Positions 1-64,000 of a DNA stretch of 64,000 nucleotides are shown here, in pieces. The notes beneath the pieces are model-generated. The model was given only the letters and a program-made list of their open reading frames with translations. It searched no databases and had not been told where the DNA came from. How positions within the stretch are numbered: position 1 is the first letter of the stretch; every line of letters begins with the position of its first letter. Location of the stretch: the NCBI GenBank assembly GCA_020849665.1, contig JADLFX010000031.1, positions 1 through 64,000 of the forward strand. Direction: 5' to 3'. Origin of the DNA: Planctomycetota bacterium. Lineage in GTDB: Bacteria > Planctomycetota > UBA1135 > UBA2386. Both the position numbers and the translations under genes were made by a program.

Positions 1-10
1 GGACTTGGAC

Positions 11-86
11 TGGTGGGCCGTGCTGGACTCGAACCAGCGACTTCGACCTTGTGACGATCGCACTCTACCAACTGAGTTAACGGCCC
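11..86 (-). tRNA. tRNA-Val (anticodon CAC)
   Basis: Read on the minus strand this folds as a complete 76-nt cloverleaf. The acceptor stem is GGGCCGT/ACGGCCC, the D stem ACTC/GAGT, the anticodon stem CGATC/GGTCG with loop GTCACAA (U33 followed by anticodon CAC), and the T arm GCTGG-TTCGAGT-CCAGC. A discriminator A and an encoded CCA end follow. The anticodon reads GUG valine codons, which suits a GC-rich genome. Confidence 0.95.
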
Positions 87-229
87 GCCGGTGAGGCGCG
101 GGAAGGTAGCGGCGGGAGTGGGGCGAAGCAACACCCCGCGCGGTCCACGCCCGGGGCCGCGCCCGCCGCGGATGGGCGCGGCGCGCCGGGCCGGATCGGC
201 CCGGGCGCGCGGGGCTGCACGCGCGCGGC

Positions 230-1303
230 CTACTTGGCCCGCGTGTAGGTGGCCTCGAAGTCCTTCAGCATGGGGCCGGCGCCGGGGAAGCGCTCGGAGC
301 TGAAACGGATCGCCGGCTGGCCGTCCTTGCCGAACGCCAGGATGCCGCGCATGGCGCAGGGCTGGCCCATCATGGGATCCGAGCAGGTCATCACGAGGGT
401 GTGCTCGTCGCTCCACCAGGTCCGCATGTAGCCGACCATCCCCATGCTGTCCGCGGACACCCACTCGTAGCAGCGGGAATCCGAGCTCCAGCCGAGGAAG
501 CTGATCCCCTCGTAGCTGACCTTCTCGGTCGCCCCGGGCATTGCGACGGGGTCGCCGACCGTGTGGCTGTGCAGCACGTTGCCGCCGGGCGCGGCCTCGT
601 ACGTCTCGCGGCCCGAGATCTCCATCGGGGGCGCGCCCGGGCTCGGGATCATCGTCCCCTTCACCTGCCACGTGCCCAGCAGCCGCTGCATCTTGGCCAT
701 CTCGGGGCCCGGCTTGGCGGCACTGGCCTCGGCGGCCATGGCCGCGACCTTGGCGTCGGCCGCGCGCTCCATGACGCCCTCGACCTCGACGTAGAACGGG
801 CCGGTGCCCATCGCGTGCTCGATCTTCAGTTCGTACCGGTCCTTGGCGAAGCGCACGGTCTCGCGCGACAGGTACGGCTTGCCCTCGTGCGTGCCCATGG
901 TGGCGATGAGCATCGTGCCGTCCGCGGCGAAGTCCACGTAGGCGCGCGCGACCTTGCCCATGCTGTTGGACGCGAGCATCACGTGGCGGCGGGCCTCGCG
1001 ATCCCAGCCGTAGAGGCCGCGCATGCTCATGGGCGGCATGTCGCCGGTGAAGGCGACCTCGGTGCGCACCTCGAGGAAGTGCCCGCCCAGCACCCACTTC
1101 GCCTCCTCGTGCACGGTCCACTTGATCTTGGGCGCCTCCGGAGTCGGCTGGTAGGTGCCGCTGCCCTTCCAGGCGCCGACGAAGGGCGCGTACTTCTGGA
1201 GTTCTGCGGCCGGCTTCATGTCCGGCATGTCCTGCGCGCGCGTACACGGCGCGGCGAAGACGAGAGCGAGGATGGCGAACGAGACGATCGGGCGCTGCTG
1301 CAT
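230..1303 (-). CDS. Secreted DUF1579-like protein with two tandem copies of the domain
   Basis: The 357-aa product starts with a signal peptide (MQQRPIVSFAILALVFAAP, then CTRAQ). Two homologous halves follow, near residues 35-180 and 205-357. Each begins with an L/V-G-x-W-x-x-x-G-T segment and continues with beta-rich stretches (RGLYGWD; EGISFLGW), the pattern of DUF1579 proteins of unknown function. The start was placed at 1303 because AAGGAG lies about 6 nt upstream and the signal peptide begins there; the frame is open further upstream but in low-complexity sequence. It is monocistronic and divergent from the next gene. No enzyme activity can be assigned. Confidence 0.85.
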   Translation of the reverse strand: MQQRPIVSFAILALVFAAPCTRAQDMPDMKPAAELQKYAPFVGAWKGSGTYQPTPEAPKIKWTVHEEAKWVLGGHFLEVRTEVAFTGDMPPMSMRGLYGWDREARRHVMLASNSMGKVARAYVDFAADGTMLIATMGTHEGKPYLSRETVRFAKDRYELKIEHAMGTGPFYVEVEGVMERAADAKVAAMAAEASAAKPGPEMAKMQRLLGTWQVKGTMIPSPGAPPMEISGRETYEAAPGGNVLHSHTVGDPVAMPGATEKVSYEGISFLGWSSDSRCYEWVSADSMGMVGYMRTWWSDEHTLVMTCSDPMMGQPCAMRGILAFGKDGQPAIRFSSERFPGAGPMLKDFEATYTRAK

Positions 1304-1736
1304 GGCTGCTCCTTGGCCCTGTGCGGGCGGATGGCGAGAAGCAGGGATTGCACACGCTCGCACCCTCCGCTGACCAGACCCCAGGCCCGCGGCCGGCGCG
1401 GGCGGCCCCGACGCGGCCGCGCGGCCGGCGACGGTGCGCCGCGGAATCCCGCCACGCTCCCCGCGGAGCCCTGCCGATCCTGGGCTCGCGGGCGGATCCC
1501 CGCCGCCCGCTCCGGGCCGGGCCATCGCGCTCCGGGCCGGGGGCGCGGCGCGCGGCCGGGAGCAAACCCTGCCCGCCGATTGCGCGGGGCCGCGCTGGGT
1601 CCCACTTCGGGGTACGGCAACGAAGCCGCGATGGCATGGTGACCTCCGCCTCCGCCCGGCCGGCGGCCTTGCGCCGCGCCGGTTGACAGCCCTCGGCAGG
1701 CGTGCGATTCCCAGGGGCGCAACCTGGACCGGCACC
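1304..1736. other. Divergent intergenic region
   Basis: 433 bp between two divergent genes. No convincing ORF is seen. A 13-bp direct repeat GCTCCGGGCCGGG occurs at 1509-1521 and 1529-1541 (20-bp period). A consensus-like -35 hexamer lies at the right end. Promoters for both flanking genes should be here. Confidence 0.5.
1683..1711 (+). promoter_or_regulatory. Possible sigma70-type promoter
   Basis: A perfect TTGACA at 1683-1688 is followed after 17 nt by GATTCC, a poor -10. It would give a leader of about 20 nt before the ATG at 1737. The -35 match is exact, but the -10 is weak, so this is only a candidate. Confidence 0.3.
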
Positions 1737-2345
1737 ATGCGCAGGCAACCCGTGGACGAAGAGCGCGAGCGGCTCGACGACGAGTACGAGGCGGATCCCG
1801 ACTCCGAGGCGGGACTCGAGGCCGGCCGCGAAGGCGGACTCGAGACCGAGCTGGAGCGGGCCGCCACGCGTGCGGAGTACGCGCTGGAGGAGGGCGAGCC
1901 GGCGCTGCAGCCCGACCCCACGCACACGCGGCGGATCTTCCTGGCGGCGGCCAGCGGTGCGTTCCTGCTCGGCGCGGCCGCCGGCTTCCTGGGTGGCCAC
2001 TTCAGCGCGAGCGCCGCGGCCCGCGGCGCGCGCAGCGAGGAGCGCGTGGACGACTACCTCGCGTTCGCGCGTCAGGTCGCGACGTGGGAGACCGACGAGC
2101 TCGAACCGCACGCCATGGTGGTGCTGAGCGCGGTGCGCAACTTCGGCGGCGACCCGATCCTCTGGGACGCCGTGGGCCGGTTGCTGCGGCGCGCGGTGGA
2201 CCGTGGCCTGCGCGCCGACAGCCGCCTGGGCGAGGAACTCCTGGTCACGGTGGCGGTGCGGCGTCCGCCCGAGGCGCTCAACGCGCTGGTCGAGCAGCTG
2301 CGCGGGCAGATGCAGGTGCGGGTGGTCCCGCGGGAGCGGCGCTGA
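1737..2345 (+). CDS. Hypothetical membrane-anchored protein
   Basis: A 202-aa product with an acidic N-terminal domain (about residues 1-60, rich in D/E), one hydrophobic segment (IFLAAASGAFLLGAAAGFLG, about 65-85) and a helical C-terminal domain. It looks like a single-pass inner-membrane protein with a cytosolic acidic tail. The start at 1737 keeps the acidic segment and lies just after the promoter-like sequence; no clear Shine-Dalgarno is seen. Its TGA overlaps the ATG of the next gene (TGATG), so the two are probably translationally coupled. No family recognised. Confidence 0.65.
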   Translation: MRRQPVDEERERLDDEYEADPDSEAGLEAGREGGLETELERAATRAEYALEEGEPALQPDPTHTRRIFLAAASGAFLLGAAAGFLGGHFSASAAARGARSEERVDDYLAFARQVATWETDELEPHAMVVLSAVRNFGGDPILWDAVGRLLRRAVDRGLRADSRLGEELLVTVAVRRPPEALNALVEQLRGQMQVRVVPRERR

Positions 2346-2620
2346 TGGGGCCCCAGGGTGGCAGCGGCGGCGGCGTGCGGGTGACCCGCCTGCCCGGCAA
2401 CAAGGTGAAGATCGAGGTCGACAACGGCGCGGACTCGGTGACCTGGCTGGTCGAGGGCGCGGGCCGGAGCACGACCACGAAGCTGCAGCCGGACCCGACC
2501 AACACCCGCAACGGCGTGGCGATCGTCGATGTCCCGCCCGACGCCGAACTCATCCACGTCGTGTCCGGACGCAAGGGCACGTCGTTCCGTTCCGGTTCGT
2601 TTCCCATCGCGGAGCGCTGA
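2345..2620 (+). CDS. Small hypothetical protein
   Basis: A 91-aa product starting at the ATG that overlaps the preceding stop by one base. It begins with a glycine-rich stretch (MGPQGGSGGG) followed by alternating hydrophobic and polar residues (VRVTRLPGNKVKIEV), suggesting a small beta-sandwich. There is no signal peptide or Cys. The tight coupling to the membrane-anchored gene upstream suggests a joint role. No family recognised. Confidence 0.6.
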   Translation: MGPQGGSGGGVRVTRLPGNKVKIEVDNGADSVTWLVEGAGRSTTTKLQPDPTNTRNGVAIVDVPPDAELIHVVSGRKGTSFRSGSFPIAER

Positions 2621-2690
2621 CATGGCACCGCGCATGCATCCCCACGGTTCCCGCTCCCGTCACGCGCCGCCGCGGCGCAGCGATCGTCCC

Positions 2691-3794
2691 ATGTGCACGC
2701 AGTCATTCGTTCGAGGTCTCGTTCCGTTGGCGTTCTACGGCGCGCTCGCCGCGCAGGGCGTCGTGGTGCCGGCACTGCCCGGCGTGGACGCGCCGGCCCG
2801 GGCCGAGTTTGCGGGCGTGACGCACGCGCAGCGCCAGCAGGTGCTCGTCGCTGGCCGGCATCTGCTCGGCCTGCGGGGCACGCCCCTGCGCGCGCTGGTC
2901 GTGCGGCGCGATCCCGGCGCGGCCGGGAGCCTGCGCGGCGGGGCGGTCGAGCTGGAGGTCGCGCTCTCGACCTCACCCGCGGATCCGGATGCGCCCGCGG
3001 AGGCGTTCGCCGCCAACCAGGGACCCGACCGCCGCGTCGTGTTCCAGGGCGTCGTGAACGTCCCGGACGCGCCGGCGCCCGGCGCATCCGTGGACCCGTG
3101 GGGCGCGGCGAGCACGGTGCGCGTCGACTTCGCGACGCCGTTCCCGTACGCGGGCGGCACGCTCTGCCTCGACCTCAGCGGGCGGCCCCTGGCGGGTTCG
3201 GCGAGCCCGTACTGGCCCGTGGACGCGTGGTTCACGCCCGGCGACGGGCGGGTCGAGCCGATCGGCGCCGGCTGCGCGCGCCTGCAGCACGACGGCGCCG
3301 ACGCCGGTGGCTGGGCATCGACCCTGCGGCCGGGCGCCAGCGCGGTGTTCGAGGCCTTCGCGCAGCCGGGCGCCAGCGGGTTCCTCCTGCTCGGCGCGCA
3401 GGCCCTGCCCGGCGGCCTCGACCTCGGCGCCGTGGGCATGGCAGGCTGCCGGCTCTGGGTCGATCCGGTCCTGGTGCTCGGCGCGACCTTCGCGCCGCTG
3501 CCGCAGCCCTTTGCCGTGGCCCAGGCCAGCGTGGCGGTGCTGGTGCCCAAGGACCCCATCCTGCTCGGCGCCGTGCTGCACGCGCAGTGGCTCGAGGTGG
3601 AGCTCGCGCTGCCGCCCCGGCAGTGGAGCACGCCCGCGGGGTTCGCTCTCAGCGGCGCGGTGCGCGCCACGCTCGCCTCGCAGGCCACCACCGCAGGCAT
3701 GGCCATGGTGGTGGCGGACTGGCAGCCTCCCGCGCCGCCGCCGGCGCTGGGCCTGGTGCAGCCCGCCCTCGCGCCGGTGCTCTGGTTCCCCTAG
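2691..3794 (+). CDS. Secreted protein with the recurrent C-terminal beta domain
   Basis: A 367-aa exported protein. The ATG at 2691 gives a short signal peptide (MCTQSFVRGLVPLAFYGALA). An earlier in-frame ATG at 2622 would add an Arg/Pro-rich leader and seems less likely. The middle part is beta-rich. The C-terminal third carries FLLLGAQALPGGLDLGAVG, then MAGCRLWVDP and later VLHAQWLEVE and GAVRATLAS. This order of motifs recurs in other secreted proteins of the window (for example 21473-23734 and 47305-48324). Its stop codon shares the palindrome CTAG with the convergent homoserine kinase gene. Function unknown; probably cell-surface or secreted. Confidence 0.75.
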   Translation: MCTQSFVRGLVPLAFYGALAAQGVVVPALPGVDAPARAEFAGVTHAQRQQVLVAGRHLLGLRGTPLRALVVRRDPGAAGSLRGGAVELEVALSTSPADPDAPAEAFAANQGPDRRVVFQGVVNVPDAPAPGASVDPWGAASTVRVDFATPFPYAGGTLCLDLSGRPLAGSASPYWPVDAWFTPGDGRVEPIGAGCARLQHDGADAGGWASTLRPGASAVFEAFAQPGASGFLLLGAQALPGGLDLGAVGMAGCRLWVDPVLVLGATFAPLPQPFAVAQASVAVLVPKDPILLGAVLHAQWLEVELALPPRQWSTPAGFALSGAVRATLASQATTAGMAMVVADWQPPAPPPALGLVQPALAPVLWFP

Positions 3795-4708
3795 ATCGCG
3801 ACCGTGCCGGCCTCGCTGGCCTGCGTGGTGAGCAGGTTCGTGGTCACGCCATGCGTGGCGAACGCCTGCGCCATGGCCTTGCCGATCGCCTCCGAGACCT
3901 CGGCGCGGCGCGTGAGCGCGACGATGCCCGGCCCGTGTCCGCTGATCGTGGCGCCGGCCGCGCCGGCGGCGTGCGCGGCGTGGATGGCCTCGTCCATGCC
4001 GGGGACGAGGCGGCGCCGGAACGGCACGTGCACCTCGTCGAGCATGCTCGTGCGCAGCAGCGCCTCGTCGCCGTCTGCCAGCGCGCGCAAGAGCCCGAGC
4101 AGCCGTGACGTGGTGCGCTGCGTGACCGAGTGCGGCAGCGTCGCCGGGATCAGGCGACGCGTGTCGGCCAGGCCGACCGCGTACACGGGCAGCGCCAGGA
4201 CGAAGCGCCAGCCGGCATGCAGCGGGTGGCGCAGCACCCGGTACTGCTGCGGGCGGGTCGATGGCGGACTCACCAGGCAGGCCGAGGCGAGGCCGCCGGC
4301 CAGCGCCGACGCGCCGTGGGCGGGGTCGCCGCCCAGCTCGACCAGGAGGTTCAGGGCCTCGTCGAGCGACGTGGTGCGCCTGGCGAAGCGCATCCCGGCC
4401 ACGATGCCCGCGGCATAGAGCGCGGTGCTGGAGCCGACCCCCGCCCCGCTGGGCGGCTCGTGTTCGATGCGGATCGTGAGCGCGGCCGGGACCTTCGCCT
4501 TGCTGCGTTCGGCCACCAGGTGCAGGCCGCGCAGGAACGGATCGTGGCGCGGGTCGAGGCCGCTCTCCGGGTGCGAGGGGCGCTCCACCACGTGGCCGGG
4601 CTCGGCCCGCTCCAGGACGCGCACCTCCAGCGGCACGCGCAGGGCGACGCTGAGCACGGCGTAGCCAGGGCCGAGGTGTGCCGCCGAGGCGGGAGCCTGG
4701 ATGCGCAT
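3791..4708 (-). CDS. thrB: Homoserine kinase (GHMP family)
   Basis: A 305-aa product that would phosphorylate homoserine with ATP, the step before threonine synthase. The N-terminus MRIQAPASAAHLGPGYAVLS matches the family opening. The GHMP ATP-binding motif is PPSGAGVGSSTALYAAG near residues 80-100, and the C-terminal GHMP motif is GATISGHGPGIVAL. The ATG at 4708 is preferred over the upstream GTG at 4720 because it gives the family N-terminus and AAGGAG lies just upstream (short 3-nt spacing). The stop overlaps that of the convergent gene by 4 bp (CTAG). No other threonine-pathway gene is adjacent. Confidence 0.88.
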   Translation of the reverse strand: MRIQAPASAAHLGPGYAVLSVALRVPLEVRVLERAEPGHVVERPSHPESGLDPRHDPFLRGLHLVAERSKAKVPAALTIRIEHEPPSGAGVGSSTALYAAGIVAGMRFARRTTSLDEALNLLVELGGDPAHGASALAGGLASACLVSPPSTRPQQYRVLRHPLHAGWRFVLALPVYAVGLADTRRLIPATLPHSVTQRTTSRLLGLLRALADGDEALLRTSMLDEVHVPFRRRLVPGMDEAIHAAHAAGAAGATISGHGPGIVALTRRAEVSEAIGKAMAQAFATHGVTTNLLTTQASEAGTVAI

Positions 4709-4861
4709 CAGCTCCTTCACGGGGTCGCGCTTCCCGGCGCGTGGCGGTGCCGGGGCTCCGGGGTCGCCGCCGCCGTCGATGCCTGCATGTCGGTGCTCGG
4801 GCTCTCTGCCGTCCTGGGATCCGGCGCCGCGGGGCCCGCGACGCTGCCCAGTGGGTCGGCG

Positions 4862-6394
4862 TCAGAGGTCGCCGAACTTGATCCCCTGGGCCAGAGGCAG
4901 CTCCAGGCCGTAGTTCACGGTGCTGGTCTGGCGGCGCATGTAGGCCTTCCACGCGTCCGAGCCCGATTCGCGCCCGCCGCCGGTCTCCTTCTCGCCCCCG
5001 AACGCCCCGCCGATCTCGGCGCCCGAGGTGCCGATGTTCACGTTGGCGATGCCGCAGTCGGAGCCTGTCTCGCTCAGGAAGCGCTCCGCGCTGCGCGCGT
5101 TCAGGGTGAAGATCGCCGAGGAGAGGCCCTGGGGCACGTCGTTGTGGATCGCGATCGCGTGGTCGAGGTCCTTCGCCTCCAGCAGGTAGAGGATCGGGGC
5201 GAAGGTCTCCTCGCGCACGACGGGCATGCCGGGCTCCGCCCGCACCAGCGCCGGCTCGACGTAGTGGCCACCGGCCAGCGCGCCGAGCAGCGCGCGCGTG
5301 CCGCCGCCGTGCACCACGCGCCCGCCCTGCTCACGCGCATGCGCCAGCGCCTGCTGCATCGCGCGCACCGCCGTGCCGTCGATCAGCGGGCCCATCAGCG
5401 TGGCCGGGTCGAAGGGGTCGCCGATCCGCACCTGGCGGTAGGCCTCGACCAGCCGGCGCTCCAGTTCGGAGAGTGCCTTGGGGGTGGCGATCAGCCGCCG
5501 CGTGGTGGTGCAGCGCTGGCCGGCCGTGCCGACCGCACCGAACAGGATCGCCCGCGCGGCCATGGCCAGGTCGGCGTCGTCGAGGACCACGACGGCGTTG
5601 TTGCCGCCCAGCTCCAGCAGCGTGCGGCCCAGCCGCGCGCCCACGCGCTGCGCCACGATCCGGCCCATGCGGGTCGAGCCCGTGGCCGAGACCAGGGGCA
5701 GGCGCGGGTCGTCGAGCAGCCGCGCGCCCACCTCGTCGTCGCTGCCGATCACCAGGCCGAGCAGGCCGCCGAACCCCTCGCGCTCCAGCACCGCCGCGCA
5801 CACCCGGGTCATGGCGATCGCGGTGAGCGGGGTCTTCTGCGAGGGCTTCCACACGCAGGCGTCGCCGCACACCAGGGCGAGCATCGAGTTCCAGGCCCAC
5901 ACCGCGGCCGGGAAGTTGAACGCCGTGATCACGCCGGCCACGCCCAGCGGGTGCCAGGTCTCGCGCATCGCGTGCCTGGGCCGCTCGGACTTGAGGGTGA
6001 GCCCGTAGAGCTGGCGCGAGAGCCCCGTCGCGAAGTCGGCGATGTCGATCGCCTCCTGGATCTCGCCCCGACCCTCCTCCAGGATCTTGCCGGTCTCCAG
6101 GGTCACGAGTCGCCCCAGGGCCTCCTTGTGTGCGCGCAGCTCCAGGCCGATCTGCCGCACCAGCTCGCCGCGCCGCGGGGCGGGGACCTCGCGCCAGCGC
6201 AGGAACGCCTCGTGCGCGGCCCGCGCCACGGTGTCGTAGTCGGCGGCGCCGGCCCGCCGGACCGCGCCCACCTCGCGGCCGTCGATCGGCGAGACCACCG
6301 CGAGCCGTTCGCCCGCGGTGCGCAGCCAGTGCCCGCAGTACGCGCCGCTCGACTCGCCGCGGATGCCGAGCTCGGAGAGGAAGGAGGGATCCAT
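4862..6394 (-). CDS. Aldehyde dehydrogenase, ALDH7 (aminoadipate-semialdehyde) type
   Basis: A 510-aa NAD-dependent aldehyde dehydrogenase of usual length. The nucleophile Cys lies in GTAGQRCTTTRRL near residue 295 and the general-base Glu in LELGGNNAVVV near residue 261. The substrate and cofactor regions read AFNFPAAVWAWN and CVWKPSQKTPLTA, and the C-terminal part has IANVNIGTSGAEIGGAFGGEKETGGGRESGSD. These are features of the ALDH7/AmaB (antiquitin) group, which oxidises alpha-aminoadipate semialdehyde in lysine breakdown; other semialdehydes are possible. It starts at an ATG after a purine-rich stretch and stands about 150 bp from thrB on the same strand. Confidence 0.9.
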   Translation of the reverse strand: MDPSFLSELGIRGESSGAYCGHWLRTAGERLAVVSPIDGREVGAVRRAGAADYDTVARAAHEAFLRWREVPAPRRGELVRQIGLELRAHKEALGRLVTLETGKILEEGRGEIQEAIDIADFATGLSRQLYGLTLKSERPRHAMRETWHPLGVAGVITAFNFPAAVWAWNSMLALVCGDACVWKPSQKTPLTAIAMTRVCAAVLEREGFGGLLGLVIGSDDEVGARLLDDPRLPLVSATGSTRMGRIVAQRVGARLGRTLLELGGNNAVVVLDDADLAMAARAILFGAVGTAGQRCTTTRRLIATPKALSELERRLVEAYRQVRIGDPFDPATLMGPLIDGTAVRAMQQALAHAREQGGRVVHGGGTRALLGALAGGHYVEPALVRAEPGMPVVREETFAPILYLLEAKDLDHAIAIHNDVPQGLSSAIFTLNARSAERFLSETGSDCGIANVNIGTSGAEIGGAFGGEKETGGGRESGSDAWKAYMRRQTSTVNYGLELPLAQGIKFGDL

Positions 6395-6488
6395 GCGGGG
6401 ATCTTAGTTAGGCGTGCGGCGCGGCACACCGTGTGGCCTGGGGGGTGACGGGTCCGCCGGACGCGCGCGGGCCCTGCCGCCGCCCGCG

Positions 6489-8153
6489 TCAGAAGTCCGC
6501 CCGCAGCTCGCTCGCGTTGCCGAAGAACGTGAACACCTGGCCGGTGGCGAACGACACCGAGACTCCGTAGTCCTGGCCGCCGACCTCGTCCAGCGGCCAC
6601 GCCACGTCGAGGCGCAGGACGCGGCTGCCGAAGAGATGGCTGGAGCCCAGGCGCAGGCCCAGGCCCACCGAGCGGATCGGGTCGCTCATCGAGTACCCCT
6701 GGACGGGATCGTGCACCCAGCCGACGTCGCAGAACGCGGCGGCGCCCAGGCGCACGCTCCACACCTCGATCCCGGTGTCGATGCGGTCCTCCAGGTTGAG
6801 GCGCGCGTAGCGCGAGCCCGAGAACTCGCGGGCCGGGTAGCCGCGCAGGCCGTTGTCCTCGCCCAGGGTGAACTGCGGCACGAGGTCCTGCCGCTCGGCG
6901 GCGAGATCGAACGTGAAGCTGGCGGCGAGCGTCTGCTGGGGCAGCGAGAGCTGGTAGGCGTGCAGGGCCAGGCCCGTGCGCCAACCCTGGGCGCGCGCGT
7001 CGTTCCAGCGCGCCTGCCCGGTCGCCTCCAGGGTGAAGTACGTCTCGGGCCAGGCGCGCACGGCGATCCGGGTCTGCAGGGCGAGCACCGGCTGCACCTC
7101 GCTTCCCACGCCCTGCTCGTCGCGGTAGCGCGCGGCCACGCGCGCCAGGAGGCTCACGCCCAGAGGCAGGTCCTCGTCGAAGTCGATGGCGTCGAGGCGC
7201 TGCACCTCGTCGAACGCCGGCCGGTACTCGTAGGTGGCGTACGGACCGAACTCGACCCACCAGGTGTCGCCCGGCACGCGCCAGCGCGCCGCGTCGATCC
7301 CGAACGCCGGCTCGTACTCGGCGTAGCGGCCGCGCAGGTCGAGGCCCACGGCGTGGCGTTCCTCGCGCGGGCCGGTGGCGTGCGCGGCGAAGAAGCGCAT
7401 CTCGTGGCGGTCCAGCGGCACCTCCGCCGTGGTCTCGCCTTCGCGGTAGTAGTCCACGTCCTCCTGGGCGCTGCTGCTCTCCATGCCGTAGGTCCAGGGA
7501 TCGCTGAGGTGGTGGTAGGGCCGGCGCAGCGCGAGGTCGAGGAACGCGCCCTCCTCCGTCTCGCCCACGCGGGAGGCCAGGGTGTGCCAGGTGCCGAAGA
7601 GCTGCGGATCGACGTACTCGAGGTAGTTGTTGTATTCGTCCTCGGAGTACCGTGCGGTGGCGACGAGCTTCTTGCCCGTGCCGAAGAGGTTGCTCTCCGC
7701 GAGGCGGAAGCTCAGCTTGTTCACGCCGCCGACGCGCGAGTAGCTGGCCGCGGCGGCCAGCGTGAAGCGGTCGCGCGTGTCGACGGCGAGATCGAAGTGG
7801 TCGTCCTCCACCGGCGTGACCGTGGTCTTCACGCCGCCGAAGATCCCCAGCGCGCGCAGGTTGCGCTCCAGCTCCTCGATCTCGTCCCGGGTCAGGCGGT
7901 CGCCGCGCGTGAACCAGAACTCGCGCTCCACGACCTCCTGGCGGGTGGTGCCGTGCAGGAGGTTGGCGAGCCGGTAGAGCAGGTTGTGGTCGGCCTGCTC
8001 GTCCGAGAACACGTCCTGGGTGCGGATCGTGACGTTGCGCAGCCGGCCGAGCGCGCCGTCCGGCCGGGTCTCCTGGGCCACGAGTCCGCCCGCTGCGGCC
8101 AGCGCCAGGGCACAGCCGGCGAGGCGCGAGGCTCGGCGGGCATGAGGCTCCAC
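6489..8153 (-). CDS. Omp85/D15-type outer-membrane beta-barrel protein
   Basis: A 554-aa outer-membrane protein with a signal peptide (about residues 1-26, ending GGLVAQ). The segment near residues 35-120 looks POTRA-like (LTRDEIEELERNLRALGIF, the small helix-strand element of Omp85 proteins). It is followed by many amphipathic beta strands and the Omp85-type LRGYPAREFSGSRYARLN near residue 435. The chain ends in aromatic Phe (SELRADF), as BAM substrates do. It is shorter than BamA and has a single POTRA-like part, so a surface-antigen/patatin-barrel or TamA-like role is more likely than being the main BamA, which is at 44605. Confidence 0.8.
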   Translation of the reverse strand: MEPHARRASRLAGCALALAAAGGLVAQETRPDGALGRLRNVTIRTQDVFSDEQADHNLLYRLANLLHGTTRQEVVEREFWFTRGDRLTRDEIEELERNLRALGIFGGVKTTVTPVEDDHFDLAVDTRDRFTLAAAASYSRVGGVNKLSFRLAESNLFGTGKKLVATARYSEDEYNNYLEYVDPQLFGTWHTLASRVGETEEGAFLDLALRRPYHHLSDPWTYGMESSSAQEDVDYYREGETTAEVPLDRHEMRFFAAHATGPREERHAVGLDLRGRYAEYEPAFGIDAARWRVPGDTWWVEFGPYATYEYRPAFDEVQRLDAIDFDEDLPLGVSLLARVAARYRDEQGVGSEVQPVLALQTRIAVRAWPETYFTLEATGQARWNDARAQGWRTGLALHAYQLSLPQQTLAASFTFDLAAERQDLVPQFTLGEDNGLRGYPAREFSGSRYARLNLEDRIDTGIEVWSVRLGAAAFCDVGWVHDPVQGYSMSDPIRSVGLGLRLGSSHLFGSRVLRLDVAWPLDEVGGQDYGVSVSFATGQVFTFFGNASELRADF

Positions 8154-8312
8154 AGGGCTTCTGATGGCGGGAATCGTCGGGTGTCGGGAGGCTTCTGTGG
8201 AGCGGCGTTGTCCGTTGCTTGCGAGCCGCCCTGGGTCAGGGCTCCGTGCGGGTGGCAGGGCTCTCCAGGAACAAGACCTGCGGCGCCCGAAGATTGCACG
8301 CGGCCGGCCCGA

Positions 8313-8717
8313 TCAGGCCGCGGGTGGCGGCGGGCTGCCTGGGCGCGACGGCGGGTCGCTGCTGCCGGCCTGGGCTCGCGCCCGCTGCAGTTCCTCCTCC
8401 AGGAGGACCATGCGCTGCGCCAGCGCCTTGTTCTGGAACGCCAGCTTGGTGAGGCGGATCGAGAACTGCAGGCTGAGCAGCATCAGGAACACGATCGCGC
8501 CGAAGAACAGCGCCGACGTGCCCTGCGCCGCGCCGATCAGGTCGCGGAACCAGTCGAGGAGGTCGTGGTTGACCGCCAGGGCCAGCAGCGCCAGCGCGGT
8601 CGCGAACCACACGACGGCCAGCTCCTCGCGCAGCTTGCGGCGGCGCACCAGCTCCAGGACCCAGATGGTCATCACCACCGCGAGCGCGATCGCCACCCAC
8701 TGCTGGCGGGTGCTCAT
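8313..8717 (-). CDS. DUF2304 membrane protein
   Basis: About 134 aa with three hydrophobic segments (VAIALAVVMTIWVLELV, VVWFATALALLALAV, ALFFGAIVFLMLLSLQFSIRL), then a helical segment (LAFQNKALAQRMVLLEEEL) and a Pro/Ser tail. This is the layout of DUF2304 proteins, which commonly sit beside GT2 polyprenyl-phosphate glycosyltransferases, as here. Two starts are possible: ATG 8717, which gives the family-like MSTRQQWVAIAL, or GTG 8792, which overlaps the upstream TGA as GTGA and would add 25 residues. The family-like N-terminus favours 8717. Confidence 0.8.
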   Translation of the reverse strand: MSTRQQWVAIALAVVMTIWVLELVRRRKLREELAVVWFATALALLALAVNHDLLDWFRDLIGAAQGTSALFFGAIVFLMLLSLQFSIRLTKLAFQNKALAQRMVLLEEELQRARAQAGSSDPPSRPGSPPPPAA

Positions 8718-8788
8718 CGCCTCGCTCAGGAAGGGGCGCGTGGCCTCGCGCTGCTGCAGCATCGCGGAGCCGAAGTGCTGGGGCGTGC

Positions 8789-9535
8789 TCACGGCGCGTG
8801 CGGGACGGGGATCTCGCTGCCGCGGCGGAACGGCGCGCGGCGGCGCACCCGCAGCAGGCATAGCGTGAGCAGCATCTTGTACGCGTAGAACGCGATCCGC
8901 CCGCCGCGGTGCATGCTCACGCCGCCCAGGCGCGGGTGCATGCGCACGGGCACCTCCGCGAGGCGCAGGCCGGCGAGGTGGTGCGCGATGATCACGTCCG
9001 CGTCCGGGTAGTCCTCGGGGAAGCCGTCCTTGGCCACCTCCTGGAGCGCACTGCGCGAGAGCCCCTGGAAGCCCGAGGTCGGATCGGTGATCGGCACGCC
9101 GGTCCAGGCCGTCACGATCCAGGCGAAGAAGCGCGAACCGAGGCGGCGCGTCAGGGTGGTCGCCGGCGGGTCCGGATGGCGGTAGCGCGAGCCGATCACC
9201 ACGTCTGCGCCGGCGTCCAGTGCGCGCAGGAGGTCGGGAATCGAGACGGGGTCGTGCTGGCCGTCGGCGTCCATCTGCACGACCCGGTCGTAGCCGTGCC
9301 GGCGCGCGTAGAGGTAGCCCGTGTGCAGGGCCGAGCCGTAGCCGAGGTTGAAGGGGTGGCTGAGGACGGTCGCGCCCCTGGCCAGGGCCTCGCCCCGGGT
9401 GGCGTCGTGGCTGCCGTCGTCGACGACGATCACGTCGGCGCCGATCCCCTGGGCGCGGATCGCATCGAGCACGACGCCGAGGCGTCCCTCCTCGTTGCAC
9501 GCCGGGATCACGATGCAGGTCTTGACGGCCGCCAC
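8789..9535 (-). CDS. GT2 glycosyltransferase (polyprenyl-phosphate sugar synthase type)
   Basis: A 248-aa family 2 glycosyltransferase resembling dolichol/undecaprenyl-phosphate mannose or glucose synthases. The nucleotide-sugar site shows CIVIPACNEEGRLG and VIVVDDGSHDAT. The metal-binding DxD-like motif is VVQMDADGQHDP, and ITDPTSGFQGLSR is the conserved acceptor-side motif. There are no C-terminal membrane segments, so the DUF2304 partner downstream may supply membrane attachment. It starts with GTG at 9535. It probably makes a lipid-linked sugar donor for envelope glycans. Confidence 0.87.
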   Translation of the reverse strand: MAAVKTCIVIPACNEEGRLGVVLDAIRAQGIGADVIVVDDGSHDATRGEALARGATVLSHPFNLGYGSALHTGYLYARRHGYDRVVQMDADGQHDPVSIPDLLRALDAGADVVIGSRYRHPDPPATTLTRRLGSRFFAWIVTAWTGVPITDPTSGFQGLSRSALQEVAKDGFPEDYPDADVIIAHHLAGLRLAEVPVRMHPRLGGVSMHRGGRIAFYAYKMLLTLCLLRVRRRAPFRRGSEIPVPHAP

Positions 9536-9666
9536 GGCGCGTGAGGATAGGAGGAAGGCGCGCCGAATCCACGGGGCTGGGTGGCCCCGCCGCCCGGTCC
9601 AGGGTCAAGCTGCACGCGCCGCCCGCGAGGTCCGATGCGCCGGCGAGGCGCCGGCCGGCCCGCGGG

Positions 9667-10674
9667 TCAGGGCAGCTGCAGCTTGAGCGTGGTGCCGAGG
9701 CGGTACGGCCCGAAGCGGACGTTCAGGGCCAGCTCGTCCTGCGCCTTGGTCTTGGCCAGGGAGATTCCGAGCTCGTTGGCGACTTCCTCGGCCCTCTGCA
9801 GGGGGATCGGGATGGCGACGCCACCCTTGCTGCGGCCGGCCACGTAGGCGTCCAGACGCTGCTTGCGGACCTCGACCGGATCGAGGAGGACGAGGGCGGC
9901 CGTGTCCTTCGCCGTGTGCTCCAGGACGAGGTAGTAGAGCCCCGGCTCGACCTTCACGTCGCCGACCTGGAACGGGATGCTCGTGTCGAGCGTGGTCCAG
10001 AAGTCCGCGCCGAAGCGCCAGCGCTTGCCGATCGTCTTGCCGGCCTCGACCGCGTCGCCGTGCTCGGTCTTCCAGGCGGGGGAGCCATACTGGATGGCGA
10101 TCTGGCCTGCCGAGGAGCGCCGGCCGAAGAACGCCACGCGCGTGGCCCGGCGCACCGTGTCCTGCGCGTAGACGGTCTGTGGGTCCGGGCCCTTGGCGTC
10201 GCCGCCCGCGCCCTGCATCCGCGCGATCAGCTTGGCCCAGCGCGGGTCCTCGTGCAGGGCGTTGAGGTCGGTGTCGCTGGCCAGCAGGTCGGCGTCGGAG
10301 AACCCGGCCTCCACGGCCTTGGCCAGCCAGGTGAACGCCTGGTCCTTGTCCTTCTTCAGGGCGTGGACGCAGGCCACGTTGTAGGTGCCGACCGCCTGCG
10401 TCTCGGGGAACGACGCCGCCTTGAGGTGGGCCGCCAGCGCCGCGTCGAGCTGCCCCTGGACGTGCAGCGCGTAGCCGAGCTGGTGCCATGCCTTGGCGTC
10501 CTCGGGCGCCTTCTGCACCACCACCTGGAAGTGCTTGGCGGCCGCGGCCCAGTCCTGCTGCTGGAAGGCCTCCTCGGCCTGCTTGCGGATCCTGGCCAGA
10601 TCGTCGCCCTGGGCCGCGGCGGGCGCCGCGCAGAGGGCGGTGAAGAGGACGAACGAGAGGCAGCGGTTGCGCAT
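9667..10674 (-). CDS. Secreted TPR protein with DUF2911 domain
   Basis: A 335-aa product with a signal peptide (MRNRCLSFVLFTALCAAPAAAQ). Residues about 24-135 form TPR-like helical pairs (AEEAFQQQDWAAAAKHFQVV; AWHQLGYALHVQGQLDAAL). The C-terminal half has the DUF2911 pattern: a GKRWRFG segment, DFWTTLDTSIPF and VEPGLYYLVL. DUF2911 proteins are exported and of unknown function, common in Bacteroidetes and Planctomycetes. The start at 10674 begins the signal peptide; the frame is open upstream without typical coding sequence. Confidence 0.82.
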   Translation of the reverse strand: MRNRCLSFVLFTALCAAPAAAQGDDLARIRKQAEEAFQQQDWAAAAKHFQVVVQKAPEDAKAWHQLGYALHVQGQLDAALAAHLKAASFPETQAVGTYNVACVHALKKDKDQAFTWLAKAVEAGFSDADLLASDTDLNALHEDPRWAKLIARMQGAGGDAKGPDPQTVYAQDTVRRATRVAFFGRRSSAGQIAIQYGSPAWKTEHGDAVEAGKTIGKRWRFGADFWTTLDTSIPFQVGDVKVEPGLYYLVLEHTAKDTAALVLLDPVEVRKQRLDAYVAGRSKGGVAIPIPLQRAEEVANELGISLAKTKAQDELALNVRFGPYRLGTTLKLQLP

Positions 10675-10838
10675 GGGGGTCCTGGGGTAGGGGGCGCGGG
10701 GGGCACCGCGCAGTATGGGTTGTGGCCGCAAGGTGGGGGGGATCTTTCCCCGCGGGCCGTCTCCGTGCCAGAACCCGGCCCGTGACGGGGCTCCCCGGCC
10801 TCCGTAGCCTCTCGCGCCCCACCCGCCCGGAGTCCGCC

Positions 10839-12152
10839 ATGCCGCTGTCCAACCGCCTCGCAGGCGTCTGCCTGCTGCTCGTCTCCTCGGGCGCCGCCCA
10901 GGAGCGTCCGATCGCCTTTCTCGGCGCCCGCGTGGTCCCGATCGCCGCCCCCGCGATCGAGGACGGCACGGTGCTCGTGCACCGTGGCAAGGTCGTGGCG
11001 GTCGGGCCGCGCGCCGGCGTCGCGGTGCCGGCCGAGGCCGAACGCCGCGAGGTGAAGGGCGTGCTCCTGCCCGGCTTCGTGGACACCCACAGCCACATCG
11101 GCGGCGGCTCGGGCGGCGACGCCTCGGCGCCGATCCAGCCCGACGTGCGGATCTGGGACACGATCGACGTGCGTGATCCCGGGCTGCAGAAGGCCCAGGC
11201 GGGCGGCATCACCACGGTGAACGTGATGCCCGGCTCCGGCCACCTGCTCAGCGGCCAGACCGTGTACCTGAAGCTGCGCGACGGCAACGCGATCGAAGAC
11301 CTGCTGATCCGCGGGCCGGACGGCGCGATCGCCGGGGGCATCAAGATGGCCAACGGCACCAACAGCCAGCGTGCGGCGCCGTTCCCCAACACGCGGGGCA
11401 AGTCGGCCGCACTGGTGCGGACCGAGTTCGTGAAGGCCCAGGAGTACCGGGCCAAGGTGCAGCGCGCCGGCGGCGATCCCGAGAAACTGCCGCCGCGCGA
11501 CCTGCGGATGGAGGCGCTGGCCATGGCCCTCGACGGCAAGTGGATCGTGCACCACCACACGCATCGCGCCGACGACGTCCTCACGGTGCTGCGCCTGGCG
11601 CAGGAGTTCGGGTTCCGCGTGGTCCTGCACCACGTGAGCGAGGGCTGGAAGGTGGCCGAGGAGATCGCGCGCGCCAAGGCGCCGTGCTCGGTGATCGCGA
11701 TCGACAGCCCCGGAGGCAAGCTGGAGGCCATCCACCTGCGGCCGGAGACGGCAGGGGTGCTGGAGCGGGCCGGCGTGAGCGTGGCGATCCACAGCGACGA
11801 CGGCATCACCGACTCGCGGCTCTTCCTGCGCAGCCATGCGATGGCGGTGCGCGGCGGCTTCTCGCGCGCGGCGGCGCTGGAGTCGCTCACCGTCGCCGGG
11901 GCGCGGATGCTCGACCTGCAGGATCGCGTGGGAACCCTCGAACCGGGCAAGGACGCCGACCTGGTGCTGCTCTCCGGCGATCCGTTCGCGCTCGACACCG
12001 TGGTGCTCGAGACCTGGGTCGAGGGACGCAAGGTGTTCGACCGCGCCGACCCGAAGGACCGGCTCCACGCCGTCGGCGGGCTGGGGGCGAGCGACGGGCA
12101 GGTCATGCACACGCACTGCGGTTGCTGCGATGGCGAGGAGGCACACCGATGA
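10839..12152 (+). CDS. Exported amidohydrolase (imidazolonepropionase-like), apparently active
   Basis: A 437-aa metal-dependent hydrolase with a signal peptide (MPLSNRLAGVCLLLVSSGAAQ). The metal ligands of the amidohydrolase superfamily are visible: HxH in PGFVDTHSHIGGG, His in WIVHHHTHRADD and VVLHHVSEGW, and the acid in VAIHSDDGITD. The family C-terminal signature is VGTLEPGKDADLVLLSGDPF. The substrate is unknown; peptide- or ring-amide hydrolases are typical. Its ATGA overlap with the next, homologous gene implies a coupled pair. Confidence 0.85.
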   Translation: MPLSNRLAGVCLLLVSSGAAQERPIAFLGARVVPIAAPAIEDGTVLVHRGKVVAVGPRAGVAVPAEAERREVKGVLLPGFVDTHSHIGGGSGGDASAPIQPDVRIWDTIDVRDPGLQKAQAGGITTVNVMPGSGHLLSGQTVYLKLRDGNAIEDLLIRGPDGAIAGGIKMANGTNSQRAAPFPNTRGKSAALVRTEFVKAQEYRAKVQRAGGDPEKLPPRDLRMEALAMALDGKWIVHHHTHRADDVLTVLRLAQEFGFRVVLHHVSEGWKVAEEIARAKAPCSVIAIDSPGGKLEAIHLRPETAGVLERAGVSVAIHSDDGITDSRLFLRSHAMAVRGGFSRAAALESLTVAGARMLDLQDRVGTLEPGKDADLVLLSGDPFALDTVVLETWVEGRKVFDRADPKDRLHAVGGLGASDGQVMHTHCGCCDGEEAHR

Positions 12153-13369
12153 GCGCGCCGCGTCACCTGGGAATCGGCGTCGCCCTGGGCGTCCTGTGCG
12201 GCGCGCCGCTCGCGGCGCAGGTCGCGGTGCGCGGCGAGCTGGTGCACACCATGGCGGGGCCGGCGCTGCGCGACGCAGTGGTGCTGGTGCGGGACGGCAA
12301 GATCGTCGCCGTCGGGCCCGCGGCGGAGGTGCGCATCCCCGAGGGCTACGAGGTGCTCACCGCCAAGGTGGTGACGCCGGGCCTGATCGACGCGCGCGCC
12401 ACCGCCGGGCTGGCCGGCTGGCTGAACCAGGACCATGACAAGGACGAGGTCGACCCGGCCGAGGCCGTGCAGCCGGAGCTGCGCGCGATCGACGCGTACA
12501 ACCCGCGCGAGCCGCTCGTCGCGTGGCTGCGCGAGCACGGCGTGACCACGTTGCACACCGGACACGCTCCGCTCGCGCTGGTGTCCGGGCAGACCTTCGT
12601 CGTGAAGACCAGCGAGGACGCACTGGCCGGCGCCGTGCTGAAGCCGGCGGCGATGGTGGCGTGCACCCTGGCCGGCAGCGCGCGCGGCGAGGGCGGCAAG
12701 TCCCCGGGCACGCGTGCCAAGATGATCGCGATGCTGCGCGCGGCGCTGCTGGACGCGCGCGAGCACATGGCCAAACAGGCCAAGGCCACGGCCGACAAGC
12801 CGGTGGAGCGCAGCCTGCGCAAGGAGACCCTGGGCGCCGTGCTGAAGGGCGAGGTGCCGCTCCTGATCCACGCGCAGCGGCAGGAAGACATCCTCGCGGC
12901 GCTGCGCCTGCAGGAGGAGTTCGGCTTCCGCCTGGTCCTGGACGGCGCCGCCGAGGGATACCTGGTGGCCGATCGGCTCCTCGCCGCGAAGGTGCCGGTG
13001 GTGGTCCATGCCACGATGCTGCGGCACACGGGAGATGCCAGGAACGCCAGCTTCGAGACCGCGGCGAAGCTGCGCGACCGCGGCATCCCCGTGCACTTCC
13101 AGAGCGGCTACGAGGGCTACGTGCCGCGTACCCGCGTGGTCCTCTTCGAGGCGGCGCTGGCCGCGGCGCACGGATTCGGCCGGGAGCAGGCCCTGCGTGC
13201 CCTGACCCTCGACGCCGCGACGCTGTTGGGGGTGCAGGATCGCATCGGCTCGCTGGCGCCCGGGAAGGACGCGGACCTCGCGCTCTACGACGGCGATCCG
13301 TTCGAGTACACGAGCCACTGCACCGGCGTGCTCATCGATGGCAAGGTGGTGAGCCGCACCGTGCGGTGA
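12149..13369 (+). CDS. Amidohydrolase-like paralogue without the HxH metal motif
   Basis: A 406-aa protein with a signal peptide (MSAPRHLGIGVALGVLCG...LAAQ) and the amidohydrolase ends (VVTPGLID; DRIGSLAPGKDADLALYDGDPF). Where the active paralogue upstream has DTHSH this protein has DARATAG, so the first two metal ligands are gone. Of the later ligands one His remains (LLIHAQRQED), and the catalytic Asp region reads HFQSGYEGY. It starts inside the upstream gene's stop (ATGA). It is best read as a pseudo-enzyme partner of the upstream subunit, although a different metal-free chemistry cannot be excluded. Confidence 0.82.
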   Translation: MSAPRHLGIGVALGVLCGAPLAAQVAVRGELVHTMAGPALRDAVVLVRDGKIVAVGPAAEVRIPEGYEVLTAKVVTPGLIDARATAGLAGWLNQDHDKDEVDPAEAVQPELRAIDAYNPREPLVAWLREHGVTTLHTGHAPLALVSGQTFVVKTSEDALAGAVLKPAAMVACTLAGSARGEGGKSPGTRAKMIAMLRAALLDAREHMAKQAKATADKPVERSLRKETLGAVLKGEVPLLIHAQRQEDILAALRLQEEFGFRLVLDGAAEGYLVADRLLAAKVPVVVHATMLRHTGDARNASFETAAKLRDRGIPVHFQSGYEGYVPRTRVVLFEAALAAAHGFGREQALRALTLDAATLLGVQDRIGSLAPGKDADLALYDGDPFEYTSHCTGVLIDGKVVSRTVR

Positions 13370-13528
13370 ACGAGACGTGCCGAGTGGGACGCGTTCCGCT
13401 GTCCCGTGTTGGTCATGGAGTTCCGCGCGGCTTGACCCTGCGTGCGCTGTGGGATCCCCTGGTCGGGCCTGTCGTGCCTGTCCCGCGCCGCACGCGCGGC
13501 GTGCAACCCTGACCAACCTCTCCCCATC

Positions 13529-14536
13529 ATGCAGGCCACCCAGTTCGTATTCCTCCCGCTGGTCCTCGGCGCGGCGCTCGTCGCGCAGGGGCCCACGTTC
13601 AAGCTCTCGACCGCCACCAAGTACGGCGTGGTGGCGCAGATCGGCACCAACGAGAAGGTGAGCGGCGTCGCCGCCAACACCGCGGTGGTCCAGCCGCTCG
13701 CGCTCAACGCGCGCAACTTCGCCACCAACCTCAGCGCGAACGCCGCGAACAGCGCGGGGCTCTCCCGCTTCTACAACCAGGCCACGGTGCACGTGCGCGA
13801 GCACGGCGCCGTGTACAGCAACACGACCACGGGCAAGGCGCTGGCCGCCACGATCGACGCGGGCGGGACCGACAACGCCGCCCCGCACACCCTCTCGTTC
13901 ACGGTGACCGGTACCACCTCGCAGAACGGCGTCGTGGTGGTGTCCTGGTCCGCACAGGCCACTCCGGGCGGCAGCGCCAGGTGCGCCATCGACCTGGACG
14001 GCGACCAGACGCCCGAGTTCACCGGCACCGCCAACCAGCGCCCCGTGGTCAAGGAGTTCCCGGTGCAGGCGGGCACCAGCGGGTTCGCGTTCACGATCAC
14101 CACCGAGTGCGCGGCGGCGATCGAGGACGTCCGTGGCGGCGCCTCGTACTCGGCCAGCCTCTCGGTGTCGTTCCGGGAGGGCAGCAGCCGCACGTACACC
14201 GTGACGCCGTTCGGCCCGGAGTGCCGCGGCAAGCTGGCCGGCTCGGCCAGCATGAACACCCTCACGCTGAACCTGACCAACGCGCCGGCCAGCGCGATCG
14301 GCCTGCTCGTGATCGGCGACACGCAGGGCACCGTCGAGCTCGGGGACTGCGACCTCCTCGTGCTCCCGGAGGTGATCCAGGTGTTCCAGACCGATGCGCA
14401 GGGCAAGGCCACGCACATCCTGCGCCTGCCGCACATGGGGGCGTTCACGCTCTTCGTCCAGGACGCCACGCTCGAACCCAGCGGCTCGGGCTTCAAGATC
14501 GGCACCAGCAACAGCCTCAAGGTCGAGGTCCGCTAG
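13529..14536 (+). CDS. Secreted beta-rich hypothetical protein
   Basis: A 335-aa exported protein with a signal peptide (MQATQFVFLPLVLGAALVAQ). The rest is Thr/Ser/Gly-rich and beta-rich, without Cys until FGPECRG and LGDCDLLVLP in the last third. That third (about 230-335) resembles the C-terminal domain shared by other secreted proteins of the window: a GxxC entry, then hydrophobic strands with LLVIGD, then a final strand SNSLKVEVR. An upstream open frame lacks coding character, so the signal peptide sets the start. Function unknown. Confidence 0.72.
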   Translation: MQATQFVFLPLVLGAALVAQGPTFKLSTATKYGVVAQIGTNEKVSGVAANTAVVQPLALNARNFATNLSANAANSAGLSRFYNQATVHVREHGAVYSNTTTGKALAATIDAGGTDNAAPHTLSFTVTGTTSQNGVVVVSWSAQATPGGSARCAIDLDGDQTPEFTGTANQRPVVKEFPVQAGTSGFAFTITTECAAAIEDVRGGASYSASLSVSFREGSSRTYTVTPFGPECRGKLAGSASMNTLTLNLTNAPASAIGLLVIGDTQGTVELGDCDLLVLPEVIQVFQTDAQGKATHILRLPHMGAFTLFVQDATLEPSGSGFKIGTSNSLKVEVR

Positions 14537-14598
14537 GCTGAGGCCGCCTCCGCGGCGGCGCGCTTGATCGGCGCGCTGCCGCGCCGTCTGCTTCGCGG

Positions 14599-15507
14599 AT
14601 GGATGTCGCGCCCTCCGAGCGCGCGCTGCGGCCGCCGTCCGCGACGCTGAGCTTCGTGCTGATCGCCGTGCTCTGCCTGATCTGGGGCAGCACCTGGCTG
14701 GTCATCAAGAAGAGCCTCCTCGACCTGCCGCCGCTCACCTCGGCGGCGGTGCGCCTCGTGTTCGCCGCCCTGGCCATGGCGGTGCTGGCGCCCTGGCTGC
14801 ACCGCTACGAGGGAGGGCGCCGGCCACCGCTCTGGATGTGGCTGGGGTTCGGATTGACGCAGTCGGGCGCGTCGTTCGGGATCATCTACTACTGCGAGCG
14901 CGTCCTGCCCTCGGGTCTGAGCGCGGTGCTGTGGTCGGTGTATCCCCTGCTCATCGCCCTCTTCGGCCACCTCCTGCTGCCGCAGGAGCGCCTGCACGGG
15001 CGCCAGTGGCTCGGCTTCGGCGCCGGGTTCCTCGGCGTCGCCGCGATCTTCGCCAGCGACCTGACCCGCTTCGGTGCCGACGCGGTGCCGATGGCGCTGC
15101 TGCTCTTCCTGAGCCCGCTGATGGTGGCGTTCATGACCATCCTGGTGAAGAAGCACGGCGCCGGCGTGAGCTCGCTGCTGCTCAACCGCAACGGCCTCTG
15201 CGTGGGTGCGGTGGGCCTCTCGCTCGTCGCGTGGCTCACCGAGCGGGACCAGCCCGCGCTGTGGAGCGGACGCGCGCTCTTCGCCGTGGGCTACCTGGCC
15301 ACGGTCGGCACCGTGGTGGCGTTCGGCCTCTACTTCTGGCTGATGCGCAGCGTGGCGGCCTTCCGCCTGAGCCTGATCGCGTACGTGACGCCCGCGGTGG
15401 CGCTCGTGCTGGGCTGGCTGGCGGGGGAGGAGTCGATCGAGGTCAACAGCGTCCTCGGCCTCGCGGGGATCCTGGTCGGCGTGGTCCTGGCCACGCGCCG
15501 GCACTAG
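14599..15507 (+). CDS. EamA/DMT-family transporter
   Basis: A 302-aa inner-membrane protein with about ten hydrophobic helices arranged as two EamA repeats. The first opens with LIAVLCLIWGSTWLVIKKSL, a typical DMT signature; the second has VPMALLLFLSPLMVAFMTIL and ends with LVGVVLATRR. Members export amino acids, metabolites or drugs; the substrate cannot be read from sequence. Its stop shares CTAG with the convergent gene. It stands alone, 62 bp after a secreted protein gene. Confidence 0.88.
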   Translation: MDVAPSERALRPPSATLSFVLIAVLCLIWGSTWLVIKKSLLDLPPLTSAAVRLVFAALAMAVLAPWLHRYEGGRRPPLWMWLGFGLTQSGASFGIIYYCERVLPSGLSAVLWSVYPLLIALFGHLLLPQERLHGRQWLGFGAGFLGVAAIFASDLTRFGADAVPMALLLFLSPLMVAFMTILVKKHGAGVSSLLLNRNGLCVGAVGLSLVAWLTERDQPALWSGRALFAVGYLATVGTVVAFGLYFWLMRSVAAFRLSLIAYVTPAVALVLGWLAGEESIEVNSVLGLAGILVGVVLATRRH

Positions 15508-16208
15508 CGCGGGACTCCGCGCAGGCGTGCGGAGAGCCCGCGCGCGAGCGCCGCGGTGTGGATCCGCTCCGCGGCCGCACGCACGAGGGCTTCGGCCAAG
15601 GCGTCAGCCACGGCCGATCCTCCGCTGTGGGCGGAGTGGAACTCCACCCTGGCCTGGGCGATGGCGAGCTCCGGGTGCGGCAGGACCCCGGGGCGCCGGG
15701 GCCAGGGGGCGACCTGCACCGACCAACGCAGGTAGAGCTCGGCGCCGGGCCGCAACGAGGAGGGCGCCGCCTTCTCGGTGCGCGAGTCGAGGTAGCTCAC
15801 CTTGCCGGTCAAGGCCAGCTCCACGTCCCACGTCGTCTGCAGCCGCTCGACCTGCACCTGCTCCCTCCCCAGCGCCGCCAGAGCCGAGAGGACCTGCGGG
15901 GGGGCGTGGCGCTCGCGCGCCGATCGCAGCGCCTCGCGCAGGCTCCCGGCGACGAGGTCAGGGGATTCGCCGTCGACCGGCTGGGCAGCGAGGCTGGCCC
16001 GGGTGTCGGCGAGCACGGCGTCCACGAGCCCGGAGTCGGACACGAGTGCCTCCCCCTGGCAGATCTGTACGGCTGCGCCATGGATCTCGAGTCCCGAGGT
16101 GGCCGGATCGCTGCGCATGAACCACCAGACCAGTGCAGCGGCGATCGCAAGGACCGCGAGTACCGCGACGCCGTAGCGGAGCACGAGCGGAGCGTTCGAG
16201 TGGGTCAT
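15504..16208 (-). CDS. Membrane-anchored hypothetical protein
   Basis: A 234-aa protein with one N-terminal membrane segment (YGVAVLAVLAIAAALVWWFM, about residues 12-31) and a probable periplasmic domain with helices and several beta strands (VELALTGKVSYLD; AELYLRWSVQVAPW; AIAQARVEFHSAH). The ATG at 16208 opens it. Its stop overlaps that of the EamA gene by 4 bp (CTAG). No family recognised; the strand pattern could suit a small envelope-stress or lipid-binding domain, but this is only a guess. Confidence 0.6.
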   Translation of the reverse strand: MTHSNAPLVLRYGVAVLAVLAIAAALVWWFMRSDPATSGLEIHGAAVQICQGEALVSDSGLVDAVLADTRASLAAQPVDGESPDLVAGSLREALRSARERHAPPQVLSALAALGREQVQVERLQTTWDVELALTGKVSYLDSRTEKAAPSSLRPGAELYLRWSVQVAPWPRRPGVLPHPELAIAQARVEFHSAHSGGSAVADALAEALVRAAAERIHTAALARGLSARLRGVPR

Positions 16209-16312
16209 GGCAACGGTTGGCGGGACGGCAGGACGCGAGGGTGCTGCTGCACCGCCGGCTTCGCCTGCCGCCCGGCAGACACCGGCCGCGACCACCCGGG
16301 TCGGGTCGGTCC

Positions 16313-16558
16313 TCAGCTGAGGTCCGGGCCTTCGTGGCAGGCGCGGCCGGGGACGCAGCGGCCCGGCCGCACCAGCTCGTCGTCCGGCCCGATCGCCGTG
16401 CAGGTGCGCAGGCACCAGTAGTAGCCGTCGCCGGGCTCGGCCCTGCCGTCGCGAACCTCCTCGTCCATCTGGTGGGTGAGGAGGTGCTTCATGACCAGGT
16501 TGGGGCACATGCCCCGGGGAACCAGGGAGCGATGCGTGACCTTCTCGGTGCCGGTCAT
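16313..16558 (-). CDS. Small Cys-rich protein at the end of the molybdenum hydroxylase operon
   Basis: An 81-aa product with a strong Shine-Dalgarno (GGAGGTG, about 7 nt before the ATG at 16558). Cysteines lie in RGMCPNLVMKH, YYWCLRTC, GRCVPGRAC; with the nearby His (MKHLLTHQ, CHEG) they could hold a metal or an Fe-S cluster. It begins 5 bp after the FAD subunit stop, so it belongs to the same operon. There is no signal peptide. Possible roles are cofactor insertion or electron transfer for the oxidoreductase. The family is unrecognised. Confidence 0.7.
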   Translation of the reverse strand: MTGTEKVTHRSLVPRGMCPNLVMKHLLTHQMDEEVRDGRAEPGDGYYWCLRTCTAIGPDDELVRPGRCVPGRACHEGPDLS

Positions 16559-16563
16559 GGGAT

Positions 16564-17544
16564 TCACCTCCGCGCCGCTGCTTCGAGGGCGTCGGCCAGC
16601 GTGGCCTGGCCGACCGGGACCTTGTAGGCGTTCTGGGCCAGGGGCCGCGCCCCGGCGAAGGCCAGCTTCGCGGCAGCCTCGAAGTTGGCCCGGCTCGGCT
16701 CCTTGCCGATCAGGCTCTGCGCCGCCTCGGCCGCGACCCACGGGATCGCCGCCACCGCCCCGAGGACGATCGCGCACTCGCGGACCTTGCCGTCCGCGAC
16801 CGCCAGCCGCACCGCCGCCGCGGTCGTGGCCCAGTCGAAGCTCAACTTCTCACGGCTCTCGCGGTACGCGCTGCGCACGTCTGCGCCGGGTACCGGCACC
16901 ACGATCGCGGTGAGGATCTCGTCGGGCTGCAGCGTGTGTTCGGCCCCGCGAGCGTCGGGCGCCTTGGGGTACAGCTCGGCGAGCGGCAGGGTGCGCTCCC
17001 CCTTGCCGCCCTGCACGATCACGCTCGCGCCGAGCGCCTGGAGCGCGGGTGCCACATTGCTCGGATGCACGCGCATGCAGTCGTCCTGGCCGAGGATCGC
17101 GTGGTAGCGGTTCTGGCCCTCCTGGGCGAGGCAGCCCGGGCCGCGCCCGTTGTGCGCGCAGCCGAACGCCGCCTGGCGGAAGTACCAGCAGCGGTTCTGC
17201 TGCAGGAGGTTGCCGCCCACGGTGGCGCGGTTGCGCACCTGGGGAGTGGCCGCCTCGCCCGCGGACTCGAGCAGCGCGCCGAATCCGCCGCCGCGCAGGA
17301 CCTCGGCCTCGGCCACCTGGGTGAGCGTGGCCAGCGCGCCGATGCGCACCGTGCTGCCGCTCCGCTCGATCCGGGCCAGCTCGGCGCGGAAGCCGAGCAG
17401 GTTCACGATCTTCTCCGGCGCCTCGACCCGCTCCTTCAGGCGGTCCAGCAGGTCGATTCCGGCCGCCTTGTAGACGACGCCCTTGCCGGCCATGGACGAG
17501 GCCTCGGCCAGCGAGCGAGGTACGACCAGCTCGAACGGACGCAT
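16564..17544 (-). CDS. Molybdenum hydroxylase FAD subunit with 4Fe-4S insertion (PaoB-like)
   Basis: A 326-aa medium subunit of the xanthine dehydrogenase family. The FAD-binding region shows VRIGALATLTQVAEAE and NRATVGGNLLQQ. Four Cys follow in NRCWYF, FGCAHN, GPGCLAQ and DDCMRVHPS; this is the arrangement of the extra 4Fe-4S cluster known from the periplasmic aldehyde oxidoreductase subunit PaoB and from 4-hydroxybenzoyl-CoA reductase-like proteins. The C-terminal domain is the CO-dehydrogenase flavoprotein type. The start ATG shares a base with the upstream stop (TGATG). It passes electrons from the 2Fe-2S subunit to FAD. Confidence 0.88.
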   Translation of the reverse strand: MRPFELVVPRSLAEASSMAGKGVVYKAAGIDLLDRLKERVEAPEKIVNLLGFRAELARIERSGSTVRIGALATLTQVAEAEVLRGGGFGALLESAGEAATPQVRNRATVGGNLLQQNRCWYFRQAAFGCAHNGRGPGCLAQEGQNRYHAILGQDDCMRVHPSNVAPALQALGASVIVQGGKGERTLPLAELYPKAPDARGAEHTLQPDEILTAIVVPVPGADVRSAYRESREKLSFDWATTAAAVRLAVADGKVRECAIVLGAVAAIPWVAAEAAQSLIGKEPSRANFEAAAKLAFAGARPLAQNAYKVPVGQATLADALEAAARR

Positions 17545-19775
17545 CAGACCCTCCTCGCGCGCGCCAGCGCCTTCAGGATCTTGTCGGGAGTCAGCGGCAG
17601 GTGCCGCACCGGTACGCCGATGGCGTTGAACACCGCGTTGGCGATCGCGGCGGCCGGGGCCACGGCCACCGGCTCGCCGATCCCCGCTGCGCCCACGTTG
17701 GTGTGGCCGTTGGCCACCGGGAAGAGGATCGCGCGCATCGCGGGCATGTCCAGCGGGCCGGTCAGCTTGTAGTAGAGGAAGTCGCCGTTCACCATCCGGC
17801 CGGTCAGGTGGTCGACGATGCGCTGCTCGTGCAGCGCGTAGGAGACGCCCTGGATCATCGCGCCCAGGGTCTGGCTCTCCGCCTGCTTCCTGGCCACCAC
17901 GGTGCCGCAGTCCTGCACCGCGAGCATGTCGAGCACCTGGACCAGCCCCGTGTGGCGGTCGACGCGCACCTCGGCGAACTGGCAGCCGGCCACGCTGTTG
18001 GCGTAGCCCTGGTGGTTGGGGAACCGTTCGCCGACCACCTCGACGGTGTCGCTGCCGAGCAGCTTGCAGGCATCGACGAACGAGAGCGTCTGGCCTCCCT
18101 CCACCGTCACCTGTCCGCCGGCGCATGCCACCTTGGCCGCGTCCACTCCCAGCTTCGCGGCCACCCGTGCGGCCAGCTCCCTGCGCGCCAGGGCGGCGGC
18201 GTGCCGCACTGCGGGAGCCATGGTCGGCGTGGTCACCGAGCCGCCGCTGGCCGGGCCCACGGGGTCGCGTGTGTCGCCGACGAAGGGCGTCACCATCGCC
18301 ACCGGGATGCCCAGCTCCTCGGCGGCCAGCATCTGCAGCACGGTCTTCAGCCCGGTGCCGAGGTCCTGCGCGCCGTTGCGCACCTCGACCCGTGCATCGG
18401 CGTGGATGCGGCAGGTGACGCGGGCCCCCGGGCCACCCATGCCGCCCCACGCGGCGCTCGACAGGCCGCAGCCGTGCAGCCAGCGCGGATCGCCGCCGGC
18501 GCGCGGCTGGCCGGGGGTCTTGTTGCGCCGCTCCGCCCAGCGGAAGGCCTCGGCCCCCTGGCGCCACTCGGCGAGGCGCACCTCGTTGCGGTCGTTCTTG
18601 AGGCGGAACTCGAGCGGGTCCATGCCGATCGCCGCGGCCAGCTCGTCGAGCATCAGCTCGGTGGCGAAGAAACCCTGCGGCCAGCCCGGGGCGCGCATCG
18701 CCCGGCCGGCGTCCATGTCCGTGGCGACGTTGTCCTGGGTGTCGCGCCGCGCCGTGTCACGGAAGTAGTCGCTGGGCGCGCGCGTGCCGCCTCCCTGGCC
18801 GGTGAAGCCGGGTTCGCCCCAGCAGCGGTAGTCGAATGCCGTGATCTTGCCGTCGTCGTTCACCCCCGCGCGGATCTGGATGATCGCACCGGGCCGGTTG
18901 CCGGCGCAGGTGTGTTCCTCGTGGCGCGAGAGCATCAGCTTCACCGGCGCGTCGGCGGCCTTGGCGAGCCGGCACGCGAGCACGCCCTCGATCCCGGGCT
19001 GGAACTTCGAGCCGAACCCGCCGCCCATGAACTCGGTGTGCACCGTGATGTTCTCGGCGGGGATCCGCAGCGTCCCGGCGAGTCCGGCGCGGGTGCCGAA
19101 CGTGGCCTGGGTGCTCGCCCACACCGTGAGCCGGTCGCCGTACCACCTGGCGGTGAGCCCGTGCGTCTCCAGGCTGGAGTGGGTCTGCACCTCGCAGCGA
19201 TAGGTCGCGCTGCGCACATGGCGCGCGGCCTGGATCGCCGTCTCGATCCGCTCCGCGCCGCGCTCGGGCCAGGGCGCCGTCACCTCGCCGTCCTGGTCGA
19301 GCTTCGGCGCGCCCGGGGCCTCCAGGACGTCGGTCACGTGCGGCTCGGCCGTGAACTCCATCCTGACCTTCTCGGCGGCGTCGCGTGCCGCGTCGAGGGT
19401 CTCCGCGGCGATCGCCGCCACGTCGTCGCCCGCGAAGCGGATGCGTGCCCCGGGCTGCTTGGTGGCCAGGACCGCCTTCACGCCGGGCATCGCCTTGGCG
19501 GCCTCCAGGTCGAGGGCCTTCAGGGTGCCCTTGGCGATCGGCGCCCGCACGATCAACCCGTGGAGCAGTCCGGGGAGGTTGATGTCGTACGCGTAGCGGG
19601 CTCGGCCGGTCACCTTGGCCACGCCGTCGGCGCGGGCCTGATCGGTGCCGACGGTCTGGAACTTCGTCTCCAGGTCCCACGGCCGCAGGTCGCGGTCGTC
19701 GACCTTCACCTTGATCTTCTTCGCGTTGCCGGCGAAGCCGACCGTGATCTCGTGCTCCTCGCGGCGGGGGTTCAT
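17544..19775 (-). CDS. Molybdenum hydroxylase, Mo-cofactor-binding subunit (PaoC/xanthine dehydrogenase type)
   Basis: A 743-aa large subunit. Domain 1 (about residues 40-150, VTGRARYAYDINLPGLLHG) is the aldehyde oxidase a/b hammerhead. The molybdopterin part has FMGGGFGSKFQPG, then MRAPGWPQGFFATELMLDELA (an R-A-P-G motif) and the catalytic Glu in GAAGIGEPVAVAP. Shine-Dalgarno GGGAGGAAGG precedes the ATG at 19775, which overlaps the 2Fe-2S gene's stop as ATGA. It has no signal of its own, so export with the Tat-signal subunit is expected. The substrate is probably an aldehyde or N-heterocycle. Confidence 0.9.
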   Translation of the reverse strand: MNPRREEHEITVGFAGNAKKIKVKVDDRDLRPWDLETKFQTVGTDQARADGVAKVTGRARYAYDINLPGLLHGLIVRAPIAKGTLKALDLEAAKAMPGVKAVLATKQPGARIRFAGDDVAAIAAETLDAARDAAEKVRMEFTAEPHVTDVLEAPGAPKLDQDGEVTAPWPERGAERIETAIQAARHVRSATYRCEVQTHSSLETHGLTARWYGDRLTVWASTQATFGTRAGLAGTLRIPAENITVHTEFMGGGFGSKFQPGIEGVLACRLAKAADAPVKLMLSRHEEHTCAGNRPGAIIQIRAGVNDDGKITAFDYRCWGEPGFTGQGGGTRAPSDYFRDTARRDTQDNVATDMDAGRAMRAPGWPQGFFATELMLDELAAAIGMDPLEFRLKNDRNEVRLAEWRQGAEAFRWAERRNKTPGQPRAGGDPRWLHGCGLSSAAWGGMGGPGARVTCRIHADARVEVRNGAQDLGTGLKTVLQMLAAEELGIPVAMVTPFVGDTRDPVGPASGGSVTTPTMAPAVRHAAALARRELAARVAAKLGVDAAKVACAGGQVTVEGGQTLSFVDACKLLGSDTVEVVGERFPNHQGYANSVAGCQFAEVRVDRHTGLVQVLDMLAVQDCGTVVARKQAESQTLGAMIQGVSYALHEQRIVDHLTGRMVNGDFLYYKLTGPLDMPAMRAILFPVANGHTNVGAAGIGEPVAVAPAAAIANAVFNAIGVPVRHLPLTPDKILKALARARRV

Positions 19776-20380
19776 CCCTTCCTCCCGGCCGCGCGCTCGA
19801 CGGCCTCGAAGACCCGCCCGTACGTGCCGCAGCGGCACAGGTTGCCCGAGAGCTCGTGTTGGATCGTGGCCCGGTCGGGGTTCTTGTGCTTGTTCAGGCA
19901 GGCGTGCGCGGCCATCACGAAGCCCGGGGTGCAGAACCCGCACTGCAGCGCGTCGCAGTGCACGAACTCCTCCTGCAGCGGGTGCAGCGCCTCGCCTGGC
20001 GCGAGCCCCTCGATGGTCGTGACCTTCATGCCCACGGCGTCGATGGCCAGGACCATGCAGGAGTTCACCGCGATGCCGTCCAGCTCGACCGTGCAGCCGC
20101 CGCAGGCGCCGCGGTCGCAGATCTTCTTGGCTCCCGTGAGATCGAGCCGGTCGCGCAACGCGTCCAGCAGGGTCGTGCGCGGCTCGACCTCCAGCCGGCG
20201 CTCGCCGCCGTTCACGCTCAGCGTGATCGCATGCGAGCCCGGTGCGTAGCTGGTGGGGCCGCTCGGGGCGGTCGGCAGCGCGCCGGGCACCGTGCCGGTG
20301 ACCGCGGCGGCCGAGGCGCCCTTCAGGAACGCGCGGCGCGAGAAGGTGGGGGGAGTGCCGTCCTCGGGTGGGTGACGCAT
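19772..20380 (-). CDS. Tat-exported 2Fe-2S subunit of the molybdenum hydroxylase (PaoA-like)
   Basis: A 202-aa small subunit. The N-terminus carries a twin-arginine signal (SRRAFLKGASAAAV, residues about 14-27), so the assembled enzyme should be periplasmic. The plant-type 2Fe-2S site is CDRGACGGC with a further Cys in VNSCMVLAI. The second cluster domain has CGFCTPG and NLCRCGTYG. It is the first gene of the operon (2Fe-2S, Mo, FAD, small Cys-rich protein). As in PaoABC, only this subunit has an export signal. Confidence 0.92.
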   Translation of the reverse strand: MRHPPEDGTPPTFSRRAFLKGASAAAVTGTVPGALPTAPSGPTSYAPGSHAITLSVNGGERRLEVEPRTTLLDALRDRLDLTGAKKICDRGACGGCTVELDGIAVNSCMVLAIDAVGMKVTTIEGLAPGEALHPLQEEFVHCDALQCGFCTPGFVMAAHACLNKHKNPDRATIQHELSGNLCRCGTYGRVFEAVERAAGRKG

Positions 20381-20409
20381 CGAGCCTCCGAAGGGGTGGA
20401 GCGGCAAGC

Positions 20410-20886
20410 CTAGCGGGCCCTGGTGTCGCGCGCCTCGGTCGAATGGTCGTGGACGATCCGCACGGCCCCCTCGCGGCGCTGGAGCACCAGCGTGAAGACG
20501 CCCCGCGAGGGTTGGGCACGGGCGATGTGATAGGTGCCGAGCAGGAGGGCGGTGCCGGAGGCCAGCGGCCGGAACTCGAGGACCGTGAACTCGAGGCGCC
20601 CGCGCGCGGCCGAGTCCGGGTAGCCGGCCTCGTACCTCGCGAGCAGGTCCGCGGCGCCGCGCGTGAGTCCGCTTTCGCCCAGGAAGGTCAGGTCCGGACC
20701 CTGCCAGTAGGTCTGGACGAAGCCGCGCAGGTCGCCTCGGTTCCAGCAGGCGGCCTGGGCGGCCAGGACCCCCTCCGCCTCGGCGCGCGAGATGCCGTCG
20801 GTCGAACCGGACGGTGCGCTCGCGCACGCTGCGCACAGGAACGAGGCGGTGAGCCAGGAAGCGGGTTCGGTCGGGACGCGGCGCAT
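20410..20886 (-). CDS. Exported DUF4440/SnoaL-like (NTF2 fold) protein
   Basis: A 158-aa product. The N-terminus has an Arg-containing start, a hydrophobic run and FLCAACAS, which may be a lipobox. The mature part matches small NTF2-fold proteins: AAQAACWNRGDLRGFVQTYW near the start, then FLGESGLTRGAADLLARYEAGYP, with final strands TLVLQRREGAVRIVHDHST. Members are of varied or unknown function. It starts at 20886; the frame runs further upstream across the divergent DinB gene, which is a shadow. It lies 29 bp after the molybdenum hydroxylase operon's start on the same strand but upstream of it. Confidence 0.75.
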   Translation of the reverse strand: MRRVPTEPASWLTASFLCAACASAPSGSTDGISRAEAEGVLAAQAACWNRGDLRGFVQTYWQGPDLTFLGESGLTRGAADLLARYEAGYPDSAARGRLEFTVLEFRPLASGTALLLGTYHIARAQPSRGVFTLVLQRREGAVRIVHDHSTEARDTRAR

Positions 20887-20944
20887 GGCGCGAGTGTGCG
20901 CGCCGGTGGGGGTCGCAGGAAGAGTTCCGTTAGCCTGTGGGGCC

Positions 20945-21451
20945 ATGCGCCTCGCCGACACCTTGTTGCCCGAACTCGACACGGAGCTGGCCACGACCCG
21001 TCGGTTCTTCGCGCGCCTGCCCGACGGCCGCTTCGGATGGCGACCGCATCCGAAGTCGATGACTGTGGGTGGACTCGCGACCCACATCGCCCAGATGGCG
21101 GTATGGGGCGTCCTCACGCTGAGCCAGGAGACGCTGGATCTGGCCCCCGGCGGCACGCGGCTGCCTCCGCCCGTGGAGCTGCGCACGCGCGCCGAGGCCC
21201 TCGAGCGGCTTGCGGTGCAAGGCGATCGTTTCCGGGACGCGCTGAGTACGAGCGACGATGCGGCGCTGCGCGCGCCATGGGCCCTGCTGCGTGGGGGTCA
21301 CGTGCTCTTCACCCTGCCGCGCATGGCTGCCCTGCGCTCGTTCGTCCTGAACCACCTCGTGCACCACCGCGGCCAGCTCAGCGTGTACCTGCGGCTCCTC
21401 GACGTGCCCGTGCCGAGCGCCTACGGACCGAGCGCGGACGAGAGCGGGTGA
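20945..21451 (+). CDS. DinB-family protein
   Basis: A 168-aa four-helix-bundle protein. The three DinB metal-binding histidines are visible: one in LATHIAQM near residue 45, and HLVHHRGQLSVYLR near 140-150. It ends with a short tail. Bacterial DinB/YfiT proteins are often metal-dependent thiol transferases or hydrolases using bacillithiol, mycothiol or similar thiols; which one is used here is unknown. It is divergent from the DUF4440-like gene with only 58 bp between. Confidence 0.85.
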   Translation: MRLADTLLPELDTELATTRRFFARLPDGRFGWRPHPKSMTVGGLATHIAQMAVWGVLTLSQETLDLAPGGTRLPPPVELRTRAEALERLAVQGDRFRDALSTSDDAALRAPWALLRGGHVLFTLPRMAALRSFVLNHLVHHRGQLSVYLRLLDVPVPSAYGPSADESG

Positions 21452-21472
21452 GTCGCGGGTGGTCGTGCCGGG

Positions 21473-23734
21473 TCAGCGCGCGCCCATGGTCGCGCTGAGG
21501 CCGCCCGAGACGGTGGCGCCGAAGGGATTGGCCGCGGGATCGAGGACGAAGGCCTGGGCGTGGAACACGCCGCCCGCGAGCGCCGGAGTGCCCGGGATGG
21601 CGAGCGGCACCACTGCGCTGCCGCCCGCGATCGGCGTCGGCACGGCGAGGTCGACCGACACGAGCAGGCGGCAGCCGTTCATGCCGAGGGAGCCCAGGTC
21701 GAAGGGCAGGGGGGTGGTGCCCCAGAGGCTCTTCGAGCCGCCGATCAGGAGCACGGCCTGGGTGGTGGCGGGTGCCTGCCCGATCTGCAGGCGGAACGCG
21801 TCGCCGAGCCACGGCAGCTCGCCTGACAGCGGCGCCAGCACCGGCGTGCCGGCGCTGCCGGCGCAGCCGGTGCCGTAGGGCGTCACCGAGGCCGGCTGCT
21901 GGGTGCCGTACTCCCACAGGTCGGAGACGAAGCCGCCGCGCGGTTGGTATCCGCCGAACACGAGCATGCGACCGCGTACTCCGTCGAAGGTCGCGGCGTG
22001 GCCGCCGCGCACGTCCGGGGGGGCGGCCGGGGCGCGCTGGCTCCAGCGGCTGCCGTCCCACTCCCACACGTCGTTCAGGAGGCCCTGGTCGCCGTCTCCG
22101 CCGTGGAGCACCACGCGGCGGCGCACCAGGTCGTAGGCGAGGCTCGCCTCGTAGCGGGCCGGCGGCGCCGTGGGCGCGGCCGCCTGGATCCAGTTGGTAC
22201 CGTCGTACTCCCACGTGTCGGCGAGGCGGCCGGAGTTGCCCAGGCCTCCGAACATCACCACCCGTGCGCGCTGCACGTCGTAGGTCATGGCCTGGCCGAA
22301 GCGCGGCGGCGGCACGGTGGCAGGGGTGCGGCGGCTCCAGGCGGTGCCGTCCCATTCCCACGTGTCGTCGGCGATGCCGGGCGTCGCCTGGCCGCCGAAG
22401 AGCACCGTGCGACCGCGGCTCCAGTCGTGGGCCATGCGGTGGCCGTAGCGCTGGCCCGGGCTCTGCAACGGCTGGCGCTGCGTCCAGGCGGTGCCGTCCC
22501 ACTCCCACGTGTCGCCCCACCACTGGCCCATGTTGCTGTTGCCGCCGTAGAGCACGGCGCGGCCGCGCTGCACGTCGTACGCCATCGCCGCCATGGTGCG
22601 ACGCCCGGGGCCGTTGGCCACCACGCGTGCGTGCCATCGGCTGCCGTCCCATTCCCAGAGGTCTTCCAGGAAGTTGCCGTCCTCGCCGCCGAAGAGCACC
22701 CAGCGGCCGCGGGCCAGATCGAAGGCATGTGCCGCGTCCGCGCGTGCCGCAGGTCCCGAGGCGGGCGGCCGCGACCAGGCGGCGCCGTCATAGGTCCAGG
22801 TGTCCGCGAAGCTGTCCATGAAGTCGGTGCCGCCGAAGAGCACGGTGGTCCCGCGCTGGATGTCGAACGCGAGGCCGAGCGCGTAGCGCCGGGGCGGCGC
22901 GATCGCGAGGCTGCGCCTGGTCCACGTCGTGCCGTCCCACTCCCAGGTCTCGTCGAACGAACTCCAGGACGCCGACGCGCCGCCGAAGAGCACCACGCGG
23001 GCGCGCGGGATGTCGTAGGCCAGGGCCAGGTGCGTTCGTCCCGCTGGCTTCGCGGGCGGCGTGCGCTGGGTCCACGCCGCGCCGTCCCACTCCCACGTGT
23101 CGTCGAGACCGTCCCCGCCGAAGAGCACGGTGCGCCCGCGCACCAGGTCGAAGGTCATGCCGTGATGCGTGCGTGCCGGCGGCGCACCCGCGGGCGTGCG
23201 GCGGGCCCAGGTGGCACCGTCCCACTCCCAGGTGTCGTTCAGGGCGATCCCGGCGGCGTCCCCGCCGAACATGACCACGCGGCTGCGGAGCAGGTCGGTG
23301 GCCAGCGCGTGGGCAGAGCGCGCCGGTGGGCTGGTGGCCGGGCTGAGGCGGCTCCAGTTCGTGCCGCTCCACTCCCAGGTGTCGGCGAGGTCCGTGCCGC
23401 CCCGGTCGACTCCGCCGAAGAGGATCACCTTGCCCCGCACCGGATCGAACGCCAGCGCCGTATCGGAACGGACCTGCGGCGAGGTCGTGGGCCGCAGGTT
23501 CCGCCACTCCGTGCCGTCCCATTCCCAGGTGTCATTGAGTTCGACGCCGGACGCGTCCGAGCCGCCATGCACCACCACCCGACCGCGGTTCAGGTCGTAG
23601 GCCATGGCGTGGAACTGGCGACCCTGCGGGCTGCCGGCGGAGATCCGGGTCCACTGCACCTGGGCGGAGGCGAGCCCGGTGGTGCCGGCCAGGACGGCGG
23701 CGAGCACGGGGAGGAGGGCGAGGGTCTTGGGCAT
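21473..23734 (-). CDS. Secreted kelch-like beta-propeller protein with recurrent C-terminal domain
   Basis: A 753-aa exported protein with a signal peptide (MPKTLALLPVLAAVLAGTTG, mature end near ASAQ). About residues 25-615 hold twelve kelch-like repeats of roughly 48 residues, each with a D-x-x-R-x-x-x-V-L-F-G-G turn and DTWEWDGxxW. Twelve repeats would fit two six-bladed propellers. The last 130 residues start with PYGTGCAGSAG and carry LPFDLGSLGMNGCRLLVSVD and NPFGATVSGGLSATMGAR, the domain also seen in 2691-3794 and 47305-48324. The start is set by the signal peptide; the open frame above it is not coding-like. Likely a surface or extracellular binding protein. Confidence 0.85.
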   Translation of the reverse strand: MPKTLALLPVLAAVLAGTTGLASAQVQWTRISAGSPQGRQFHAMAYDLNRGRVVVHGGSDASGVELNDTWEWDGTEWRNLRPTTSPQVRSDTALAFDPVRGKVILFGGVDRGGTDLADTWEWSGTNWSRLSPATSPPARSAHALATDLLRSRVVMFGGDAAGIALNDTWEWDGATWARRTPAGAPPARTHHGMTFDLVRGRTVLFGGDGLDDTWEWDGAAWTQRTPPAKPAGRTHLALAYDIPRARVVLFGGASASWSSFDETWEWDGTTWTRRSLAIAPPRRYALGLAFDIQRGTTVLFGGTDFMDSFADTWTYDGAAWSRPPASGPAARADAAHAFDLARGRWVLFGGEDGNFLEDLWEWDGSRWHARVVANGPGRRTMAAMAYDVQRGRAVLYGGNSNMGQWWGDTWEWDGTAWTQRQPLQSPGQRYGHRMAHDWSRGRTVLFGGQATPGIADDTWEWDGTAWSRRTPATVPPPRFGQAMTYDVQRARVVMFGGLGNSGRLADTWEYDGTNWIQAAAPTAPPARYEASLAYDLVRRRVVLHGGDGDQGLLNDVWEWDGSRWSQRAPAAPPDVRGGHAATFDGVRGRMLVFGGYQPRGGFVSDLWEYGTQQPASVTPYGTGCAGSAGTPVLAPLSGELPWLGDAFRLQIGQAPATTQAVLLIGGSKSLWGTTPLPFDLGSLGMNGCRLLVSVDLAVPTPIAGGSAVVPLAIPGTPALAGGVFHAQAFVLDPAANPFGATVSGGLSATMGAR
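21905..23665 (-). repeat. Twelve in-gene kelch-like repeats
   Basis: Roughly 145-bp coding repeats centred on the codons for LFGG and DTWEWDG. DNA identity between units is only partial, so they are old duplications kept in register and not a recent expansion. Confidence 0.75.
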
Positions 23735-24205
23735 GGACGCACCGGGGCGGTTGGGGAGCGGGAGACCGACGGGCCGGCATTGGCAACTCCCATTCCCCGG
23801 CGCTTCTTCCGTTTCCTGACCGGTCCGCAGGCATCCGGCGCCGCGATCGTGTGCGCGAACCGGACACGGAGGCGTGCCGCCACGCTCCCGGAGCGCACGG
23901 GTGCCATCGCCGGAGGACGGCGGTCGGGCAGCGTGCCACCGCGTGTCCCAGGGAGCAGCGCCTGCGGAGCCTCGGGCGGCGCCAGGGTTTCCGATCGCCT
24001 GCGTGCCTGGCACGGCGGGCACGCGCGCGCGGGACGCCCCGGGACGGGCCGGGTCCACCCGGGTGCCGGCATTCCCTCCGCGTCCTGGAACGGCGAACCT
24101 GGAAGGGTAGCCTGCGGGACCCCTTCACCCCGTCTTCACAGATCGCCCCGGGCCGGACCCCTTGCGGTCCGACGCTGGTCCGTCCCTCTACCTCCCACGG
24201 CCCCC
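23735..24205. other. Divergent intergenic region before the phosphate transport operon
   Basis: 471 bp between the kelch-like gene and the DUF47 gene. No convincing ORF is seen. It holds an 11-bp-period direct repeat (24123-24144) and a small stem-loop CGGACC-N6-GGTCCG (24154-24171) just before the DUF47 start. Confidence 0.5.
24123..24144 (+). promoter_or_regulatory. Candidate Pho-box-like direct repeat
   Basis: CTTCACCCCGT is followed directly by CTTCACAGATC: two units starting CTTCAC at exactly 11-bp spacing, 62 bp before the DUF47 ATG. PhoB/PhoP-type response regulators bind direct repeats of about this period, and the downstream genes encode phosphate transport. The bases differ from the E. 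coli CTGTCAT unit, so the call rests on spacing and context. Confidence 0.4.
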
Positions 24206-24853
24206 ATGTGGCTCGATCGCGTCGTCAAGTGGCTCCTCCCCCGGGAGATGCACTTCTATGACCTGCTGGAACGCGGGGCCGCCTGTGCGCGGGAATCCTC
24301 GCTGCTCCTGGTCCAGTGCTGCGGCGAACGCCCCAACCCCAAGCGCTCCGCCATCATCCAGCAGCTCGGCGAGGTCGAGCACAAGGCCGACGGGGTGATC
24401 CACGAGGTGTACGACGCGCTGAACCGCACGTTCGTCACGCCGATCGACCGCACGGACATCTACAAGCTCGCCACCGACCTCGAGGGGATCACCGACATCG
24501 TCTTCGCGACCAGCCTGCAGATCGAGGTGCACGCGATGCAGGAGCTGCCCCATGGCAGCGTGGAGCTCGCCAGCCAGATCGAGGAGGCCTGCGGCACGAT
24601 CGAGTCCGCGGTCGGCCTCCTGCGCAGCATGCGCCGGCCCGACGAGATCCGCCGCCTGTGCAAGGAGATCAACCGCCTCGAGGCGGCGGGCGATCTGGTG
24701 TTCCGGTCCCGGCTGGGCGAGATGTTCAAGGCCGAGACCGACGCGATCCGGCTGCTGAAGCACAAGGAGTTCCTGGAGGGGCTCGAGCGCACCCTCGACG
24801 CGTGCGACGACGTCAGCAACGCCCTCGACCAGATCGTGATCAAGAACGCGTGA
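24206..24853 (+). CDS. DUF47 (PhoU-like) phosphate transport regulator
   Basis: A 215-aa all-helical protein of the DUF47 family, related to PhoU. Features are an N-terminal PREMHFYDLLERGA, the metal-binding-type motifs EVEHKADGVIHEVYDALN and FVTPIDRTDIYKLATDLEGI, and the repeat EINRLEAAGDLVFRS. Such proteins sit next to PiT transporters and modulate them. The PiT gene starts 7 bp downstream, so the two form an operon. The start was chosen at 24206; the open frame upstream is antisense to the kelch gene. Confidence 0.92.
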   Translation: MWLDRVVKWLLPREMHFYDLLERGAACARESSLLLVQCCGERPNPKRSAIIQQLGEVEHKADGVIHEVYDALNRTFVTPIDRTDIYKLATDLEGITDIVFATSLQIEVHAMQELPHGSVELASQIEEACGTIESAVGLLRSMRRPDEIRRLCKEINRLEAAGDLVFRSRLGEMFKAETDAIRLLKHKEFLEGLERTLDACDDVSNALDQIVIKNA

Positions 24854-24860
24854 TCCGGGC

Positions 24861-25913
24861 ATGACCCTCGCGCTCTTCCTCCTGATCCTGGTGGTGCTGA
24901 CCGCGCTCGCGTTCGACTTCATCAACGGCTTCCACGACTGCGCCAACGCGGTGGCCACGGTGGTGTCGACCGGGGTGCTGCCGATGCGCACGGCGATCCT
25001 GCTCGCCGCGGTGCTCAACTTCGTCGGCGCGCTCACCGGCACCGCCGTGGCGTCCACGATCGGCAAGGACGTGGTGACCCACGCGTTCCTCGACCCCTCG
25101 GTGGCCGATGCGCACCGCCTCGCCCTGATGCAGGTGATGGTGCTCTCCGGCTTGGGCGGCGCGATCTTCTGGAACCTGTTCACCTGGTACTTCGGGATCC
25201 CCTCGTCGTCCTCGCACGCGCTGATCGGCGGCATCGCCGGCGCGGCGCTGGCCCGCGGCGGTGCCGAGGCGCTGCACGCCGAGGGGCTCGTCAAGATCGT
25301 CACCAGCCTGGTCGTGAGCCCGGTGGTGGGGTTCTTCGGCGGCTTCCTGACCATGCTGCTGGTCGTCTGGCTGTCCCGGCACAAGAAGCCCTACAAGCTC
25401 ACCCGGCGCTTCCGGCGCCTGCAGTACCTCTCGGCCGGCTTCATGGCGTTCTCGCACGGCAGCAACGACGCGCAGAAGACCATGGGCGTGATCGCGATGG
25501 CCCTGGTGGCCTACGGCGTGTTGGAGCCGCACGGCAGCAAGCTGCCGGTGCCGACCTGGGTGATCCTGGCGTGCGCGATCGCGATGGGTCTCGGCACCGC
25601 CGCGGGCGGCATCCGCATCATCAAGACGATGGGCAAGAAGATCATCGACCTGCGCCCGCCGCAGGGCTTCGCCGCCGAGACCAGCGCCGCCCTGACCATC
25701 CTGGGGGCCTCGACGATCGGGGCCCCCGTCTCCACCACGCACGTGATCAGCACGGCCATCATGGGCGTGGGGGCGAGCCAGAGCCTCTCGTCGGTGCGCT
25801 GGGGGGTGACCGCGAAGATCGTGTGGGCGTGGATCCTGACCATCCCGATCAGCGCCGGCGTGGCCGCGATGATCTACCTCACGGCGCACGTGCTCATGGG
25901 CCCGGCGCTCTGA
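24861..25913 (+). CDS. pit: PiT-family inorganic phosphate transporter
   Basis: A 350-aa inner-membrane protein with about ten to eleven helices. The two PiT signature motifs are present as inverted halves: FDFINGFHDCANAVATVVST near residues 19-38 and MAFSHGSNDAQKTMGVIAM near 193-211. The second-half motif GAPVSTTHVISTAIMGVG is also clear. It would take up phosphate (often as metal-phosphate) with proton or sodium, controlled by the DUF47 partner. It starts 7 bp after that gene. Confidence 0.94.
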   Translation: MTLALFLLILVVLTALAFDFINGFHDCANAVATVVSTGVLPMRTAILLAAVLNFVGALTGTAVASTIGKDVVTHAFLDPSVADAHRLALMQVMVLSGLGGAIFWNLFTWYFGIPSSSSHALIGGIAGAALARGGAEALHAEGLVKIVTSLVVSPVVGFFGGFLTMLLVVWLSRHKKPYKLTRRFRRLQYLSAGFMAFSHGSNDAQKTMGVIAMALVAYGVLEPHGSKLPVPTWVILACAIAMGLGTAAGGIRIIKTMGKKIIDLRPPQGFAAETSAALTILGASTIGAPVSTTHVISTAIMGVGASQSLSSVRWGVTAKIVWAWILTIPISAGVAAMIYLTAHVLMGPAL

Positions 25914-25915
25914 GG

Positions 25916-25944
25916 CGCGGCGCCGCGGCCGGCCGCCCGCCGCG
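25916..25944. terminator. Possible bidirectional terminator hairpin
   Basis: CGCGGCG (25916-25922) can pair with CGCCGCG (25938-25944), with further self-complementary bases in the loop, in the 37-bp gap between two convergent genes. There is no T tract, so only the location and stem support it. Confidence 0.25.
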
Positions 25945-25950
25945 GCGCGT

Positions 25951-27012
25951 TCAGCGCGCCTTCGCCGCGCGCAGCGCCTCGGCGGCCAGCTCGCGCACGC
26001 GGCGCTCCAGGGCCGCCAGCTCGTCGCGGCGGGACTCGCGCCGCTGGAAGGCTTCGGGCTGGGTGCGGATCTGCTGGTCGACCTTGTCGAGCAGCGCGTC
26101 GCGGTCCTTGCTGCCGGCGAGGATCTTGCGCAGGGCCAGGGGGTCGTCCCCGCCCTGGCTCCACAGGAAGTGGAAGCGCGGCACCATCAGCGCGTACACG
26201 GGGTCCATCGCCGGCTCGGCGCGCAGGGCCGCGCCGGCCGCGGCCTCCAGCTGGCCGCGGTGGCGGCGGTGCAGGAAGGCCTGGCGCTTGATCTGTTCGT
26301 AGAGCCGGCTGCGCCTGGCGTTGGCGGGGATCGGCGAGCGGTACGAGCGGTCGTTGAGGATCAGCACCGCGAACGGGATCGCGTCCACGTCGGGCACGTC
26401 GAGCTGCTGGCCGCTGGCCCAGACCTCGTGCAGGGTGATGCCGTCGAACACCCTGGCGTCGAGGTCGGCATACAGGTGCGCGAAGTACGCGCCCAGTTTG
26501 CGTTGCGCCGGGTCCTGGTCGAGCGCGGCCAGGACGCGGGCCGCGGCGCGGTCGCTCCCGGGCAGGTAGCCGTGGCAGGCGTTGGCGAACCGCTCCTCCA
26601 GGCCCAGAGGATCGGCGCGGCGCACGATCGCCGCCTTGGCCCAGTCGTAGCGCACCTGCCAGGCGAGATCCGGAAGGAACGCGAGGCTCGGCACCTTGGC
26701 ACGCACGCGCGCGTGGCGCTCGTCGTCGGCGCGCAGGAGCGTGCGCGGCGGCGCCACGTCCTTGGCCCAGACCGCGGGGTCGTGGATGGGGGCGGGCTCG
26801 GCCACGGCCCAGCCGGTCTCCGGCTTGCCGGCGAGGGCCCGGATGCGCTGCGCCGCGGGCAGCTCGAGCGCGGCGAGCCTCGCCTCCAGCTGGTCGACGA
26901 GTTGGGCCTGCACGTCGGCGGGCAGGCTGAGGAACTCGGCGAGCGCGACCGCGGGTGCGGGCGGAGGGTCCTGCGGCAGGGCCAGGGCGAGGGCGAGCAG
27001 GGCTGGAATCAC
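25951..27012 (-). CDS. Exported helical hypothetical protein
   Basis: A 353-aa product starting with GTG at 27012, which overlaps the upstream gene's TGA (GTGA), so it is probably translationally coupled to it. The N-terminus is a signal peptide (VIPALLALALALPQDPPPAP). The mature chain is mainly helical, with paired-helix regions and a charged C-terminal helix (SRRDELAALERRVRELAAEAL). It has a few Trp/Tyr-rich segments (LAWQVRYDWAKAA; MVPRFHFLWSQGG). There is no recognised family or catalytic motif. The partner deacylase suggests a role in peptide or amino-acid metabolism in the periplasm, but that is inference from position only. Confidence 0.7.
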   Translation of the reverse strand: MIPALLALALALPQDPPPAPAVALAEFLSLPADVQAQLVDQLEARLAALELPAAQRIRALAGKPETGWAVAEPAPIHDPAVWAKDVAPPRTLLRADDERHARVRAKVPSLAFLPDLAWQVRYDWAKAAIVRRADPLGLEERFANACHGYLPGSDRAAARVLAALDQDPAQRKLGAYFAHLYADLDARVFDGITLHEVWASGQQLDVPDVDAIPFAVLILNDRSYRSPIPANARRSRLYEQIKRQAFLHRRHRGQLEAAAGAALRAEPAMDPVYALMVPRFHFLWSQGGDDPLALRKILAGSKDRDALLDKVDQQIRTQPEAFQRRESRRDELAALERRVRELAAEALRAAKAR

Positions 27013-28640
27013 CGGCCACCAGTCTGCGCGGCGTTGCGCCGCAGGACCATCCCCGGCAGGGCGTCCGTGTGCCTGCCCTGCTCCACGACCAGGACGCCGT
27101 TCACGACCACGTGCGGGATGCCCTCCGGAGCGCGCAGCGGCGCCTCGTACGTGGCGAGGTCGCGCACGGCGGCGGGGTCGAAGACCACGAGATCGGCGAA
27201 CATGCCCGCGGCGATCCGGCCGCGGCCCTCGATGCCGAACGCCGCGCACGGCAACGTGGTCATCCGCCGCACCGCCTCGGGCAGCGAGAGCACCTTCTGT
27301 TCGCGCACGTAGCGGCCGAGCACGCGGGGGTTGTTGCCGTTGCCGCGCGGATGCGGCCGGCCGCTGCCCTCGCCGCGGATGCCCGCGTCGGAGGCGATGG
27401 CCACGTACGGCTCGGCGAGGTAGGCCAGCAGGTCGGGTTCGGCCATGGTGTGGTAGACCATCCCGATGCGCCGGCCCTTCGCCGCGGCCGTGAGCCGCAG
27501 CACCAGCTCCGCCTGCGCATCCGGGTCCTTGCCGAGTCCGCGCAGCTCGGCGGCGGCGGCCACGGTCATTCCCTCCAGGTCGGGGTTGCCGGGCACCGTG
27601 GCGAGGTAGGCGTAGGAGAAGTCGCCGAAACCGACGCGCACCATGGTCTGGCGCAAGGCGGCGTGCATCTCCTTGCGGAATGCGGGATCGGCGTCGAGCC
27701 GCTCGGCGAACGCCTTCGGCCCGATCTCCAGCGCGGCTTCGGGGAAGAGCACCGAGAGGCCGGTGCTGCTCGCCGGGTAGGCGTAGACGTCGCCGGTCAC
27801 GGCCTGCCCGGCGGCGCGCGCCGCGCGCAGGCGCTCGACCACCTCGCGGCTGCGTCCCCAGTTGGTCTTGCCGCTGTTCTTGAGGTGCGAGACGTGCACC
27901 GGGATGCCCGCCGCCTTGCCGATGGCCAGCGCCTCGTCGATCGCGGCGAGGATCGCGTCGTTCTCGCTGCGGATGTGGCTGGCGTAGACGCCGCCGGTCT
28001 CGGCGACCACCCTGGCCAGGGCCACGAGCTCGTCCTGGCGCGCGTAGCTGCCGGGGACGTAGATCAGTCCGGTCGAGAGGCCGAACGCGCCCGCGGCCAT
28101 GCCGCCGCGCACCAGCTCCTGCATGCGGGCCAGCTCCTCGGGGCGCGGCGCGCGGCGCGCGTAGCGCAGGACCTGCTCGCGCACCGTGCCTGCGCCGATC
28201 AGCGAGCCGTAGTTCACCGCCACGCCCTTGGCCGCCACGGCGTCGAGGTGCTTCGCCAGGTCCGTGACCGATCCACCGCAATTGCCGGTGATCATCGTGG
28301 TCACGCCCATCGCCACGAAGTTGCGCGCGCGCGGCGCCTGCAGCACATCGCCATCGGCGTGCACGTGCACGTCGACGAAGCCGGGGGCCACGGCGAGGCC
28401 GTCGGCGCGCAGCACGATCCTGGCCGTGGCGCCGGCCAGCTCGCCCACGGCCGCGATCCTCGCGCCGGACACGGCCACGTCCGCGCGGCGTGCCGGCGCG
28501 CCGCTGCCGTCCACCACCGATCCGCCGGCGATCAGGAGGTCGTAGGCGGGAGCCGGCCGCGAGTCCTGGGCCGGGGCGGAGGCGCAGGTGCAGAGCCACG
28601 CGAGGAGGATCCTGGCACGCATGTTGAAGGCGGAGTGCAT
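27009..28640 (-). CDS. N-acyl-D-amino-acid deacylase (D-aminoacylase family)
   Basis: A 543-aa exported amidohydrolase. A signal peptide (MRARILLAWLCTCASAPAQ) follows either ATG 28640 or ATG 28622; the second would place it exactly at the start. The family signature is YDLLIAGGSVVDGSGAPA, the metal site VDVHVHADGD near residue 90 and ITGNCGGSV, the later ligand HVSHLKNSGK, and YHTMAEPD near residue 395. The C-terminal part ends with GRIAAGMFADLVVFDP. It hydrolyses N-acyl-D-amino acids or dipeptides with D-residues, useful in recycling cell-wall or foreign peptides. Confidence 0.88.
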   Translation of the reverse strand: MHSAFNMRARILLAWLCTCASAPAQDSRPAPAYDLLIAGGSVVDGSGAPARRADVAVSGARIAAVGELAGATARIVLRADGLAVAPGFVDVHVHADGDVLQAPRARNFVAMGVTTMITGNCGGSVTDLAKHLDAVAAKGVAVNYGSLIGAGTVREQVLRYARRAPRPEELARMQELVRGGMAAGAFGLSTGLIYVPGSYARQDELVALARVVAETGGVYASHIRSENDAILAAIDEALAIGKAAGIPVHVSHLKNSGKTNWGRSREVVERLRAARAAGQAVTGDVYAYPASSTGLSVLFPEAALEIGPKAFAERLDADPAFRKEMHAALRQTMVRVGFGDFSYAYLATVPGNPDLEGMTVAAAAELRGLGKDPDAQAELVLRLTAAAKGRRIGMVYHTMAEPDLLAYLAEPYVAIASDAGIRGEGSGRPHPRGNGNNPRVLGRYVREQKVLSLPEAVRRMTTLPCAAFGIEGRGRIAAGMFADLVVFDPAAVRDLATYEAPLRAPEGIPHVVVNGVLVVEQGRHTDALPGMVLRRNAAQTGGR

Positions 28641-28898
28641 GGGCGGGGCGCGACGGTGTCCCGGTGAAAAATATTTCGCGGCGCCGAGAAACTCATCGCG
28701 TGCTCGGCCCTAGGTCTGCGCCGTCCGGGACCGAGCCTCGGCCACGGGCCGGACAGCCAGAACACGCAAGGTTCTCCACGTAGAGGCCGCCGGGCAACGG
28801 TGCTCGTCGTCCTCGGGGGCGATGTGGAGAACCTTCGTTCTTTTCTGGGAGGCCTCGCGCGGGCGCGGGCCGGGGAACGCCGCGCTAGCATCCAGGCC
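28641..28898. other. Divergent intergenic region upstream of the twin selenoprotein operon
   Basis: 258 bp with an AT-richer patch near 28664-28680 (GTGAAAAATATTTCG) that is unusual for this GC-rich window and may be a promoter core. A 12-bp inverted repeat follows at 28768-28835. No ORF of interest. Confidence 0.5.
28768..28835. repeat. 12-bp perfect inverted repeat
   Basis: AAGGTTCTCCAC (28768-28779) is matched by GTGGAGAACCTT (28824-28835). The arms extend inwards by a G-T and a T-A pair, and GAGG (28783-28786) can pair with CCTC (28811-28814). It could be an operator or a leader hairpin, ending 63 bp before the first selenoprotein start. Confidence 0.6.
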
Positions 28899-30050
28899 AT
28901 GGCGCGCACCCTCCTCCTCCACCCCCTCGTGCTCGCCGGCGTCCTCGCCGCGCAGAAGCCCGAGACCGTGCAGACCCCAGGCATCGAATGGGCCAGGGAC
29001 CTCGACGCCGCGCTGGCGGCGTCCCGCGCCGACGGCCGGCCGGTGATCGCGTACTTCACCTTCGAGACCTGACACTGGTGCAAGGTCCTGGAGCGCGAGG
29101 CGTTCCCGGACGCCACGGTCGTGGCACTGGCGCGGCGCGCGCACTGGGTGTGGGTGGATCGCGACCACACCCCGGCGCTCCCCCGACGATTCTCGGTCTC
29201 GGCGTATCCCTCGTTGCTCTTCCTCGGCACCGAGGGCGAGAACATCCACCGCTTCGCGGGCTTCCTCAACACCACCAGCTTCCTCGCGCCGTTCCGCGAG
29301 GGGTTCGAGCGGTACGACCGCTACCGCGCGGGCGCGGCCTACGACGCGCCGCCGCCGTGGCCGGAGGCTCCGGTCGCGGGCCGCACCACGCGGGTGCTGC
29401 AGGTCCCCGGCGCGGATGCGCTGCGTGGGATCGCCTGGCACCGCGGCGAGCTGCTGCTCGCGAGCCTCGGCGAGCTGATCGCGCTCGACGGCACCGGCAG
29501 GGAAGTGCGCCGCGTGCCGCTCCCGGACCGGCCCAATGCGTTGGCCAGCGATGGCGAGCGCCTCTACGGGCTCCACTACGGCTGGACCGCCGGCAGGCCG
29601 ATCTACGAACTCGATCCGGCCACCGGCGCCGCGGTGCGCCAGATCGTCACGCGCGCGAACGCCGACAAGCAGGCGTTCTCCGCCACGGGGCTGGCCTGCC
29701 ACGGCGGCCGCCTGCACGTGCTGACCGTCTCCGGAGCCATCCACGTCGTGGATCCGGCCAGCGGCGTGGTCGAGCGCACCGTGACCACGAGGCTGCGCTA
29801 CGTCTCGGCCCTGGCGTTCGACGGCCGGAGCTACGTGGTGGGGGGGCGGGACAGCCTGAACCGCGTGGATCCGGGCACGGGCGAGGTCGTCGGCTGCGTG
29901 CCCCTGCTCGCACCGGTGCGCGGCATGACCTTCCACGCCGGCGCGCTCCACCTCTTCGAACAGGTGCAGATGGGGTTCGACCGCAACCACAGGCCCAAGC
30001 GGATCGCGCCAGACTCCACCCGGATCCACGTGGTGGAGTGGCAGCCCTGA
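28899..30050 (+). CDS. Exported thioredoxin-fold selenoprotein with C-terminal beta-propeller; TGA at 29070 read as Sec
   Basis: The frame runs from ATG 28899 to 30050 with one in-frame TGA at 29070-29072. Read as selenocysteine it gives 383 aa with U58 in FTFET-U-HWCK, that is a UxxC motif where relatives have CHWC. Residues 1-19 are a signal peptide. The thioredoxin fold covers about 30-140, with the cis-Pro strand VSAYPSLLFLG. The remaining 240 residues are blade-like beta repeats (HRGELLLASLGELIALDG; YELDPATGAAVRQI; HVVDPASGVVERTV), probably a six- or seven-bladed propeller. A SECIS-like hairpin follows the TGA at 29085-29111. Standard translation would give a 57-aa fragment. It sits in an operon with 30095-31438. 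Likely a periplasmic thiol-disulfide oxidoreductase. Confidence 0.82.
29085..29111 (+). promoter_or_regulatory. Bacterial SECIS-like hairpin (first selenoprotein)
   Basis: GTCC pairs with GGAC, then a single U/C mismatch, then GGAGCGC pairs with GCGTTCC (one G-U pair), closing a 3-nt loop GAG. That is 11 base pairs. The loop starts 24 nt after the TGA and has G as its first base, both within the usual bacterial SECIS limits (loop about 16-37 nt from UGA, G among the first two loop bases). Confidence 0.7.
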
Positions 30051-30094
30051 GGCCAAGGGTTGCCGTGGCCCGGGTCGGGCAGGATGCTGCCGGG

Positions 30095-31438
30095 ATGCGT
30101 CCCCGCGCACTGGCCGCCCTCGCGCTCCTCTCCGTCGGCCTGCCGCCCGCCGGCGACACGCCGCCGCCCGGCCCGCCCTGGCAGCTCACCTATGCCGAGG
30201 CGCGGCAGCTCGCGCTGCGCAAGGGTCAGCCGGTGTTCGTGTACTTCACGAAGACCTATTGACCCGCGTGCGTGCCCCTGGAGCAGCAGTTGCTGCCCGA
30301 CCCCACCCTGAAGCCCTGGTACGACCGCGTGGTCTGGCTCTTCGTCACCCGCAACTTCAAGGGTGACGGCGGCGACCTGGAGGCGCTGCGCACCCACGAC
30401 CGGTTCGGCGTCTCGTCCTGGCCGCAGATGCTGGTGTTCGATCCCTCCGACGACCGGGTCCTCGTGGAGCCGCCGCGCGACCGCAAGGGCTTCGAGCGGG
30501 CGTTCGAGCAGGCCGTGGCCGCGCACCGCGGCAAGCCGGACGCCGGAGCGGAGCGCGCCGCCGCGGTGGTCGCGGAGGCCAAGGCGCTGCTGGGCAGGCA
30601 GAAGTTGGCCGCCGCGCGCGACCTGCTGGAGCCGGTCGCCCGCGAGGAGGACCGGGCGGGTGTGTGGCTGGAGGCGCGCGCGCTGATGAACTCGTGGGCC
30701 GGCGCGCCGGAGCCGTCCCTGCCGGCACTGCTCGAGGACCCCGATCCGCGCGTGGTGGCGATCGCGTTGGAACGGGCCGCGGCGCAGCCGCAGCTGGAAG
30801 CGAAGCTCCTGGCGCGCGCCGGGGCGCTGCTCGGCGACCCCGCCGCCGACCTCGTGGTGCGCATCCGTGCGCTGCGGCTCGTGGCGAAGGCCACGCCCGA
30901 GGCGGTCGTCGACCGCGCCGCGGAGCTGCTGAAGGTCGCCAACGATCCGTTCCGCTACGAGGTCCTCGACCTCCTGGCGCGCCACCCGCGCCCGGCGCTG
31001 GGCCCGGCCCTGGCGGTGCTCTTCCGCGACGCGGGGGAGGCGGTGCCGTCGCGGAACCCGAACGTGCTGCGCATGCGGACCGCCGCCTGCCTGGCGGAGT
31101 CTGGCGGCACCGAGGCGATCGACGCGCTCGCGCCCCTCGTGCGCACCGCCGACTGGCGCAACGGCACCACCAAGGTCTCGCTCCAGGCCCTGGCCGGGAT
31201 CGCGCGCCGCCTGCCCGCGGAGCGGGACCGGATCGCGGCCCTGCTCCTGGACGCGTTCCCCAGGCCGGTTCCCGCCGAGCCCGCCAACCAGGCGCGGGCC
31301 AGCCTGGCGCTCGCCGCCAGCGTGCGGGAGGCGCTCGCGGCCGCGCGGCCACAGGCGCCCCTGCCCGCCCTGCCCAAGGCGTGGGACGAGGCGGCGCGCA
31401 CGCAGTGGCTCGCCGAGGTGCGCGCGGCGGCGCGGTGA
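30095..31438 (+). CDS. Exported thioredoxin-fold selenoprotein with HEAT-like repeats; TGA at 30260 read as Sec
   Basis: ATG 30095 to 31438 with one in-frame TGA at 30260-30262. Read as selenocysteine it gives 447 aa with U56 in FTKTY-U-PACV, a UxxC motif. Residues 1-20 are a signal peptide (ALAALALLSVGLPPAG). The thioredoxin-like fold covers about 30-150, with the cis-Pro segment GVSSWPQMLVFD. Residues about 165-447 are paired helices of HEAT type (DPDPRVVAIALERAAAQ; VVRIRALRLVAKATPEAVV). A SECIS-like hairpin lies at 30279-30299. It is the second gene of the pair (44 bp gap) and ends 19 bp before a convergent gene. Probably a periplasmic redox enzyme on an adaptor scaffold. Confidence 0.82.
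30279..30299 (+). promoter_or_regulatory. Bacterial SECIS-like hairpin (second selenoprotein)
   Basis: TGG plus GCAGC (with a single bulged A between them) pairs with GCTGC plus CCG, closing the loop AGTT. That is eight pairs, one of them U-G. The loop starts 25 nt after the TGA and has G as its second base. Distance and loop G match the first hairpin almost exactly. Confidence 0.55.
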
Positions 31439-31457
31439 GGCGCCGCCCGCCCCGCGC

Positions 31458-32726
31458 TCACTCGTGGCGCAGGGCCTCGACCGGGTCCATGTTCGCGGCG
31501 CGCACCGCCGGGTAGAGCCCGGAGACCACGCCCACCAGGGCCGAGACGCCGAACGACAGGATCCAGTGCTGGGGCAGGGCCACGGTCGGCATCTTGGCGA
31601 AGGTCTCGATCAGGATCGGCCCGGCCAGTCCGGCGGCCACGCCGAGCAGGCCGCCCGTCATGCTCAGGACCACGGTCTCGACCAGGAACTGGGAGACGAT
31701 GTGCTTCTTCTTGGCGCCGAGGGCGCGGCGGATGCCGATCTCGCGCGTGCGCTCGGTCACCGTCGCCAGCATCACGTTCATGATCCCGATGCCGCCGACC
31801 AGGAGCGAGATCCCCGCGATCGAGCCCAGCACGAGGTTCCAGATCAGCTTCTGGGCCTCGGCCTCCTTCAGCAGCTCCAGCGGCACCACGACCGTGAAGT
31901 CCTGCTTGGCGTGGTTCTCGCTGAGCATCTCGCGGACCACGCGGGCGGTGTCGAGCACGGCCGCGGGGTCGGCCACACGGATCTTGATCTCGTGCAGCTG
32001 GACGCTCTCCACCTCCATGCTGCCGCCGGTGCGCTTCATGCTGGTGTCGCCGAACCAGGCACGCGACACGCTCATGGGCACGAACACGCACTCGTCGACC
32101 GGCGGACCCACGCTGCCGCTCGCGCGCCCCAGGGTCTCCAGCACGCCCACGACGGTGAAGCGGTCGCTGCCCGCGCGCACCGACTGGCCGATCGGGTTGT
32201 CCAGCGGGAACAGGTTCTCGGCGGCGAACGCACCCAGCACGCACACGTTCGTGCGGCGCTGGTCGTCCTGGTCGGTGAGCCAGCGACCCTCGCGCACCCG
32301 CATCCCCGTGACCGTCAGGTACTCGGGCGTCGTGCCCAGGACGTAGCTGGCCTGGTACTCCGCGCCCACCCGCATCTCCTTGTGCGTCTCGCGCACCGGC
32401 ACCACCAGTTCGGCCGCCGGCAGGGTGTGCTTGAACCGGTCCAGGTCGTCGTAGGTCAGCCCGTAGACCTGCGCCGTCCACACGTTGGAGCTGGTGTTCT
32501 GCTCCTGCACGTCGGGCTTCTTGGAGCGCAGCAGGATGTTGGTCGAGCCGAGCGCCTGGATGCGGTCCTGGGCCGCCTTGGAGGCACCCTCGCCCACGGC
32601 CAGCATCGCCACGACCGAGGCCACGCCGAAGAGCATCCCCAGCATGGTGAGGAACGCGCGCAGCTTGTGCAGGAGCAGGCTCTTCACGCCCATCCGCACC
32701 GTGCGCACCAGCTCGAGCAGGATCAT
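31458..32726 (-). CDS. MacB-like ABC transporter permease
   Basis: A 422-aa permease of the FtsX/MacB type: one N-terminal membrane helix (LRAFLTMLGMLFGVASVVAML), a large periplasmic domain (about 50-270), and three C-terminal helices (LVLGSIAGISLLVGGIGIMNVML; VVLSMTGGLLGVAAGL; LSFGVSALVGVVSGLYPA) ending with PVEALRHE. The coupling motif TERTREIGIRRALGAKK is present. The ATG overlaps the ATPase stop (ATGA). With ATPase, adaptor and outer-membrane channel it makes a complete tripartite efflux or export system. Confidence 0.9.
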   Translation of the reverse strand: MILLELVRTVRMGVKSLLLHKLRAFLTMLGMLFGVASVVAMLAVGEGASKAAQDRIQALGSTNILLRSKKPDVQEQNTSSNVWTAQVYGLTYDDLDRFKHTLPAAELVVPVRETHKEMRVGAEYQASYVLGTTPEYLTVTGMRVREGRWLTDQDDQRRTNVCVLGAFAAENLFPLDNPIGQSVRAGSDRFTVVGVLETLGRASGSVGPPVDECVFVPMSVSRAWFGDTSMKRTGGSMEVESVQLHEIKIRVADPAAVLDTARVVREMLSENHAKQDFTVVVPLELLKEAEAQKLIWNLVLGSIAGISLLVGGIGIMNVMLATVTERTREIGIRRALGAKKKHIVSQFLVETVVLSMTGGLLGVAAGLAGPILIETFAKMPTVALPQHWILSFGVSALVGVVSGLYPAVRAANMDPVEALRHE

Positions 32727-33472
32727 GCGCTCGCCTCCTGGGCCGCGACCGAGGACTCGCGGTGCAGGTTCTCCTCGACGGACTCGACCACGCCATCCTT
32801 GAGCCACACGGTGCGCTGCGCGCGCGCCGCCACCTTGGCGTTGTGCGTGACCACGACGATCGTCACGCCCTCGCGCTGCAGTTCGTCGAGGACGCCCAGG
32901 ATCTCCTCCTCGGTCTTGGAGTCGAGGTTGCCGGTGGCCTCGTCGGCGAGCAGGAAGAGCGGGTCGTTCATCAGGGCCCGGGCGATGGCGACGCGCTGCT
33001 GCTGGCCGCCGGAGAGCTCGTTGGGGCGGTGTTCCAGCCGGCCCTCGAGGCCCACACGGCGCGCCAGCACCTCGGCCTTGGCGCGCGACTCCGCGCCGAC
33101 GCGGCCCTGGTAGAACAGCGGCACCTCGAGGTTCTCGAGCACGGTGAGCTGCGGGATCAGGTTGAACGACTGGAAGATGAACCCGATCTTCTGGCCGCGC
33201 ACCTCGGAGAGCTCGCCGTCGCTCAGGTTGGCGACGTCCTCGCCACCGATGCGGTACTGCCCGGAGGTCGGGCGGTCCAGGCAGCCCAGGATGTTGAGCA
33301 GCGTGCTCTTGCCCGATCCGGAGCGGCCCATGATCGCGGTGTACGAGCCCGCCTCGATGCGCAGGTTGATGCCGTTCAGGGCGCGGACCACGTGGTCGCC
33401 CATGACGTAGTGGCGGTGGATGTCGACCAGCTCGGCGATCGGCACGCCGGCCGGGAGCCGCTCACTTGCCAT
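32723..33472 (-). CDS. MacB/LolD-like ABC ATPase
   Basis: A 249-aa nucleotide-binding subunit. Walker A is GRSGSGKST at residues 49-57, the Q-loop IFQSFNLIPQLTVLEN, the signature NELSGGQQQRVAIARAL and Walker B LFLLADEATGNLDS, with the switch His in VVVTHNAKVAA. Its start lies inside the last 11 bp of the adaptor gene. MacB in E. coli is one fused protein; here ATPase and permease are separate. It drives export by the MacA-TolC-like partners. Confidence 0.93.
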   Translation of the reverse strand: MASERLPAGVPIAELVDIHRHYVMGDHVVRALNGINLRIEAGSYTAIMGRSGSGKSTLLNILGCLDRPTSGQYRIGGEDVANLSDGELSEVRGQKIGFIFQSFNLIPQLTVLENLEVPLFYQGRVGAESRAKAEVLARRVGLEGRLEHRPNELSGGQQQRVAIARALMNDPLFLLADEATGNLDSKTEEEILGVLDELQREGVTIVVVTHNAKVAARAQRTVWLKDGVVESVEENLHRESSVAAQEASA

Positions 33473-35459
33473 CCCGGTTCCCGCCGTCGCGTCCGCCGGG
33501 GGCGCGCTCGCCGGGCGGCGTGCGTTCGCCGGGCTGGCCGCGCTCGCCTCCGGGCCCGCCGCCCGGCCGCTGCCCGCCGCGCATCATGCTCGACATCATC
33601 TCCTGCATCTTCGCGCTCAGCTCCGGGTCCTCGGCGATCGCGGTGCGGAACTCCTCGGAGCGCATGAAGGCGCGGTCCTGCTCCAGCTTGGCGGCCAGGT
33701 CGGGCCGCTTCTCCTTGAGCAGGGCCTGGAACTCCTGCATCGCAGGGCTCGTGCGCCGGGGTCCGCCCGGGCCGCCGCCGGGCCCGCGGTTGGGCCGGGA
33801 CTCGGCCGCCCCCTCGCGCGGCACGCCGTTGGCTCCCGCGGGGTAGGCCGCGGCGTTGGCCTCGGCCACGGGAGCGCGCGGCGCGGCCGTGCCCTCGTTC
33901 TGCACCTTCGCCGCCGGCTGCGCATACTTGGGCGCCTGCACGCCGGGCGGCGTCGAGAGGTACACCACGTCGCCGGCCGCCACGCCCTTGATGATCTGCA
34001 CGAAGGTGTTGTCGGCGAGGCCGAGCGAGACCTGACGCGCCTGCGGGCCGGCCGGCGTGTCCACCCACAGGTATTGGACCAGGCCGTCGCGCTCCACGGC
34101 GGTGATCGGCACCTTCAGGGCCCCGGGCAGCTCGGCGACGATGATGTCGACGCGCGCCGACATGCTGGGCTTCAGGACCGTGTTCATGCCGTCGATCTCC
34201 ACCTCGGTCTGGAACACCTTCAGGTCGGGATTGCCAAAGCGCGAGGCGGAGTCGGCGAGCGGGGCCACGCGCCGCACGGTCCCGGTGAACAGGGACTCGG
34301 GGCCGAGCGCGTCGACGCGGACCTCGGCGCGCAGACCCGGCTTGACCCGGTCCACCGCGGACTCGTGCACCTTCAGCGTGGCGATCATCCGGCTCACGTC
34401 GGGCAGGATGATCAGCGTCTGGCGCTCGCGCACCTGGGCGCCCTCGGTGACGTACTCCTGGCGCCGGCCGCCCTCGCCCTGCGGCGCGTAGACCACAAGT
34501 CCGTCGGTGGGGGCGGTGATCAGGCAGTTCTTGACCTGCTTCTCGAGGTTGTCGAGCCGCTCCTTGGCAAGATTGAACTCGGCCTCGCGGCTCTTCTTGT
34601 CGGCCAGCACCTGCGCGAGCTTGGCCTCGCCGCGCGCGCGCACCCGCTCCAGCTCGAGCCGCGCGTCGTCCAGCTTCTGCTTGAGCTCCTCGCGGGACTT
34701 GACGTGCGTGAAGTTGACCAGCAGGTCGAGCTTGTTCTTGGCCAGCTTCACCGCCTCCTTGCGCCGCTCCAGGTTGAGGCGGTCGCCGTCGAGCTCGTTC
34801 TTGGTGATGAAGCCCTTGTCGGCGAGCTTCTGGCTCCACTGGAACTTGTCGATCGCCAGCGCGAGCTCCGACTCGGCCAGCTGGATGTCGGAGGTGGCGG
34901 CCACGGTCTGCTGCTCCTCCTCGCCCATCTCCCGCGTCCCGTCATCCCGCTTCTTGCCCAGGAACTTGTCGAGGTCGAGCTGGGCGAAGAGCACCTGGTT
35001 CTCGGCTTCCTTCACGTCGGCCGCGAACTGCTTGAGCTGGATCTCGTACTCCTTGGTGGCGGTGACCAGCTGCGACTCGGCGCGCGCGACGTCGATTTCC
35101 TGCTTCGCCTTGCGCTCGACGAGGGCCGAGGAGTCCAGCTCGACCAGCTTCTCGCCGGCCTTCACCTCGCGGCCCTCGGGGATGAGGAAGATGACCGTGT
35201 TGTTGCCCTCCACCTCCGAGCGCACGCGGGTCTCGCGGAACGCCTGGATCTCCGCGGCCTGGCTGACCCGGATCTGCATGTCGCCGCGCTCGACCGTGAA
35301 CTTGTCGGCCGGCCGGTCGCTGCTGCCCGACACCTGCTGGGAACAGGCCGCGGCCAGCAGGCCCAGGCCCACCAGGGCGGTGGCGAGGGTTGCCGGGGCG
35401 GTCCGCACCCGGTCGGGGATGCGTGCGCGGCGCAGCGGGGCGTTGGGGCTGTGAGTCAT
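33462..35459 (-). CDS. MacA/HlyD-family membrane-fusion lipoprotein with long C-terminal tail
   Basis: A 665-aa adaptor, longer than the usual 370-420 aa. The lipobox is LLAAAC, so it is lipid-anchored. Lipoyl-like halves (IFLIPEGREVKAGEKLVELD; CLITAPTDGLVVYAPQ) flank a long coiled-coil hairpin (about 100-300, rich in Lys/Glu/Gln). Beta-barrel segments follow (VRVDALGPESLFTGTVRRV). After about residue 525 comes an extra tail: a helical part (EFQALLKEKRPDLAAKLEQD) and then Gly/Pro/Arg/Glu low complexity. It bridges the inner-membrane pump and the TolC-like channel. Confidence 0.88.
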   Translation of the reverse strand: MTHSPNAPLRRARIPDRVRTAPATLATALVGLGLLAAACSQQVSGSSDRPADKFTVERGDMQIRVSQAAEIQAFRETRVRSEVEGNNTVIFLIPEGREVKAGEKLVELDSSALVERKAKQEIDVARAESQLVTATKEYEIQLKQFAADVKEAENQVLFAQLDLDKFLGKKRDDGTREMGEEEQQTVAATSDIQLAESELALAIDKFQWSQKLADKGFITKNELDGDRLNLERRKEAVKLAKNKLDLLVNFTHVKSREELKQKLDDARLELERVRARGEAKLAQVLADKKSREAEFNLAKERLDNLEKQVKNCLITAPTDGLVVYAPQGEGGRRQEYVTEGAQVRERQTLIILPDVSRMIATLKVHESAVDRVKPGLRAEVRVDALGPESLFTGTVRRVAPLADSASRFGNPDLKVFQTEVEIDGMNTVLKPSMSARVDIIVAELPGALKVPITAVERDGLVQYLWVDTPAGPQARQVSLGLADNTFVQIIKGVAAGDVVYLSTPPGVQAPKYAQPAAKVQNEGTAAPRAPVAEANAAAYPAGANGVPREGAAESRPNRGPGGGPGGPRRTSPAMQEFQALLKEKRPDLAAKLEQDRAFMRSEEFRTAIAEDPELSAKMQEMMSSMMRGGQRPGGGPGGERGQPGERTPPGERAPGGRDGGNRDGK

Positions 35460-35481
35460 GAGTGGTTCCGTGATCTGGGTT

Positions 35482-37263
35482 CTACCGCACGTCCGGCCTG
35501 CCCGGCGATTCCCCCGGGACGGCGGCCAGGTCGTCAGGCGCCGGAGCCGGTCCGGTTCCGGGCCGCACGGGCGATCCCATCGCAGCGCGAGGTTCGGGAC
35601 CGCGGGCCAGCGGGGATCGCTGGTCCGCGCCCGCCGGAGTGCCGTGCCGGGCCAGCTCCGGCCGCGGTCCCGTCGGGATCGGCAGGCCGGGGTCGTACCG
35701 CAGCCCCTTGGGCTCGAGCACGAGGCCCTCGAGGTCGCGCAGCAGGTTCAGCCGCGCCACGGCGTGATCGATCAGTGCCCCGGTGAGCTGGAGCTGGGAC
35801 TGCAGCAGCGACTCCTGCGCGTCGAGGAGGTCCAGGGCGGTGGAGCGGCCGGCGGCGTAGAGGTCGCGCGTGCTCTCCACGCGGCGCTCGGAGAGGATCA
35901 GCGCGCGGCTCTGGATCTCGTAGCTCGCCGCGGTCCGGCGGATGTTGCGCAGGGCCTCGCGCACCTCCTGCTTGATGGTGTCCTCGAGCTGTTCGCGCGA
36001 ACGGATCGCCACGTCCATGTCGATCAGCGCGGCGCGGTAGGCGTTGCGCTGCGGCAGGCGGTCGATCGCCAGGTCGATCTGGAAGCCGGCCGACCAGTTC
36101 ACCTTGCTCCAGTCGAAGCGGAACGCCTTGTCGCGATCGGTGGGCACGTCGGCGGCCGCGACCAGATCGAGGGACGACTCCAGCGCGTCCTCGGCGACCA
36201 GGATGCCGCGCCCGGCGTCCTCGACCTCGTCCACGACGTTGCGGTAGTCGAAGCGGCGCAGCAGCGCCAGCTCGATCGCCTTAGGCTCCTCCAGCGCGAT
36301 CAGCGGGGCGCCATCGGCGCGCAGGTGCTCGAGCTCGCGGATGTCGAGCGTGAGCTGCGCATCGGTGGGCAGTCCCAGGAGCACGCGGAAGCGGTCCAGC
36401 GTGCTCTCCAGCTGGGCGCGTGCGGTGACCAGGCGGTCGTTGGCCGAGAGCTCGTCCTGGCGGGCGCGGTCCAGATCCACGCTGGTGCGACGCCCCGCCT
36501 CGGCCAGGGCCTCGGTCTGCTCGCGGTTCTGCCGCAGGTTGACGGCGTTGGCCTCCTCGTTGCGCAGGTTGTCCATCTGCTCGAGCACCCGGTAGTACTC
36601 GGTCACCACCCGCACGGCCTGCGTGGCGCGGAAGCGCTCGTAGTCGCGCACCTGGTAGATCACGTTGCGCTCGGCCTGGGTGAGCGGCTCGCGGGCCACG
36701 GCCTTGCCGGCACCGGCGAGCAGGGGCTGGGTGATCGAGAGCGAGAGCAGCGAGCTCGGGTCCCAGCCGTTGGCCCCGGACACCAGGTTCTTCAGCCAGT
36801 TGTTCACGAAGCCGACGACGATGTTGGCCCCGGACTCGGTGTTGCGGGAGGCGCGCAGCTGGTTGCGCAGGGAGAGCACGGCCTCGTCATCGCCGACGCC
36901 GGTGACCTCCTCGGTGCCGGTGAAGGACCAGCGGGTGCTGAAGTTCCACTCCTGCTGGGTGAGTGCCAGACCCACCAGATAGAGCTGTTCCTTCTGGCGC
37001 TGGAACTCGCGGCTGTTCTCCGCGGCGATGTCGAGGGCCTGGGCGATCGTGACCACCATCGGCGTGCTGGCGGCCAGGATGCGCTTGCGCAGGGTGTCGA
37101 CGGGCCGTTCCAGGCGTTCCACCCGGCTCTCCCCGGTCACGCTGCGGCTGACGTTCTCCAGGAGGCCGTAGACCTGCTGGTCGGCGTCGTCCTTGTAGTC
37201 GGAGGGCGAGCAGCCGAGGAGCAGGGCGGAAGCGGGGAGGGGGAGGAGCAGGCGGCGGAACAA
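35482..37263 (-). CDS. TolC-like outer-membrane efflux lipoprotein
   Basis: A 593-aa outer-membrane channel protein. The lipobox is LLLGC at residues 14-18. Two TolC-type helical/barrel repeats are visible (QALDIAAENSREFQRQKEQL; LGLPTDAQLTLDIRELEHLR; RNAYRAALIDMDVAIRSREQ), with alternation of long coiled-coil helices and short beta strands. The last 60 residues are Pro/Arg-rich. The start is TTG at 37263, needed to include the signal and lipobox. It is the first gene of the efflux operon, 22 bp before the adaptor gene. Confidence 0.88.
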   Translation of the reverse strand: MFRRLLLPLPASALLLGCSPSDYKDDADQQVYGLLENVSRSVTGESRVERLERPVDTLRKRILAASTPMVVTIAQALDIAAENSREFQRQKEQLYLVGLALTQQEWNFSTRWSFTGTEEVTGVGDDEAVLSLRNQLRASRNTESGANIVVGFVNNWLKNLVSGANGWDPSSLLSLSITQPLLAGAGKAVAREPLTQAERNVIYQVRDYERFRATQAVRVVTEYYRVLEQMDNLRNEEANAVNLRQNREQTEALAEAGRRTSVDLDRARQDELSANDRLVTARAQLESTLDRFRVLLGLPTDAQLTLDIRELEHLRADGAPLIALEEPKAIELALLRRFDYRNVVDEVEDAGRGILVAEDALESSLDLVAAADVPTDRDKAFRFDWSKVNWSAGFQIDLAIDRLPQRNAYRAALIDMDVAIRSREQLEDTIKQEVREALRNIRRTAASYEIQSRALILSERRVESTRDLYAAGRSTALDLLDAQESLLQSQLQLTGALIDHAVARLNLLRDLEGLVLEPKGLRYDPGLPIPTGPRPELARHGTPAGADQRSPLARGPEPRAAMGSPVRPGTGPAPAPDDLAAVPGESPGRPDVR

Positions 37264-37390
37264 GGTCGATCCTGGGCAGCGCTACGCGGAGCTGTAGATA
37301 CGCCCAGGAGGCGGCACCGACGAACCGTTTTTCGCCGGCGGGGCTTGCGGCTATCCTTCCGGCCCTCACGGCGGTTCAAGGCGGGGGCCA

Positions 37391-38032
37391 TTGGCTACGG
37401 TACTGATCACGGCAGGGCCGACCCGGGAGCACCTCGACGAGGTGCGGTTCCTGGCAAACGGCAGCAGCGGGCGCATGGGCTATGCCCTGGCGGCCGCGGC
37501 ACGGGATGCTGGACACCACGTGGTCCTGATCTCGGGGCCCACGGAGCTGACCCCGCCCGAGGGGGTGGATCTGGTCCGGGTGATCTCGGCCGAGGACCTG
37601 CTCCAGGCGGTCCTGAAGGCCCTGCCCCATGCCGACGCCGCCTTCGCGGTGGCGGCGGTCGCCGATTGGCGCCCGAAGGAGCGTCTGGCGGGCAAGCCGC
37701 CCAAGGCGGCCCGATCCCTGACCTTGGAGCTGGTGCCCACCCCGGACGTCCTGGCGGAGATGGGTCGGCGCAAGGAGGGCCGGGTCCTGGTCGGCTTCGC
37801 CCTGGAGAGCGGCACCGTGGACGAGGCTCTGGCCCGGGGCCGCGCCAAGCTGGAGGCCAAGAACCTGGACCTGATCGTCGTGAATCGCGTGGCCGCCATC
37901 GGCGCGGAGGAGACGGAGGCCTGGCTGGTGTTCGCCGACGGCCACGTCCGGACCCTCCCGCGCATGTCCAAGTCCGATCTGGCCGCGGTGATCGTGCGCG
38001 CCGCCCACGTGCCCGAGGGCAGGCATCGATGA
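37391..38032 (+). CDS. coaB: Stand-alone phosphopantothenate-cysteine ligase (CoaB)
   Basis: A 213-aa protein matching only the CoaB half of bifunctional CoaBC. The N-terminal motif is VLITAGPTREHLDEVRFLANGSSGRMGYA, with AAVADWRP in the active site and KNLDLIVVNRV near the C-terminus. It joins cysteine to 4'-phosphopantothenate with a nucleotide triphosphate, in coenzyme A synthesis. No CoaC decarboxylase is fused or adjacent, so that gene must be elsewhere. The start is TTG at 37391 because no ATG lies before the conserved strand. It is followed 10 bp later by ftsK. Confidence 0.9.
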   Translation: MATVLITAGPTREHLDEVRFLANGSSGRMGYALAAAARDAGHHVVLISGPTELTPPEGVDLVRVISAEDLLQAVLKALPHADAAFAVAAVADWRPKERLAGKPPKAARSLTLELVPTPDVLAEMGRRKEGRVLVGFALESGTVDEALARGRAKLEAKNLDLIVVNRVAAIGAEETEAWLVFADGHVRTLPRMSKSDLAAVIVRAAHVPEGRHR

Positions 38033-38042
38033 GGCGGGACCC

Positions 38043-40841
38043 ATGAGCCGGAAGCCCGGAGCCAGCGTCGCCGCCGTGCCGTGGAGCCAGCGTCTCTCGG
38101 AACGCGCCAAGGAGGCGCTCTCCCTGCTGCTGATCGCGTTCGCGCTCTTCTCCCTACTGTCGCTGGCGACCTTCCGCCTGCCGGACCCAGGGCTGCAGGC
38201 CATCCCGCGGGAGGCCTTCCAGAACCTCGGTGGCGCCGTGGGCTACCACATCGCCCACGGGATGACGTTCCTCTTCGGGCAGGCGGCGTACCTCGTGTTC
38301 GCCTTCCTCCTGGTGCACGCGGTGCTGCTCTTCCTGCGCCACGACGTGCCCAAGGTGGTGCACAAGGCCCTCGGCGTGCTGGTGTTCACGGTCGTGGCGG
38401 CCCTGCTCCTGGCCGGCCCGGACGGCCGGGCGGGGATCGGCGAGCCGACGCCGTACGGCGCCGGGGGACGCTTCGGCGCCAACCTCTCGCCGCGCCTCTA
38501 CGAGGCGTTCGGCGGCTCCGGGCGGATCCTGCTCCTGGTGTTCGGGGGGCTGGTGGCCTTCCTGATCGCCACCGACTTCCTCTTCCTGGCGCTGCTGCGC
38601 CAGGGCGCCGAGCGGCTGGGGCGAGCGGTGGACCGGATCCGGCCCGACCCCGCGGCGGCGGCCACCGCAGGCGGGTCTGCCGGCGCCGAGGTACTGGACG
38701 CCGGCGCCGCGGACCTGCTCGGCCCGCGTTCCACGCCCCGGCGGCGGCGCGCGAGCCGGGTCCCGGACCCGGCCGAGGAAGCGGAGCCAGGGGAACCGGA
38801 ACCGGAGGCTGCCTACGAGGACGCCCGCCCCGGCGGCGGCGAGGCGGACGTGGACGACCGGGCGGGCGCCGGGCTGGTGATCCATGACTCGCGCCCGCCG
38901 CAACCGGCACGTGCCGTGGGCCCGTCCCGACCGGAGCCCGAGCCTGGGTCCGGACCCGTCGCCGGGGCTGCGGCGGGGGCTGCGGAGCCGCCGGCAGCCG
39001 CCCCCGAGTCTCCGGCCGAGCCGGCCGAGCCTGCCGAGCCGGCCCCGGACCCGGACGCGGCCAAGGAGGCCGGCGCTGCCCCGGCCGAGGAGCGCCCGGC
39101 CGCGCGCAGGCCGCGCATCAAGGTGGAGCGGGCGCGCCGGGTGCGGCGCGGCCAGCAGAGTCTGCCGTTCCCGGCCGCCTATCCGTTCCCGCCCATCGAT
39201 CTCTTCCATCAGGCCGCGCACCAGCGCGACGAGGATCTGCGCACCGCGATCCAGGCCAATGCCGACGCGATCGAGCGCCGCCTTGGATCGTTCAAGATCG
39301 AGGCCAAGGTCGTGAGCGTGTCGCCAGGCCCGGCCGTGACCCAGTACGAGGTGCGGCTCGGCGAGGGCATCAAGGTGTCGCGCGTCGTGAGCTTCGAGGC
39401 CGACCTCGCCGCCGCGCTCAAGGCCACGTCGGTGCGCGTCGTGGCCCCGATCCCGGGCAAGGACACGGTGGGCGTGGAGGTGCCCAACCAGCGCCGCCAG
39501 ATGGTCGTGATGCGCGAGCTCCTGGAGCTCCACGGGCGCGCCGAGGACCTGGCCCTGCCGCTCTTCCTGGGGCGCGACGTCGCCGGCAAGCCGATCGTCG
39601 AAGACCTCACCAAGATGCCCCACATCCTGATCGCGGGCACGACCGGGTCGGGCAAGTCGGTGTGCATCAACACGATCCTGCTCTCGCTCCTGATGACCCG
39701 CACGCCGGAGCAGGTGCGGCTCATCCTGATCGACCCGAAGATGGTCGAGCTGCAGTCGTTCCGGGCCGTGCCGCACCTGGCCTGCGACGTGGTCACCAAC
39801 ATGAAGAAGGCGCCCACGGTCCTGCAGTGGGCGGTCGACGAGATGGAGCGGCGCTACGAGCTCTTCTCGCGTGTGGGGGTCAACCACATCACGCTCTTCA
39901 ACCGGCTCGGCCGCGGGGAGCTGGAGAAGCGCCTGCAGACGCCCGTGGACGAGGGCGCCGAACGGATCCCCTACATGGTCGTGGTGATCGACGAGCTGGC
40001 CGATCTGGTCGCGGTGGCGCAGAACGAGGTCGAGGAGTCCATCCAGCGCCTGGCGCAGAAATCGCGCGCGGTGGGCATCCACGTGATCCTCGCCACGCAG
40101 CGGCCGAGCACCGACGTGATCACCGGGGTGATCAAGGCCAACCTGCCCGCGCAGATCGCGTTCCGCGTGAGCCGCAAGATCGACTCGCGCGTGATCCTCG
40201 ACGCCAACGGCGCCGAGGTCCTGCTCGGCCACGGCGACATGCTCTACAACCAGCCGGGCGGCAAGGGCATCGTGCGCGCGCAGGGCACCTACGTGGCGGA
40301 GGACGAGATCGACGCCGTCGTGAAGTACCTGGAGATGAAGGGGCAGACCCCGAGCTTCATCCCCGAACTGGCCCGCCCCGAGAAATCGGTCGGCCGCCGG
40401 CCCCAGGAGAAGGACGACCTGTACGAGAAGGCGGTCGAGGTCGTGCTCGGGCAGCAGCGCGGCTCGGCCACGCTCCTGCAGCGGGCCCTGGCGATCGGCT
40501 ACACGCGGGCCACCAGGCTGCTGGAGCTCATGGAGGAGGACGGGCTGGTCGGTGGCTTCCAGGGTTCGAAGTCGCGCGAGGTCCTGATGACCCTGGAGGA
40601 CTGGCGGATCCGGGAGGAGTCGATCCGCGACGAGTTGGACCGCCTGGAGCAGGAGGGGGCGGAGGACGGTGCGGTCGAGGCTGAAGAGGACGCGGACGCG
40701 GACTTGGGCGGGGCCGCAGCCGGCGAGTCCGGGTCGTCCCAAGGCGCAGCCGGCGAGGACGCCGGATCGGCATCCGACCCAGGAGCCGTCAGGCCGTCCG
40801 ATCCCGAGGCGACGCAGGAGCACGAGGCTCAGGGTCCCTGA
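38043..40841 (+). CDS. ftsK: FtsK/SpoIIIE DNA translocase
   Basis: A 932-aa DNA translocase. The N-terminus has four membrane helices (about 20-195), the last containing LVAFLIATDFLFLALL. A Pro/Ala/Glu-rich linker follows to about 350. The alpha and RecA-like beta motor has Walker A GTTGSGKS at residues 532-539 and Walker B MVVVIDELADL near 645. A gamma winged-helix domain (about 795-865) with SATLLQRALAIGYTRATRLL reads KOPS polarity sites. It pumps chromosome termini through the division plane and activates XerCD. It is followed by a related gene without motor. Confidence 0.95.
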   Translation: MSRKPGASVAAVPWSQRLSERAKEALSLLLIAFALFSLLSLATFRLPDPGLQAIPREAFQNLGGAVGYHIAHGMTFLFGQAAYLVFAFLLVHAVLLFLRHDVPKVVHKALGVLVFTVVAALLLAGPDGRAGIGEPTPYGAGGRFGANLSPRLYEAFGGSGRILLLVFGGLVAFLIATDFLFLALLRQGAERLGRAVDRIRPDPAAAATAGGSAGAEVLDAGAADLLGPRSTPRRRRASRVPDPAEEAEPGEPEPEAAYEDARPGGGEADVDDRAGAGLVIHDSRPPQPARAVGPSRPEPEPGSGPVAGAAAGAAEPPAAAPESPAEPAEPAEPAPDPDAAKEAGAAPAEERPAARRPRIKVERARRVRRGQQSLPFPAAYPFPPIDLFHQAAHQRDEDLRTAIQANADAIERRLGSFKIEAKVVSVSPGPAVTQYEVRLGEGIKVSRVVSFEADLAAALKATSVRVVAPIPGKDTVGVEVPNQRRQMVVMRELLELHGRAEDLALPLFLGRDVAGKPIVEDLTKMPHILIAGTTGSGKSVCINTILLSLLMTRTPEQVRLILIDPKMVELQSFRAVPHLACDVVTNMKKAPTVLQWAVDEMERRYELFSRVGVNHITLFNRLGRGELEKRLQTPVDEGAERIPYMVVVIDELADLVAVAQNEVEESIQRLAQKSRAVGIHVILATQRPSTDVITGVIKANLPAQIAFRVSRKIDSRVILDANGAEVLLGHGDMLYNQPGGKGIVRAQGTYVAEDEIDAVVKYLEMKGQTPSFIPELARPEKSVGRRPQEKDDLYEKAVEVVLGQQRGSATLLQRALAIGYTRATRLLELMEEDGLVGGFQGSKSREVLMTLEDWRIREESIRDELDRLEQEGAEDGAVEAEEDADADLGGAAAGESGSSQGAAGEDAGSASDPGAVRPSDPEATQEHEAQGP

Positions 40842-40956
40842 GCCGGCCGCGCGGGCCGGGACCGCGGCCGGACCGAGGCGAGAAACTGGTCCCCCTTCGC
40901 GGCCAGCCACGGCTACCATCCCAGGCCTCGTCGACGTTGGACTTCAGGGAGGCACG

Positions 40957-42846
40957 ATGTCCGCAGCACCGCTTCCGGCACCTGGGCAGGGCGCCGGGCC
41001 ACGCACCGGGTGGGCGTACCCGGTCGCCTGTGGTTCCTTCGCCGTGTTCTCGCTCTCCGCGCTCACCTACCACCACTTCGTACGTGGTGGCGTGGGGGAT
41101 GGCAGCGGGCTCCTCCAGGGGATGGTGGTCGGGATCTACCAGGGCATCGGCTTCGTCTCGGCCACGATCACGTTCCTGCTCGTGTTGTCGTGGGCGACGA
41201 TCTGGTTCGTGCGCGGCGCGCTGGACCAGCCTCTCGCGCGCCTGGGACGCATCCTGCTCCTCACGCTCTCCCTCGCCGTGCTCACCAGCCTGAGCGGAGC
41301 CGGAGTGCCGCCGCCGGGCGGAACCCTCGGCGCGTGGCTCGCCAGCGGGCTCGCCGACCTGCTGGGGAACGTCTTCAGCCTGCTCCTGGTCACGGCGCTC
41401 ACCCTCACGGCCCTGCTCCTCGCCACGGACTTCTTCTTCTACGCCTACTTCCAGGCCGATGCGGTCGTTCCGCGTGCGGGTGCGGGCCGGCCCGAGTCCC
41501 GCGGCGCGGAGGCCCCCGCGCCGGCGCCGCTCGCGTCGGTTGCGTGGCAGGGCGAGCCTCAGGTCGAGGGCCGCGCGCTCCTGCACCTCGATCCGCCGGC
41601 CGACCCGCGCATCGTGGGGGTGAGCGGCGTGCTGGGGGCGGCCGGACCTTCCGCGCCCGTGGAGGACGGCGTCGCCGGAGCGCCCGGCAGCGAACTCGAG
41701 TTCGAGGATCGACAGCCGGAACCGGTCGCAGCGGAGGAGACCCAGCCCTCCGGCCCGGAGCAGGCCGACCGTCCCTGGCGCCGCACGCGCGTGCGGCTGC
41801 GCCTCGACGACGTGCCCGAGGACCTGCCTCCGCTGGAGGTGGCGGACGTGGCGGGACCCGCGACCTCCGAACGCGCGCCGGAACCGGGGTCCGCAGCGGA
41901 GCCGGAACCTGCCGTGCAGCCGCTCTCGGAGGCGGCCGGTTCCGCCGCCGCGTGGGCCGCGCCCTCCCCGGCGCCCGTTGCCGAGGAGCCGGCCTCGGCC
42001 GCGGCCGCTTCCGCGGCCGCTGAGGAGGGCGAACGCATGGTCGAAGCCCTCGACCGCAGCTCCCCCGACGAGGACGCGTCCGAAGAGGCGCACGAGCCGG
42101 GCGAGGAAGAGGATGCCCTGGAGGACGAGCCGGCCCGGGCCGCCGAGGCCGAACGCGACGAGGAGGAATGGGTGGCGCCGGCCCGCGTGTTCGCGCCCGT
42201 GGCGATCGTGGGGGTCGAGGAGCCCGCACCCGCGCCCCACGCGCAGCCGCCCGCCGAGCCCGCGCCGGAGTCCGGCGCAGGAGCCGCTCCCGGGGCAGGG
42301 TCCGAACCCGCAGCCGGAGTGGCGGCGCCGTCCGAGGCGCCGCAGGAGCCGGTCCAGGACGAGGCGTCCTACGCCGCGGCGGCGCACGAGGACCTCGAGC
42401 TGGAGGCCGCCACCGCCGCGGCCGAACTCTACGTCCGGGCGGAGTCCGGGACCGGCGAGCCCGACCCCCTGGAGGGTGGCGAGGAACCGGCGGCCGGCAG
42501 CGCGTCGCCGGCCCAGGCGGCGGACGAACCCGAGTTCGTCCTGCCCCGTCCCGATGCCCCGCCGGTCGCCGGCGACACCGTGAAGGTGCGCCAGGGCACG
42601 CTCTTCCCCGGGGCGAGCGAGGACCAGCGCCTGGTGGAGGAGGCGGCGCGCCTGGTGCGCGAGGCGCGTCGCGCCAACGTCTCCCTGCTGCAGCGGCGCC
42701 TGCGCGTGCGCTACGACGAGGCCGTCGAACTGCTGCACGCACTCGGCCGGCTGGGAGTCATCGAGCTCCTGCCCGGGGAGACCCAGGGTCGCGTGCGGGT
42801 CGGCTCCGACGAGAGCGAGGCGCAACCCGATGACGCGCATTCGTGA
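40957..42846 (+). CDS. FtsK-like membrane protein lacking the motor domain
   Basis: A 629-aa protein. Four N-terminal membrane segments (about 15-170) end in TALLLATDFFFYAYF, closely matching FtsK's last helix (LIATDFLFLALL). A very long Ala/Pro/Glu-rich, probably disordered linker spans about 180-545. The C-terminal about 70 residues (LVEEAARLVREARRANVSLL, then QRRLRVRYDEAVELLHALGR) align with the FtsK gamma winged helix of the upstream gene. No Walker A or other ATPase motif is present. It starts 116 bp after ftsK, same strand. It may join FtsK rings or bind the same DNA sites or XerD partner; this is inference. Confidence 0.8.
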   Translation: MSAAPLPAPGQGAGPRTGWAYPVACGSFAVFSLSALTYHHFVRGGVGDGSGLLQGMVVGIYQGIGFVSATITFLLVLSWATIWFVRGALDQPLARLGRILLLTLSLAVLTSLSGAGVPPPGGTLGAWLASGLADLLGNVFSLLLVTALTLTALLLATDFFFYAYFQADAVVPRAGAGRPESRGAEAPAPAPLASVAWQGEPQVEGRALLHLDPPADPRIVGVSGVLGAAGPSAPVEDGVAGAPGSELEFEDRQPEPVAAEETQPSGPEQADRPWRRTRVRLRLDDVPEDLPPLEVADVAGPATSERAPEPGSAAEPEPAVQPLSEAAGSAAAWAAPSPAPVAEEPASAAAASAAAEEGERMVEALDRSSPDEDASEEAHEPGEEEDALEDEPARAAEAERDEEEWVAPARVFAPVAIVGVEEPAPAPHAQPPAEPAPESGAGAAPGAGSEPAAGVAAPSEAPQEPVQDEASYAAAAHEDLELEAATAAAELYVRAESGTGEPDPLEGGEEPAAGSASPAQAADEPEFVLPRPDAPPVAGDTVKVRQGTLFPGASEDQRLVEEAARLVREARRANVSLLQRRLRVRYDEAVELLHALGRLGVIELLPGETQGRVRVGSDESEAQPDDAHS

Positions 42847-43112
42847 CGGAATTCCGCGCGCGTCGCGGACGCGGGCACGGTGGCGCGGCGCGGCGCGCCG
42901 CTGCGTTTTCCACCGGATCTCTCCACGCTCGACTCACAACCCGGACTCTTGCGCTTTGGCCGCGAGTCCGTAGAGGAAGTCGCCGCGCTGGAGCGATCCG
43001 CGCACGCAACTTCGATCTCGCATCCGGGCGGTACCGAACCACAACACGAACGCCGGTCGCGTCCCCGACCCAGACGCGACGCAACGGCTCACGGTCGGGA
43101 GGGGGCTCCTTG
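42847..43112. other. Intergenic region before dnaB
   Basis: 266 bp without a convincing gene. A frame in register with dnaB is open across it, but its product does not resemble DnaB. It contains the inverted repeat CGGACTC (42942-42948) / GAGTCCG (42964-42970) with a 15-bp spacer. The dnaB Shine-Dalgarno (GGGAGGGGG) is at its right end. Confidence 0.5.
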
Positions 43113-44462
43113 GTGGACACGCAACCGTCGATCGAAGAACGCGGCGTACCGCGCAATCTCGAGGCCGAACGCTCGGTGTTGGGCGCGTTGCTGCTCCATT
43201 GCGACGCGGTCAACGACGTCGTCCAGTTCCTGAAGCCGGAGGACTTCTACCTGCCGGCGCACCAGGTCATCTACCGGGCGATCCTCGACCGCCACGACCG
43301 CAAGACCCTCGCCGACGTCATCACGGTCGAGGAGGAGCTGGCCGGCAAGGGGCTGCTGGAGGAGGCCGGGGGACGGGACCGCCTCCTCGACCTGGCCGGA
43401 TCGGTGGTCTCGGCCGCGGCGGTGCAGCAGCACGCGGAGATCGTCCGCGAGAAGGCGATCCTGCGGCGCCTGCTCGAGACCTGCCTGGACCTGTCGCGGC
43501 TCGCCTACCAGGGTGGACAGGAGGCCCAGCCGCTGCTCGACGAGGCCGAGCAGCGCATCTTCGAGATCGCGCGCGTGGGCGTGCGCAGCGACGCCATGGA
43601 GATCTCGGCGATCCTGAACGAGACCTTCCAGCGGATCGAGATGATCCGCAGCCGCGAAGGCCGGCTCTCCGGCCTCGCCACGACGTACTACGACCTCGAC
43701 GACATGACCGCCGGCCTGCAGAAGGGCGAGCTGGTGATCCTCGCGGCGCGGCCGTCGATGGGGAAGACCTCGTTCGCCCTCAACATCTGCGAGCGCGTGG
43801 CCGGAGCCGGGAACGGCGTGCTCTTCTTCTCCCTGGAGATGTCCGCCCAGCAGGTCATCCAGAACATGCTCTGCTGCCGGGCGCAGATCGACAGCCAGAG
43901 CCTGCGCAAGGGCAAGATCACCGAGCAGCAGTATCGCCGCCTCCAGGAGGAAGCGGGGGTCCTCTACAACGCCCCGATCTTCGTCGACGACACCGCGGGC
44001 ATGACCGCGCAGATGATCCGGGCCAAGGCCAGACGCATCCTGCAGCGCCGCCCCCTCTCCCTGATCGTCATCGACTACCTGCAGCTGCTGAGCAGCGGCC
44101 GGCGCGAGGAGAGCCGCCAGCAGGAGATCGCCGGGATCAGCCGCGGCCTCAAGCAGCTGGCCCGCGAACTGTCCGTGCCGGTGGTGGCCCTGGCCCAGCT
44201 CAACCGCGAGGTGGAGGGCCGCGACGACCACCGCCCGCGCATGAGCGACCTGCGCGAGTCCGGCGCGATCGAGCAGGACGCCGACGTGATCATGCTCCTG
44301 CACCGGGAGGAGTACTACAAACGCACGGAGGAGAACGCCGGCCTGGCCCAGATCCTGATCGCCAAGCAGCGCAACGGCCCGACCGGCGACATCACCCTGC
44401 GCTTCTTCCGCGAATTCATGCGCTTCGAGAACTACCGGCGCGGCGCCGAGCCGATGACCTGA
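43113..44462 (+). CDS. dnaB: Replicative DNA helicase DnaB
   Basis: About 449 aa, the usual DnaB length. The N-terminal collar domain starts at RNLEAERSVLGALLLHCDA. The RecA-like C-terminal motor has Walker A RPSMGKTS near residue 215, Walker B LIVIDYLQLL, and the conserved NREVEGRDDHRPRMSDLRES and IEQDADVIMLLHR. There is no intein. The start is taken as GTG 43113 (or TTG 43110, one codon upstream), both a suitable distance from GGGAGG. It unwinds DNA at the replication fork. Its neighbours ftsK and bamA are unrelated housekeeping genes. Confidence 0.95.
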   Translation: MDTQPSIEERGVPRNLEAERSVLGALLLHCDAVNDVVQFLKPEDFYLPAHQVIYRAILDRHDRKTLADVITVEEELAGKGLLEEAGGRDRLLDLAGSVVSAAAVQQHAEIVREKAILRRLLETCLDLSRLAYQGGQEAQPLLDEAEQRIFEIARVGVRSDAMEISAILNETFQRIEMIRSREGRLSGLATTYYDLDDMTAGLQKGELVILAARPSMGKTSFALNICERVAGAGNGVLFFSLEMSAQQVIQNMLCCRAQIDSQSLRKGKITEQQYRRLQEEAGVLYNAPIFVDDTAGMTAQMIRAKARRILQRRPLSLIVIDYLQLLSSGRREESRQQEIAGISRGLKQLARELSVPVVALAQLNREVEGRDDHRPRMSDLRESGAIEQDADVIMLLHREEYYKRTEENAGLAQILIAKQRNGPTGDITLRFFREFMRFENYRRGAEPMT

Positions 44463-44604
44463 GCCGAGCGCCGCCGCCCCGCGCCCGCGGCGGCCGCGGG
44501 ACCCCGCGGGCCGGCAGCGCGGGGGGAGTGGCCGACGGCGTTCCGGCCGGCCACGCCGCGCTACCGCCGGGCCCGCCGCTCTGGTCTCATCTGCCGCCCC
44601 GACC

Positions 44605-47286
44605 ATGGGCCGCCCCCCAGATCCGTTGCACACGAGGTGCCCTGGCCCGGAAGCGGGGGGGCGTGCCCGGGGGCACGCGCGGGGCGTGGCCGCGGCGCTG
44701 CTGCTGCTCGGCGCGTCGTGGCCCCTCGCCGCCCAGGAGGTTCCGTCACCTGTCGCTCCGGGTGCGACGCAGACGCGCCGCGCGCCCGTGCCGCAGACGG
44801 CCACGCGACCCTCGCCCCAGACCCAGACCGCGACCGCGACCCAGTCCCGGCCGGTGCACCAGGAGGGTCCCGCCACCGCGCCCCGCGTGGAGCTGTCGCA
44901 GGACGAGGGCAAGATCGTGCGCGAGATCCTGGTGCGCGGCGCCTCGCACGAGTCGGTGACGCGCAACCTGAAGACCCAGATCCAGCGGCCGCTGCGCGCC
45001 GCGGACGTCCAGGACGACCTGCGCGCGCTGTGGGCCTACCAGAAGATCCAGGTGCAGCGGGTCTGGGTGGAAGACGTCGAGGGCGGGGTGCGCCTGATCC
45101 TCGAGGTGCGCGAGCACCGTGACTTCGACCGGGTCGTGTTCAAGGGCCTCGACCACCTCACCGAGCAGCAGGTCAAGACCCTGCTCGGCATCGTCGGCAC
45201 CTCGGGCGTCACCGAGTTCACCGCCCAGACCTACCAGCGTGTGCTCGAGGAGCGCTATCGGCGCGACGGCTTCTACCACGTCCGCGTGCAGCTCGTCCCG
45301 GACGAGGCCAAGAGCACGCTGACGTTCCGCGTCGACGAGGGGCCGCGCGTGCGCGTCCGCGACATGTACTTCCGCGGCAACACGTCGTTCCCGGCCAGCG
45401 TGCCGCTCGACCTCGGCCGGAGCCTGATCAACGGGGCCAAGCTGGAGACCACGCCGGAGGGCTGGCTGCTCGCCGGCTCGCCGTACTCGGAGAAGGCGGT
45501 CGAGGACGATCTCGATCGCCTGCGCCTCTACTACCGGCGTCAGGGCTACCGCGACGCGGTGGTGGAGCTGGTCGGGCGCCAGCCCAACGAGGACTGGACC
45601 AAGGTGGACCTCTACTTCCGCGTGGTCGAGGGTCCGCGGTACCGGATCGCCTCGGTGGACGTGGAGCAGGTGCCCATGGCCGGACAGGCGCCGCGCTACC
45701 CGCGCGAGGCCCTGCTCAGCGTGGTCCGCACGCGGCCCGGCGACTTCTACGACCGCGATGCGATCCAGCGCGACCTGCGCGCCATCGAGGAGTTCTACGG
45801 CAGCCGGGGCCACCCCGAGGAGCGGCGCTACGGCCGGCGCATCCCCAACGCGTTCCGCAGCGACGAGCCGGTCGAGGTGTTCGACGTGGACAAGGCCGAG
45901 GTGCGCCTGGTGTTCCGCGTGCACGAAGGCACGCCCAAGACCCTGCGCGACATCGTGATCCGCGGCAACACCCGCACCAAGGACCGCGTGATCCGCCGGC
46001 GCGTCGCCCAGCGGCCCGGCGAGGTGGTGGACATCACCAGGATCGACCGCACCATCCAGCAGATCGAGGCGCTGCGCTACTTCCAGGACGAGCAGGCGCT
46101 CACCGGCGTGCGCTTCGAGCTGGAGCCGGTGCTCGACGATCCCGACCGCGTCGATCTGGCGATCGACGTGACCGAAGGGTCGACCGGACAGTTCCTGTGG
46201 GGCGCGGGCATCAGCAGCGGTGGCGGCGTGCAGGCCCGGCTGCAGTTCACCAAGCGCAACTTCGACATCGGCAACACGCCGTCGAGCTGGGACCCGTTCA
46301 CGGCGATCGGCGAGATCCTCGACAACAAGGCGTTCCACGGCGGCGGCCAGGAGCTCGACCTGCTGCTCTCCCCCGGCACCGAGTTCAGCTTCTTCCGGCT
46401 CAGCTTCTACGAGCCGGACATCTTCCTGCGCCACGAGGACACGATTGGCCTGCGCACGACCGGGTTCCGGTCCATCTCGTTCCTCGACTCCTACAACCAG
46501 GACTCGCTGGGCGCGACCGTGGGGTTGGATCGGCGCTTCACCGATCAGCTCTCGGCGGCCATCACGCTGCGCCAGGAGAGCGTGACGGTCGAGGACGTGG
46601 ACCCGAACGCCCCGGGCATCGTGTGGGATGCCAAGGGCCAGACCGAGCTGCGGACGATCCGCCTGAGCACCAAGTTCACCGACCTCGACCAGTTCCTGCG
46701 GCCCACCAAGGGGTTCCAGGCCGAGCTGTACGGCGAGGTCGCCGGCGGCTTCCTGGGAGCCGAGGAGGACTTCTGGAAGGCCGGCGTCAGCGGCGACCTC
46801 TACATCCCGCTCTATCGCGACAGCCGCGAGCGCGCGCACGTCCTGCACATCCTGCAGTCGTTCGACTACGGCCACGCGTACGGCGACAGCAACGACCTCT
46901 TCCTGACCGACCGCTTCTACATGGGCGGTTCCAACCTGCGCGGCTTCGCGCAGCGGCGCGCGGGCCCCTCCCAGTTCGGCCGCCCCGTGCCCGGCGAAGT
47001 GCGCTACCTGGGCTCGCTGGAGTACTTCTATCCGCTGTGGTCCGTGGCGCAGGAGGGCCGCACCCGCGAGCTCGAGCTGCTGCGCGGCGTGGTGTTCACG
47101 GACTGGGGACTGCTCGGCCTGCAGATCGACGACCCCACGTTCCGCGAGCCGCGCGTGAGCGTCGGGTTCGGCCTGCGCATCTTCGTCCCCGGCTTCAACG
47201 TGCCGATCGCCCTCGACCTGGGCTGGCCGCTGGTCTACGAGGAGACCGACGACCGGCGCCAGTTCTACTTCTCCGTGTTCCGCTAG
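44605..47286 (+). CDS. bamA: Outer-membrane protein assembly factor BamA
   Basis: An 893-aa Omp85 protein. A signal region (AAALLLLGASWPLAAQ, about 33-48) is followed by a Thr/Gln/Pro-rich linker, then five POTRA domains (about 100-520), with typical strands VREILVRGASHESVTRNL, RVRDMYFRGNTSFP and LRDIVIRGNTRTKDRVI. The C-terminal barrel (about 530-893) contains SNLRGFAQRR, the lid-loop motif equivalent of VRGF, and ends FYFSVFR. It inserts beta-barrel proteins into the outer membrane. It lies 142 bp after dnaB with a GC-rich palindromic gap. Confidence 0.93.
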   Translation: MGRPPDPLHTRCPGPEAGGRARGHARGVAAALLLLGASWPLAAQEVPSPVAPGATQTRRAPVPQTATRPSPQTQTATATQSRPVHQEGPATAPRVELSQDEGKIVREILVRGASHESVTRNLKTQIQRPLRAADVQDDLRALWAYQKIQVQRVWVEDVEGGVRLILEVREHRDFDRVVFKGLDHLTEQQVKTLLGIVGTSGVTEFTAQTYQRVLEERYRRDGFYHVRVQLVPDEAKSTLTFRVDEGPRVRVRDMYFRGNTSFPASVPLDLGRSLINGAKLETTPEGWLLAGSPYSEKAVEDDLDRLRLYYRRQGYRDAVVELVGRQPNEDWTKVDLYFRVVEGPRYRIASVDVEQVPMAGQAPRYPREALLSVVRTRPGDFYDRDAIQRDLRAIEEFYGSRGHPEERRYGRRIPNAFRSDEPVEVFDVDKAEVRLVFRVHEGTPKTLRDIVIRGNTRTKDRVIRRRVAQRPGEVVDITRIDRTIQQIEALRYFQDEQALTGVRFELEPVLDDPDRVDLAIDVTEGSTGQFLWGAGISSGGGVQARLQFTKRNFDIGNTPSSWDPFTAIGEILDNKAFHGGGQELDLLLSPGTEFSFFRLSFYEPDIFLRHEDTIGLRTTGFRSISFLDSYNQDSLGATVGLDRRFTDQLSAAITLRQESVTVEDVDPNAPGIVWDAKGQTELRTIRLSTKFTDLDQFLRPTKGFQAELYGEVAGGFLGAEEDFWKAGVSGDLYIPLYRDSRERAHVLHILQSFDYGHAYGDSNDLFLTDRFYMGGSNLRGFAQRRAGPSQFGRPVPGEVRYLGSLEYFYPLWSVAQEGRTRELELLRGVVFTDWGLLGLQIDDPTFREPRVSVGFGLRIFVPGFNVPIALDLGWPLVYEETDDRRQFYFSVFR

Positions 47287-47304
47287 CGCGGGCGCGGCCG
47301 CGGG

Positions 47305-48324
47305 TCAGCGGGAGAGCGTGGCCCTGGCCATGGCGCTCAGCACGACCCCCAGGGAATTGGCCCCGGGCGCCGGGCCCACCCACTGGCCGAGGAGCGGCCG
47401 ACCGACCAGGTTGGCGTCGTCGGGCAGCTTCAGGCCGAGACTCGCCGCTCCGCTGGCGTCGGCGCCTGCCGTGAGCGTGAGCAGCACGTCGGTGCGCAGG
47501 ACGCAGCCGGGTGCGCCGAGCCCCGCGAGGTCGTAGGGCAGGGTCAGGCCCCCGAACGCGGACTCGCTCGCCCCGAGGAGCAGGAGCAGCGAGGTGTTGG
47601 GCGTGGCGGCGCTGGCGCTGAGGGTGAACGTGGTCCCGAGGCGCGGCGCGCCGGCGTGGCCGATCTGGATCGGGCGGGCGTCGGCCTTGAGGCAGCCGGT
47701 GCCGACGATGACCACCGAGTCGCCGCCGAGGCGCAGCATCAGCTTGGCCCCGGTCGGGTATGGGCCCAGCCCGCCCGGGGCCGGATTGCCGATGTCGTAG
47801 GCGGGGGCGAACACGCTCTCGAGCACGTCGCTGCGGCGAGTGCCGGGGGTCACGCCGTTGAAGAACGCGCCCTGGATGGTCACGTCGACGACCAGGTCGC
47901 GGCGTCCGTCGTGGGCGAACGAGGCGGTCAGGCCGAGCGTGCGCCACTGGTCCTGCACGACGTCGAACCGGGCGCCGCTGCTCTTGTCCAGGACCACGAC
48001 CGCGCCCGCGAGGTTGTTGGCGAAGGTGGGATCCAGCGTGGCACCGGCGAGATGCGCGAGCCGGACCTGCAGCCGGGTGTAGGTGTAGTTGCCGGTCGAG
48101 CCGCCGGCGAAGCCCACGTCCGTGACCGTCGCGCCAGTGCCGGGCAGGTAGCTGGCCGGTACCCGGATCTGGGTGCGCAGGTTCTGGTAGATGCCGGTGG
48201 GGCCCTTGCCGCCCATGGGGACGTTGTTGATCGGACCGGCGCTGGCGGTCCCGTCCGGAACGTAGACCTGGGCTGGGAGGGCGGCGGCCGCCGCGGCGGC
48301 GATGGGGACGAGTAGGGTGCGCAT
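47305..48324 (-). CDS. Secreted protein with the recurrent C-terminal domain
   Basis: A 339-aa exported protein; the signal peptide from ATG 48324 is MRTLLVPIAAAAAAALPAQ. The N-terminal part has beta-rich lectin-like segments (GIYQNLRTQIRVPASYLPG; AGAVVVLDKSSGARFDVV). The C-terminal about 130 residues begin VIVGTGCLKADAR and carry SAFGGLTLPYDLAGLGAPGC and the end NSLGVVLSAMARATLSR, matching the kelch-like protein's tail and 2691-3794. The convergent gap to bamA is only 18 bp. Function unknown; surface or extracellular. Confidence 0.75.
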   Translation of the reverse strand: MRTLLVPIAAAAAAALPAQVYVPDGTASAGPINNVPMGGKGPTGIYQNLRTQIRVPASYLPGTGATVTDVGFAGGSTGNYTYTRLQVRLAHLAGATLDPTFANNLAGAVVVLDKSSGARFDVVQDQWRTLGLTASFAHDGRRDLVVDVTIQGAFFNGVTPGTRRSDVLESVFAPAYDIGNPAPGGLGPYPTGAKLMLRLGGDSVVIVGTGCLKADARPIQIGHAGAPRLGTTFTLSASAATPNTSLLLLLGASESAFGGLTLPYDLAGLGAPGCVLRTDVLLTLTAGADASGAASLGLKLPDDANLVGRPLLGQWVGPAPGANSLGVVLSAMARATLSR

Positions 48325-48431
48325 CGGCCTCGGGTCGTGGGGTGTCGGTTCCATCGACACCCCGGCCGGCGCGCCTTGACACCGCGCGCTCCGCACTTGC
48401 CCGCGGCCGGCGCACGCCGCAACCTCTGGCC

Positions 48432-49958
48432 ATGCCCGCCGTCGCCCTCGGCCGCCCGAACCTCGGACTCGACACGTTGTTCCGTCTCGCCAGCCCGGGC
48501 ACGCAGGCGCGCCTCGCGCCGGCGGCGCGGCGTGCCGTGGCGGCGTGCCGGGCCAGGGTGCGGTCGGCGGTGGCCGGGGGCGGGGCGCTCTATGGCATCA
48601 ACACTGGCTTCGGCAAGCTGGCCGGGGTGCGCATCGAGGCCGACAAGCTGGGCCTCCTGCAGCGCAACCTGATCCTCAGCCACGCGACCGGCGTGGGCGA
48701 TCCGCTGCCGGTCGAGGTGTGCCGGCTGGCGCTGGCGCTCCGCGTCCAGGCGCTGGCGCGCGGCTTCTCCGGGGTGCGCGTCGAGCTGCTGGAGCACGTG
48801 CTCGCGTTCCTCAACGCCGACCTGATCCCCGTCATCCCGGAGCAGGGTTCGGTGGGGGCCTCGGGCGACCTCGCGCCGCTCGCGCACATGGCTCTGCCGC
48901 TGCTCGGGCACGGGGAGGTGCATCACCGCGGCAAGGTGGTCTCGGGACGCAGGGCCCTGGCGCTGCTGCGGCGCCCGCCGATCGCCTTGGCGGAGAAGGA
49001 AGGTCTCGCCCTGATCAACGGCACGCAGATCATGACCGCGATCGGCCTCCTGGCGCTGCGCGACGCGCTGCAGGTGGCGCGCTGCGCCGACGTGGCCTGC
49101 GCCACCACGCTGGAGGCGCTGCGTGGCAGCGTGAAGCCGTTCCTGGCCGAGGTGCACGCGCTGCGGCCGCATCCCTGGCAGGCCGCCACCGCCGCCAACC
49201 TGCGCGCGCTGCTGCGCGACTCGCGCATCGTCCCGAGCCACGCCGACTGCGCCAAGGTGCAGGACGCCTACTCGATGCGCTGTGCGCCGCAGGTGCACGG
49301 GGCAGCGCGCGACGCGCTGGCCTTCGCCGAGCGTGTGCTCCTGGCCGAGGCCAACTCGGTCACCGACAACCCGCTGGTCCTGCGCGACGGCCGGGTCGTC
49401 TCGGCCGGCAACTTCCACGGCCAGCCGGTGAGCCAGGCCATGGACTTCCTGGGCATCGCGCTGGCGACCCTCGCCAACATCAGCGAGCGTCGCATCGAGA
49501 ACCTCGTGAACCCCGACATCTCGGGCCTGCCGCCGTTCCTCGCGCCGCACCCGGGGCTGGACAGCGGCTACATGATCCCGCAGGTCGTGGCCGCGGCGTT
49601 GGCCTCGGAGAACAAGACCCTGGCGCACCCCTCCAGCGTCGACACGATCCCGACCAGCGCCAACCGTGAGGATCACGTGTCGATGGGCGTGACGGCGGCG
49701 CGCCACGCCGCGCGGATCGCGGCCAACTCACGCAAGGTCGTGGCGATCGAGCTGATGTGCGCCGTGCAGGGTCTCGAATGCGGAGCACGCCTGCGTCCTG
49801 GGCGCGGCGTGCAGGCGGCGCAGCGCGCCGTCCGGCGCGTCGTGCCGCCGCTGCGCAGCGACCGGTTCCTCGCCCCGGACCTGCGCGCCATCGAGCGGTT
49901 GATCGAGGACGGGTCGCTGCTGCGCGCCGTCGAGGCGCGCGCCGGGCGCCTGGCCTGA
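48432..49958 (+). CDS. hutH: Histidine ammonia-lyase
   Basis: A 508-aa enzyme that removes ammonia from histidine to give urocanate. The autocatalytic MIO cofactor triad A143-S144-G145 lies in [15 protein letters not shown]. Other family marks are [12 protein letters not shown] with the catalytic Tyr, [12 protein letters not shown], and [14 protein letters not shown]. It is followed 64 bp later by hutU. The start at 48432 gives the normal N-terminus. No hutI or hutG is in the window. Confidence 0.95.
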
Positions 49959-50022
49959 GCCGGCATCCGACCCGCGTCCGCTCCCGGCTTGTCCGTCCGC
50001 CGCGGCCGCCGATACTGCGGGG

Positions 50023-51705
<1,683 letters not shown>

Positions 51706-51839
51706 GGTGCGCGGCCGGACCTGGGCGGCCTTCGTCCGGCGCCGACCATTCCCCTTGGGTGTCCCGTCCCGGGAAGGCCCCAGCACTGGTGTCCCGCAGG
51801 TCGCGGCCTCCGGACGCGGGCGCAAGGGCCACCGCCAGG

Positions 51840-51879
51840 GGGGCGTTCCGGTTGGAGCGTCCCGCTCCGGAACCGCCCC
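51840..51879. repeat. Hairpin A
   Basis: A core of GGAGCG-TCC-CGCTCC is extended by GTTCC/GGAAC (with a 4-nt bulge on the 5' side) and GGGGC/GCCCC (with a 1-nt bulge on the 3' side), a total of sixteen base pairs. It could end hutU transcription, though no T run follows. Confidence 0.6.
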
Positions 51880-51924
51880 GTGGTCTCCGCGCGAGGCAAA
51901 TCGGGGCCCGGTCTGCTCGTGGCG

Positions 51925-51960
51925 CGTTCCGGTGGGACAGAATTGTCCCGGAGCGGAACG
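51925..51960. repeat. Hairpin B
   Basis: CGTTCCG (51925-51931) pairs with CGGAACG (51954-51960); inside, GGGACA pairs with TGTCCC around loop GAAT. The outer stem CGTTCC/GGAACG recurs in hairpin A. It ends 53 bp before the ParA-like gene, so it may be an operator or a leader structure. Confidence 0.6.
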
Positions 51961-52013
51961 TCCTTTGCCGAAGCTCCTGGCCTAGGGCACCGCGTAGCGG
52001 TTCAAACCCAACG

Positions 52014-52811
52014 ATGACCTGGTTCCGCAAGCAGCGTGACTCCGCCGACCCGCCCGCGGGCGACGACCCGCGGTCGGAGGGCCACCCCCAGGACCCCGCC
52101 GAGGTGTTCGTGGTCACCGACCGGGTGGTGAGCCCGTTCGTCGTGATGGTCCACGATCCCGCGGGCTTCCGGGCCGAGCAGTTCCGCGGCCTGCGCAACA
52201 AGCTGCTGGCGATGAACCCGGACGGGGCCGCCAAGACGCTGGTGATCACCTCGGCGATCAAGGGCGAGGGCAAGACGGTGACCGCGATCAACCTCGCGTT
52301 GGCCTTCGCCGAGCTGGAACGCACCCCGATCCTGCTGGTCGATGCCGATCTGCGCAGCCGTGCGATCGAGGGTGCGCTCGGATTGGATCCGGCGCCGGGC
52401 GTCGCCGACCTCCTGATGGGGCGTGTCGGCCTGGATCGCGCGATCCGGCCCGCCGGTTGGCGCAATCTCTCGCTCCTGGGCCCGGGATCGCGCATCGCCG
52501 GACCCTCGGAAGTCCTCAGCACGCCGCGCGTGGACGAGCTCTTCGCGCGGCTCAAGGAGCGCTTCCAGTACGTGATCCTCGACACGCCCCCGATCCTGGC
52601 CGCCACGGACGCAGGGGTGCTCGCCGCGCAGGCCGATGGGACCGTCGTCGTGGTGCGCCTGGAGCACAGCGCCAGGACCCACTCCAAGGACGCGATCCGG
52701 CAGATCCAGGACCTGGGCGCCAACGTGCTCGGCACCTTCGTCACCGAGGTGCGCGGCGCCGATCCGGATGCCGACCCGCGCCTGGGCTACCCGGTGCGCG
52801 CGGAGGAGTGA
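52014..52811 (+). CDS. ParA/BY-kinase-type P-loop ATPase
   Basis: A 265-aa ATPase of the CpsD/CapB (bacterial tyrosine kinase) and ParA group. The deviant Walker A is SAIKGEGKT near residue 80, Walker A' is ILLVDADLRSR near 108, and Walker B is YVILDTPPIL near 188. The N-terminal part has AEQFRGLRNKLLA, the usual segment before the ATPase in BY-kinases. There is no C-terminal tyrosine cluster, and no transmembrane adaptor or polysaccharide genes nearby. So it may act as a positioning ATPase for the two genes after it (coiled coil and actin) and not as a capsule kinase. Confidence 0.8.
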   Translation: MTWFRKQRDSADPPAGDDPRSEGHPQDPAEVFVVTDRVVSPFVVMVHDPAGFRAEQFRGLRNKLLAMNPDGAAKTLVITSAIKGEGKTVTAINLALAFAELERTPILLVDADLRSRAIEGALGLDPAPGVADLLMGRVGLDRAIRPAGWRNLSLLGPGSRIAGPSEVLSTPRVDELFARLKERFQYVILDTPPILAATDAGVLAAQADGTVVVVRLEHSARTHSKDAIRQIQDLGANVLGTFVTEVRGADPDADPRLGYPVRAEE

Positions 52812-52822
52812 ACTTGGGCGGG

Positions 52823-53608
52823 ATGCGCGAGAGTCTGACCGAGGCCCTGCGCAGGCTGGCGCGCCGTACGGACGTGGACCAGCTCAAGCGCAGCGGCGTA
52901 CGCCAGGTCAACGTCCTGGGCCTGGATCGCATCGGGGCCCTGGTCGAGGAGGCCGTGCACCGCAGCCTCAAGCACCGCCTGCTCGGCGCCGACCGCGAGG
53001 CGGTCACGGAGGCCACCAAGGCCGAGTTCCTCAAGCTGCTCCACAGCAAGGAGGCGCTGGAGCGCTCGCACGACGAGCTGGCGCGGCTCAAGCAGCGTGC
53101 CGAGGAGGAGGTCGAGAGCCTGCGCCTGGAGCTGCAGCGCCAGCAGCAGTCCCTGGCCGAACGGCTCCGCCACGCCGCCGACGGGGCGCGCGCCGGCTAC
53201 GAGGGCAAGAACGCCGAGATCGCGGCCACCGTCGGCGAACTCTTCGCCGCCGCCCTGGCAACGTCGCCGCCCGACCTCGCGGCGCTGCGCGAGCGGATCC
53301 TGGAGTGCTTCTTCCTCGAGCTCGACCGTGAGCGCCGGGAGACCCTCGCGGCGCGCGAAGCCGCCAAGGACCGTGAGATCGACGTGCTGGAGCGGCGGAT
53401 CGCCAAGATGAGCCACGCCCTCGAGCACAGCGAGGCGCGGCTGCGCGAGCTCGGGCGGACCCACGCCGCCGACCCCGGCATCGCCTCGGTCTACCGCGAG
53501 GTCCAGGGCCTCGACCGCGGCGAGAGCCAGTTCCAGCGCAAGAAGGAACTCATGGCAGTGATCTTCCAGGCCAATCTGGCCCTGCAGAAGGGCGCCAGCG
53601 AGGCCTGA
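52823..53608 (+). CDS. Coiled-coil protein of the actin operon
   Basis: A 261-aa charged helical protein with long coiled-coil predictions by eye (KEALERSHDELARLKQRAEE; LDRERRETLAAREAAKDREI), and only a few hydrophobic patches. No membrane segment or known domain. The start may be ATG 52823 or a GTG at 52808 that overlaps the ATPase stop (GTGA). Gap to the actin gene is 28 bp. It may link the ATPase and actin filaments; this is inference from position and coiled coil. Confidence 0.7.
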   Translation: MRESLTEALRRLARRTDVDQLKRSGVRQVNVLGLDRIGALVEEAVHRSLKHRLLGADREAVTEATKAEFLKLLHSKEALERSHDELARLKQRAEEEVESLRLELQRQQQSLAERLRHAADGARAGYEGKNAEIAATVGELFAAALATSPPDLAALRERILECFFLELDRERRETLAAREAAKDREIDVLERRIAKMSHALEHSEARLRELGRTHAADPGIASVYREVQGLDRGESQFQRKKELMAVIFQANLALQKGASEA

Positions 53609-53636
53609 CACCCATTCCCATCCCGACCCTGCCCCA

Positions 53637-54701
53637 ATGACCAACGACCCAGCCAGCACCTCCGCCAAGACCCACGGCGTTCTCTACATCGGCATGGACC
53701 TAGGCACCTCGCGCACCTCGATCTCCGCCAGCAACGGCGTGCGCGAGACCGTGTACTCCGCCGTCGGCTACCCCAAGGACGTGGTGAGCCGCAAGCTCCT
53801 CAAGAAGGAGGTCCTCTTCGGCAAGGAGGCGATCGAGAAGCGTCTGTCGCTGAAGCTCTACAAGCCGCTGGAGAAGGGCGTGCTCAAGTTCAGCGAGCAG
53901 GCGCAGAGTCCGGAGGCGAAGGAGAACCTGCAGGCGGCCAAGGACCTGATCGCCGAGGCGATCCGCATGGCGCGCCCGCGCAGCGACGAACTGGTGTACT
54001 GCGTGATCGGCGCACCGGCCCAGGCGTCGATGAAGAACAAGGCCGCGATCATCGAGGCCGCACGTGCCACGGTGGACTCGGTGATGCTCTGCTCCGAGCC
54101 GTTCTCGGTGGCCTACGGGCTCGACATGCTGGAGGACTGCCTCGTGGTGGACATCGGGGCCGGCACGACCGACATGTGCCGCATGCACGGCACGATGCCG
54201 GAGGACGCCGACCAGATCACCAGCGAGATCGCAGGCGACGCCATCGATCACGAGCTGGCCAACCTCCTGACCAAGCAGTGCAAGGGCGCGCAGTTCACCA
54301 TCCAGATGGTGAAGGAGATCAAGGAGCGCTACGCGTACGTCGGCGAGGCGCCCGAGCGGGCGGTGGTGACCCTGCCGGTCGAGGGCAAGCCCACCCAGTT
54401 CGACGTCACCGAGCTGATCAAGAAGGCGTGCATGATCCTGGTGCCGCCGATCGTCGAGGGCATCCGCAGGCTGATCGCCACGTTCGACCCGGAGTTCCAG
54501 CACCGCCTGCGCAGCCGCGTGCTGCTGGCCGGCGGCGGATCGATGATCCGCGGCCTGGACACCGCGGTGGAGGAGGCGATGGCGCGGGATCTGGGCGGCG
54601 GCAAGGTCGTGAAGGTGGACGAGCCGGTCTACGGCGGGGCGAACGGCGCCCTCAAGATCGCGCACGACATGCCCGCGGAGTTCTGGGAGAAGTTGCGCTG
54701 A
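53637..54701 (+). CDS. MamK-like bacterial actin
   Basis: A 354-aa actin-fold protein. Phosphate-1 motif YIGMDLGTSRTSIS (about 17-30), phosphate-2 motif VVDIGAGTTDMC (about 170) and adenosine motif VLLAGGGSMIRGL (about 295) are all present. The details match MamK, not MreB or ParM: SAVGYPKDVVSRKLL early on, CSEPFSVAYGLDMLEDC before phosphate-2, and the C-terminal AEFWEKLR. In magnetotactic bacteria MamK filaments align magnetosomes; no other magnetosome gene is seen here. It forms an operon with the ATPase and coiled-coil genes and ends at a terminator-like hairpin. Confidence 0.88.
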   Translation: MTNDPASTSAKTHGVLYIGMDLGTSRTSISASNGVRETVYSAVGYPKDVVSRKLLKKEVLFGKEAIEKRLSLKLYKPLEKGVLKFSEQAQSPEAKENLQAAKDLIAEAIRMARPRSDELVYCVIGAPAQASMKNKAAIIEAARATVDSVMLCSEPFSVAYGLDMLEDCLVVDIGAGTTDMCRMHGTMPEDADQITSEIAGDAIDHELANLLTKQCKGAQFTIQMVKEIKERYAYVGEAPERAVVTLPVEGKPTQFDVTELIKKACMILVPPIVEGIRRLIATFDPEFQHRLRSRVLLAGGGSMIRGLDTAVEEAMARDLGGGKVVKVDEPVYGGANGALKIAHDMPAEFWEKLR

Positions 54702-54709
54702 GGCGCGCG

Positions 54710-54738
54710 GGCGCGGCGGCGACGCACTCCGCCGCGCC
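54710..54738 (+). terminator. GC-rich terminator-like hairpin
   Basis: GGCGCGGCGG (54710-54719) and CCGCCGCGCC (54729-54738) form a perfect 10-bp stem with a 9-nt loop, 8 bp after the actin stop. No T tract follows; in such a GC-rich genome the stem alone may serve. Confidence 0.45.
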
Positions 54739-54903
54739 GTGAACGCTCGAGGCGGCGCGCGCCGCGCGCGCGGATCTGGACAGCGTGTCGATGCGGGTCC
54801 TCGCCACCCCGGGGCGGAGGCCACGGCCCTCGCTACACTTCCAGGTTCGCACGCGATCGCCACGTGGCGGCGCGGCCTCCCGAGCCCACCCAGAGCATCC
54901 ATC

Positions 54904-56058
54904 ATGCGAGCCACTTCTCTCGGTCTTGCCGTGGCGCTGGTCACCACCGGCATCGCGGCGCAAGCCATCAAGTACAACCCCGTCAACCGCAACAACACGC
55001 CGTACTTCCAGGGCGGCGCCCTGCACCCGGTCACGGGGGCGCGCGAGGGGTATCCGCAGGTGAATCCGGATGCGTTCAACAGCGCCAGCACCGTGGCCAC
55101 CGGCGTTCCGGCCGGCACGCTGAGCTGGCGCTGGATCCCCAGCGAGACCAACCTGCGCTTCGAGCCGCGCAAGGTCAGCGGCCTGCAGATCGGCCTGCGC
55201 GCTTCGTACTCCACGCCCTCGACCAGCTTCCCCCTGGCGGTGTACGTGCCCGAGATCGGCATCTGGGTGCCGAAGGCGCGTGCCGCCGGCGGCTACGACC
55301 CCGACCTCTCGCAGGCGCCGATCTTCACCCTGGCCAGGTCCGCGGCCTCGATCCAGTCGTTCAACTCCAGCTACGTGACGACGCGCACCTTGGGCACGGT
55401 GGTGACCGTGAACCAGCGCGAGATGGTGCTCTCGGCCCGCTGGGAGGGCGGAGAGCATCGCGACAAGCCCGGCACCCAGGGCCTGATCGGCACCGCCCGG
55501 GATGGCGTGTACGTGCCGTACACCGTCGGCTTCACCGATCCTGCGAACGGCTCGGTGATCCCCAACCCGAGCTCGGACATCTCCGTGCTCTGGCTCTTCT
55601 ACACCGAGGACCAGGCGACCGCGGCTGCCAAGTCCGACTGGGGCCGGCGCCGCAACATCGCGCAGCCCCCGTACAGCGGCTACAGCATCGGCACCGCACA
55701 GTCCGACCTGGCCACGAGTCAGGGCGAGTTCGGCTACGACGTGTGGGGCGGCACCGCCAACGCCGGCGCGATGGCGCTTCCGCTCTTCAACTTCGGACCG
55801 GTGTTCACCACCGGGGTGCCGGTGCTGGGGCTGGTGCTCGAGGTCAACGTGACGGATCCGCTCCTGGGACTCTTCGCCAGCGCCGGCTACACGCTCACGC
55901 TCGACCAGACCGGCTTCGCCGCGGGCCCGATGCTCAGCTTCCCCCCGACGCCCAGTCTGCTCGGCCAGAGCCTCGGGATGGAGTTCGTGCTGGTGCAACT
56001 CGGCACGGCCACGCTGGTCGACAGCACGCAGTCGGTCTGGTTCACGGTCACGCGCTGA
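54904..56058 (+). CDS. Secreted beta-rich hypothetical protein
   Basis: A 384-aa exported protein with a signal peptide (MRATSLGLAVALVTTGIAAQ). It is Ser/Thr/Tyr-rich and Cys-free, with strands such as RWIPSETNLRFEPRK and ITTGVPVLGLVLEVNVTDP-like segments in the last third (LLGLFASAGYTLTLDQTG; QSLGMEFVLVQLGTATLVD). The tail has the general strand order of the recurrent C-terminal domain, but without its Cys, so the match is weaker than in other members. Start set by signal peptide. Function unknown. Confidence 0.7.
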   Translation: MRATSLGLAVALVTTGIAAQAIKYNPVNRNNTPYFQGGALHPVTGAREGYPQVNPDAFNSASTVATGVPAGTLSWRWIPSETNLRFEPRKVSGLQIGLRASYSTPSTSFPLAVYVPEIGIWVPKARAAGGYDPDLSQAPIFTLARSAASIQSFNSSYVTTRTLGTVVTVNQREMVLSARWEGGEHRDKPGTQGLIGTARDGVYVPYTVGFTDPANGSVIPNPSSDISVLWLFYTEDQATAAAKSDWGRRRNIAQPPYSGYSIGTAQSDLATSQGEFGYDVWGGTANAGAMALPLFNFGPVFTTGVPVLGLVLEVNVTDPLLGLFASAGYTLTLDQTGFAAGPMLSFPPTPSLLGQSLGMEFVLVQLGTATLVDSTQSVWFTVTR

Positions 56059-56094
56059 GACGCCTTGGCCTGCGGCGCGCGCCGCGCCGTGGCC

Positions 56095-56841
56095 TCAGCC
56101 CTGGGCCGCCGGCGCCGCCGCCCCGACCCCGAAGTCGCGCCGCAGGATGTCGCGCAGCTCGTAGAAGTCGCGGATCTCGTAGGTGGGCCTGGTCTCGCCC
56201 TGGATCTCCGCGAAGCGGCCCGACCGCTTGCTGCGCACGGTGACCCAGCCCTCGCGGTTGCACGGGTCGATGTCGTTGCGCGGGTTGTCGCCCACGTACA
56301 TGCAGTAGCGCGCCTCCAGACCCAGGTCCTGCAGCACGCGCCGGTAGAGCTTGGGGTTCGGCTTCGAGATGCCGATCTCGTCGGTGAAGTAGATCGCGTT
56401 GGGGGTCAGGAACTCGTAGATCTTGAGCCGCACGACCTTCTCGGCCTGCTTGATGGTCCAGCCGGCCGAGATGATGCCGCGCGCCAGCGGGGTCGCCGCG
56501 AGCCAGCGCAGCACCTCGTACACGTCGTCGTAGACCTGCAGCTCGCGGGTCTTGGTCTCGTGGTAGGCGACCACTCCGGCGGCCACGAGCATCGCCTTGT
56601 TCAGGCCCGCGCTGGCGCTCGCCGGCAGGCGCTGGATGACCTTGTCGAAGTGGCTGCCGTAGTTGCTGCTGAACTCGGCGATCACTTCCTCCAGTTCGCG
56701 CAGGCAGGCGTGCCGTTCCGCGCGCAGTCCGTAGAGGATCATCGCGTCGATCGCGGCGCGCCGGGCCTTGTCGGCGAACACGGTGGTGGAGAAGAGCGTG
56801 TCGTCGATGTCGAAGAAGATCGCATCCAGTCGACGGGTCAC
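56095..56841 (-). CDS. HAD-superfamily phosphatase
   Basis: A 248-aa HAD hydrolase. Motif I is FFDIDDTLFST (nucleophile and acid Asp) at residues about 8-18, motif II GIISAGW, motif III Lys in GISKPNPKLYRRVL, and motif IV MYVGDNPRNDIDP. A helical cap lies between motifs I and II. It resembles the YjjG/TIGR02253 group of nucleotidase-like HADs. The substrate cannot be stated. It starts with GTG at 56841. Confidence 0.85.
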   Translation of the reverse strand: MTRRLDAIFFDIDDTLFSTTVFADKARRAAIDAMILYGLRAERHACLRELEEVIAEFSSNYGSHFDKVIQRLPASASAGLNKAMLVAAGVVAYHETKTRELQVYDDVYEVLRWLAATPLARGIISAGWTIKQAEKVVRLKIYEFLTPNAIYFTDEIGISKPNPKLYRRVLQDLGLEARYCMYVGDNPRNDIDPCNREGWVTVRSKRSGRFAEIQGETRPTYEIRDFYELRDILRRDFGVGAAAPAAQG

Positions 56842-56940
56842 GCTGCTGCCTCCTTGGTCGGGCCTGGTCGCCTCTGCGCGGCGCTCCCGTGCACCGCTGG
56901 CAGGGATCGCGCTCGCTCGGAGCCGCCCGCCGGACCGCGC

Positions 56941-59523
56941 TCAGCGCGCGGCGGTGCGGGCGCGCTCCATCTCGTCGCGGACGTCGGTGATGCGTGCGCG
57001 CACCAGCACCATCAGCGAAGAGTTCTCGTCGGACACGCCCTCCTGCTTGAACAGGAAGGACACGATCGGGATCTGCGCCAGGATCGGCACCTCGGCGCGG
57101 CGTTCCTTGCGGGCCACCTCGCGCAGTCCGCCGATCAGCACCGAGCCGCCGTCCGGGACGTCGGCCGTCGTGGCGAACGACTTCACGGTCAGCGAGGGCA
57201 GCTGCAGGGTCACCGGCAGCGTGGAGCCGGCCAGCGAGGTGGTGAAGGTGGGAATCGGCCGCACCAGCTCGGCCACGGTCGGCTGCAGGTTGAGCCGCAC
57301 GTGCTTGCGGTCGTAGCTGATCACCGGCTTGACGTCGAGCACGACGCCGTCCTGGATCACGTCGACCTTGGGGTCGGCGATGAACGCCGACTGCGCCACT
57401 TCGACGTCGAAGTCGCGCACGTACGAGGTCTGGTTGAGCACCGCGACGTTGGCCCGCTGCGTGTTCAGCACGGTGAGACGCTGCTCGTTCACCAGCTGGA
57501 CGTCCTGCTTCTTCTCCACCGCGCGCAGCACCATCTGCAGCTGCAGGTCGTCGAGGTAGACCAGTGCACCCGTGAAGCCGCCCACCGGGCTGAGGGCGCG
57601 CCCCAGCGAGCCGTTGAAGTAGTTCTCGGTGCGGGCGCGGATGTCGCCGTCGCCGCCGTCGTTGAAGAACGCACCGGCCGAGGGCTTGCCCGCCGGGTCG
57701 CCGGTGCCGGCGTTGTCGAGGCCGCGCGACGCGTTGTCGTCCAGGCCATTGGTGATGTCGTCCAGCGTGGCGACGGTGCCCTTCTGGCCAGCGCCGCCCA
57801 GGCCGCGGAAGTCGACGCCGATCTCCTGCAGGAACGCCTGGGAGATGGTCAGGAACTTCGAATCGATGGTGACCACGGCGGTGGCGAAGCGCCGGTAGTC
57901 CTCGAGCAGCTGGCGCACGCGCTCCTGCACGCGCGGGTTGGCCTTCACGTTCAGGTAGCCGCCCTCGAGGTACTCGATCGTGCCTGCGCCCTCGCCCTCC
58001 CAGAGCTTGGCGCCGGTGGCCTCCTTGATGTTGTTCACCAGCTGGTCGCCCTCGATGTAGGAGACCTTGGCGTCGCTCTCGCCGCCGCTGCGCGGCGCGC
58101 CGCCGGTGTCCTGCCCGTTGGGGATGTCACGGATGAGCGGCGGGAGGAACTCGGTGACCGGGAAGACCAGGTCGCGCACGTCGTGGGTGAGCAGGATCGC
58201 GTCGCCGCCGGCCTTGGCCTTGGTGGTGATCTCGACCACTCCGTTGTGCACGCGCCAGGCCAGGTTCTCGCTCCGGCCGACCATCTGATCCAGGAAGTTG
58301 GCGAGGGTGATCGGCGCGATCAGCTCGATCTTCAGCACGAGGCTCTCGTCCGCGACGACCTTGGCGGCGTCGGGGGTGATGATCATCGGGACCTCGGTGA
58401 TCGTCTGGATCACCTTCTTCACCTCGGCGTACTGCCCGGTCTCCTCGTTGAACGAGAGCTTGCCGACGGTCTTGGTCTGCACCGCCTCGAGGATCGCCTG
58501 GTCTTCAGGGCTGATCCTGGTCTCGATCGCGTCCGAGGCCACGCGCTTGCTCGCGCGCTCCCAGATCGCCTCGTCGCGCCGCAGGATGTCGGTCTGCGGG
58601 ATCTTCAGATCCTCCATCGACTCCATGGCCAGGAGGTACTCCCGACTCTTCTCCTGGATGTACTTGTCCTTGTTGCTGTCGCGCAGCGCCTTGGTGGCCG
58701 AGTTGTGCAGGTCGGCGGCCATGCCGCTGGTCGGGTCGAGGCTCATGGCCTCGAACGAGAGCTCCTGGGCGACCTGGAAACGGCGCTGCTCGAAGGCGCG
58801 GATGGCGCCGCTGAGCAGCCGCTCGACCCGCGCCTTGCGCCGCGCGGTCTCGGCCTCCTCCTGGGCCCGCAACTGGCGCAGGGTCTCGGCCTCGGCGGAC
58901 TCGCGCGTCTGGCGCTCCTTGGCGTCCTGGGTCTTCTTGGCGTCCTCGAGCAGCTTGTTGACCCGGTCCTTGCGGTCGCCCCAGGCCACCATGCTGCCGA
59001 TCTCCATGTTGAGCTGCGCGGTGCGCAGCTCCTGGATCGCGGCGGAGAAGTTGTTCTGGGCCAGCATCTCCTGTGCCACCTGGAGGCGGCGGTCGACCTC
59101 GGCGCGCTCGCGTTCCTCGCGGATGGTCTGCAGGCGCACCATCTGTTCGGAGTAGGTCGTCGCCGACCCGGCGCGATCGCCGAGTTCGGCCGCGACCGAG
59201 GCGAGGGCGCGCAAGACCTGCTCGTTCTGCGGCGCGAGGTCCTTCGCCAGCAGCAGCTGGCTCTGGGCCTCGGTGAGCTGGCCCTGGGCGCGGAGGCGCT
59301 GGGCGTTCTTCAGGTACTCCTCGACGAGGAACCGCGTGCGTTCGGCCTCGACCCCCTGCGGCACCGGCTGTTGAGCCACCGGCGTGGGCTGCTGGGTGGG
59401 GGTGGCGGCCTCCGGACTACCGGTGGCTTCCTTGCCCTCCGATGGAGTGGACGAGCAGGAAACCGTCGCGAACGCCAACGAGAGGAGAGAGGCGGCGAGA
59501 AGACGCGGGTAGGTTACGGACAT
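56941..59523 (-). CDS. Secretin-family outer-membrane lipoprotein with N-terminal TPR-like module
   Basis: An 860-aa protein. A signal with lipobox-like ATVSCSS starts it. An N-terminal TPR-like module (about 50-130, QSQLLLAKDLAP) is followed by long charged coiled coil (about 130-230). Secretin N-domain segments (VLKIELIAPITLANFLDQMV; YLNVKANPRVQERVRQLLED) lead to the C-terminal secretin core (about 650-850) with VLDVKPVISYDRKHVRLNLQ, VPDGGSVLIGGL and AEVPILAQIPIVSFLFKQ. It forms a gated ring in the outer membrane, as GspD/PilQ do. No other type II or pilus genes are near; ExbB/ExbD genes are. Confidence 0.85.
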   Translation of the reverse strand: MSVTYPRLLAASLLSLAFATVSCSSTPSEGKEATGSPEAATPTQQPTPVAQQPVPQGVEAERTRFLVEEYLKNAQRLRAQGQLTEAQSQLLLAKDLAPQNEQVLRALASVAAELGDRAGSATTYSEQMVRLQTIREERERAEVDRRLQVAQEMLAQNNFSAAIQELRTAQLNMEIGSMVAWGDRKDRVNKLLEDAKKTQDAKERQTRESAEAETLRQLRAQEEAETARRKARVERLLSGAIRAFEQRRFQVAQELSFEAMSLDPTSGMAADLHNSATKALRDSNKDKYIQEKSREYLLAMESMEDLKIPQTDILRRDEAIWERASKRVASDAIETRISPEDQAILEAVQTKTVGKLSFNEETGQYAEVKKVIQTITEVPMIITPDAAKVVADESLVLKIELIAPITLANFLDQMVGRSENLAWRVHNGVVEITTKAKAGGDAILLTHDVRDLVFPVTEFLPPLIRDIPNGQDTGGAPRSGGESDAKVSYIEGDQLVNNIKEATGAKLWEGEGAGTIEYLEGGYLNVKANPRVQERVRQLLEDYRRFATAVVTIDSKFLTISQAFLQEIGVDFRGLGGAGQKGTVATLDDITNGLDDNASRGLDNAGTGDPAGKPSAGAFFNDGGDGDIRARTENYFNGSLGRALSPVGGFTGALVYLDDLQLQMVLRAVEKKQDVQLVNEQRLTVLNTQRANVAVLNQTSYVRDFDVEVAQSAFIADPKVDVIQDGVVLDVKPVISYDRKHVRLNLQPTVAELVRPIPTFTTSLAGSTLPVTLQLPSLTVKSFATTADVPDGGSVLIGGLREVARKERRAEVPILAQIPIVSFLFKQEGVSDENSSLMVLVRARITDVRDEMERARTAAR

Positions 59524-60126
59524 CGGGGATCGACTCTTCGAGCTGTCCGTGGGGCTGGGCAACCGACCACGGGGATCGAGGGAACGTGTCGTCGTCGTGC
59601 CGTCCAGAGACGACGGCCCGCGGACTCGAGGGGTGGAGACGCGCGGGATCCGGCTCGCGAGGGCACGGCGCCCGGGTCGAGGAGGGGGACCTCGCCCAAG
59701 CAGCGCGCAGAAACTAGCCACCCCCAAAGGGGCATGCCAGCATGTTTTGTAGACCCTCCGCTCGTGCCGCGCGGAGGCTCCTGGAGGCGGAAGTGCCGGG
59801 GTGGGGCCGGTCTCCGTCCAGCCCATCGGGACCCGGATCCAGCCGCGGCCCGGGCCCGCCTCGGGGGCGGAACCACCGCAACCGCGCGCGATGGGGGGCC
59901 CCGGTCGCCTCGCCGGGAGCCGTGTCCGTTGCCCCACGATCGGCGCGCGCGGCGTGGCGGAGTTCGTCCCCAGCCACCCAGGGCCAACCAGCCTGGAGCA
60001 CGCCGCACCGTGCGAGCGGGGCGGGAACAGCGCGGGACGGGCCACCGCAAGCCACGCCCGATGCCGAGGGCACGCCGAACCGTCGAAGGGGGGGCTACGA
60101 CCGGCCTGCCGGAGCCGGGGGAGAGA
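59524..60126. other. Long leader/intergenic region upstream of the secretin
   Basis: 603 bp between the secretin and the chimeric lipoprotein genes, which point the same way. ORFs here are low-complexity and not gene-like. There is an AT-richer patch near 59711-59755 with a CCCC-AAA-GGGG hairpin and the palindrome GGCATGCC, and CGTCGTC/GACGACG repeats near 59590-59616. It probably carries the secretin promoter. Confidence 0.5.
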
Positions 60127-60972
60127 TCACCGCGGACGTGAGGCGGCACCCGCCGCCCTGGACTCCGCCCTCCGGGTGAATCGGATGTCTCCGAACCCTG
60201 CGGTCTGCGCCGCCTCGACGGTGAGCGCGACCTCGCCGTACGTCACGTCCGGGCCCGGCTCGATCTGCACCGTGAGCACCGTGGGCTCACCGGTTCGGGG
60301 ATCCGCCACCTCCGCGTCCGGTAGGGCGCGGATGCGCACGAGTTCGTTGCGGAGCTCTTGAGCCGTGCGCAGTTGCCTGGCCCCGATGACCCAGTGCAGG
60401 CTGCGGCCCTCCAGGCGCCTCGCCTTGGCCAGGATGTCGTCCGAGGCCGCATCGGGGTAGAGCGTCCGCCACGTGCCGGGGGCGTCACACACGATCTGGA
60501 TGCGGAGCCGTCCGCGCGGCTCGGCCGGAGAGGTCTCGCGGGGGGGGAGGCGGGCCGCAGGGCGCCCGGCTCCGCCTTCGAGCAGCTCGCGGACCTCCGG
60601 CTTGCGAAGCCAGCGTTCCAGACGCGCGGCCTGGGCGCCGTCGCCGTCGCCGAGCGCCACAGACAGGGAGGCCAGGGCGCGGCGTACCTCCTCGTGCTCC
60701 GGAGCGAGTTCCTTCGCCAGGAGGAGGTAGAGGCGTGCCGTCGCGAGATCACCCGTGCCGACCTTGGCCTCGGCATACCTCAGGTGCTGCTGGACCCTGG
60801 CCTGCGTCCCCTCGTCCTCGACGGCGGGAGGGATGCTCCGTGTGGCGGGCCCGGACCCGGTGGGGAGTGCATCCTCGCCGCGCCGGCCGTCCGCCCTCGC
60901 GGCGGGTGGATTGGAGCATGCAGCGACGAGGCCCAGCAGGGTGAGAGGGACGGCGAGTCGCACGAACGGCAT
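60127..60972 (-). CDS. Chimeric lipoprotein: secretin-like TPR module fused to ExbD-like periplasmic domain
   Basis: A 281-aa lipoprotein with lipobox LVAAC. Residues about 55-125 resemble the secretin's N-terminal module: YLLLAKELAPEHEEVRRALA here against QLLLAKDLAPQNEQVLRALA there. Residues about 155-270 resemble the periplasmic domain of the ExbD encoded next door (61059-61622): RLRIQIVCDAPGTW here against KLRIQIVCDNPGTP, VLTVQIEPGPDVTYGEVALT against VMTVVIEPGPDTVYGDVAVT. It has no ExbD membrane helix. It may bridge the proton-driven ExbBD motor and the secretin; this is inference from homology and position. Confidence 0.8.
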   Translation of the reverse strand: MPFVRLAVPLTLLGLVAACSNPPAARADGRRGEDALPTGSGPATRSIPPAVEDEGTQARVQQHLRYAEAKVGTGDLATARLYLLLAKELAPEHEEVRRALASLSVALGDGDGAQAARLERWLRKPEVRELLEGGAGRPAARLPPRETSPAEPRGRLRIQIVCDAPGTWRTLYPDAASDDILAKARRLEGRSLHWVIGARQLRTAQELRNELVRIRALPDAEVADPRTGEPTVLTVQIEPGPDVTYGEVALTVEAAQTAGFGDIRFTRRAESRAAGAASRPR

Positions 60973-61058
60973 GGGAGCCCTCGGCGCGGAGACGACGCGG
61001 CCCGCCCCGGGTTCAGCCGGCGCGGGCCGCGGTGCGCGACAGGATCCCGGGATGAGCG

Positions 61059-61622
61059 CTACGGCCGGCGCAGGGCGCCGCCCTGGTTCTTGCCCTTCAG
61101 GCCGCCGCCGAAGTTGATCTCGCTGAAGTCCGCGGCCTGGACCGCGTCCACGGTGACCGCGACGTCGCCGTAGACGGTGTCCGGGCCCGGCTCGATCACG
61201 ACGGTCATGACCTTGGGCGCGCCGGTCTTGGGGTCCTTCTGCATCGTGCTCGGCAGCGCGCGCACGCGCTTCAGCTCGGCGAGCAGCTTCTCGACCGAAT
61301 TGAACTCCTTGGGGCCGACGGTCCAGCGGATGCGGTGGCCCTCCAGGCGGATGGCCCGCGCGCGCTCGTCGCCGGCCGGGGCGTTGGGATAGCGGGGCAC
61401 GGGAGTGCCCGGGTTGTCGCAGACGATCTGGATGCGCAGCTTCTCCTGCGGCTCGGCTTGCACGGTCGCCGTGCCCACGTCCTTGGGCAGGTAGGCCGGG
61501 AGCTTGGCTTCCAGGACTTTGAAGTCGATGCAGATGAAGAAAATGATGAGCAGGAAGACGACGTCGATCATCGGCGTCATGTCCAGCTCCATCTCCTCCT
61601 GGGCGTCCTTGAGATGACCCAT
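61059..61622 (-). CDS. exbD: ExbD/TolR-family protein (1)
   Basis: A 187-aa proton-channel subunit. The N-terminal membrane helix carries the family Asp: MTPMIDVVFLLIIFFICIDF. The periplasmic part holds the LRIQIVCDNPGTP and EPGPDTVYGDVAV strands shared with the lipoprotein upstream in map order. It starts only 2 bp after the second ExbD's stop. With ExbB it uses proton flow to do work on the envelope. Confidence 0.9.
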   Translation of the reverse strand: MGHLKDAQEEMELDMTPMIDVVFLLIIFFICIDFKVLEAKLPAYLPKDVGTATVQAEPQEKLRIQIVCDNPGTPVPRYPNAPAGDERARAIRLEGHRIRWTVGPKEFNSVEKLLAELKRVRALPSTMQKDPKTGAPKVMTVVIEPGPDTVYGDVAVTVDAVQAADFSEINFGGGLKGKNQGGALRRP

Positions 61623-61624
61623 CG

Positions 61625-62149
61625 CTACCTCCGGGCCGCCTTGAGCAGCACTTCTTCCTTGTCCTTCTCGCTCATCGCGAGCTCGATCTTCCAGAACGCC
61701 GCCTCAGGGGTGATGCAGTTCTCCATGAACTTGCCGACGTGGTACCAGTCGGTCCACTTGTCGGCGCGGATCAGGATCGGGTCGTTGATCACCTGGATGG
61801 TCCTGCCGCCGAGGTTCTCCGGGGTGATGTCCTTCGACATCGCCTTGAGCTTTGGCAGGAGGTCGGTCTTGACGCGCTGGTAGTTCTCCAGCCCGTCCTT
61901 CCCGGGGTCGTGATAGACGTTGCGTTTGAACTTGACCAGGCCGTCCTGCATCACGTTCACCACGGGCCGGTTCTCCGGGGGCTTGTCGTCCGGCACCGCG
62001 TACTGCGCCTTCGGGAGGATCAGGTCTTCCAACTCCGTCTGGCTGAGGTCGATCACGAGCACGAAGAAGATCATCAGGAGGAAGACGCAGTCGATCATCG
62101 GCGTCATGTCCATCTTGATGTTCTCTTGTGCCTTGTCGAGTGCGCCCAT
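61625..62149 (-). CDS. exbD: ExbD/TolR-family protein (2)
   Basis: A 174-aa proton-channel subunit with the helix MTPMIDCVFLLMIFFVLVI and its Asp. The periplasmic part differs from the other ExbD (longer and more charged, RPVVNVMQDGLVKFKRNVYH; TIQVINDPILIRADKW). Two different ExbD genes with one ExbB suggest a heteromeric motor. It lies 51 bp after the ExbB gene. Confidence 0.9.
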   Translation of the reverse strand: MGALDKAQENIKMDMTPMIDCVFLLMIFFVLVIDLSQTELEDLILPKAQYAVPDDKPPENRPVVNVMQDGLVKFKRNVYHDPGKDGLENYQRVKTDLLPKLKAMSKDITPENLGGRTIQVINDPILIRADKWTDWYHVGKFMENCITPEAAFWKIELAMSEKDKEEVLLKAARR

Positions 62150-62200
62150 CGCGCTACCTCCTCGGTTCGGGGTCTAGGGTGTGGAGCGGCCAGGCCCCGT

Positions 62201-62911
62201 TCAGCTCTTCGCGCGGAAGCGCTCGAAGAGCATCTCGCACATCGCGTTGGTCTCGATCGTCGCGCGGATCACGCGGTTGCGGAACATGAAGAAGAACGCG
62301 CTGGCGGGGATCGCCACGATCAGTCCGAAGATCGTCGTGACCAGGGCGCTCTTGATGCCGCCGGCGAGGGTTGCCGGGCTCACCGAGCCACCGGCCGCGG
62401 CGATCGCGCCGAAGGTCTGGAACATGCCGGTCACCGTGCCGAGCAGGCCGAGCATCGGCGCCAGGGCCGCGATCAGCGACAGGTAGCCGATCTTCTGGAA
62501 GAGCTTCACCGTCTCCTCCTCCTGCATCTCGCGCACCGACCCCTGGATGGTCTCGAACGCGAAGCCGAGCTTGCCGAGTCCGGCGTGGACCACGTTGGTG
62601 AAGTAGTTGCGGTCGTTCTCGCAGACGTCCATGGCCTCCTGGAAGTTCTGCTCCTCGAAGAGGCTCTCGATCTCGCTCACCAGGTCCGGCGGGGCCAGCT
62701 TCTCGCGCTTGATGTTGATGAACATCTCGATGATCAGCGCGAGCGCCACGATCGAGACGGCGACGATCACGTAGCCGACGGTGCCCGCGTTCTCGAACGC
62801 GTCGATGACCGGGTTCGGGGCCTGGGTCGCGCCGGGCTGCCCGCCCTGTTGGGCGGACGCGAAGGCGGCCAGCACGAGCGTTGCGAGAGCAGGAGTGAGG
62901 ATCTTGCGCAT
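62201..62911 (-). CDS. exbB: ExbB/TolQ/MotA-family proton channel protein
   Basis: A 236-aa protein with a cleavable signal (MRKILTPALATLVLAAFASAQ) before three membrane helices: GYVIVAVSIVALALIIEMFI, then IGYLSLIAALAPMLGLLGTVTGM and ALVTTIFGLIVAIPASAFFF. These match ExbB's channel helices. A start six codons upstream (ATG 62929) is also possible. It heads the ExbB-ExbD-ExbD-lipoprotein-secretin cluster. No TonB gene is seen. Confidence 0.9.
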   Translation of the reverse strand: MRKILTPALATLVLAAFASAQQGGQPGATQAPNPVIDAFENAGTVGYVIVAVSIVALALIIEMFINIKREKLAPPDLVSEIESLFEEQNFQEAMDVCENDRNYFTNVVHAGLGKLGFAFETIQGSVREMQEEETVKLFQKIGYLSLIAALAPMLGLLGTVTGMFQTFGAIAAAGGSVSPATLAGGIKSALVTTIFGLIVAIPASAFFFMFRNRVIRATIETNAMCEMLFERFRAKS

Positions 62912-63084
62912 GTTCGGAAGAAGGGTCATGGGACGGTTGGAGGATCTCTGGGAACGGGTGCGGGGGGTCGACCGCCACCACGTCGCGCGGGGAGGCGGCA
63001 AGTGTGCCGAGCCGGGGCGGCGGGCGGAAGCCCTGCGCCCACGCCGTGTGGGGGTCGTCGCGTGCGTTCCTGCGTAGGGCAGGG

Positions 63085-64000
63085 TCATTTGGCGTCGATC
63101 TCCGCCTGGGCGAGGCGCGCCCAGGCACTCTGGGGATGGCGGCGGGTCACGATCTCGAAGTACGCGCGGGCGCGCTGGCCGGCGCCGTCTCCCTCCTTGG
63201 CGGGACCGAGCGCCTTGACCACCAACCCGAGGTGGTAGAGGGCCTTGGCGGTGGCGTCGCCATTGCTGCCGTCGAGCAGGTTGGCCTGGGCCAGGGCGAT
63301 CTGGGCCTCGCGCAGCAGCTTCTCGTCCTTGGCGGCCTTGGCCCGCAGGTAGAGGGCCTGCCCCTTGCCGGCCAGGGCCGCGGCCTGGATCGCGGCCGGC
63401 TTGTCCGTGCCGCCGATGCGGTTCCAGTAGTCGGTCGCGTCCTGCAGGCGGTTCTCGGCCACGAAGGTCTCGCCCGCGCCGATCAGCGCCTCGACCTTCA
63501 GGCGTTCCAGGTCGCTGTCGGGTTTGCCCAACTGCGCCACGGCCGCGTCCACCGCTCCCTGGACGGCCTGGAACGCGGACCGGGCGTCGGCCTGCTTTCC
63601 TTGGCTGGCCTGGGCGAGGGCCTTCTCGAACTTGGCGCGCGCGTCCCACTGCACCCCCCAGTTCTCCTTCACCGCGGTGGTCTCGACCTCGGTGAGCGCG
63701 GCCTCGGCCTCGGCGGCCTTGCCGTCGAGGCGCAGCGCGCGGCCGAGGAGGAACTTGGCCTCCGGCAGCCGCCACGCGGTGGGGTAGTCCTTGAGGAACG
63801 CCTTCAGGGCATCGACCGCGGCGGCGGCGCGGTCCTTCTGCCGCGCCGCGGCGGCCACCAGGGCGCGCGTGGCCAGGAAGCGCGCCTCGGCCTGCAGCGG
63901 CTTCCGCTCCGTGGTCTTGGCCGCCTCCTGGTAGAGATTGGCGGCGTTGTCGAACTCGCCCTTGGCCTCGGCCGCGGCGCCGGTGCGGAAGGTCTCCGGC
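63085..64000 (-). CDS. TPR-repeat protein, 5' part outside the window
   Basis: The frame stays open to the right edge, so the start is missing. The visible 304 residues are a string of TPR-like helix pairs (ANLYQEAAKTTERKPLQAEA; RAYFEIVTRRHPQSAWARLA), rich in Ala/Lys/Glu, ending AQAEIDAK. Large exported TPR proteins often lie next to ExbB/ExbD in Planctomycetes; this one is 173 bp upstream of ExbB on the same strand, so it may belong to the same cluster. Confidence 0.8.
   Translation of the reverse strand, partial: PETFRTGAAAEAKGEFDNAANLYQEAAKTTERKPLQAEARFLATRALVAAAARQKDRAAAAVDALKAFLKDYPTAWRLPEAKFLLGRALRLDGKAAEAEAALTEVETTAVKENWGVQWDARAKFEKALAQASQGKQADARSAFQAVQGAVDAAVAQLGKPDSDLERLKVEALIGAGETFVAENRLQDATDYWNRIGGTDKPAAIQAAALAGKGQALYLRAKAAKDEKLLREAQIALAQANLLDGSNGDATAKALYHLGLVVKALGPAKEGDGAGQRARAYFEIVTRRHPQSAWARLAQAEIDAK

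Follow-up and report, generated by a model that had tools for sequence, protein, structure and literature searches.

The window (the whole 64 kb stretch of DNA that was analysed) contains a gene, here called gene 1, in which a single in-frame TGA at 29070-29072 is, on the comparison of homologous sequences, almost certainly decoded as selenocysteine (Sec). Taken jointly, this reading and a redox role outside the cytoplasm are very likely. Gene 1 represents a new family within a known kind of protein, the UxxC thioredoxin-fold selenoproteins, and its architecture, a thioredoxin-fold domain followed by a beta-propeller, is absent from the catalogues searched. Its features are as follows.

28899..30050, plus strand: gene 1, thioredoxin-fold/propeller selenoprotein (predicted to be exported) of 383 aa; single frame with one internal TGA
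28899..28952, plus strand: predicted export signal at the N-terminus, MARTLLLHPLVLAGVLAA, recognised by visual inspection
28980..29327, plus strand: thioredoxin-fold domain, residues 28-143 (Pfam matches, solved relatives, model; in the model the fold covers about residues 31-143)
29070..29072, plus strand: UGA, codon 58, predicted Sec58 of UHWC (TGA in nine of nine Sec orthologues; Cys in L093 and L096)
29208..29210, plus strand: cis-Pro codon, Pro104 of AYPSLL (invariant alignment column P104; cis geometry inferred from the fold)
29376..30047, plus strand: C-terminal beta-propeller, residues about 160-383 (about 22 model strands; Foldseek PDB matches)

The frame of gene 1 runs from the ATG at 28899 to a TGA stop at 30048-30050 and includes one internal stop, the TGA that occupies the first redox position of UHWC. 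In translation, the active-site context reads VIAYFTFET-U-HWC-KVLE, with the resolving Cys61 encoded at 29079-29081; beyond this site, the frame continues through the cis-Pro strand and into the C-terminal propeller. The original prediction had described a single TGA in an otherwise open frame, located where a thioredoxin-like motif has its first redox residue and followed in the same frame by a cis-Pro strand (here AYPSLL) and a propeller (here from about residue 160), and all of these points were borne out. It was also correct in expecting a 57-aa stub from automatic annotation, as 57 codons precede the TGA. Under the standard code, the region yields separate ORFs at 28800-29072 and 29121-30050, which is what would be seen if the TGA were a true stop that ends a 57-aa stub or a decayed gene, with a separate propeller gene behind it and the match of frame being residual.

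These alternatives raise a key question: is the TGA a stop codon or a Sec codon? Relatives were collected from the same order (L048-L050), from named Planctomycetota MAGs (L054-L058) and across the phylum (L089-L097). Some of them are duplicates: L056-L058 are the genes of L048-L050, L089 and L090 match L054 and L055, and L091 and L092 are the genes of L049 and the window. There are nine distinct full-length Sec members (the window gene, L054, L055, L056, L057, L058, L094, L095 and L097), in every one of which the TGA falls on the same codon, and the identity of the Sec orthologues to the window protein is 35-42% where computed. The patterns used to find L054-L058 left out the Sec codon, so TGA was not selected for. 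Two full-length Cys homologues, L093 and L096, which belong to one genus, have an uninterrupted frame with TGC or TGT at the Sec codon (FFTFNTCVWC, that is, a CVWC motif); they form one supported clade in a tree whose other inner branches are weak. In a six-sequence alignment, Sec58, Trp60, Cys61 and Pro104 are invariant, and both flanks of the UGA are conserved in one frame. Alignment of homologues had been proposed as a check, and the position holds Sec or Cys only, never an unrelated residue; this exchange of Sec and Cys at the TGA codon all but settles that the TGA is read as Sec. Conversely, a true stop is difficult to reconcile with the retention of this TGA, between strongly conserved flanks, across nine genomes in which identity is about 35-42%, with Cys at this codon in two genomes and with the full Sec machinery of the genome (see below), and we consider it highly improbable.

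A further alternative to Sec is an error in sequencing or assembly, or a changed meaning of TGA throughout the genome, with Trp or Gly as examples of the new residue; in its favor, the named assemblies are MAGs. However, independent assemblies are concordant, the exchange residue is Cys rather than Trp or Gly, and tRNA-Sec, SelA, SelB and SelD are all encoded in the genome. Moreover, gene 1 has TGA as its own stop codon, and when both strands of the whole 64 kb were scanned by codon usage, just two TGAs, at 29070 and 30260, proved to lie between stretches of coding sequence. An error or a reassignment is thus extremely improbable. The TGA of the orthologues, the Cys homologues and the 64-kb scan together led us to reject a true stop, a sequencing error and genome-wide reassignment in favor of Sec.

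Several other observations were made on the homologues. One Sec orthologue (L050/L058, G126:C374) contains, beside the Sec TGA, a TAG that interrupts the frame where the putative signal region ends; this TAG is probably a MAG error or a sign of another start. Recoding of UAG in the family-search matches marked as having TAG inside was rejected; in L032, the one that was read out, the TAG is an ordinary gene end. The gene neighborhoods of L055, L057 and L058, inspected by eye, are not alike and show no obvious conserved context, and a search for spread by plasmids gave no match.

The genome that holds the window (G000; 5.24 Mb, 95% complete) was searched for selA, selB, selD and tRNA-Sec, as the original prediction had suggested, and all four were found, so the Sec reading is not refuted on that ground. 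The scores were 398.6 bits for SelA, 325.9 bits for SelB (cut-off 242), 366.9 bits for SelD and 75.4 bits for tRNA-Sec (gathering score 47), the anticodon of the latter being TCA. SelB scored above the cut-off in 139 of the 154 genomes of the planctomycete order and in 52 of the 53 high-quality ones; it was also found in seven further family-carrying genomes tested, including two with the Cys form, and in every searched genome with a Sec orthologue of gene 1. The Sec codon of the SelD gene of G000 is likewise a TGA (SGUAAK; L001 2667-3716, G000:C104), and this gene lies directly after that of SelA. In the same taxonomic family, a thioredoxin-like gene with TGA at WUGPC (L029, G014:C155) comes from a MAG of 81% completeness in which SelB had no match.

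The second TGA revealed by the scan lies in a gene that directly follows gene 1 and that also appears to encode a selenoprotein.

30095..31438, plus strand: gene 2, predicted selenoprotein of 447 aa with a Thioredoxin_7 domain and a C-terminal alpha-repeat
30260..30262, plus strand: UGA, predicted Sec56 of YUPAC in gene 2 (TGA homologues and a Cys homologue)

The N-terminus of the gene 2 product carries an apparent export signal, while weak evidence points to an alpha-repeat of the HEAT/TPR-like type at the C-terminus. TGA is present at its Sec codon in eight homologues (L065-L069 and L071-L073), and Cys is present in one, L070 (YCPHC). A related subfamily with an SRSYAPUGPC-like motif likewise has Sec members (L074-L077 and L082) and a Cys member (L081). 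A third TGA-containing thioredoxin-like gene of G000, L084 (G000:C35, minus strand, locus position 3370; SRSYAHUGPC), belongs to the same subfamily as L074-L077. Gene 2 starts 44 bp past gene 1 on the same strand, and the two are flanked by minus-strand genes, one starting at 28640 and the other ending at 31458; this arrangement looks like a two-gene operon, and genes 1 and 2 are probably co-transcribed. In G279 and G240, both genes are present but on different contigs, and adjacency was seen only in the window genome; it may therefore be lineage-specific. The original prediction had thus reached the Sec reading, which stands, but it had missed the second selenoprotein gene downstream, the N-terminal export signal and the nature of both domains.

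Another question is whether the UGA codons are followed by suitable RNA structures. The bSECIS model places a hairpin 16-37 nt past the UGA with a G within the first two loop positions (PMC13188914). Candidate hairpins that fit this model follow both UGA codons, and an inverted repeat lies upstream of gene 1.

29085..29111, plus strand: candidate bSECIS hairpin of gene 1; apical loop GAG, 24 nt past the UGA, 7-bp upper stem
30279..30299, plus strand: candidate SECIS hairpin of gene 2; loop AGUU, 25 nt past the UGA
28768..28835, no strand assigned: inverted repeat with perfectly matched 12-bp arms, AAGGTTCTCCAC and GTGGAGAACCTT, separated by 44 nt; fold z = -4.2 against shuffles

Compared with synonymous recodings, the energy of the gene 1 hairpin has z = -2.5 and that of the gene 2 hairpin z = -0.2, which is weak alone; low hairpin z-scores also occur in two of three Cys homologues. 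The model is fitted by nine of nine Sec genes and neither of the two Cys genes in the gene 1 family, but 45-46% of control codons pass as well; for the gene 2 family, under the same permissive criterion, the counts are 8/9 Sec and 0/1 Cys. The UGA codons of SelD and L065 fail the criterion as implemented here, although they are called Sec by other evidence. At 72% GC, the criterion admits too many codons for SECIS to be decisive proof of Sec, and the SECIS-like hairpins are regarded as supportive of the Sec reading. The inverted repeat, of which the genome has one copy, sits upstream of gene 1, in the intergenic stretch between the divergent genes, and an operator, an RNA element or a terminator are candidate roles for it. 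Elsewhere in the window, an ARAGORN tRNA-Arg at 35520-35613 (plus strand) falls inside a long minus-strand ORF (35482-37263) and has no match with the Rfam tRNA model; this call is probably spurious.

To what known proteins are the domains of the gene 1 product related? The N-terminus is hydrophobic and of the export type, the C-terminal half has a repetitive sequence, and the orthologue L055 has a lipoprotein-type signal (LMLVAC). The thioredoxin domain passes the gathering cut-offs (27 bits each) of Thioredox_DsbH (PF03190, 39.1 bits) and Thioredoxin_7 (PF13899, 38.8 bits), as it does in orthologues, and its nearest relatives by sequence are DUF255/DsbH-type domains (E 4e-10) and the DsbD gamma domain (E 7e-9), which are also its nearest solved relatives. 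Unlike DsbD, the gene 1 product has no transmembrane or alpha domain, carries Sec in place of Cys and is fused to a propeller; NCBIfam models for DsbD (NF001419; 30 vs 330 bits) and DsbH (NF043050; 23 vs 190 bits) miss their cut-offs by far. An AlphaFold model built from six sequences (mean pLDDT 87.3, pTM 0.79; residues 1-22 at low confidence) consists of a thioredoxin fold followed by about 22 strands, and according to this model the propeller is probably five-bladed. Foldseek ranks the glutaminyl cyclase 3nok first among PDB entries, and 3nol and 2iwa score high too (TM 0.66-0.69 on the target). These five-bladed bacterial and plant enzymes share the overall propeller fold, whereas identity to them is only 11-17%, no glutaminyl cyclase Pfam family was matched at E up to 1 in the window protein and four homologues, and the gene 1 propeller is fused behind a thioredoxin domain.

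These relationships allow a function to be proposed. SelB and Sec-tRNA(Sec) would decode the UGA as Sec58, as comparative genomics strongly suggests, and the product, given a signal read by eye, would be exported from the cytoplasm. Judging by homology to DsbD-gamma and DsbH, the thioredoxin domain would most likely act in the cell envelope as a thiol-disulfide reductase or as a related thiol/selenol oxidoreductase. Sec58 would be the selenolate that attacks the substrate, with Cys61 as the resolving thiol that resolves the selenenylsulfide. The propeller would most likely be a non-catalytic module for substrate binding or docking that confers specificity. We moderately favor this combination of a disulfide reductase with a docking propeller. 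An unlikely but reasonable alternative is a selenoprotein of another type, either a peroxidase that depends on Sec or else an isomerase or sensor whose propeller is catalytic: an attacking Sec would suit peroxide chemistry, and the propeller is nearest to glutaminyl cyclases among solved folds. However, UxxC with a resolving Cys and the DsbD-gamma/DsbH kinship favor thiol-disulfide exchange, and the lack of a glutaminyl cyclase Pfam match noted above also argues against a catalytic propeller. Gene 2 probably encodes a second exported UxxC thioredoxin-fold selenoprotein, and the pair may share an extracytoplasmic redox task. More tentatively, and with considerable doubt, genes 1 and 2 could form a dedicated extracytoplasmic selenium redox pair that belongs, with other exported Thioredoxin_7 selenoproteins, to a larger set absent from the catalogues; two Sec-bearing thioredoxin domains would then operate in one pathway, with the propeller or the alpha-repeat tail as the substrate selector.

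The original prediction had not recognised the thioredoxin-propeller fusion, and this holds: no NCBIfam model reaches its cut-off for the gene 1 product, and the 2026 table of 119 prokaryotic selenoprotein families (PMC13188914) contains no thioredoxin-plus-propeller entry, the word 'propeller' being absent from that paper. Nor is such a protein mentioned in the passages searched of a study of selenoproteins in Planctomycetes (PMC4807772) or of one on new prediction methods (PMC12013277). The closest entries are the thiol:disulfide interchange selenoprotein (PF13098, UxxC) and other Trx-fold UxxC selenoproteins (PMC13188914 Table 1), with which gene 1 shares the fold, Sec at the first UxxC position, Cys homologues and bacterial Sec machinery, but for which, unlike gene 1, no propeller is listed. 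The window protein scores just below the PF13098 cut-off (23.8 vs 27), which orthologues pass, and PF13899 and PF03190 are the stronger matches. TsoB (NF045694) and Trx7/PDZ (NF041199) are selenoproteins that include related thioredoxin-type domains and give weak partial HMM matches to gene 1; with 34.4 bits vs 805 and 14.1 bits vs 300, respectively, the gene 1 product is not a member of either. TsoB combines rhodanese with DsbD, the motif listed for Trx7/PDZ is CxxU, and neither is described with a propeller.

Thus, gene 1 adds to the known selenoproteins a family with a thioredoxin-plus-propeller architecture that the 2026 catalogue (PMC13188914) lacks, and a second family adjoins it in an apparent operon. 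The use of Sec is near-universal in this planctomycete order, as the SelB counts indicate (139/154), yet standard annotation splits or truncates such genes. Since natural Sec and Cys versions occur in one phylum, the benefit of Sec over Cys outside the cytoplasm is directly testable.

Follow-up and report, generated by a model that had tools for sequence, protein, structure and literature searches.

DsbH (NF043050; PDB 2ju5) and the gamma domain of DsbD (PDB 1uc7 and 2fwe) share an exported or periplasmic reductase fold with Cys in the CxxC motif and no solenoid. A selenocysteine (Sec) containing "thiol:disulfide interchange protein" with the PF13098 domain and a UxxC motif has been catalogued (PMC13188914, Table 1), and the closest curated selenoprotein model, NF041199 (Trx7/PDZ (seleno)protein), describes a Thioredoxin_7-like domain that also carries Sec. 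The gene analysed here (30095–31438, + strand) is found in a 64-kb stretch of DNA from a planctomycetal genome, referred to as the window, and encodes a protein of 447 aa. Its predicted fold is like that of DsbH and DsbD gamma, but with Sec and a solenoid. It shares a thioredoxin-like domain and UxxC with the catalogue entry, which makes no mention of a HEAT solenoid, and it has such a solenoid where NF041199 has, by its name, a C-terminal PDZ domain. With a probability of about 0.85, we read it as an exported selenoprotein in which UGA is recoded via a bacterial SECIS element (bSECIS), and which would combine seleno thiol/disulfide exchange with client binding by HEAT/ARM repeats.

The gene model builds on read-through translation, Pfam, an AlphaFold model and 29 other homologues. 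The frame reads MRPRALAALALLSVGLPPAG...FVYFTKTY-U-PAC-VPLEQ...SSWPQ..., continues into the solenoid and ends with a TGA stop at 31436–31438. The hydrophobic N-terminal (residues 1 to about 20; 30095–30154) represents a putative Sec-type signal peptide, and a signal-like N-terminal is seen in all 14 full-length homologues (maximum 10-mer Kyte-Doolittle values of 2.2–3.3). It is followed by a Thioredoxin_7-like domain (residues 29–143; 30179–30523), defined by PF13899 and structure alignment, in which the in-frame TGA (30260–30262) gives U56 of the UPAC motif and the resolving Cys is C59 (30269–30271). W109-P110 (30419–30424) occupies the cis-Pro loop position. The rest of the protein (residues 150–446; 30542–31432) is an alpha-helical solenoid with TPR-like or extra helices and then HEAT/ARM repeats, modelled with pLDDT mostly above 90. 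The original prediction had listed a signal peptide, a TGA in UPAC, a cis-Pro strand and helical repeats, and all four were recovered by translation, Pfam, the homologues and AlphaFold. When all 64 kb were scanned, without regard to protein family, for TGA codons that lie three residues from a Cys and are flanked on either side by a GC pattern typical of coding sequence, just two sites emerged: 30260 (UPAC) and, in the gene upstream, 29070 (UHWC).

Homologues were collected from 151 genomes of the order, from a public genome collection (six records, five of them Planctomycetota or Pirellulaceae) and from 392 genomes of the phylum using a 14-sequence profile. This gave 30 distinct homologues that span the site, from many families of Planctomycetota: 29 have TGA and one has TGC (Cys). 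The usual motif of the family is UPHC, from which the UPAC of the window protein deviates. Purifying selection acts on both sides of the codon: dN/dS for the closest pair (L046 and L041) is about 0.20 after the TGA and 0.26 before it. The TGA could instead be a genuine stop or a base-calling error, and the gene a decaying one or an ordinary one with Cys, as the assemblies are MAG-like and the TGC of one homologue is a single base away from TGA. Yet the TGA is common to 29 independent assemblies, purifying selection is seen both before and after it and a covarying hairpin follows directly downstream. A pseudogene or sequencing error is refuted already by the conservation across genomes, and we regard its chances as negligible. 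The TGA at 30260–30262 is thus almost certainly decoded as Sec, as judged from the sequence comparisons, and the prediction of Sec at this codon was borne out by the 29 of 30 homologues, the hairpin, the Sec machinery and the selection past the TGA.

A Cys-containing orthologue had been sought as a check on the prediction, and one was found: L017, with the motif TKTYCPHC. This protein is nested in a supported clade that otherwise consists of Sec sequences, and its SECIS loop fits neither of the two registers described below. Its position within a Sec clade, together with the lost SECIS loop, points to Sec as the ancestral state there and to Cys as secondary. The genome of this homologue (G051) has SelB, while no tRNA-Sec was detected in it. 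We therefore make no claim of a Cys homologue in a genome without Sec decoding; it is possible that Sec is being lost in this genome. Both matches to the window protein in G051 (L017 and L074, on G051:C30) are without TGA.

The candidate bSECIS hairpin, GG(A)GCAGC-AGTT-GCTGC-CC, is located at 30280–30298 (+ strand) and has an MFE of -12.2 and a 4-nt apical loop (AGUU) at a spacing of 25 nt from the UGA. Published limits for bSECIS elements are a loop of 3–9 nt with G in the first two loop positions, a spacing of 16–37 nt and an MFE of at most -7.5 (PMC13188914), and the window hairpin falls within them. Its stability alone is not unusual for GC-rich DNA of this kind (single-sequence folding, z -0.29), and Rfam, searched with a low threshold, produced no useful match at this site. 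In the main register (21 sequences), 93.9% of the cells pair, and three of the seven pairs show changes on both sides. The covariation score was 0.267, compared with 0.092 for shuffled alignments (0 of 500 shuffles); slid structures scored no higher than 0.099. Among the 2,556 column pairs, columns 25 and 36 (GC, AU or CG) rank first in mutual information.

Selection on the protein alone is not sufficient to explain this pattern, because the third, synonymous base of the Leu +11 codon follows the first base of codon +8 (CAG-CTG, AAG-CTT and GAG-CTC, with L066 as the one exception), and because Leu +10 is the rare codon TTG in 22 rows; elsewhere in these genes TTG makes up 99 of 1029 Leu codons. 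One subclade (L015, L016 and L018–L020) has a second register, GGAGAGG-GGTCT-CCTCTCC, with a 5-nt loop and no bulged A, which from the alignment appears to be a natural switch in SECIS geometry inside one family. The covariation test is valid only within one register, and an all-pairs analysis over the mixed registers gave only noise.

The Sec machinery, on which the prediction depended, is complete in the source genome (5.24 Mb), with selA, selB, selC and selD all present: a tRNA-Sec with the anticodon UCA (75.4 bits), SelA (398.6 bits), the C-terminal domain of SelB, and SelD (360.7 bits). SelD has an in-frame TGA of its own, in the motif SCSGUAAK; this Sec-type SelD (L110; G000:C104:33580-34500, TGA at C104:33610) follows the selA match at a distance of about 120 bp. 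UGA is evidently decoded inside the gene, as would also be the case if it were reassigned genome-wide or read as Trp or Gly. However, TGA also terminates both this gene and the one upstream (31436–31438 and 30048–30050, respectively), the genome has the full Sec apparatus, and the only homologue without TGA has Cys, which fits Sec/Cys chemistry at a CxxC site. We consider a reassignment to be extremely improbable, and decoding as Sec is the reading kept below. Among the 392 Planctomycetota genomes, tRNA-Sec was detectable in 16 of the 21 that bear the family and in 212 of the 371 others, a difference in the expected direction that is not significant (one-sided p 0.065). The five family-bearing genomes without a detected tRNA-Sec are incomplete MAGs (completeness 70–88%).

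Pfam Thioredoxin_7 (PF13899) matches residues 29–117 of the window protein across the TGA (33.9 bits, gathering cut-off 27), while Thioredoxin_2 (PF13098) gives 26.5 bits against a cut-off of 27. A search of PDB sequences with the window protein gave no significant match. The AlphaFold model (pLDDT 90.2, pTM 0.87) places the thioredoxin fold at residues 25–147. The closest fold is the thioredoxin domain of an exported cytochrome-c-biogenesis protein (3f9u, Z 14.4), followed by DsbH (2ju5, VIA-align Z 14.2), and Foldseek gave a probability of 1.0 to DsbD gamma (1uc7, 2fwe). Residues 204–447 of the solenoid match armadillo-type repeats with a Z of about 12, a range that helical repeats can reach through their common arrangement alone. 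The HEAT_2 profile (PF13646) matches 13 of the 14 full-length homologues; the window protein itself is without a match, but its model is HEAT/ARM-like. It belongs to a clade of long forms with an extra helical segment (the window protein, L012, L041, L046 and L066). From these models we are confident in describing the protein as a predicted DsbH/DsbD-gamma-like thioredoxin domain joined to a HEAT/ARM solenoid.

According to the mechanism that we propose, the bSECIS just 3' of the UGA would recruit SelB and Sec-tRNA(Sec) so that the UGA at 30260–30262 is decoded as Sec, a step that is strongly supported by the sequence data. The protein would then be exported to the periplasm. Based on motif and fold, the Thioredoxin_7 domain would perform thiol/disulfide exchange, with Sec56 as the attacking selenolate and Cys59 as the resolving thiol. 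Sec/Cys 56, Cys 59 and W109-P110 are invariant among the 14 full-length homologues, and no further invariant Cys is present in their alignment. Recycling by another protein would therefore be needed, and most simply this might be a DsbD/CcdA-type membrane reductase, since the source genome encodes two membrane proteins of this type. The most likely role of the HEAT/ARM solenoid would be to bind specific clients or partners and to present them to the seleno-active site.

The direction of the exchange, reductase or isomerase versus oxidase, is uncertain: the UPHC dipeptide seen in most of the family matches the oxidase DsbA, whereas by fold the domain comes closest to DsbH and DsbD gamma. If the protein were a DsbA-type oxidase, a Sec-Cys selenosulfide would oxidise exported proteins and be re-oxidised by a quinone-linked partner. 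The UPHC of most family members corresponds to the CPHC of DsbA (PMC4460558) and the pKa of Sec is below that of Cys (PMC13188914), but the domain and fold are closest to DsbH, DsbD-gamma and Thioredoxin_7 proteins, a W (SWP) rather than the V of DsbA stands before the cis-Pro, and the window protein itself has PA and not PH. Such an oxidase is less likely than not in our view, though its probability is appreciable.

Many UxxC selenoproteins are uncharacterised, and reduction of peroxide or methionine sulfoxide does occur among selenoenzymes with a thioredoxin fold. These activities, in place of protein disulfide exchange, are improbable for the present protein, as none of the profile searches matched a Prx, Gpx or Msr domain. 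Protein thiol/disulfide exchange is the activity that we retain.

The upstream gene (28899–30050, + strand) encodes a separate selenoprotein with a signal peptide, a thioredoxin domain and a predicted beta-propeller. Its TGA at 29070–29072 gives U58 of the motif UHWC, and it ends with a TGA at 30048–30050. The original prediction saw the same arrangement in both neighbours. This holds for the thioredoxin part with its UxxC but not for the C-terminal, which in the upstream protein is predicted to be all-beta and propeller-like (pLDDT 76) rather than helical. The idea that the two carry different adaptor domains was supported, with a HEAT/ARM solenoid in one and a predicted beta-propeller in the other. 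The two genes are on the same strand, 44 bp apart and with no terminator-like site between them, which makes their co-transcription plausible here. The check for conservation of the pair, in contrast, was negative: none of 21 neighbourhoods of the HEAT family contains a homologue of the upstream gene, all other matches being the HEAT gene's own thioredoxin domain. Full-length homologues of the upstream gene with TGA at the same place occur in three genomes of the order (G003, G007 and G024; L090–L092), and in these the HEAT gene is matched at the level of the thioredoxin domain only. Among 22 loci no convincing recurrent neighbours were identified, the small clusters being partly ORFs antisense to the HEAT gene, and no conserved neighbour points to a client. 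Further along the window, just before ftsK, an ORF of 862 aa (35458–38046) is without a Pfam match; a tRNA-Arg(ccg) called inside it by ARAGORN (35520–35613) has no Rfam support and is probably spurious.

Standard gene callers stop at the UGA, so that the family would be recorded as short fragments and a headless HEAT protein. With 29 Sec members to one Cys member, it offers a clean case for asking how selenium benefits an exported redox enzyme. The two SECIS loop registers and the one homologue that has lost both Sec and the SECIS loop make the rules of recoding directly testable, rules that seem to be little studied in Planctomycetota.

Compared with the known systems, the window protein scores 16.8 bits against NF041199 (curated cut-off 300), in an alignment confined to the first 44 positions of the model, and it reaches the cut-off of no NCBIfam model; NF043050 (DsbH) gave no match at E ≤ 1. 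Sec proteins similar to NF041199 are present in the source genome and in related genomes. In the Trx7 proteins of the related genomes (RSYAxU-GPC) the Sec is shifted by two residues towards the C-terminal relative to KTYU-PHC. Elsewhere in the source genome, a Trx7-like selenoprotein (YAHUGPC) and a paralogue of the Cys type (FFDCGAA) adjoin each other, both on the - strand (L108, G000:C35:42994-43458 and 44053-44547). The upstream neighbour shares with the window protein an exported Thioredoxin_7/DsbH-like Sec domain and a C-terminal adaptor, but it has UHWC and a predicted beta-propeller where the window protein has UPAC and HEAT, and elsewhere its homologues were not found beside the HEAT family. 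HEAT, repeats, PF13899 and Planctomycetes are all absent from the 2026 catalogue of prokaryotic selenoproteins (PMC13188914), and a search of the open-access literature, a scope that leaves aside subscription journals and database annotations, gave no description of a Trx-HEAT selenoprotein family. Tentatively, and at somewhat less than even odds, the 29 Sec and one Cys proteins might be an undescribed Sec-dominated family, with Sec as the ancestral state, that forms one module of an exported seleno-redox toolkit of Planctomycetota, in which Sec cores of the Trx_7 type are combined with different protein-binding adaptors (HEAT/ARM, beta-propeller and PDZ), each with clients of its own. Thioredoxin-like selenoproteins with UxxC were already known; what appears to be new is the fusion to HEAT repeats, the near-total use of Sec and the SECIS described here.

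Follow-up and report, generated by a model that had tools for sequence, protein, structure and literature searches.

The window analysed here is a stretch of 64,000 nucleotides from a Planctomycetota bacterium (contig JADLFX010000031.1, positions 1 to 64,000). It harbors a complete ftsK and, starting 115 bases downstream of it, a gene for a protein that resembles FtsK at both ends and lacks a motor, referred to below as the companion. The genes concerned and the parts of the companion are as follows.

38043..40841, + strand: ftsK, full DNA translocase of 932 aa (Pfam)
40957..42846, + strand: motor-less FtsK companion, 629 aa (open reading frame, Pfam, BLASTP, AlphaFold model)
41002..41457, + strand: FtsK-like four-helix membrane domain, residues 16-167 (FtsK_4TM, BLASTP, model)
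41458..42591, + strand: disordered linker, acidic and rich in Pro, Ala and Glu, residues 168-545 (pLDDT, composition)
42592..42606, + strand: QGTLF, residues 546-550 (RQGTLF with the preceding Arg), a motif of the beta-clamp-binding type (enrichment, identity with ImuB)
42619..42795, + strand: FtsK gamma winged-helix domain, residues 555-613 (FtsK_gamma over its cut-off, fold)
42709..42738, + strand: altered recognition helix, residues 585-594, RYDEAVELLH versus GYTRATRLLE in the neighbouring FtsK (alignment, E. coli numbering)
43113..44462, + strand: dnaB-like replicative helicase gene directly downstream of the companion (open reading frame, homologues beside the companion elsewhere in the family)

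The product of ftsK matches the Pfam families FtsK_4TM (77.8 bits), FtsK_alpha (108.8), FtsK_SpoIIIE (197.7) and FtsK_gamma (80.9). The companion frame begins with an ATG preceded by GGGAGG, which is similar to a ribosome-binding site. Residues 555-603 match FtsK_gamma with 34.3 bits, above the cut-off of 30.6, and residues 60-162 match FtsK_4TM with 21.9 bits, slightly below the cut-off of 23.1. The Pfam search of the companion revealed no FtsK_alpha, no FtsK_SpoIIIE and no other P-loop family, and a motor with Walker motifs is absent. The alpha and motor domains are likewise absent from the companion frames of other genomes, as judged by Pfam and by reading the loci. The N-terminus aligned by BLASTP with that of the neighbouring FtsK (27% identity over 179 aa, E=4e-9), including the helix with the ATDF motif. 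The first-pass annotation had described an FtsK membrane end and a gamma winged helix without an ATPase core; Pfam, BLASTP and the AlphaFold model agree on this architecture. Neither an unrelated N-terminus nor another winged-helix family at the C-terminus was seen in the comparison with the FtsK domain profiles.

In the AlphaFold model the membrane helices span residues 16-41, 52-86, 92-113 and 138-167, and the motif ATDFFF (residues 156-161) lies in the last of these. The linker (approximately residues 172-551, or ~380 aa) has a pLDDT below 50 almost throughout, with two weak helices, in agreement with the disorder originally proposed for it. The gamma domain is modelled with a pLDDT of 92-96. 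As anticipated, its nearest solved structures are FtsK gamma domains, including one bound to KOPS (Foldseek probability 1.00, target TM 0.74-0.84), and comparison with an FtsK gamma structure gave a VIA Z of 9.2 over 60 residues; the fold-search list was filled by such gamma matches and is uninformative on the membrane domain. The gamma domain starts at residue 555, as first annotated, but ends near residue 613 and not at 629; residues 614-629 form a short tail.

An FtsK_gamma search of 41 related genomes was combined with a survey of 195 genomes across the phylum. Most of the 41 genomes contain a second gamma match, usually about 2 kb from the first. Motor-less copies were found in 17 of 62 sampled Planctomycetota families (f1, f2, f3, f4, f6, f7, f8, f10, f13, f23, f27, f28, f32, f34, f44, f45 and f46), and the family of the window has the companion in 25 of 25 genomes. 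In G004 the single gamma match is the companion, ftsK being lost at a contig end. FtsK_gamma matches all 63 full-length companions and FtsK_4TM matches 18 of the 63 (E<=0.01, best 7.7e-13). Almost all full-length members have three or four hydrophobic segments, a linker and a gamma domain, and Gly65 and Gly122 are invariant across the 63. The linkers range from about 190 to 690 aa; most are acidic, with a high content of Pro, Ala and Glu. The repetition of this architecture in dozens of genomes indicates that it is neither chance nor a broken copy of ftsK. Two further stretches of the linker are conserved in the window's family, RRRSYFERR, of which the window's companion holds a mere remnant, and GVExAVTxHLRGLA, located behind the last membrane helix.

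The same gene order, first proposed as something to look for in Planctomycetota, recurs in the survey. Companions are encoded on the same strand as ftsK and nearly always directly 3' of it, with gaps mostly less than about 120 bases or with overlapping frames. The order in the window's family is a coaBC-like gene, ftsK, companion, dnaB and bamA. One exception is family f7, where ftsK and companion are separated by ~200 kb in G030 and lie on different contigs in G034. Inserts of 6.3 kb (L045 3303-9581) and 1.5 kb (L134 4302-5857) separate the two genes at two loci, and there the companion still adjoins dnaB. The FtsK_gamma search, which a strongly diverged gamma domain would escape, found no companion in f5, a family of the same order as the window, or in most genomes of, for example, f9, f20, f26 and f37. 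Matches of the window-family alignment in sequence collections came from metagenome bins, mostly labelled Planctomycetota and one of clade CL500-15. Companions in Hydrogenedentota or Sumerlaeia had been suggested by a scan of the collections; these loci hold ordinary, motor-bearing FtsK. Gamma domains also occur in other small genes. Family f17 encodes, after ftsK, two small soluble proteins of 80 and 140 aa (L082 3682-3924 and 4036-4458, + strand) with one and two gamma-like winged helices, respectively, and no membrane domain. In the complete planctomycete genome G198, a gene distant from ftsK (L116 2344-2550, + strand) encodes 68 aa that consist of gamma alone. Its KOPS residues are near-canonical, and it resembles the gamma-only genes reported in phages (PMC8190038).

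The companion had first been taken for a duplicate of ftsK that lost its motor. The FtsK-like ancestor and the loss of the motor stand, but the duplication is not local. In a tree of membrane and gamma domains (73 rows), one branch with support of 100/99 parts 36 companions from 37 FtsKs, and it is present in 100% of the bootstrap trees examined; the tree is unrooted and has several long branches. All sampled companions thus look like descendants of one ancient split, which extends across at least 17 families. Since companions do not group beside their own FtsK, repeated lineage-specific duplications are disfavoured, and a recent local duplication is ruled out by the single separating branch. 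A pseudogene, frameshift or split ftsK is also ruled out, given the full ftsK upstream and the intact companion across families. In the simplest history, ftsK would have been duplicated once early in the phylum, the copy losing its motor, and later descent would have been mainly vertical, with losses.

The gamma domain has retained its fold and lost most of the residues that read KOPS. Reading in E. coli uses N1296, R1300 and E1303 (PMC2533119, PMC2680272), and the window's companion has Asp587, Glu591 and His594 at these positions. Gly1294 is present in 67 of 67 FtsKs versus 16 of 74 motor-less gamma copies, Arg1297 in 66 of 67 versus 17 of 74, and Arg1300 in 66 of 67 versus 18 of 74. Core positions such as Leu1287, Ala1298 and Gly1309 are retained in the motor-less copies. 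The net charge of the recognition helix falls on average from -0.48 to -1.42 in companions, and position 1300 is neither Arg nor Lys in any of 24 window-family members. Families f46 and f28 retain most KOPS-reading residues. The window's companion is therefore likely KOPS-blind, as far as its residues tell. Binding of KOPS by the companion on its own, raised in the first-pass annotation, is not supported, because the reading residues are gone in its family. The companion might still serve as a membrane anchor for KOPS-bearing DNA that binds without a motor. The retained fold and the residues kept in f46 and f28 speak for such an anchor, but their loss in the window's family and most others, together with the fall in charge, renders it highly improbable.

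Directly before the gamma domain, the companions of the window's family carry RQxxLF. The bacterial clamp-binding consensus is QL(S/D)LF (review, PMC9690074), and QGTLF is a motif of this type inside the predicted disordered linker; the preferred Leu at position 2 is missing in most members. Of 68 companion linkers, 39 contain QxxLF, compared to a mean of 0.60 and a maximum of 4 over 300 composition-preserving shuffles; relatedness inflates this count, as the 39 linkers are not 39 independent events. The motif occurs in one of 58 FtsK linkers, and among control proteins in 0 of 45 DnaB, 2 of 38 BamA and 0 of 57 CoaBC. The variants ExxLF, RxxLF, NxxLF, AxxLF, PxxLF and DxxLF are not enriched in companions above the shuffle range. 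The motif is limited to 5 of the 17 companion families (f1, 21/24; f3, 1/1; f6, 4/4; f8, 9/13; f13, 4/4; others 0). Its distance to gamma varies in f8, it is doubled in three f13 members, and the linkers otherwise change fast. The genome of the window has comparable motifs in clamp clients, RQQSLF in DinB, RQGTLF in ImuB and QKLLF in DnaE (~residue 921 of the frame), and the ImuB motif is identical to that of the companion. The genome has one DnaN match, the end of which reads YVLMPISGS and resembles the VVMPMRL pocket segment of the E. coli clamp. Based on these motifs, we infer sliding-clamp binding for the companion of the window and for the majority of its close relatives. The restriction of QxxLF to five families indicates that clamp binding is not the general function of companions. 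A basic residue at 1300 is found in 5 of 46 members of families with QxxLF versus 13 of 22 in families without it. The difference suggests a loss of DNA reading by gamma in families that carry the clamp motif, a lead only, given the few families involved.

A related motif is found in FtsK. QxxLPF stands directly before the motor/alpha domain in 12 of 16 FtsK linkers of the window's family, compared to 0.33 expected over all 58 FtsK linkers, and the FtsK of the window (38043-40841) has GQQSLPF. The clamp motif of E. coli Hda is QLSLPL. By this likeness, FtsK itself may touch the clamp.

Taken together, the companion can be viewed as an ancient motor-less FtsK paralogue that serves as a membrane-anchored partner and holds the sliding clamp at FtsK or the division membrane. 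We favour this interpretation, and put its chance slightly short of even. Homology and gene order suggest that the four-helix domain would place the companion in the membrane together with FtsK, from where the long acidic linker would allow the C-terminal part to reach the nucleoid. QxxLF, just before gamma, would capture the sliding clamp of DNA polymerase III (DnaN), and the KOPS-blind gamma fold would act as a protein contact or a non-specific DNA contact. New DNA marked by the clamp, or the replisome, would then be held near FtsK and the division membrane, such that FtsZ-less cells could export DNA and close once replication has ended. In its full form, a membrane receptor for the clamp, derived from FtsK by motor loss, that couples the end of replication to FtsK-driven export and closure in FtsZ-less Planctomycetota, the proposal is tentative, with perhaps one chance in three. 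A clamp tether does not explain why gamma is retained in all 63 full-length companions, nor why f46 and f28 retain the KOPS residues.

The companion could instead be a structural partner or brake that forms hetero-assemblies with FtsK through the membrane domain and limits or places active hexamers, with clamp binding absent or a local addition. The common 4TM domain, the constant gene pairing, the long joint history and the many companion families without QxxLF are all consistent with such a role, which nevertheless leaves the enrichment of QxxLF and the strict retention of the gamma fold unexplained; we consider it unlikely. The first-pass idea that the companion might cap, recruit or tune FtsK may also hold. 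A decaying, functionless duplicate would account for the fast-changing linker and for the families of the same order, such as f5, where no companion was found, but is scarcely credible given its presence in every genome of the family, its phylum-deep retention and the conserved residues in both domains.

A further possibility is that the companion activates Xer recombination without a motor, its gamma domain being held at the membrane and contacting XerD while no DNA is translocated. E. coli gamma contacts XerD through Gln1288 and Arg1289, and a 9-residue gamma peptide activates XerD (PMC5052618). The E. coli mutants R1300A and E1303A are defective in KOPS recognition and still support recombination (PMC2680272). 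Gln1288 is kept in 55 of 68 companions and Arg1289, as Arg or Lys, in 63 of 68; in the window's family 24 of 24 members have Arg1289 and Arg1292, and Asn1296 is lost. All gamma residues in contact with XerD also belong to the larger set touching KOPS DNA (PMC5052618), so their retention is ambiguous. The assembly has 12 matches to tyrosine recombinases that exceed the Pfam cut-off, XerC- and XerD-like proteins included, and its XerD (L072 1459-2481, - strand) has Pro/Ala/Ala at the positions of the E. coli contact residues Glu183/Glu184/Tyr187, which prevents a salt bridge to Arg1289 of the E. coli kind. Binding to XerD, as first proposed, therefore retains the gamma side of the contact but not the XerD side. 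Activation argued from Gln1288 and Arg1289 is weakened on both counts; from the sequences it is doubtful, and we regard a motor-free Xer activator as improbable. Control of Xer by FtsK may differ in the window's lineage, where XerD is without the E. coli gamma-contact residues.

The companion shares with the FtsK/SpoIIIE translocases, encoded by the neighbouring gene, a four-helix membrane domain, a long linker and a C-terminal gamma domain, and differs from them by the absence of alpha and the ATPase motor, the loss of most KOPS residues and its own side of the tree. SftA of Bacillus is another system for comparison, and it retains the motor. Like the companion it is a second FtsK-family protein with a gamma domain, but it appears to be without a membrane domain (PMC4744071), the opposite pattern to that of the companion. 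Phages encode stand-alone FtsK_gamma proteins, and a Samaravirus small terminase is fused to FtsK_gamma (PMC8190038). These also place gamma outside a translocase; unlike the companion, the fused protein retains the DNA-binding residues, and no FtsK membrane domain has been reported in the phage proteins. The clamp clients DinB, ImuB and DnaE have QxxLF as the companion does, but are polymerases or polymerase-like, and the companion differs by its membrane domain. In line with the initial impression of a novel architecture, no description of a motor-less FtsK protein with membrane and gamma domains was found in the open-access literature searched, nor was an FtsK paper among the ten best of 38 matches there for FtsK and the sliding clamp. 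The FtsK membrane domain, the gamma fold and the clamp motif are known parts; no account was found of their combination or of how widely it is paired with ftsK.

The mode by which planctomycetes divide without FtsZ is the wider question behind the companion. A Pfam search of the whole assembly of the window revealed no match to the tubulin/FtsZ family, in keeping with FtsZ-less planctomycete division. Planctopirus limnophila requires ftsK but not the other division genes tested, and is reported to have a single FtsK homologue (PMC6952346, PMC10632474, PMC12283558). Elsewhere in the phylum, a dedicated and ancient FtsK partner is encoded beside ftsK. If the companion does bind the clamp, replication and the division membrane would be joined by a concrete link that can be tested quickly, and the companion would also offer a natural gamma domain that kept its fold after the DNA-reading residues went.
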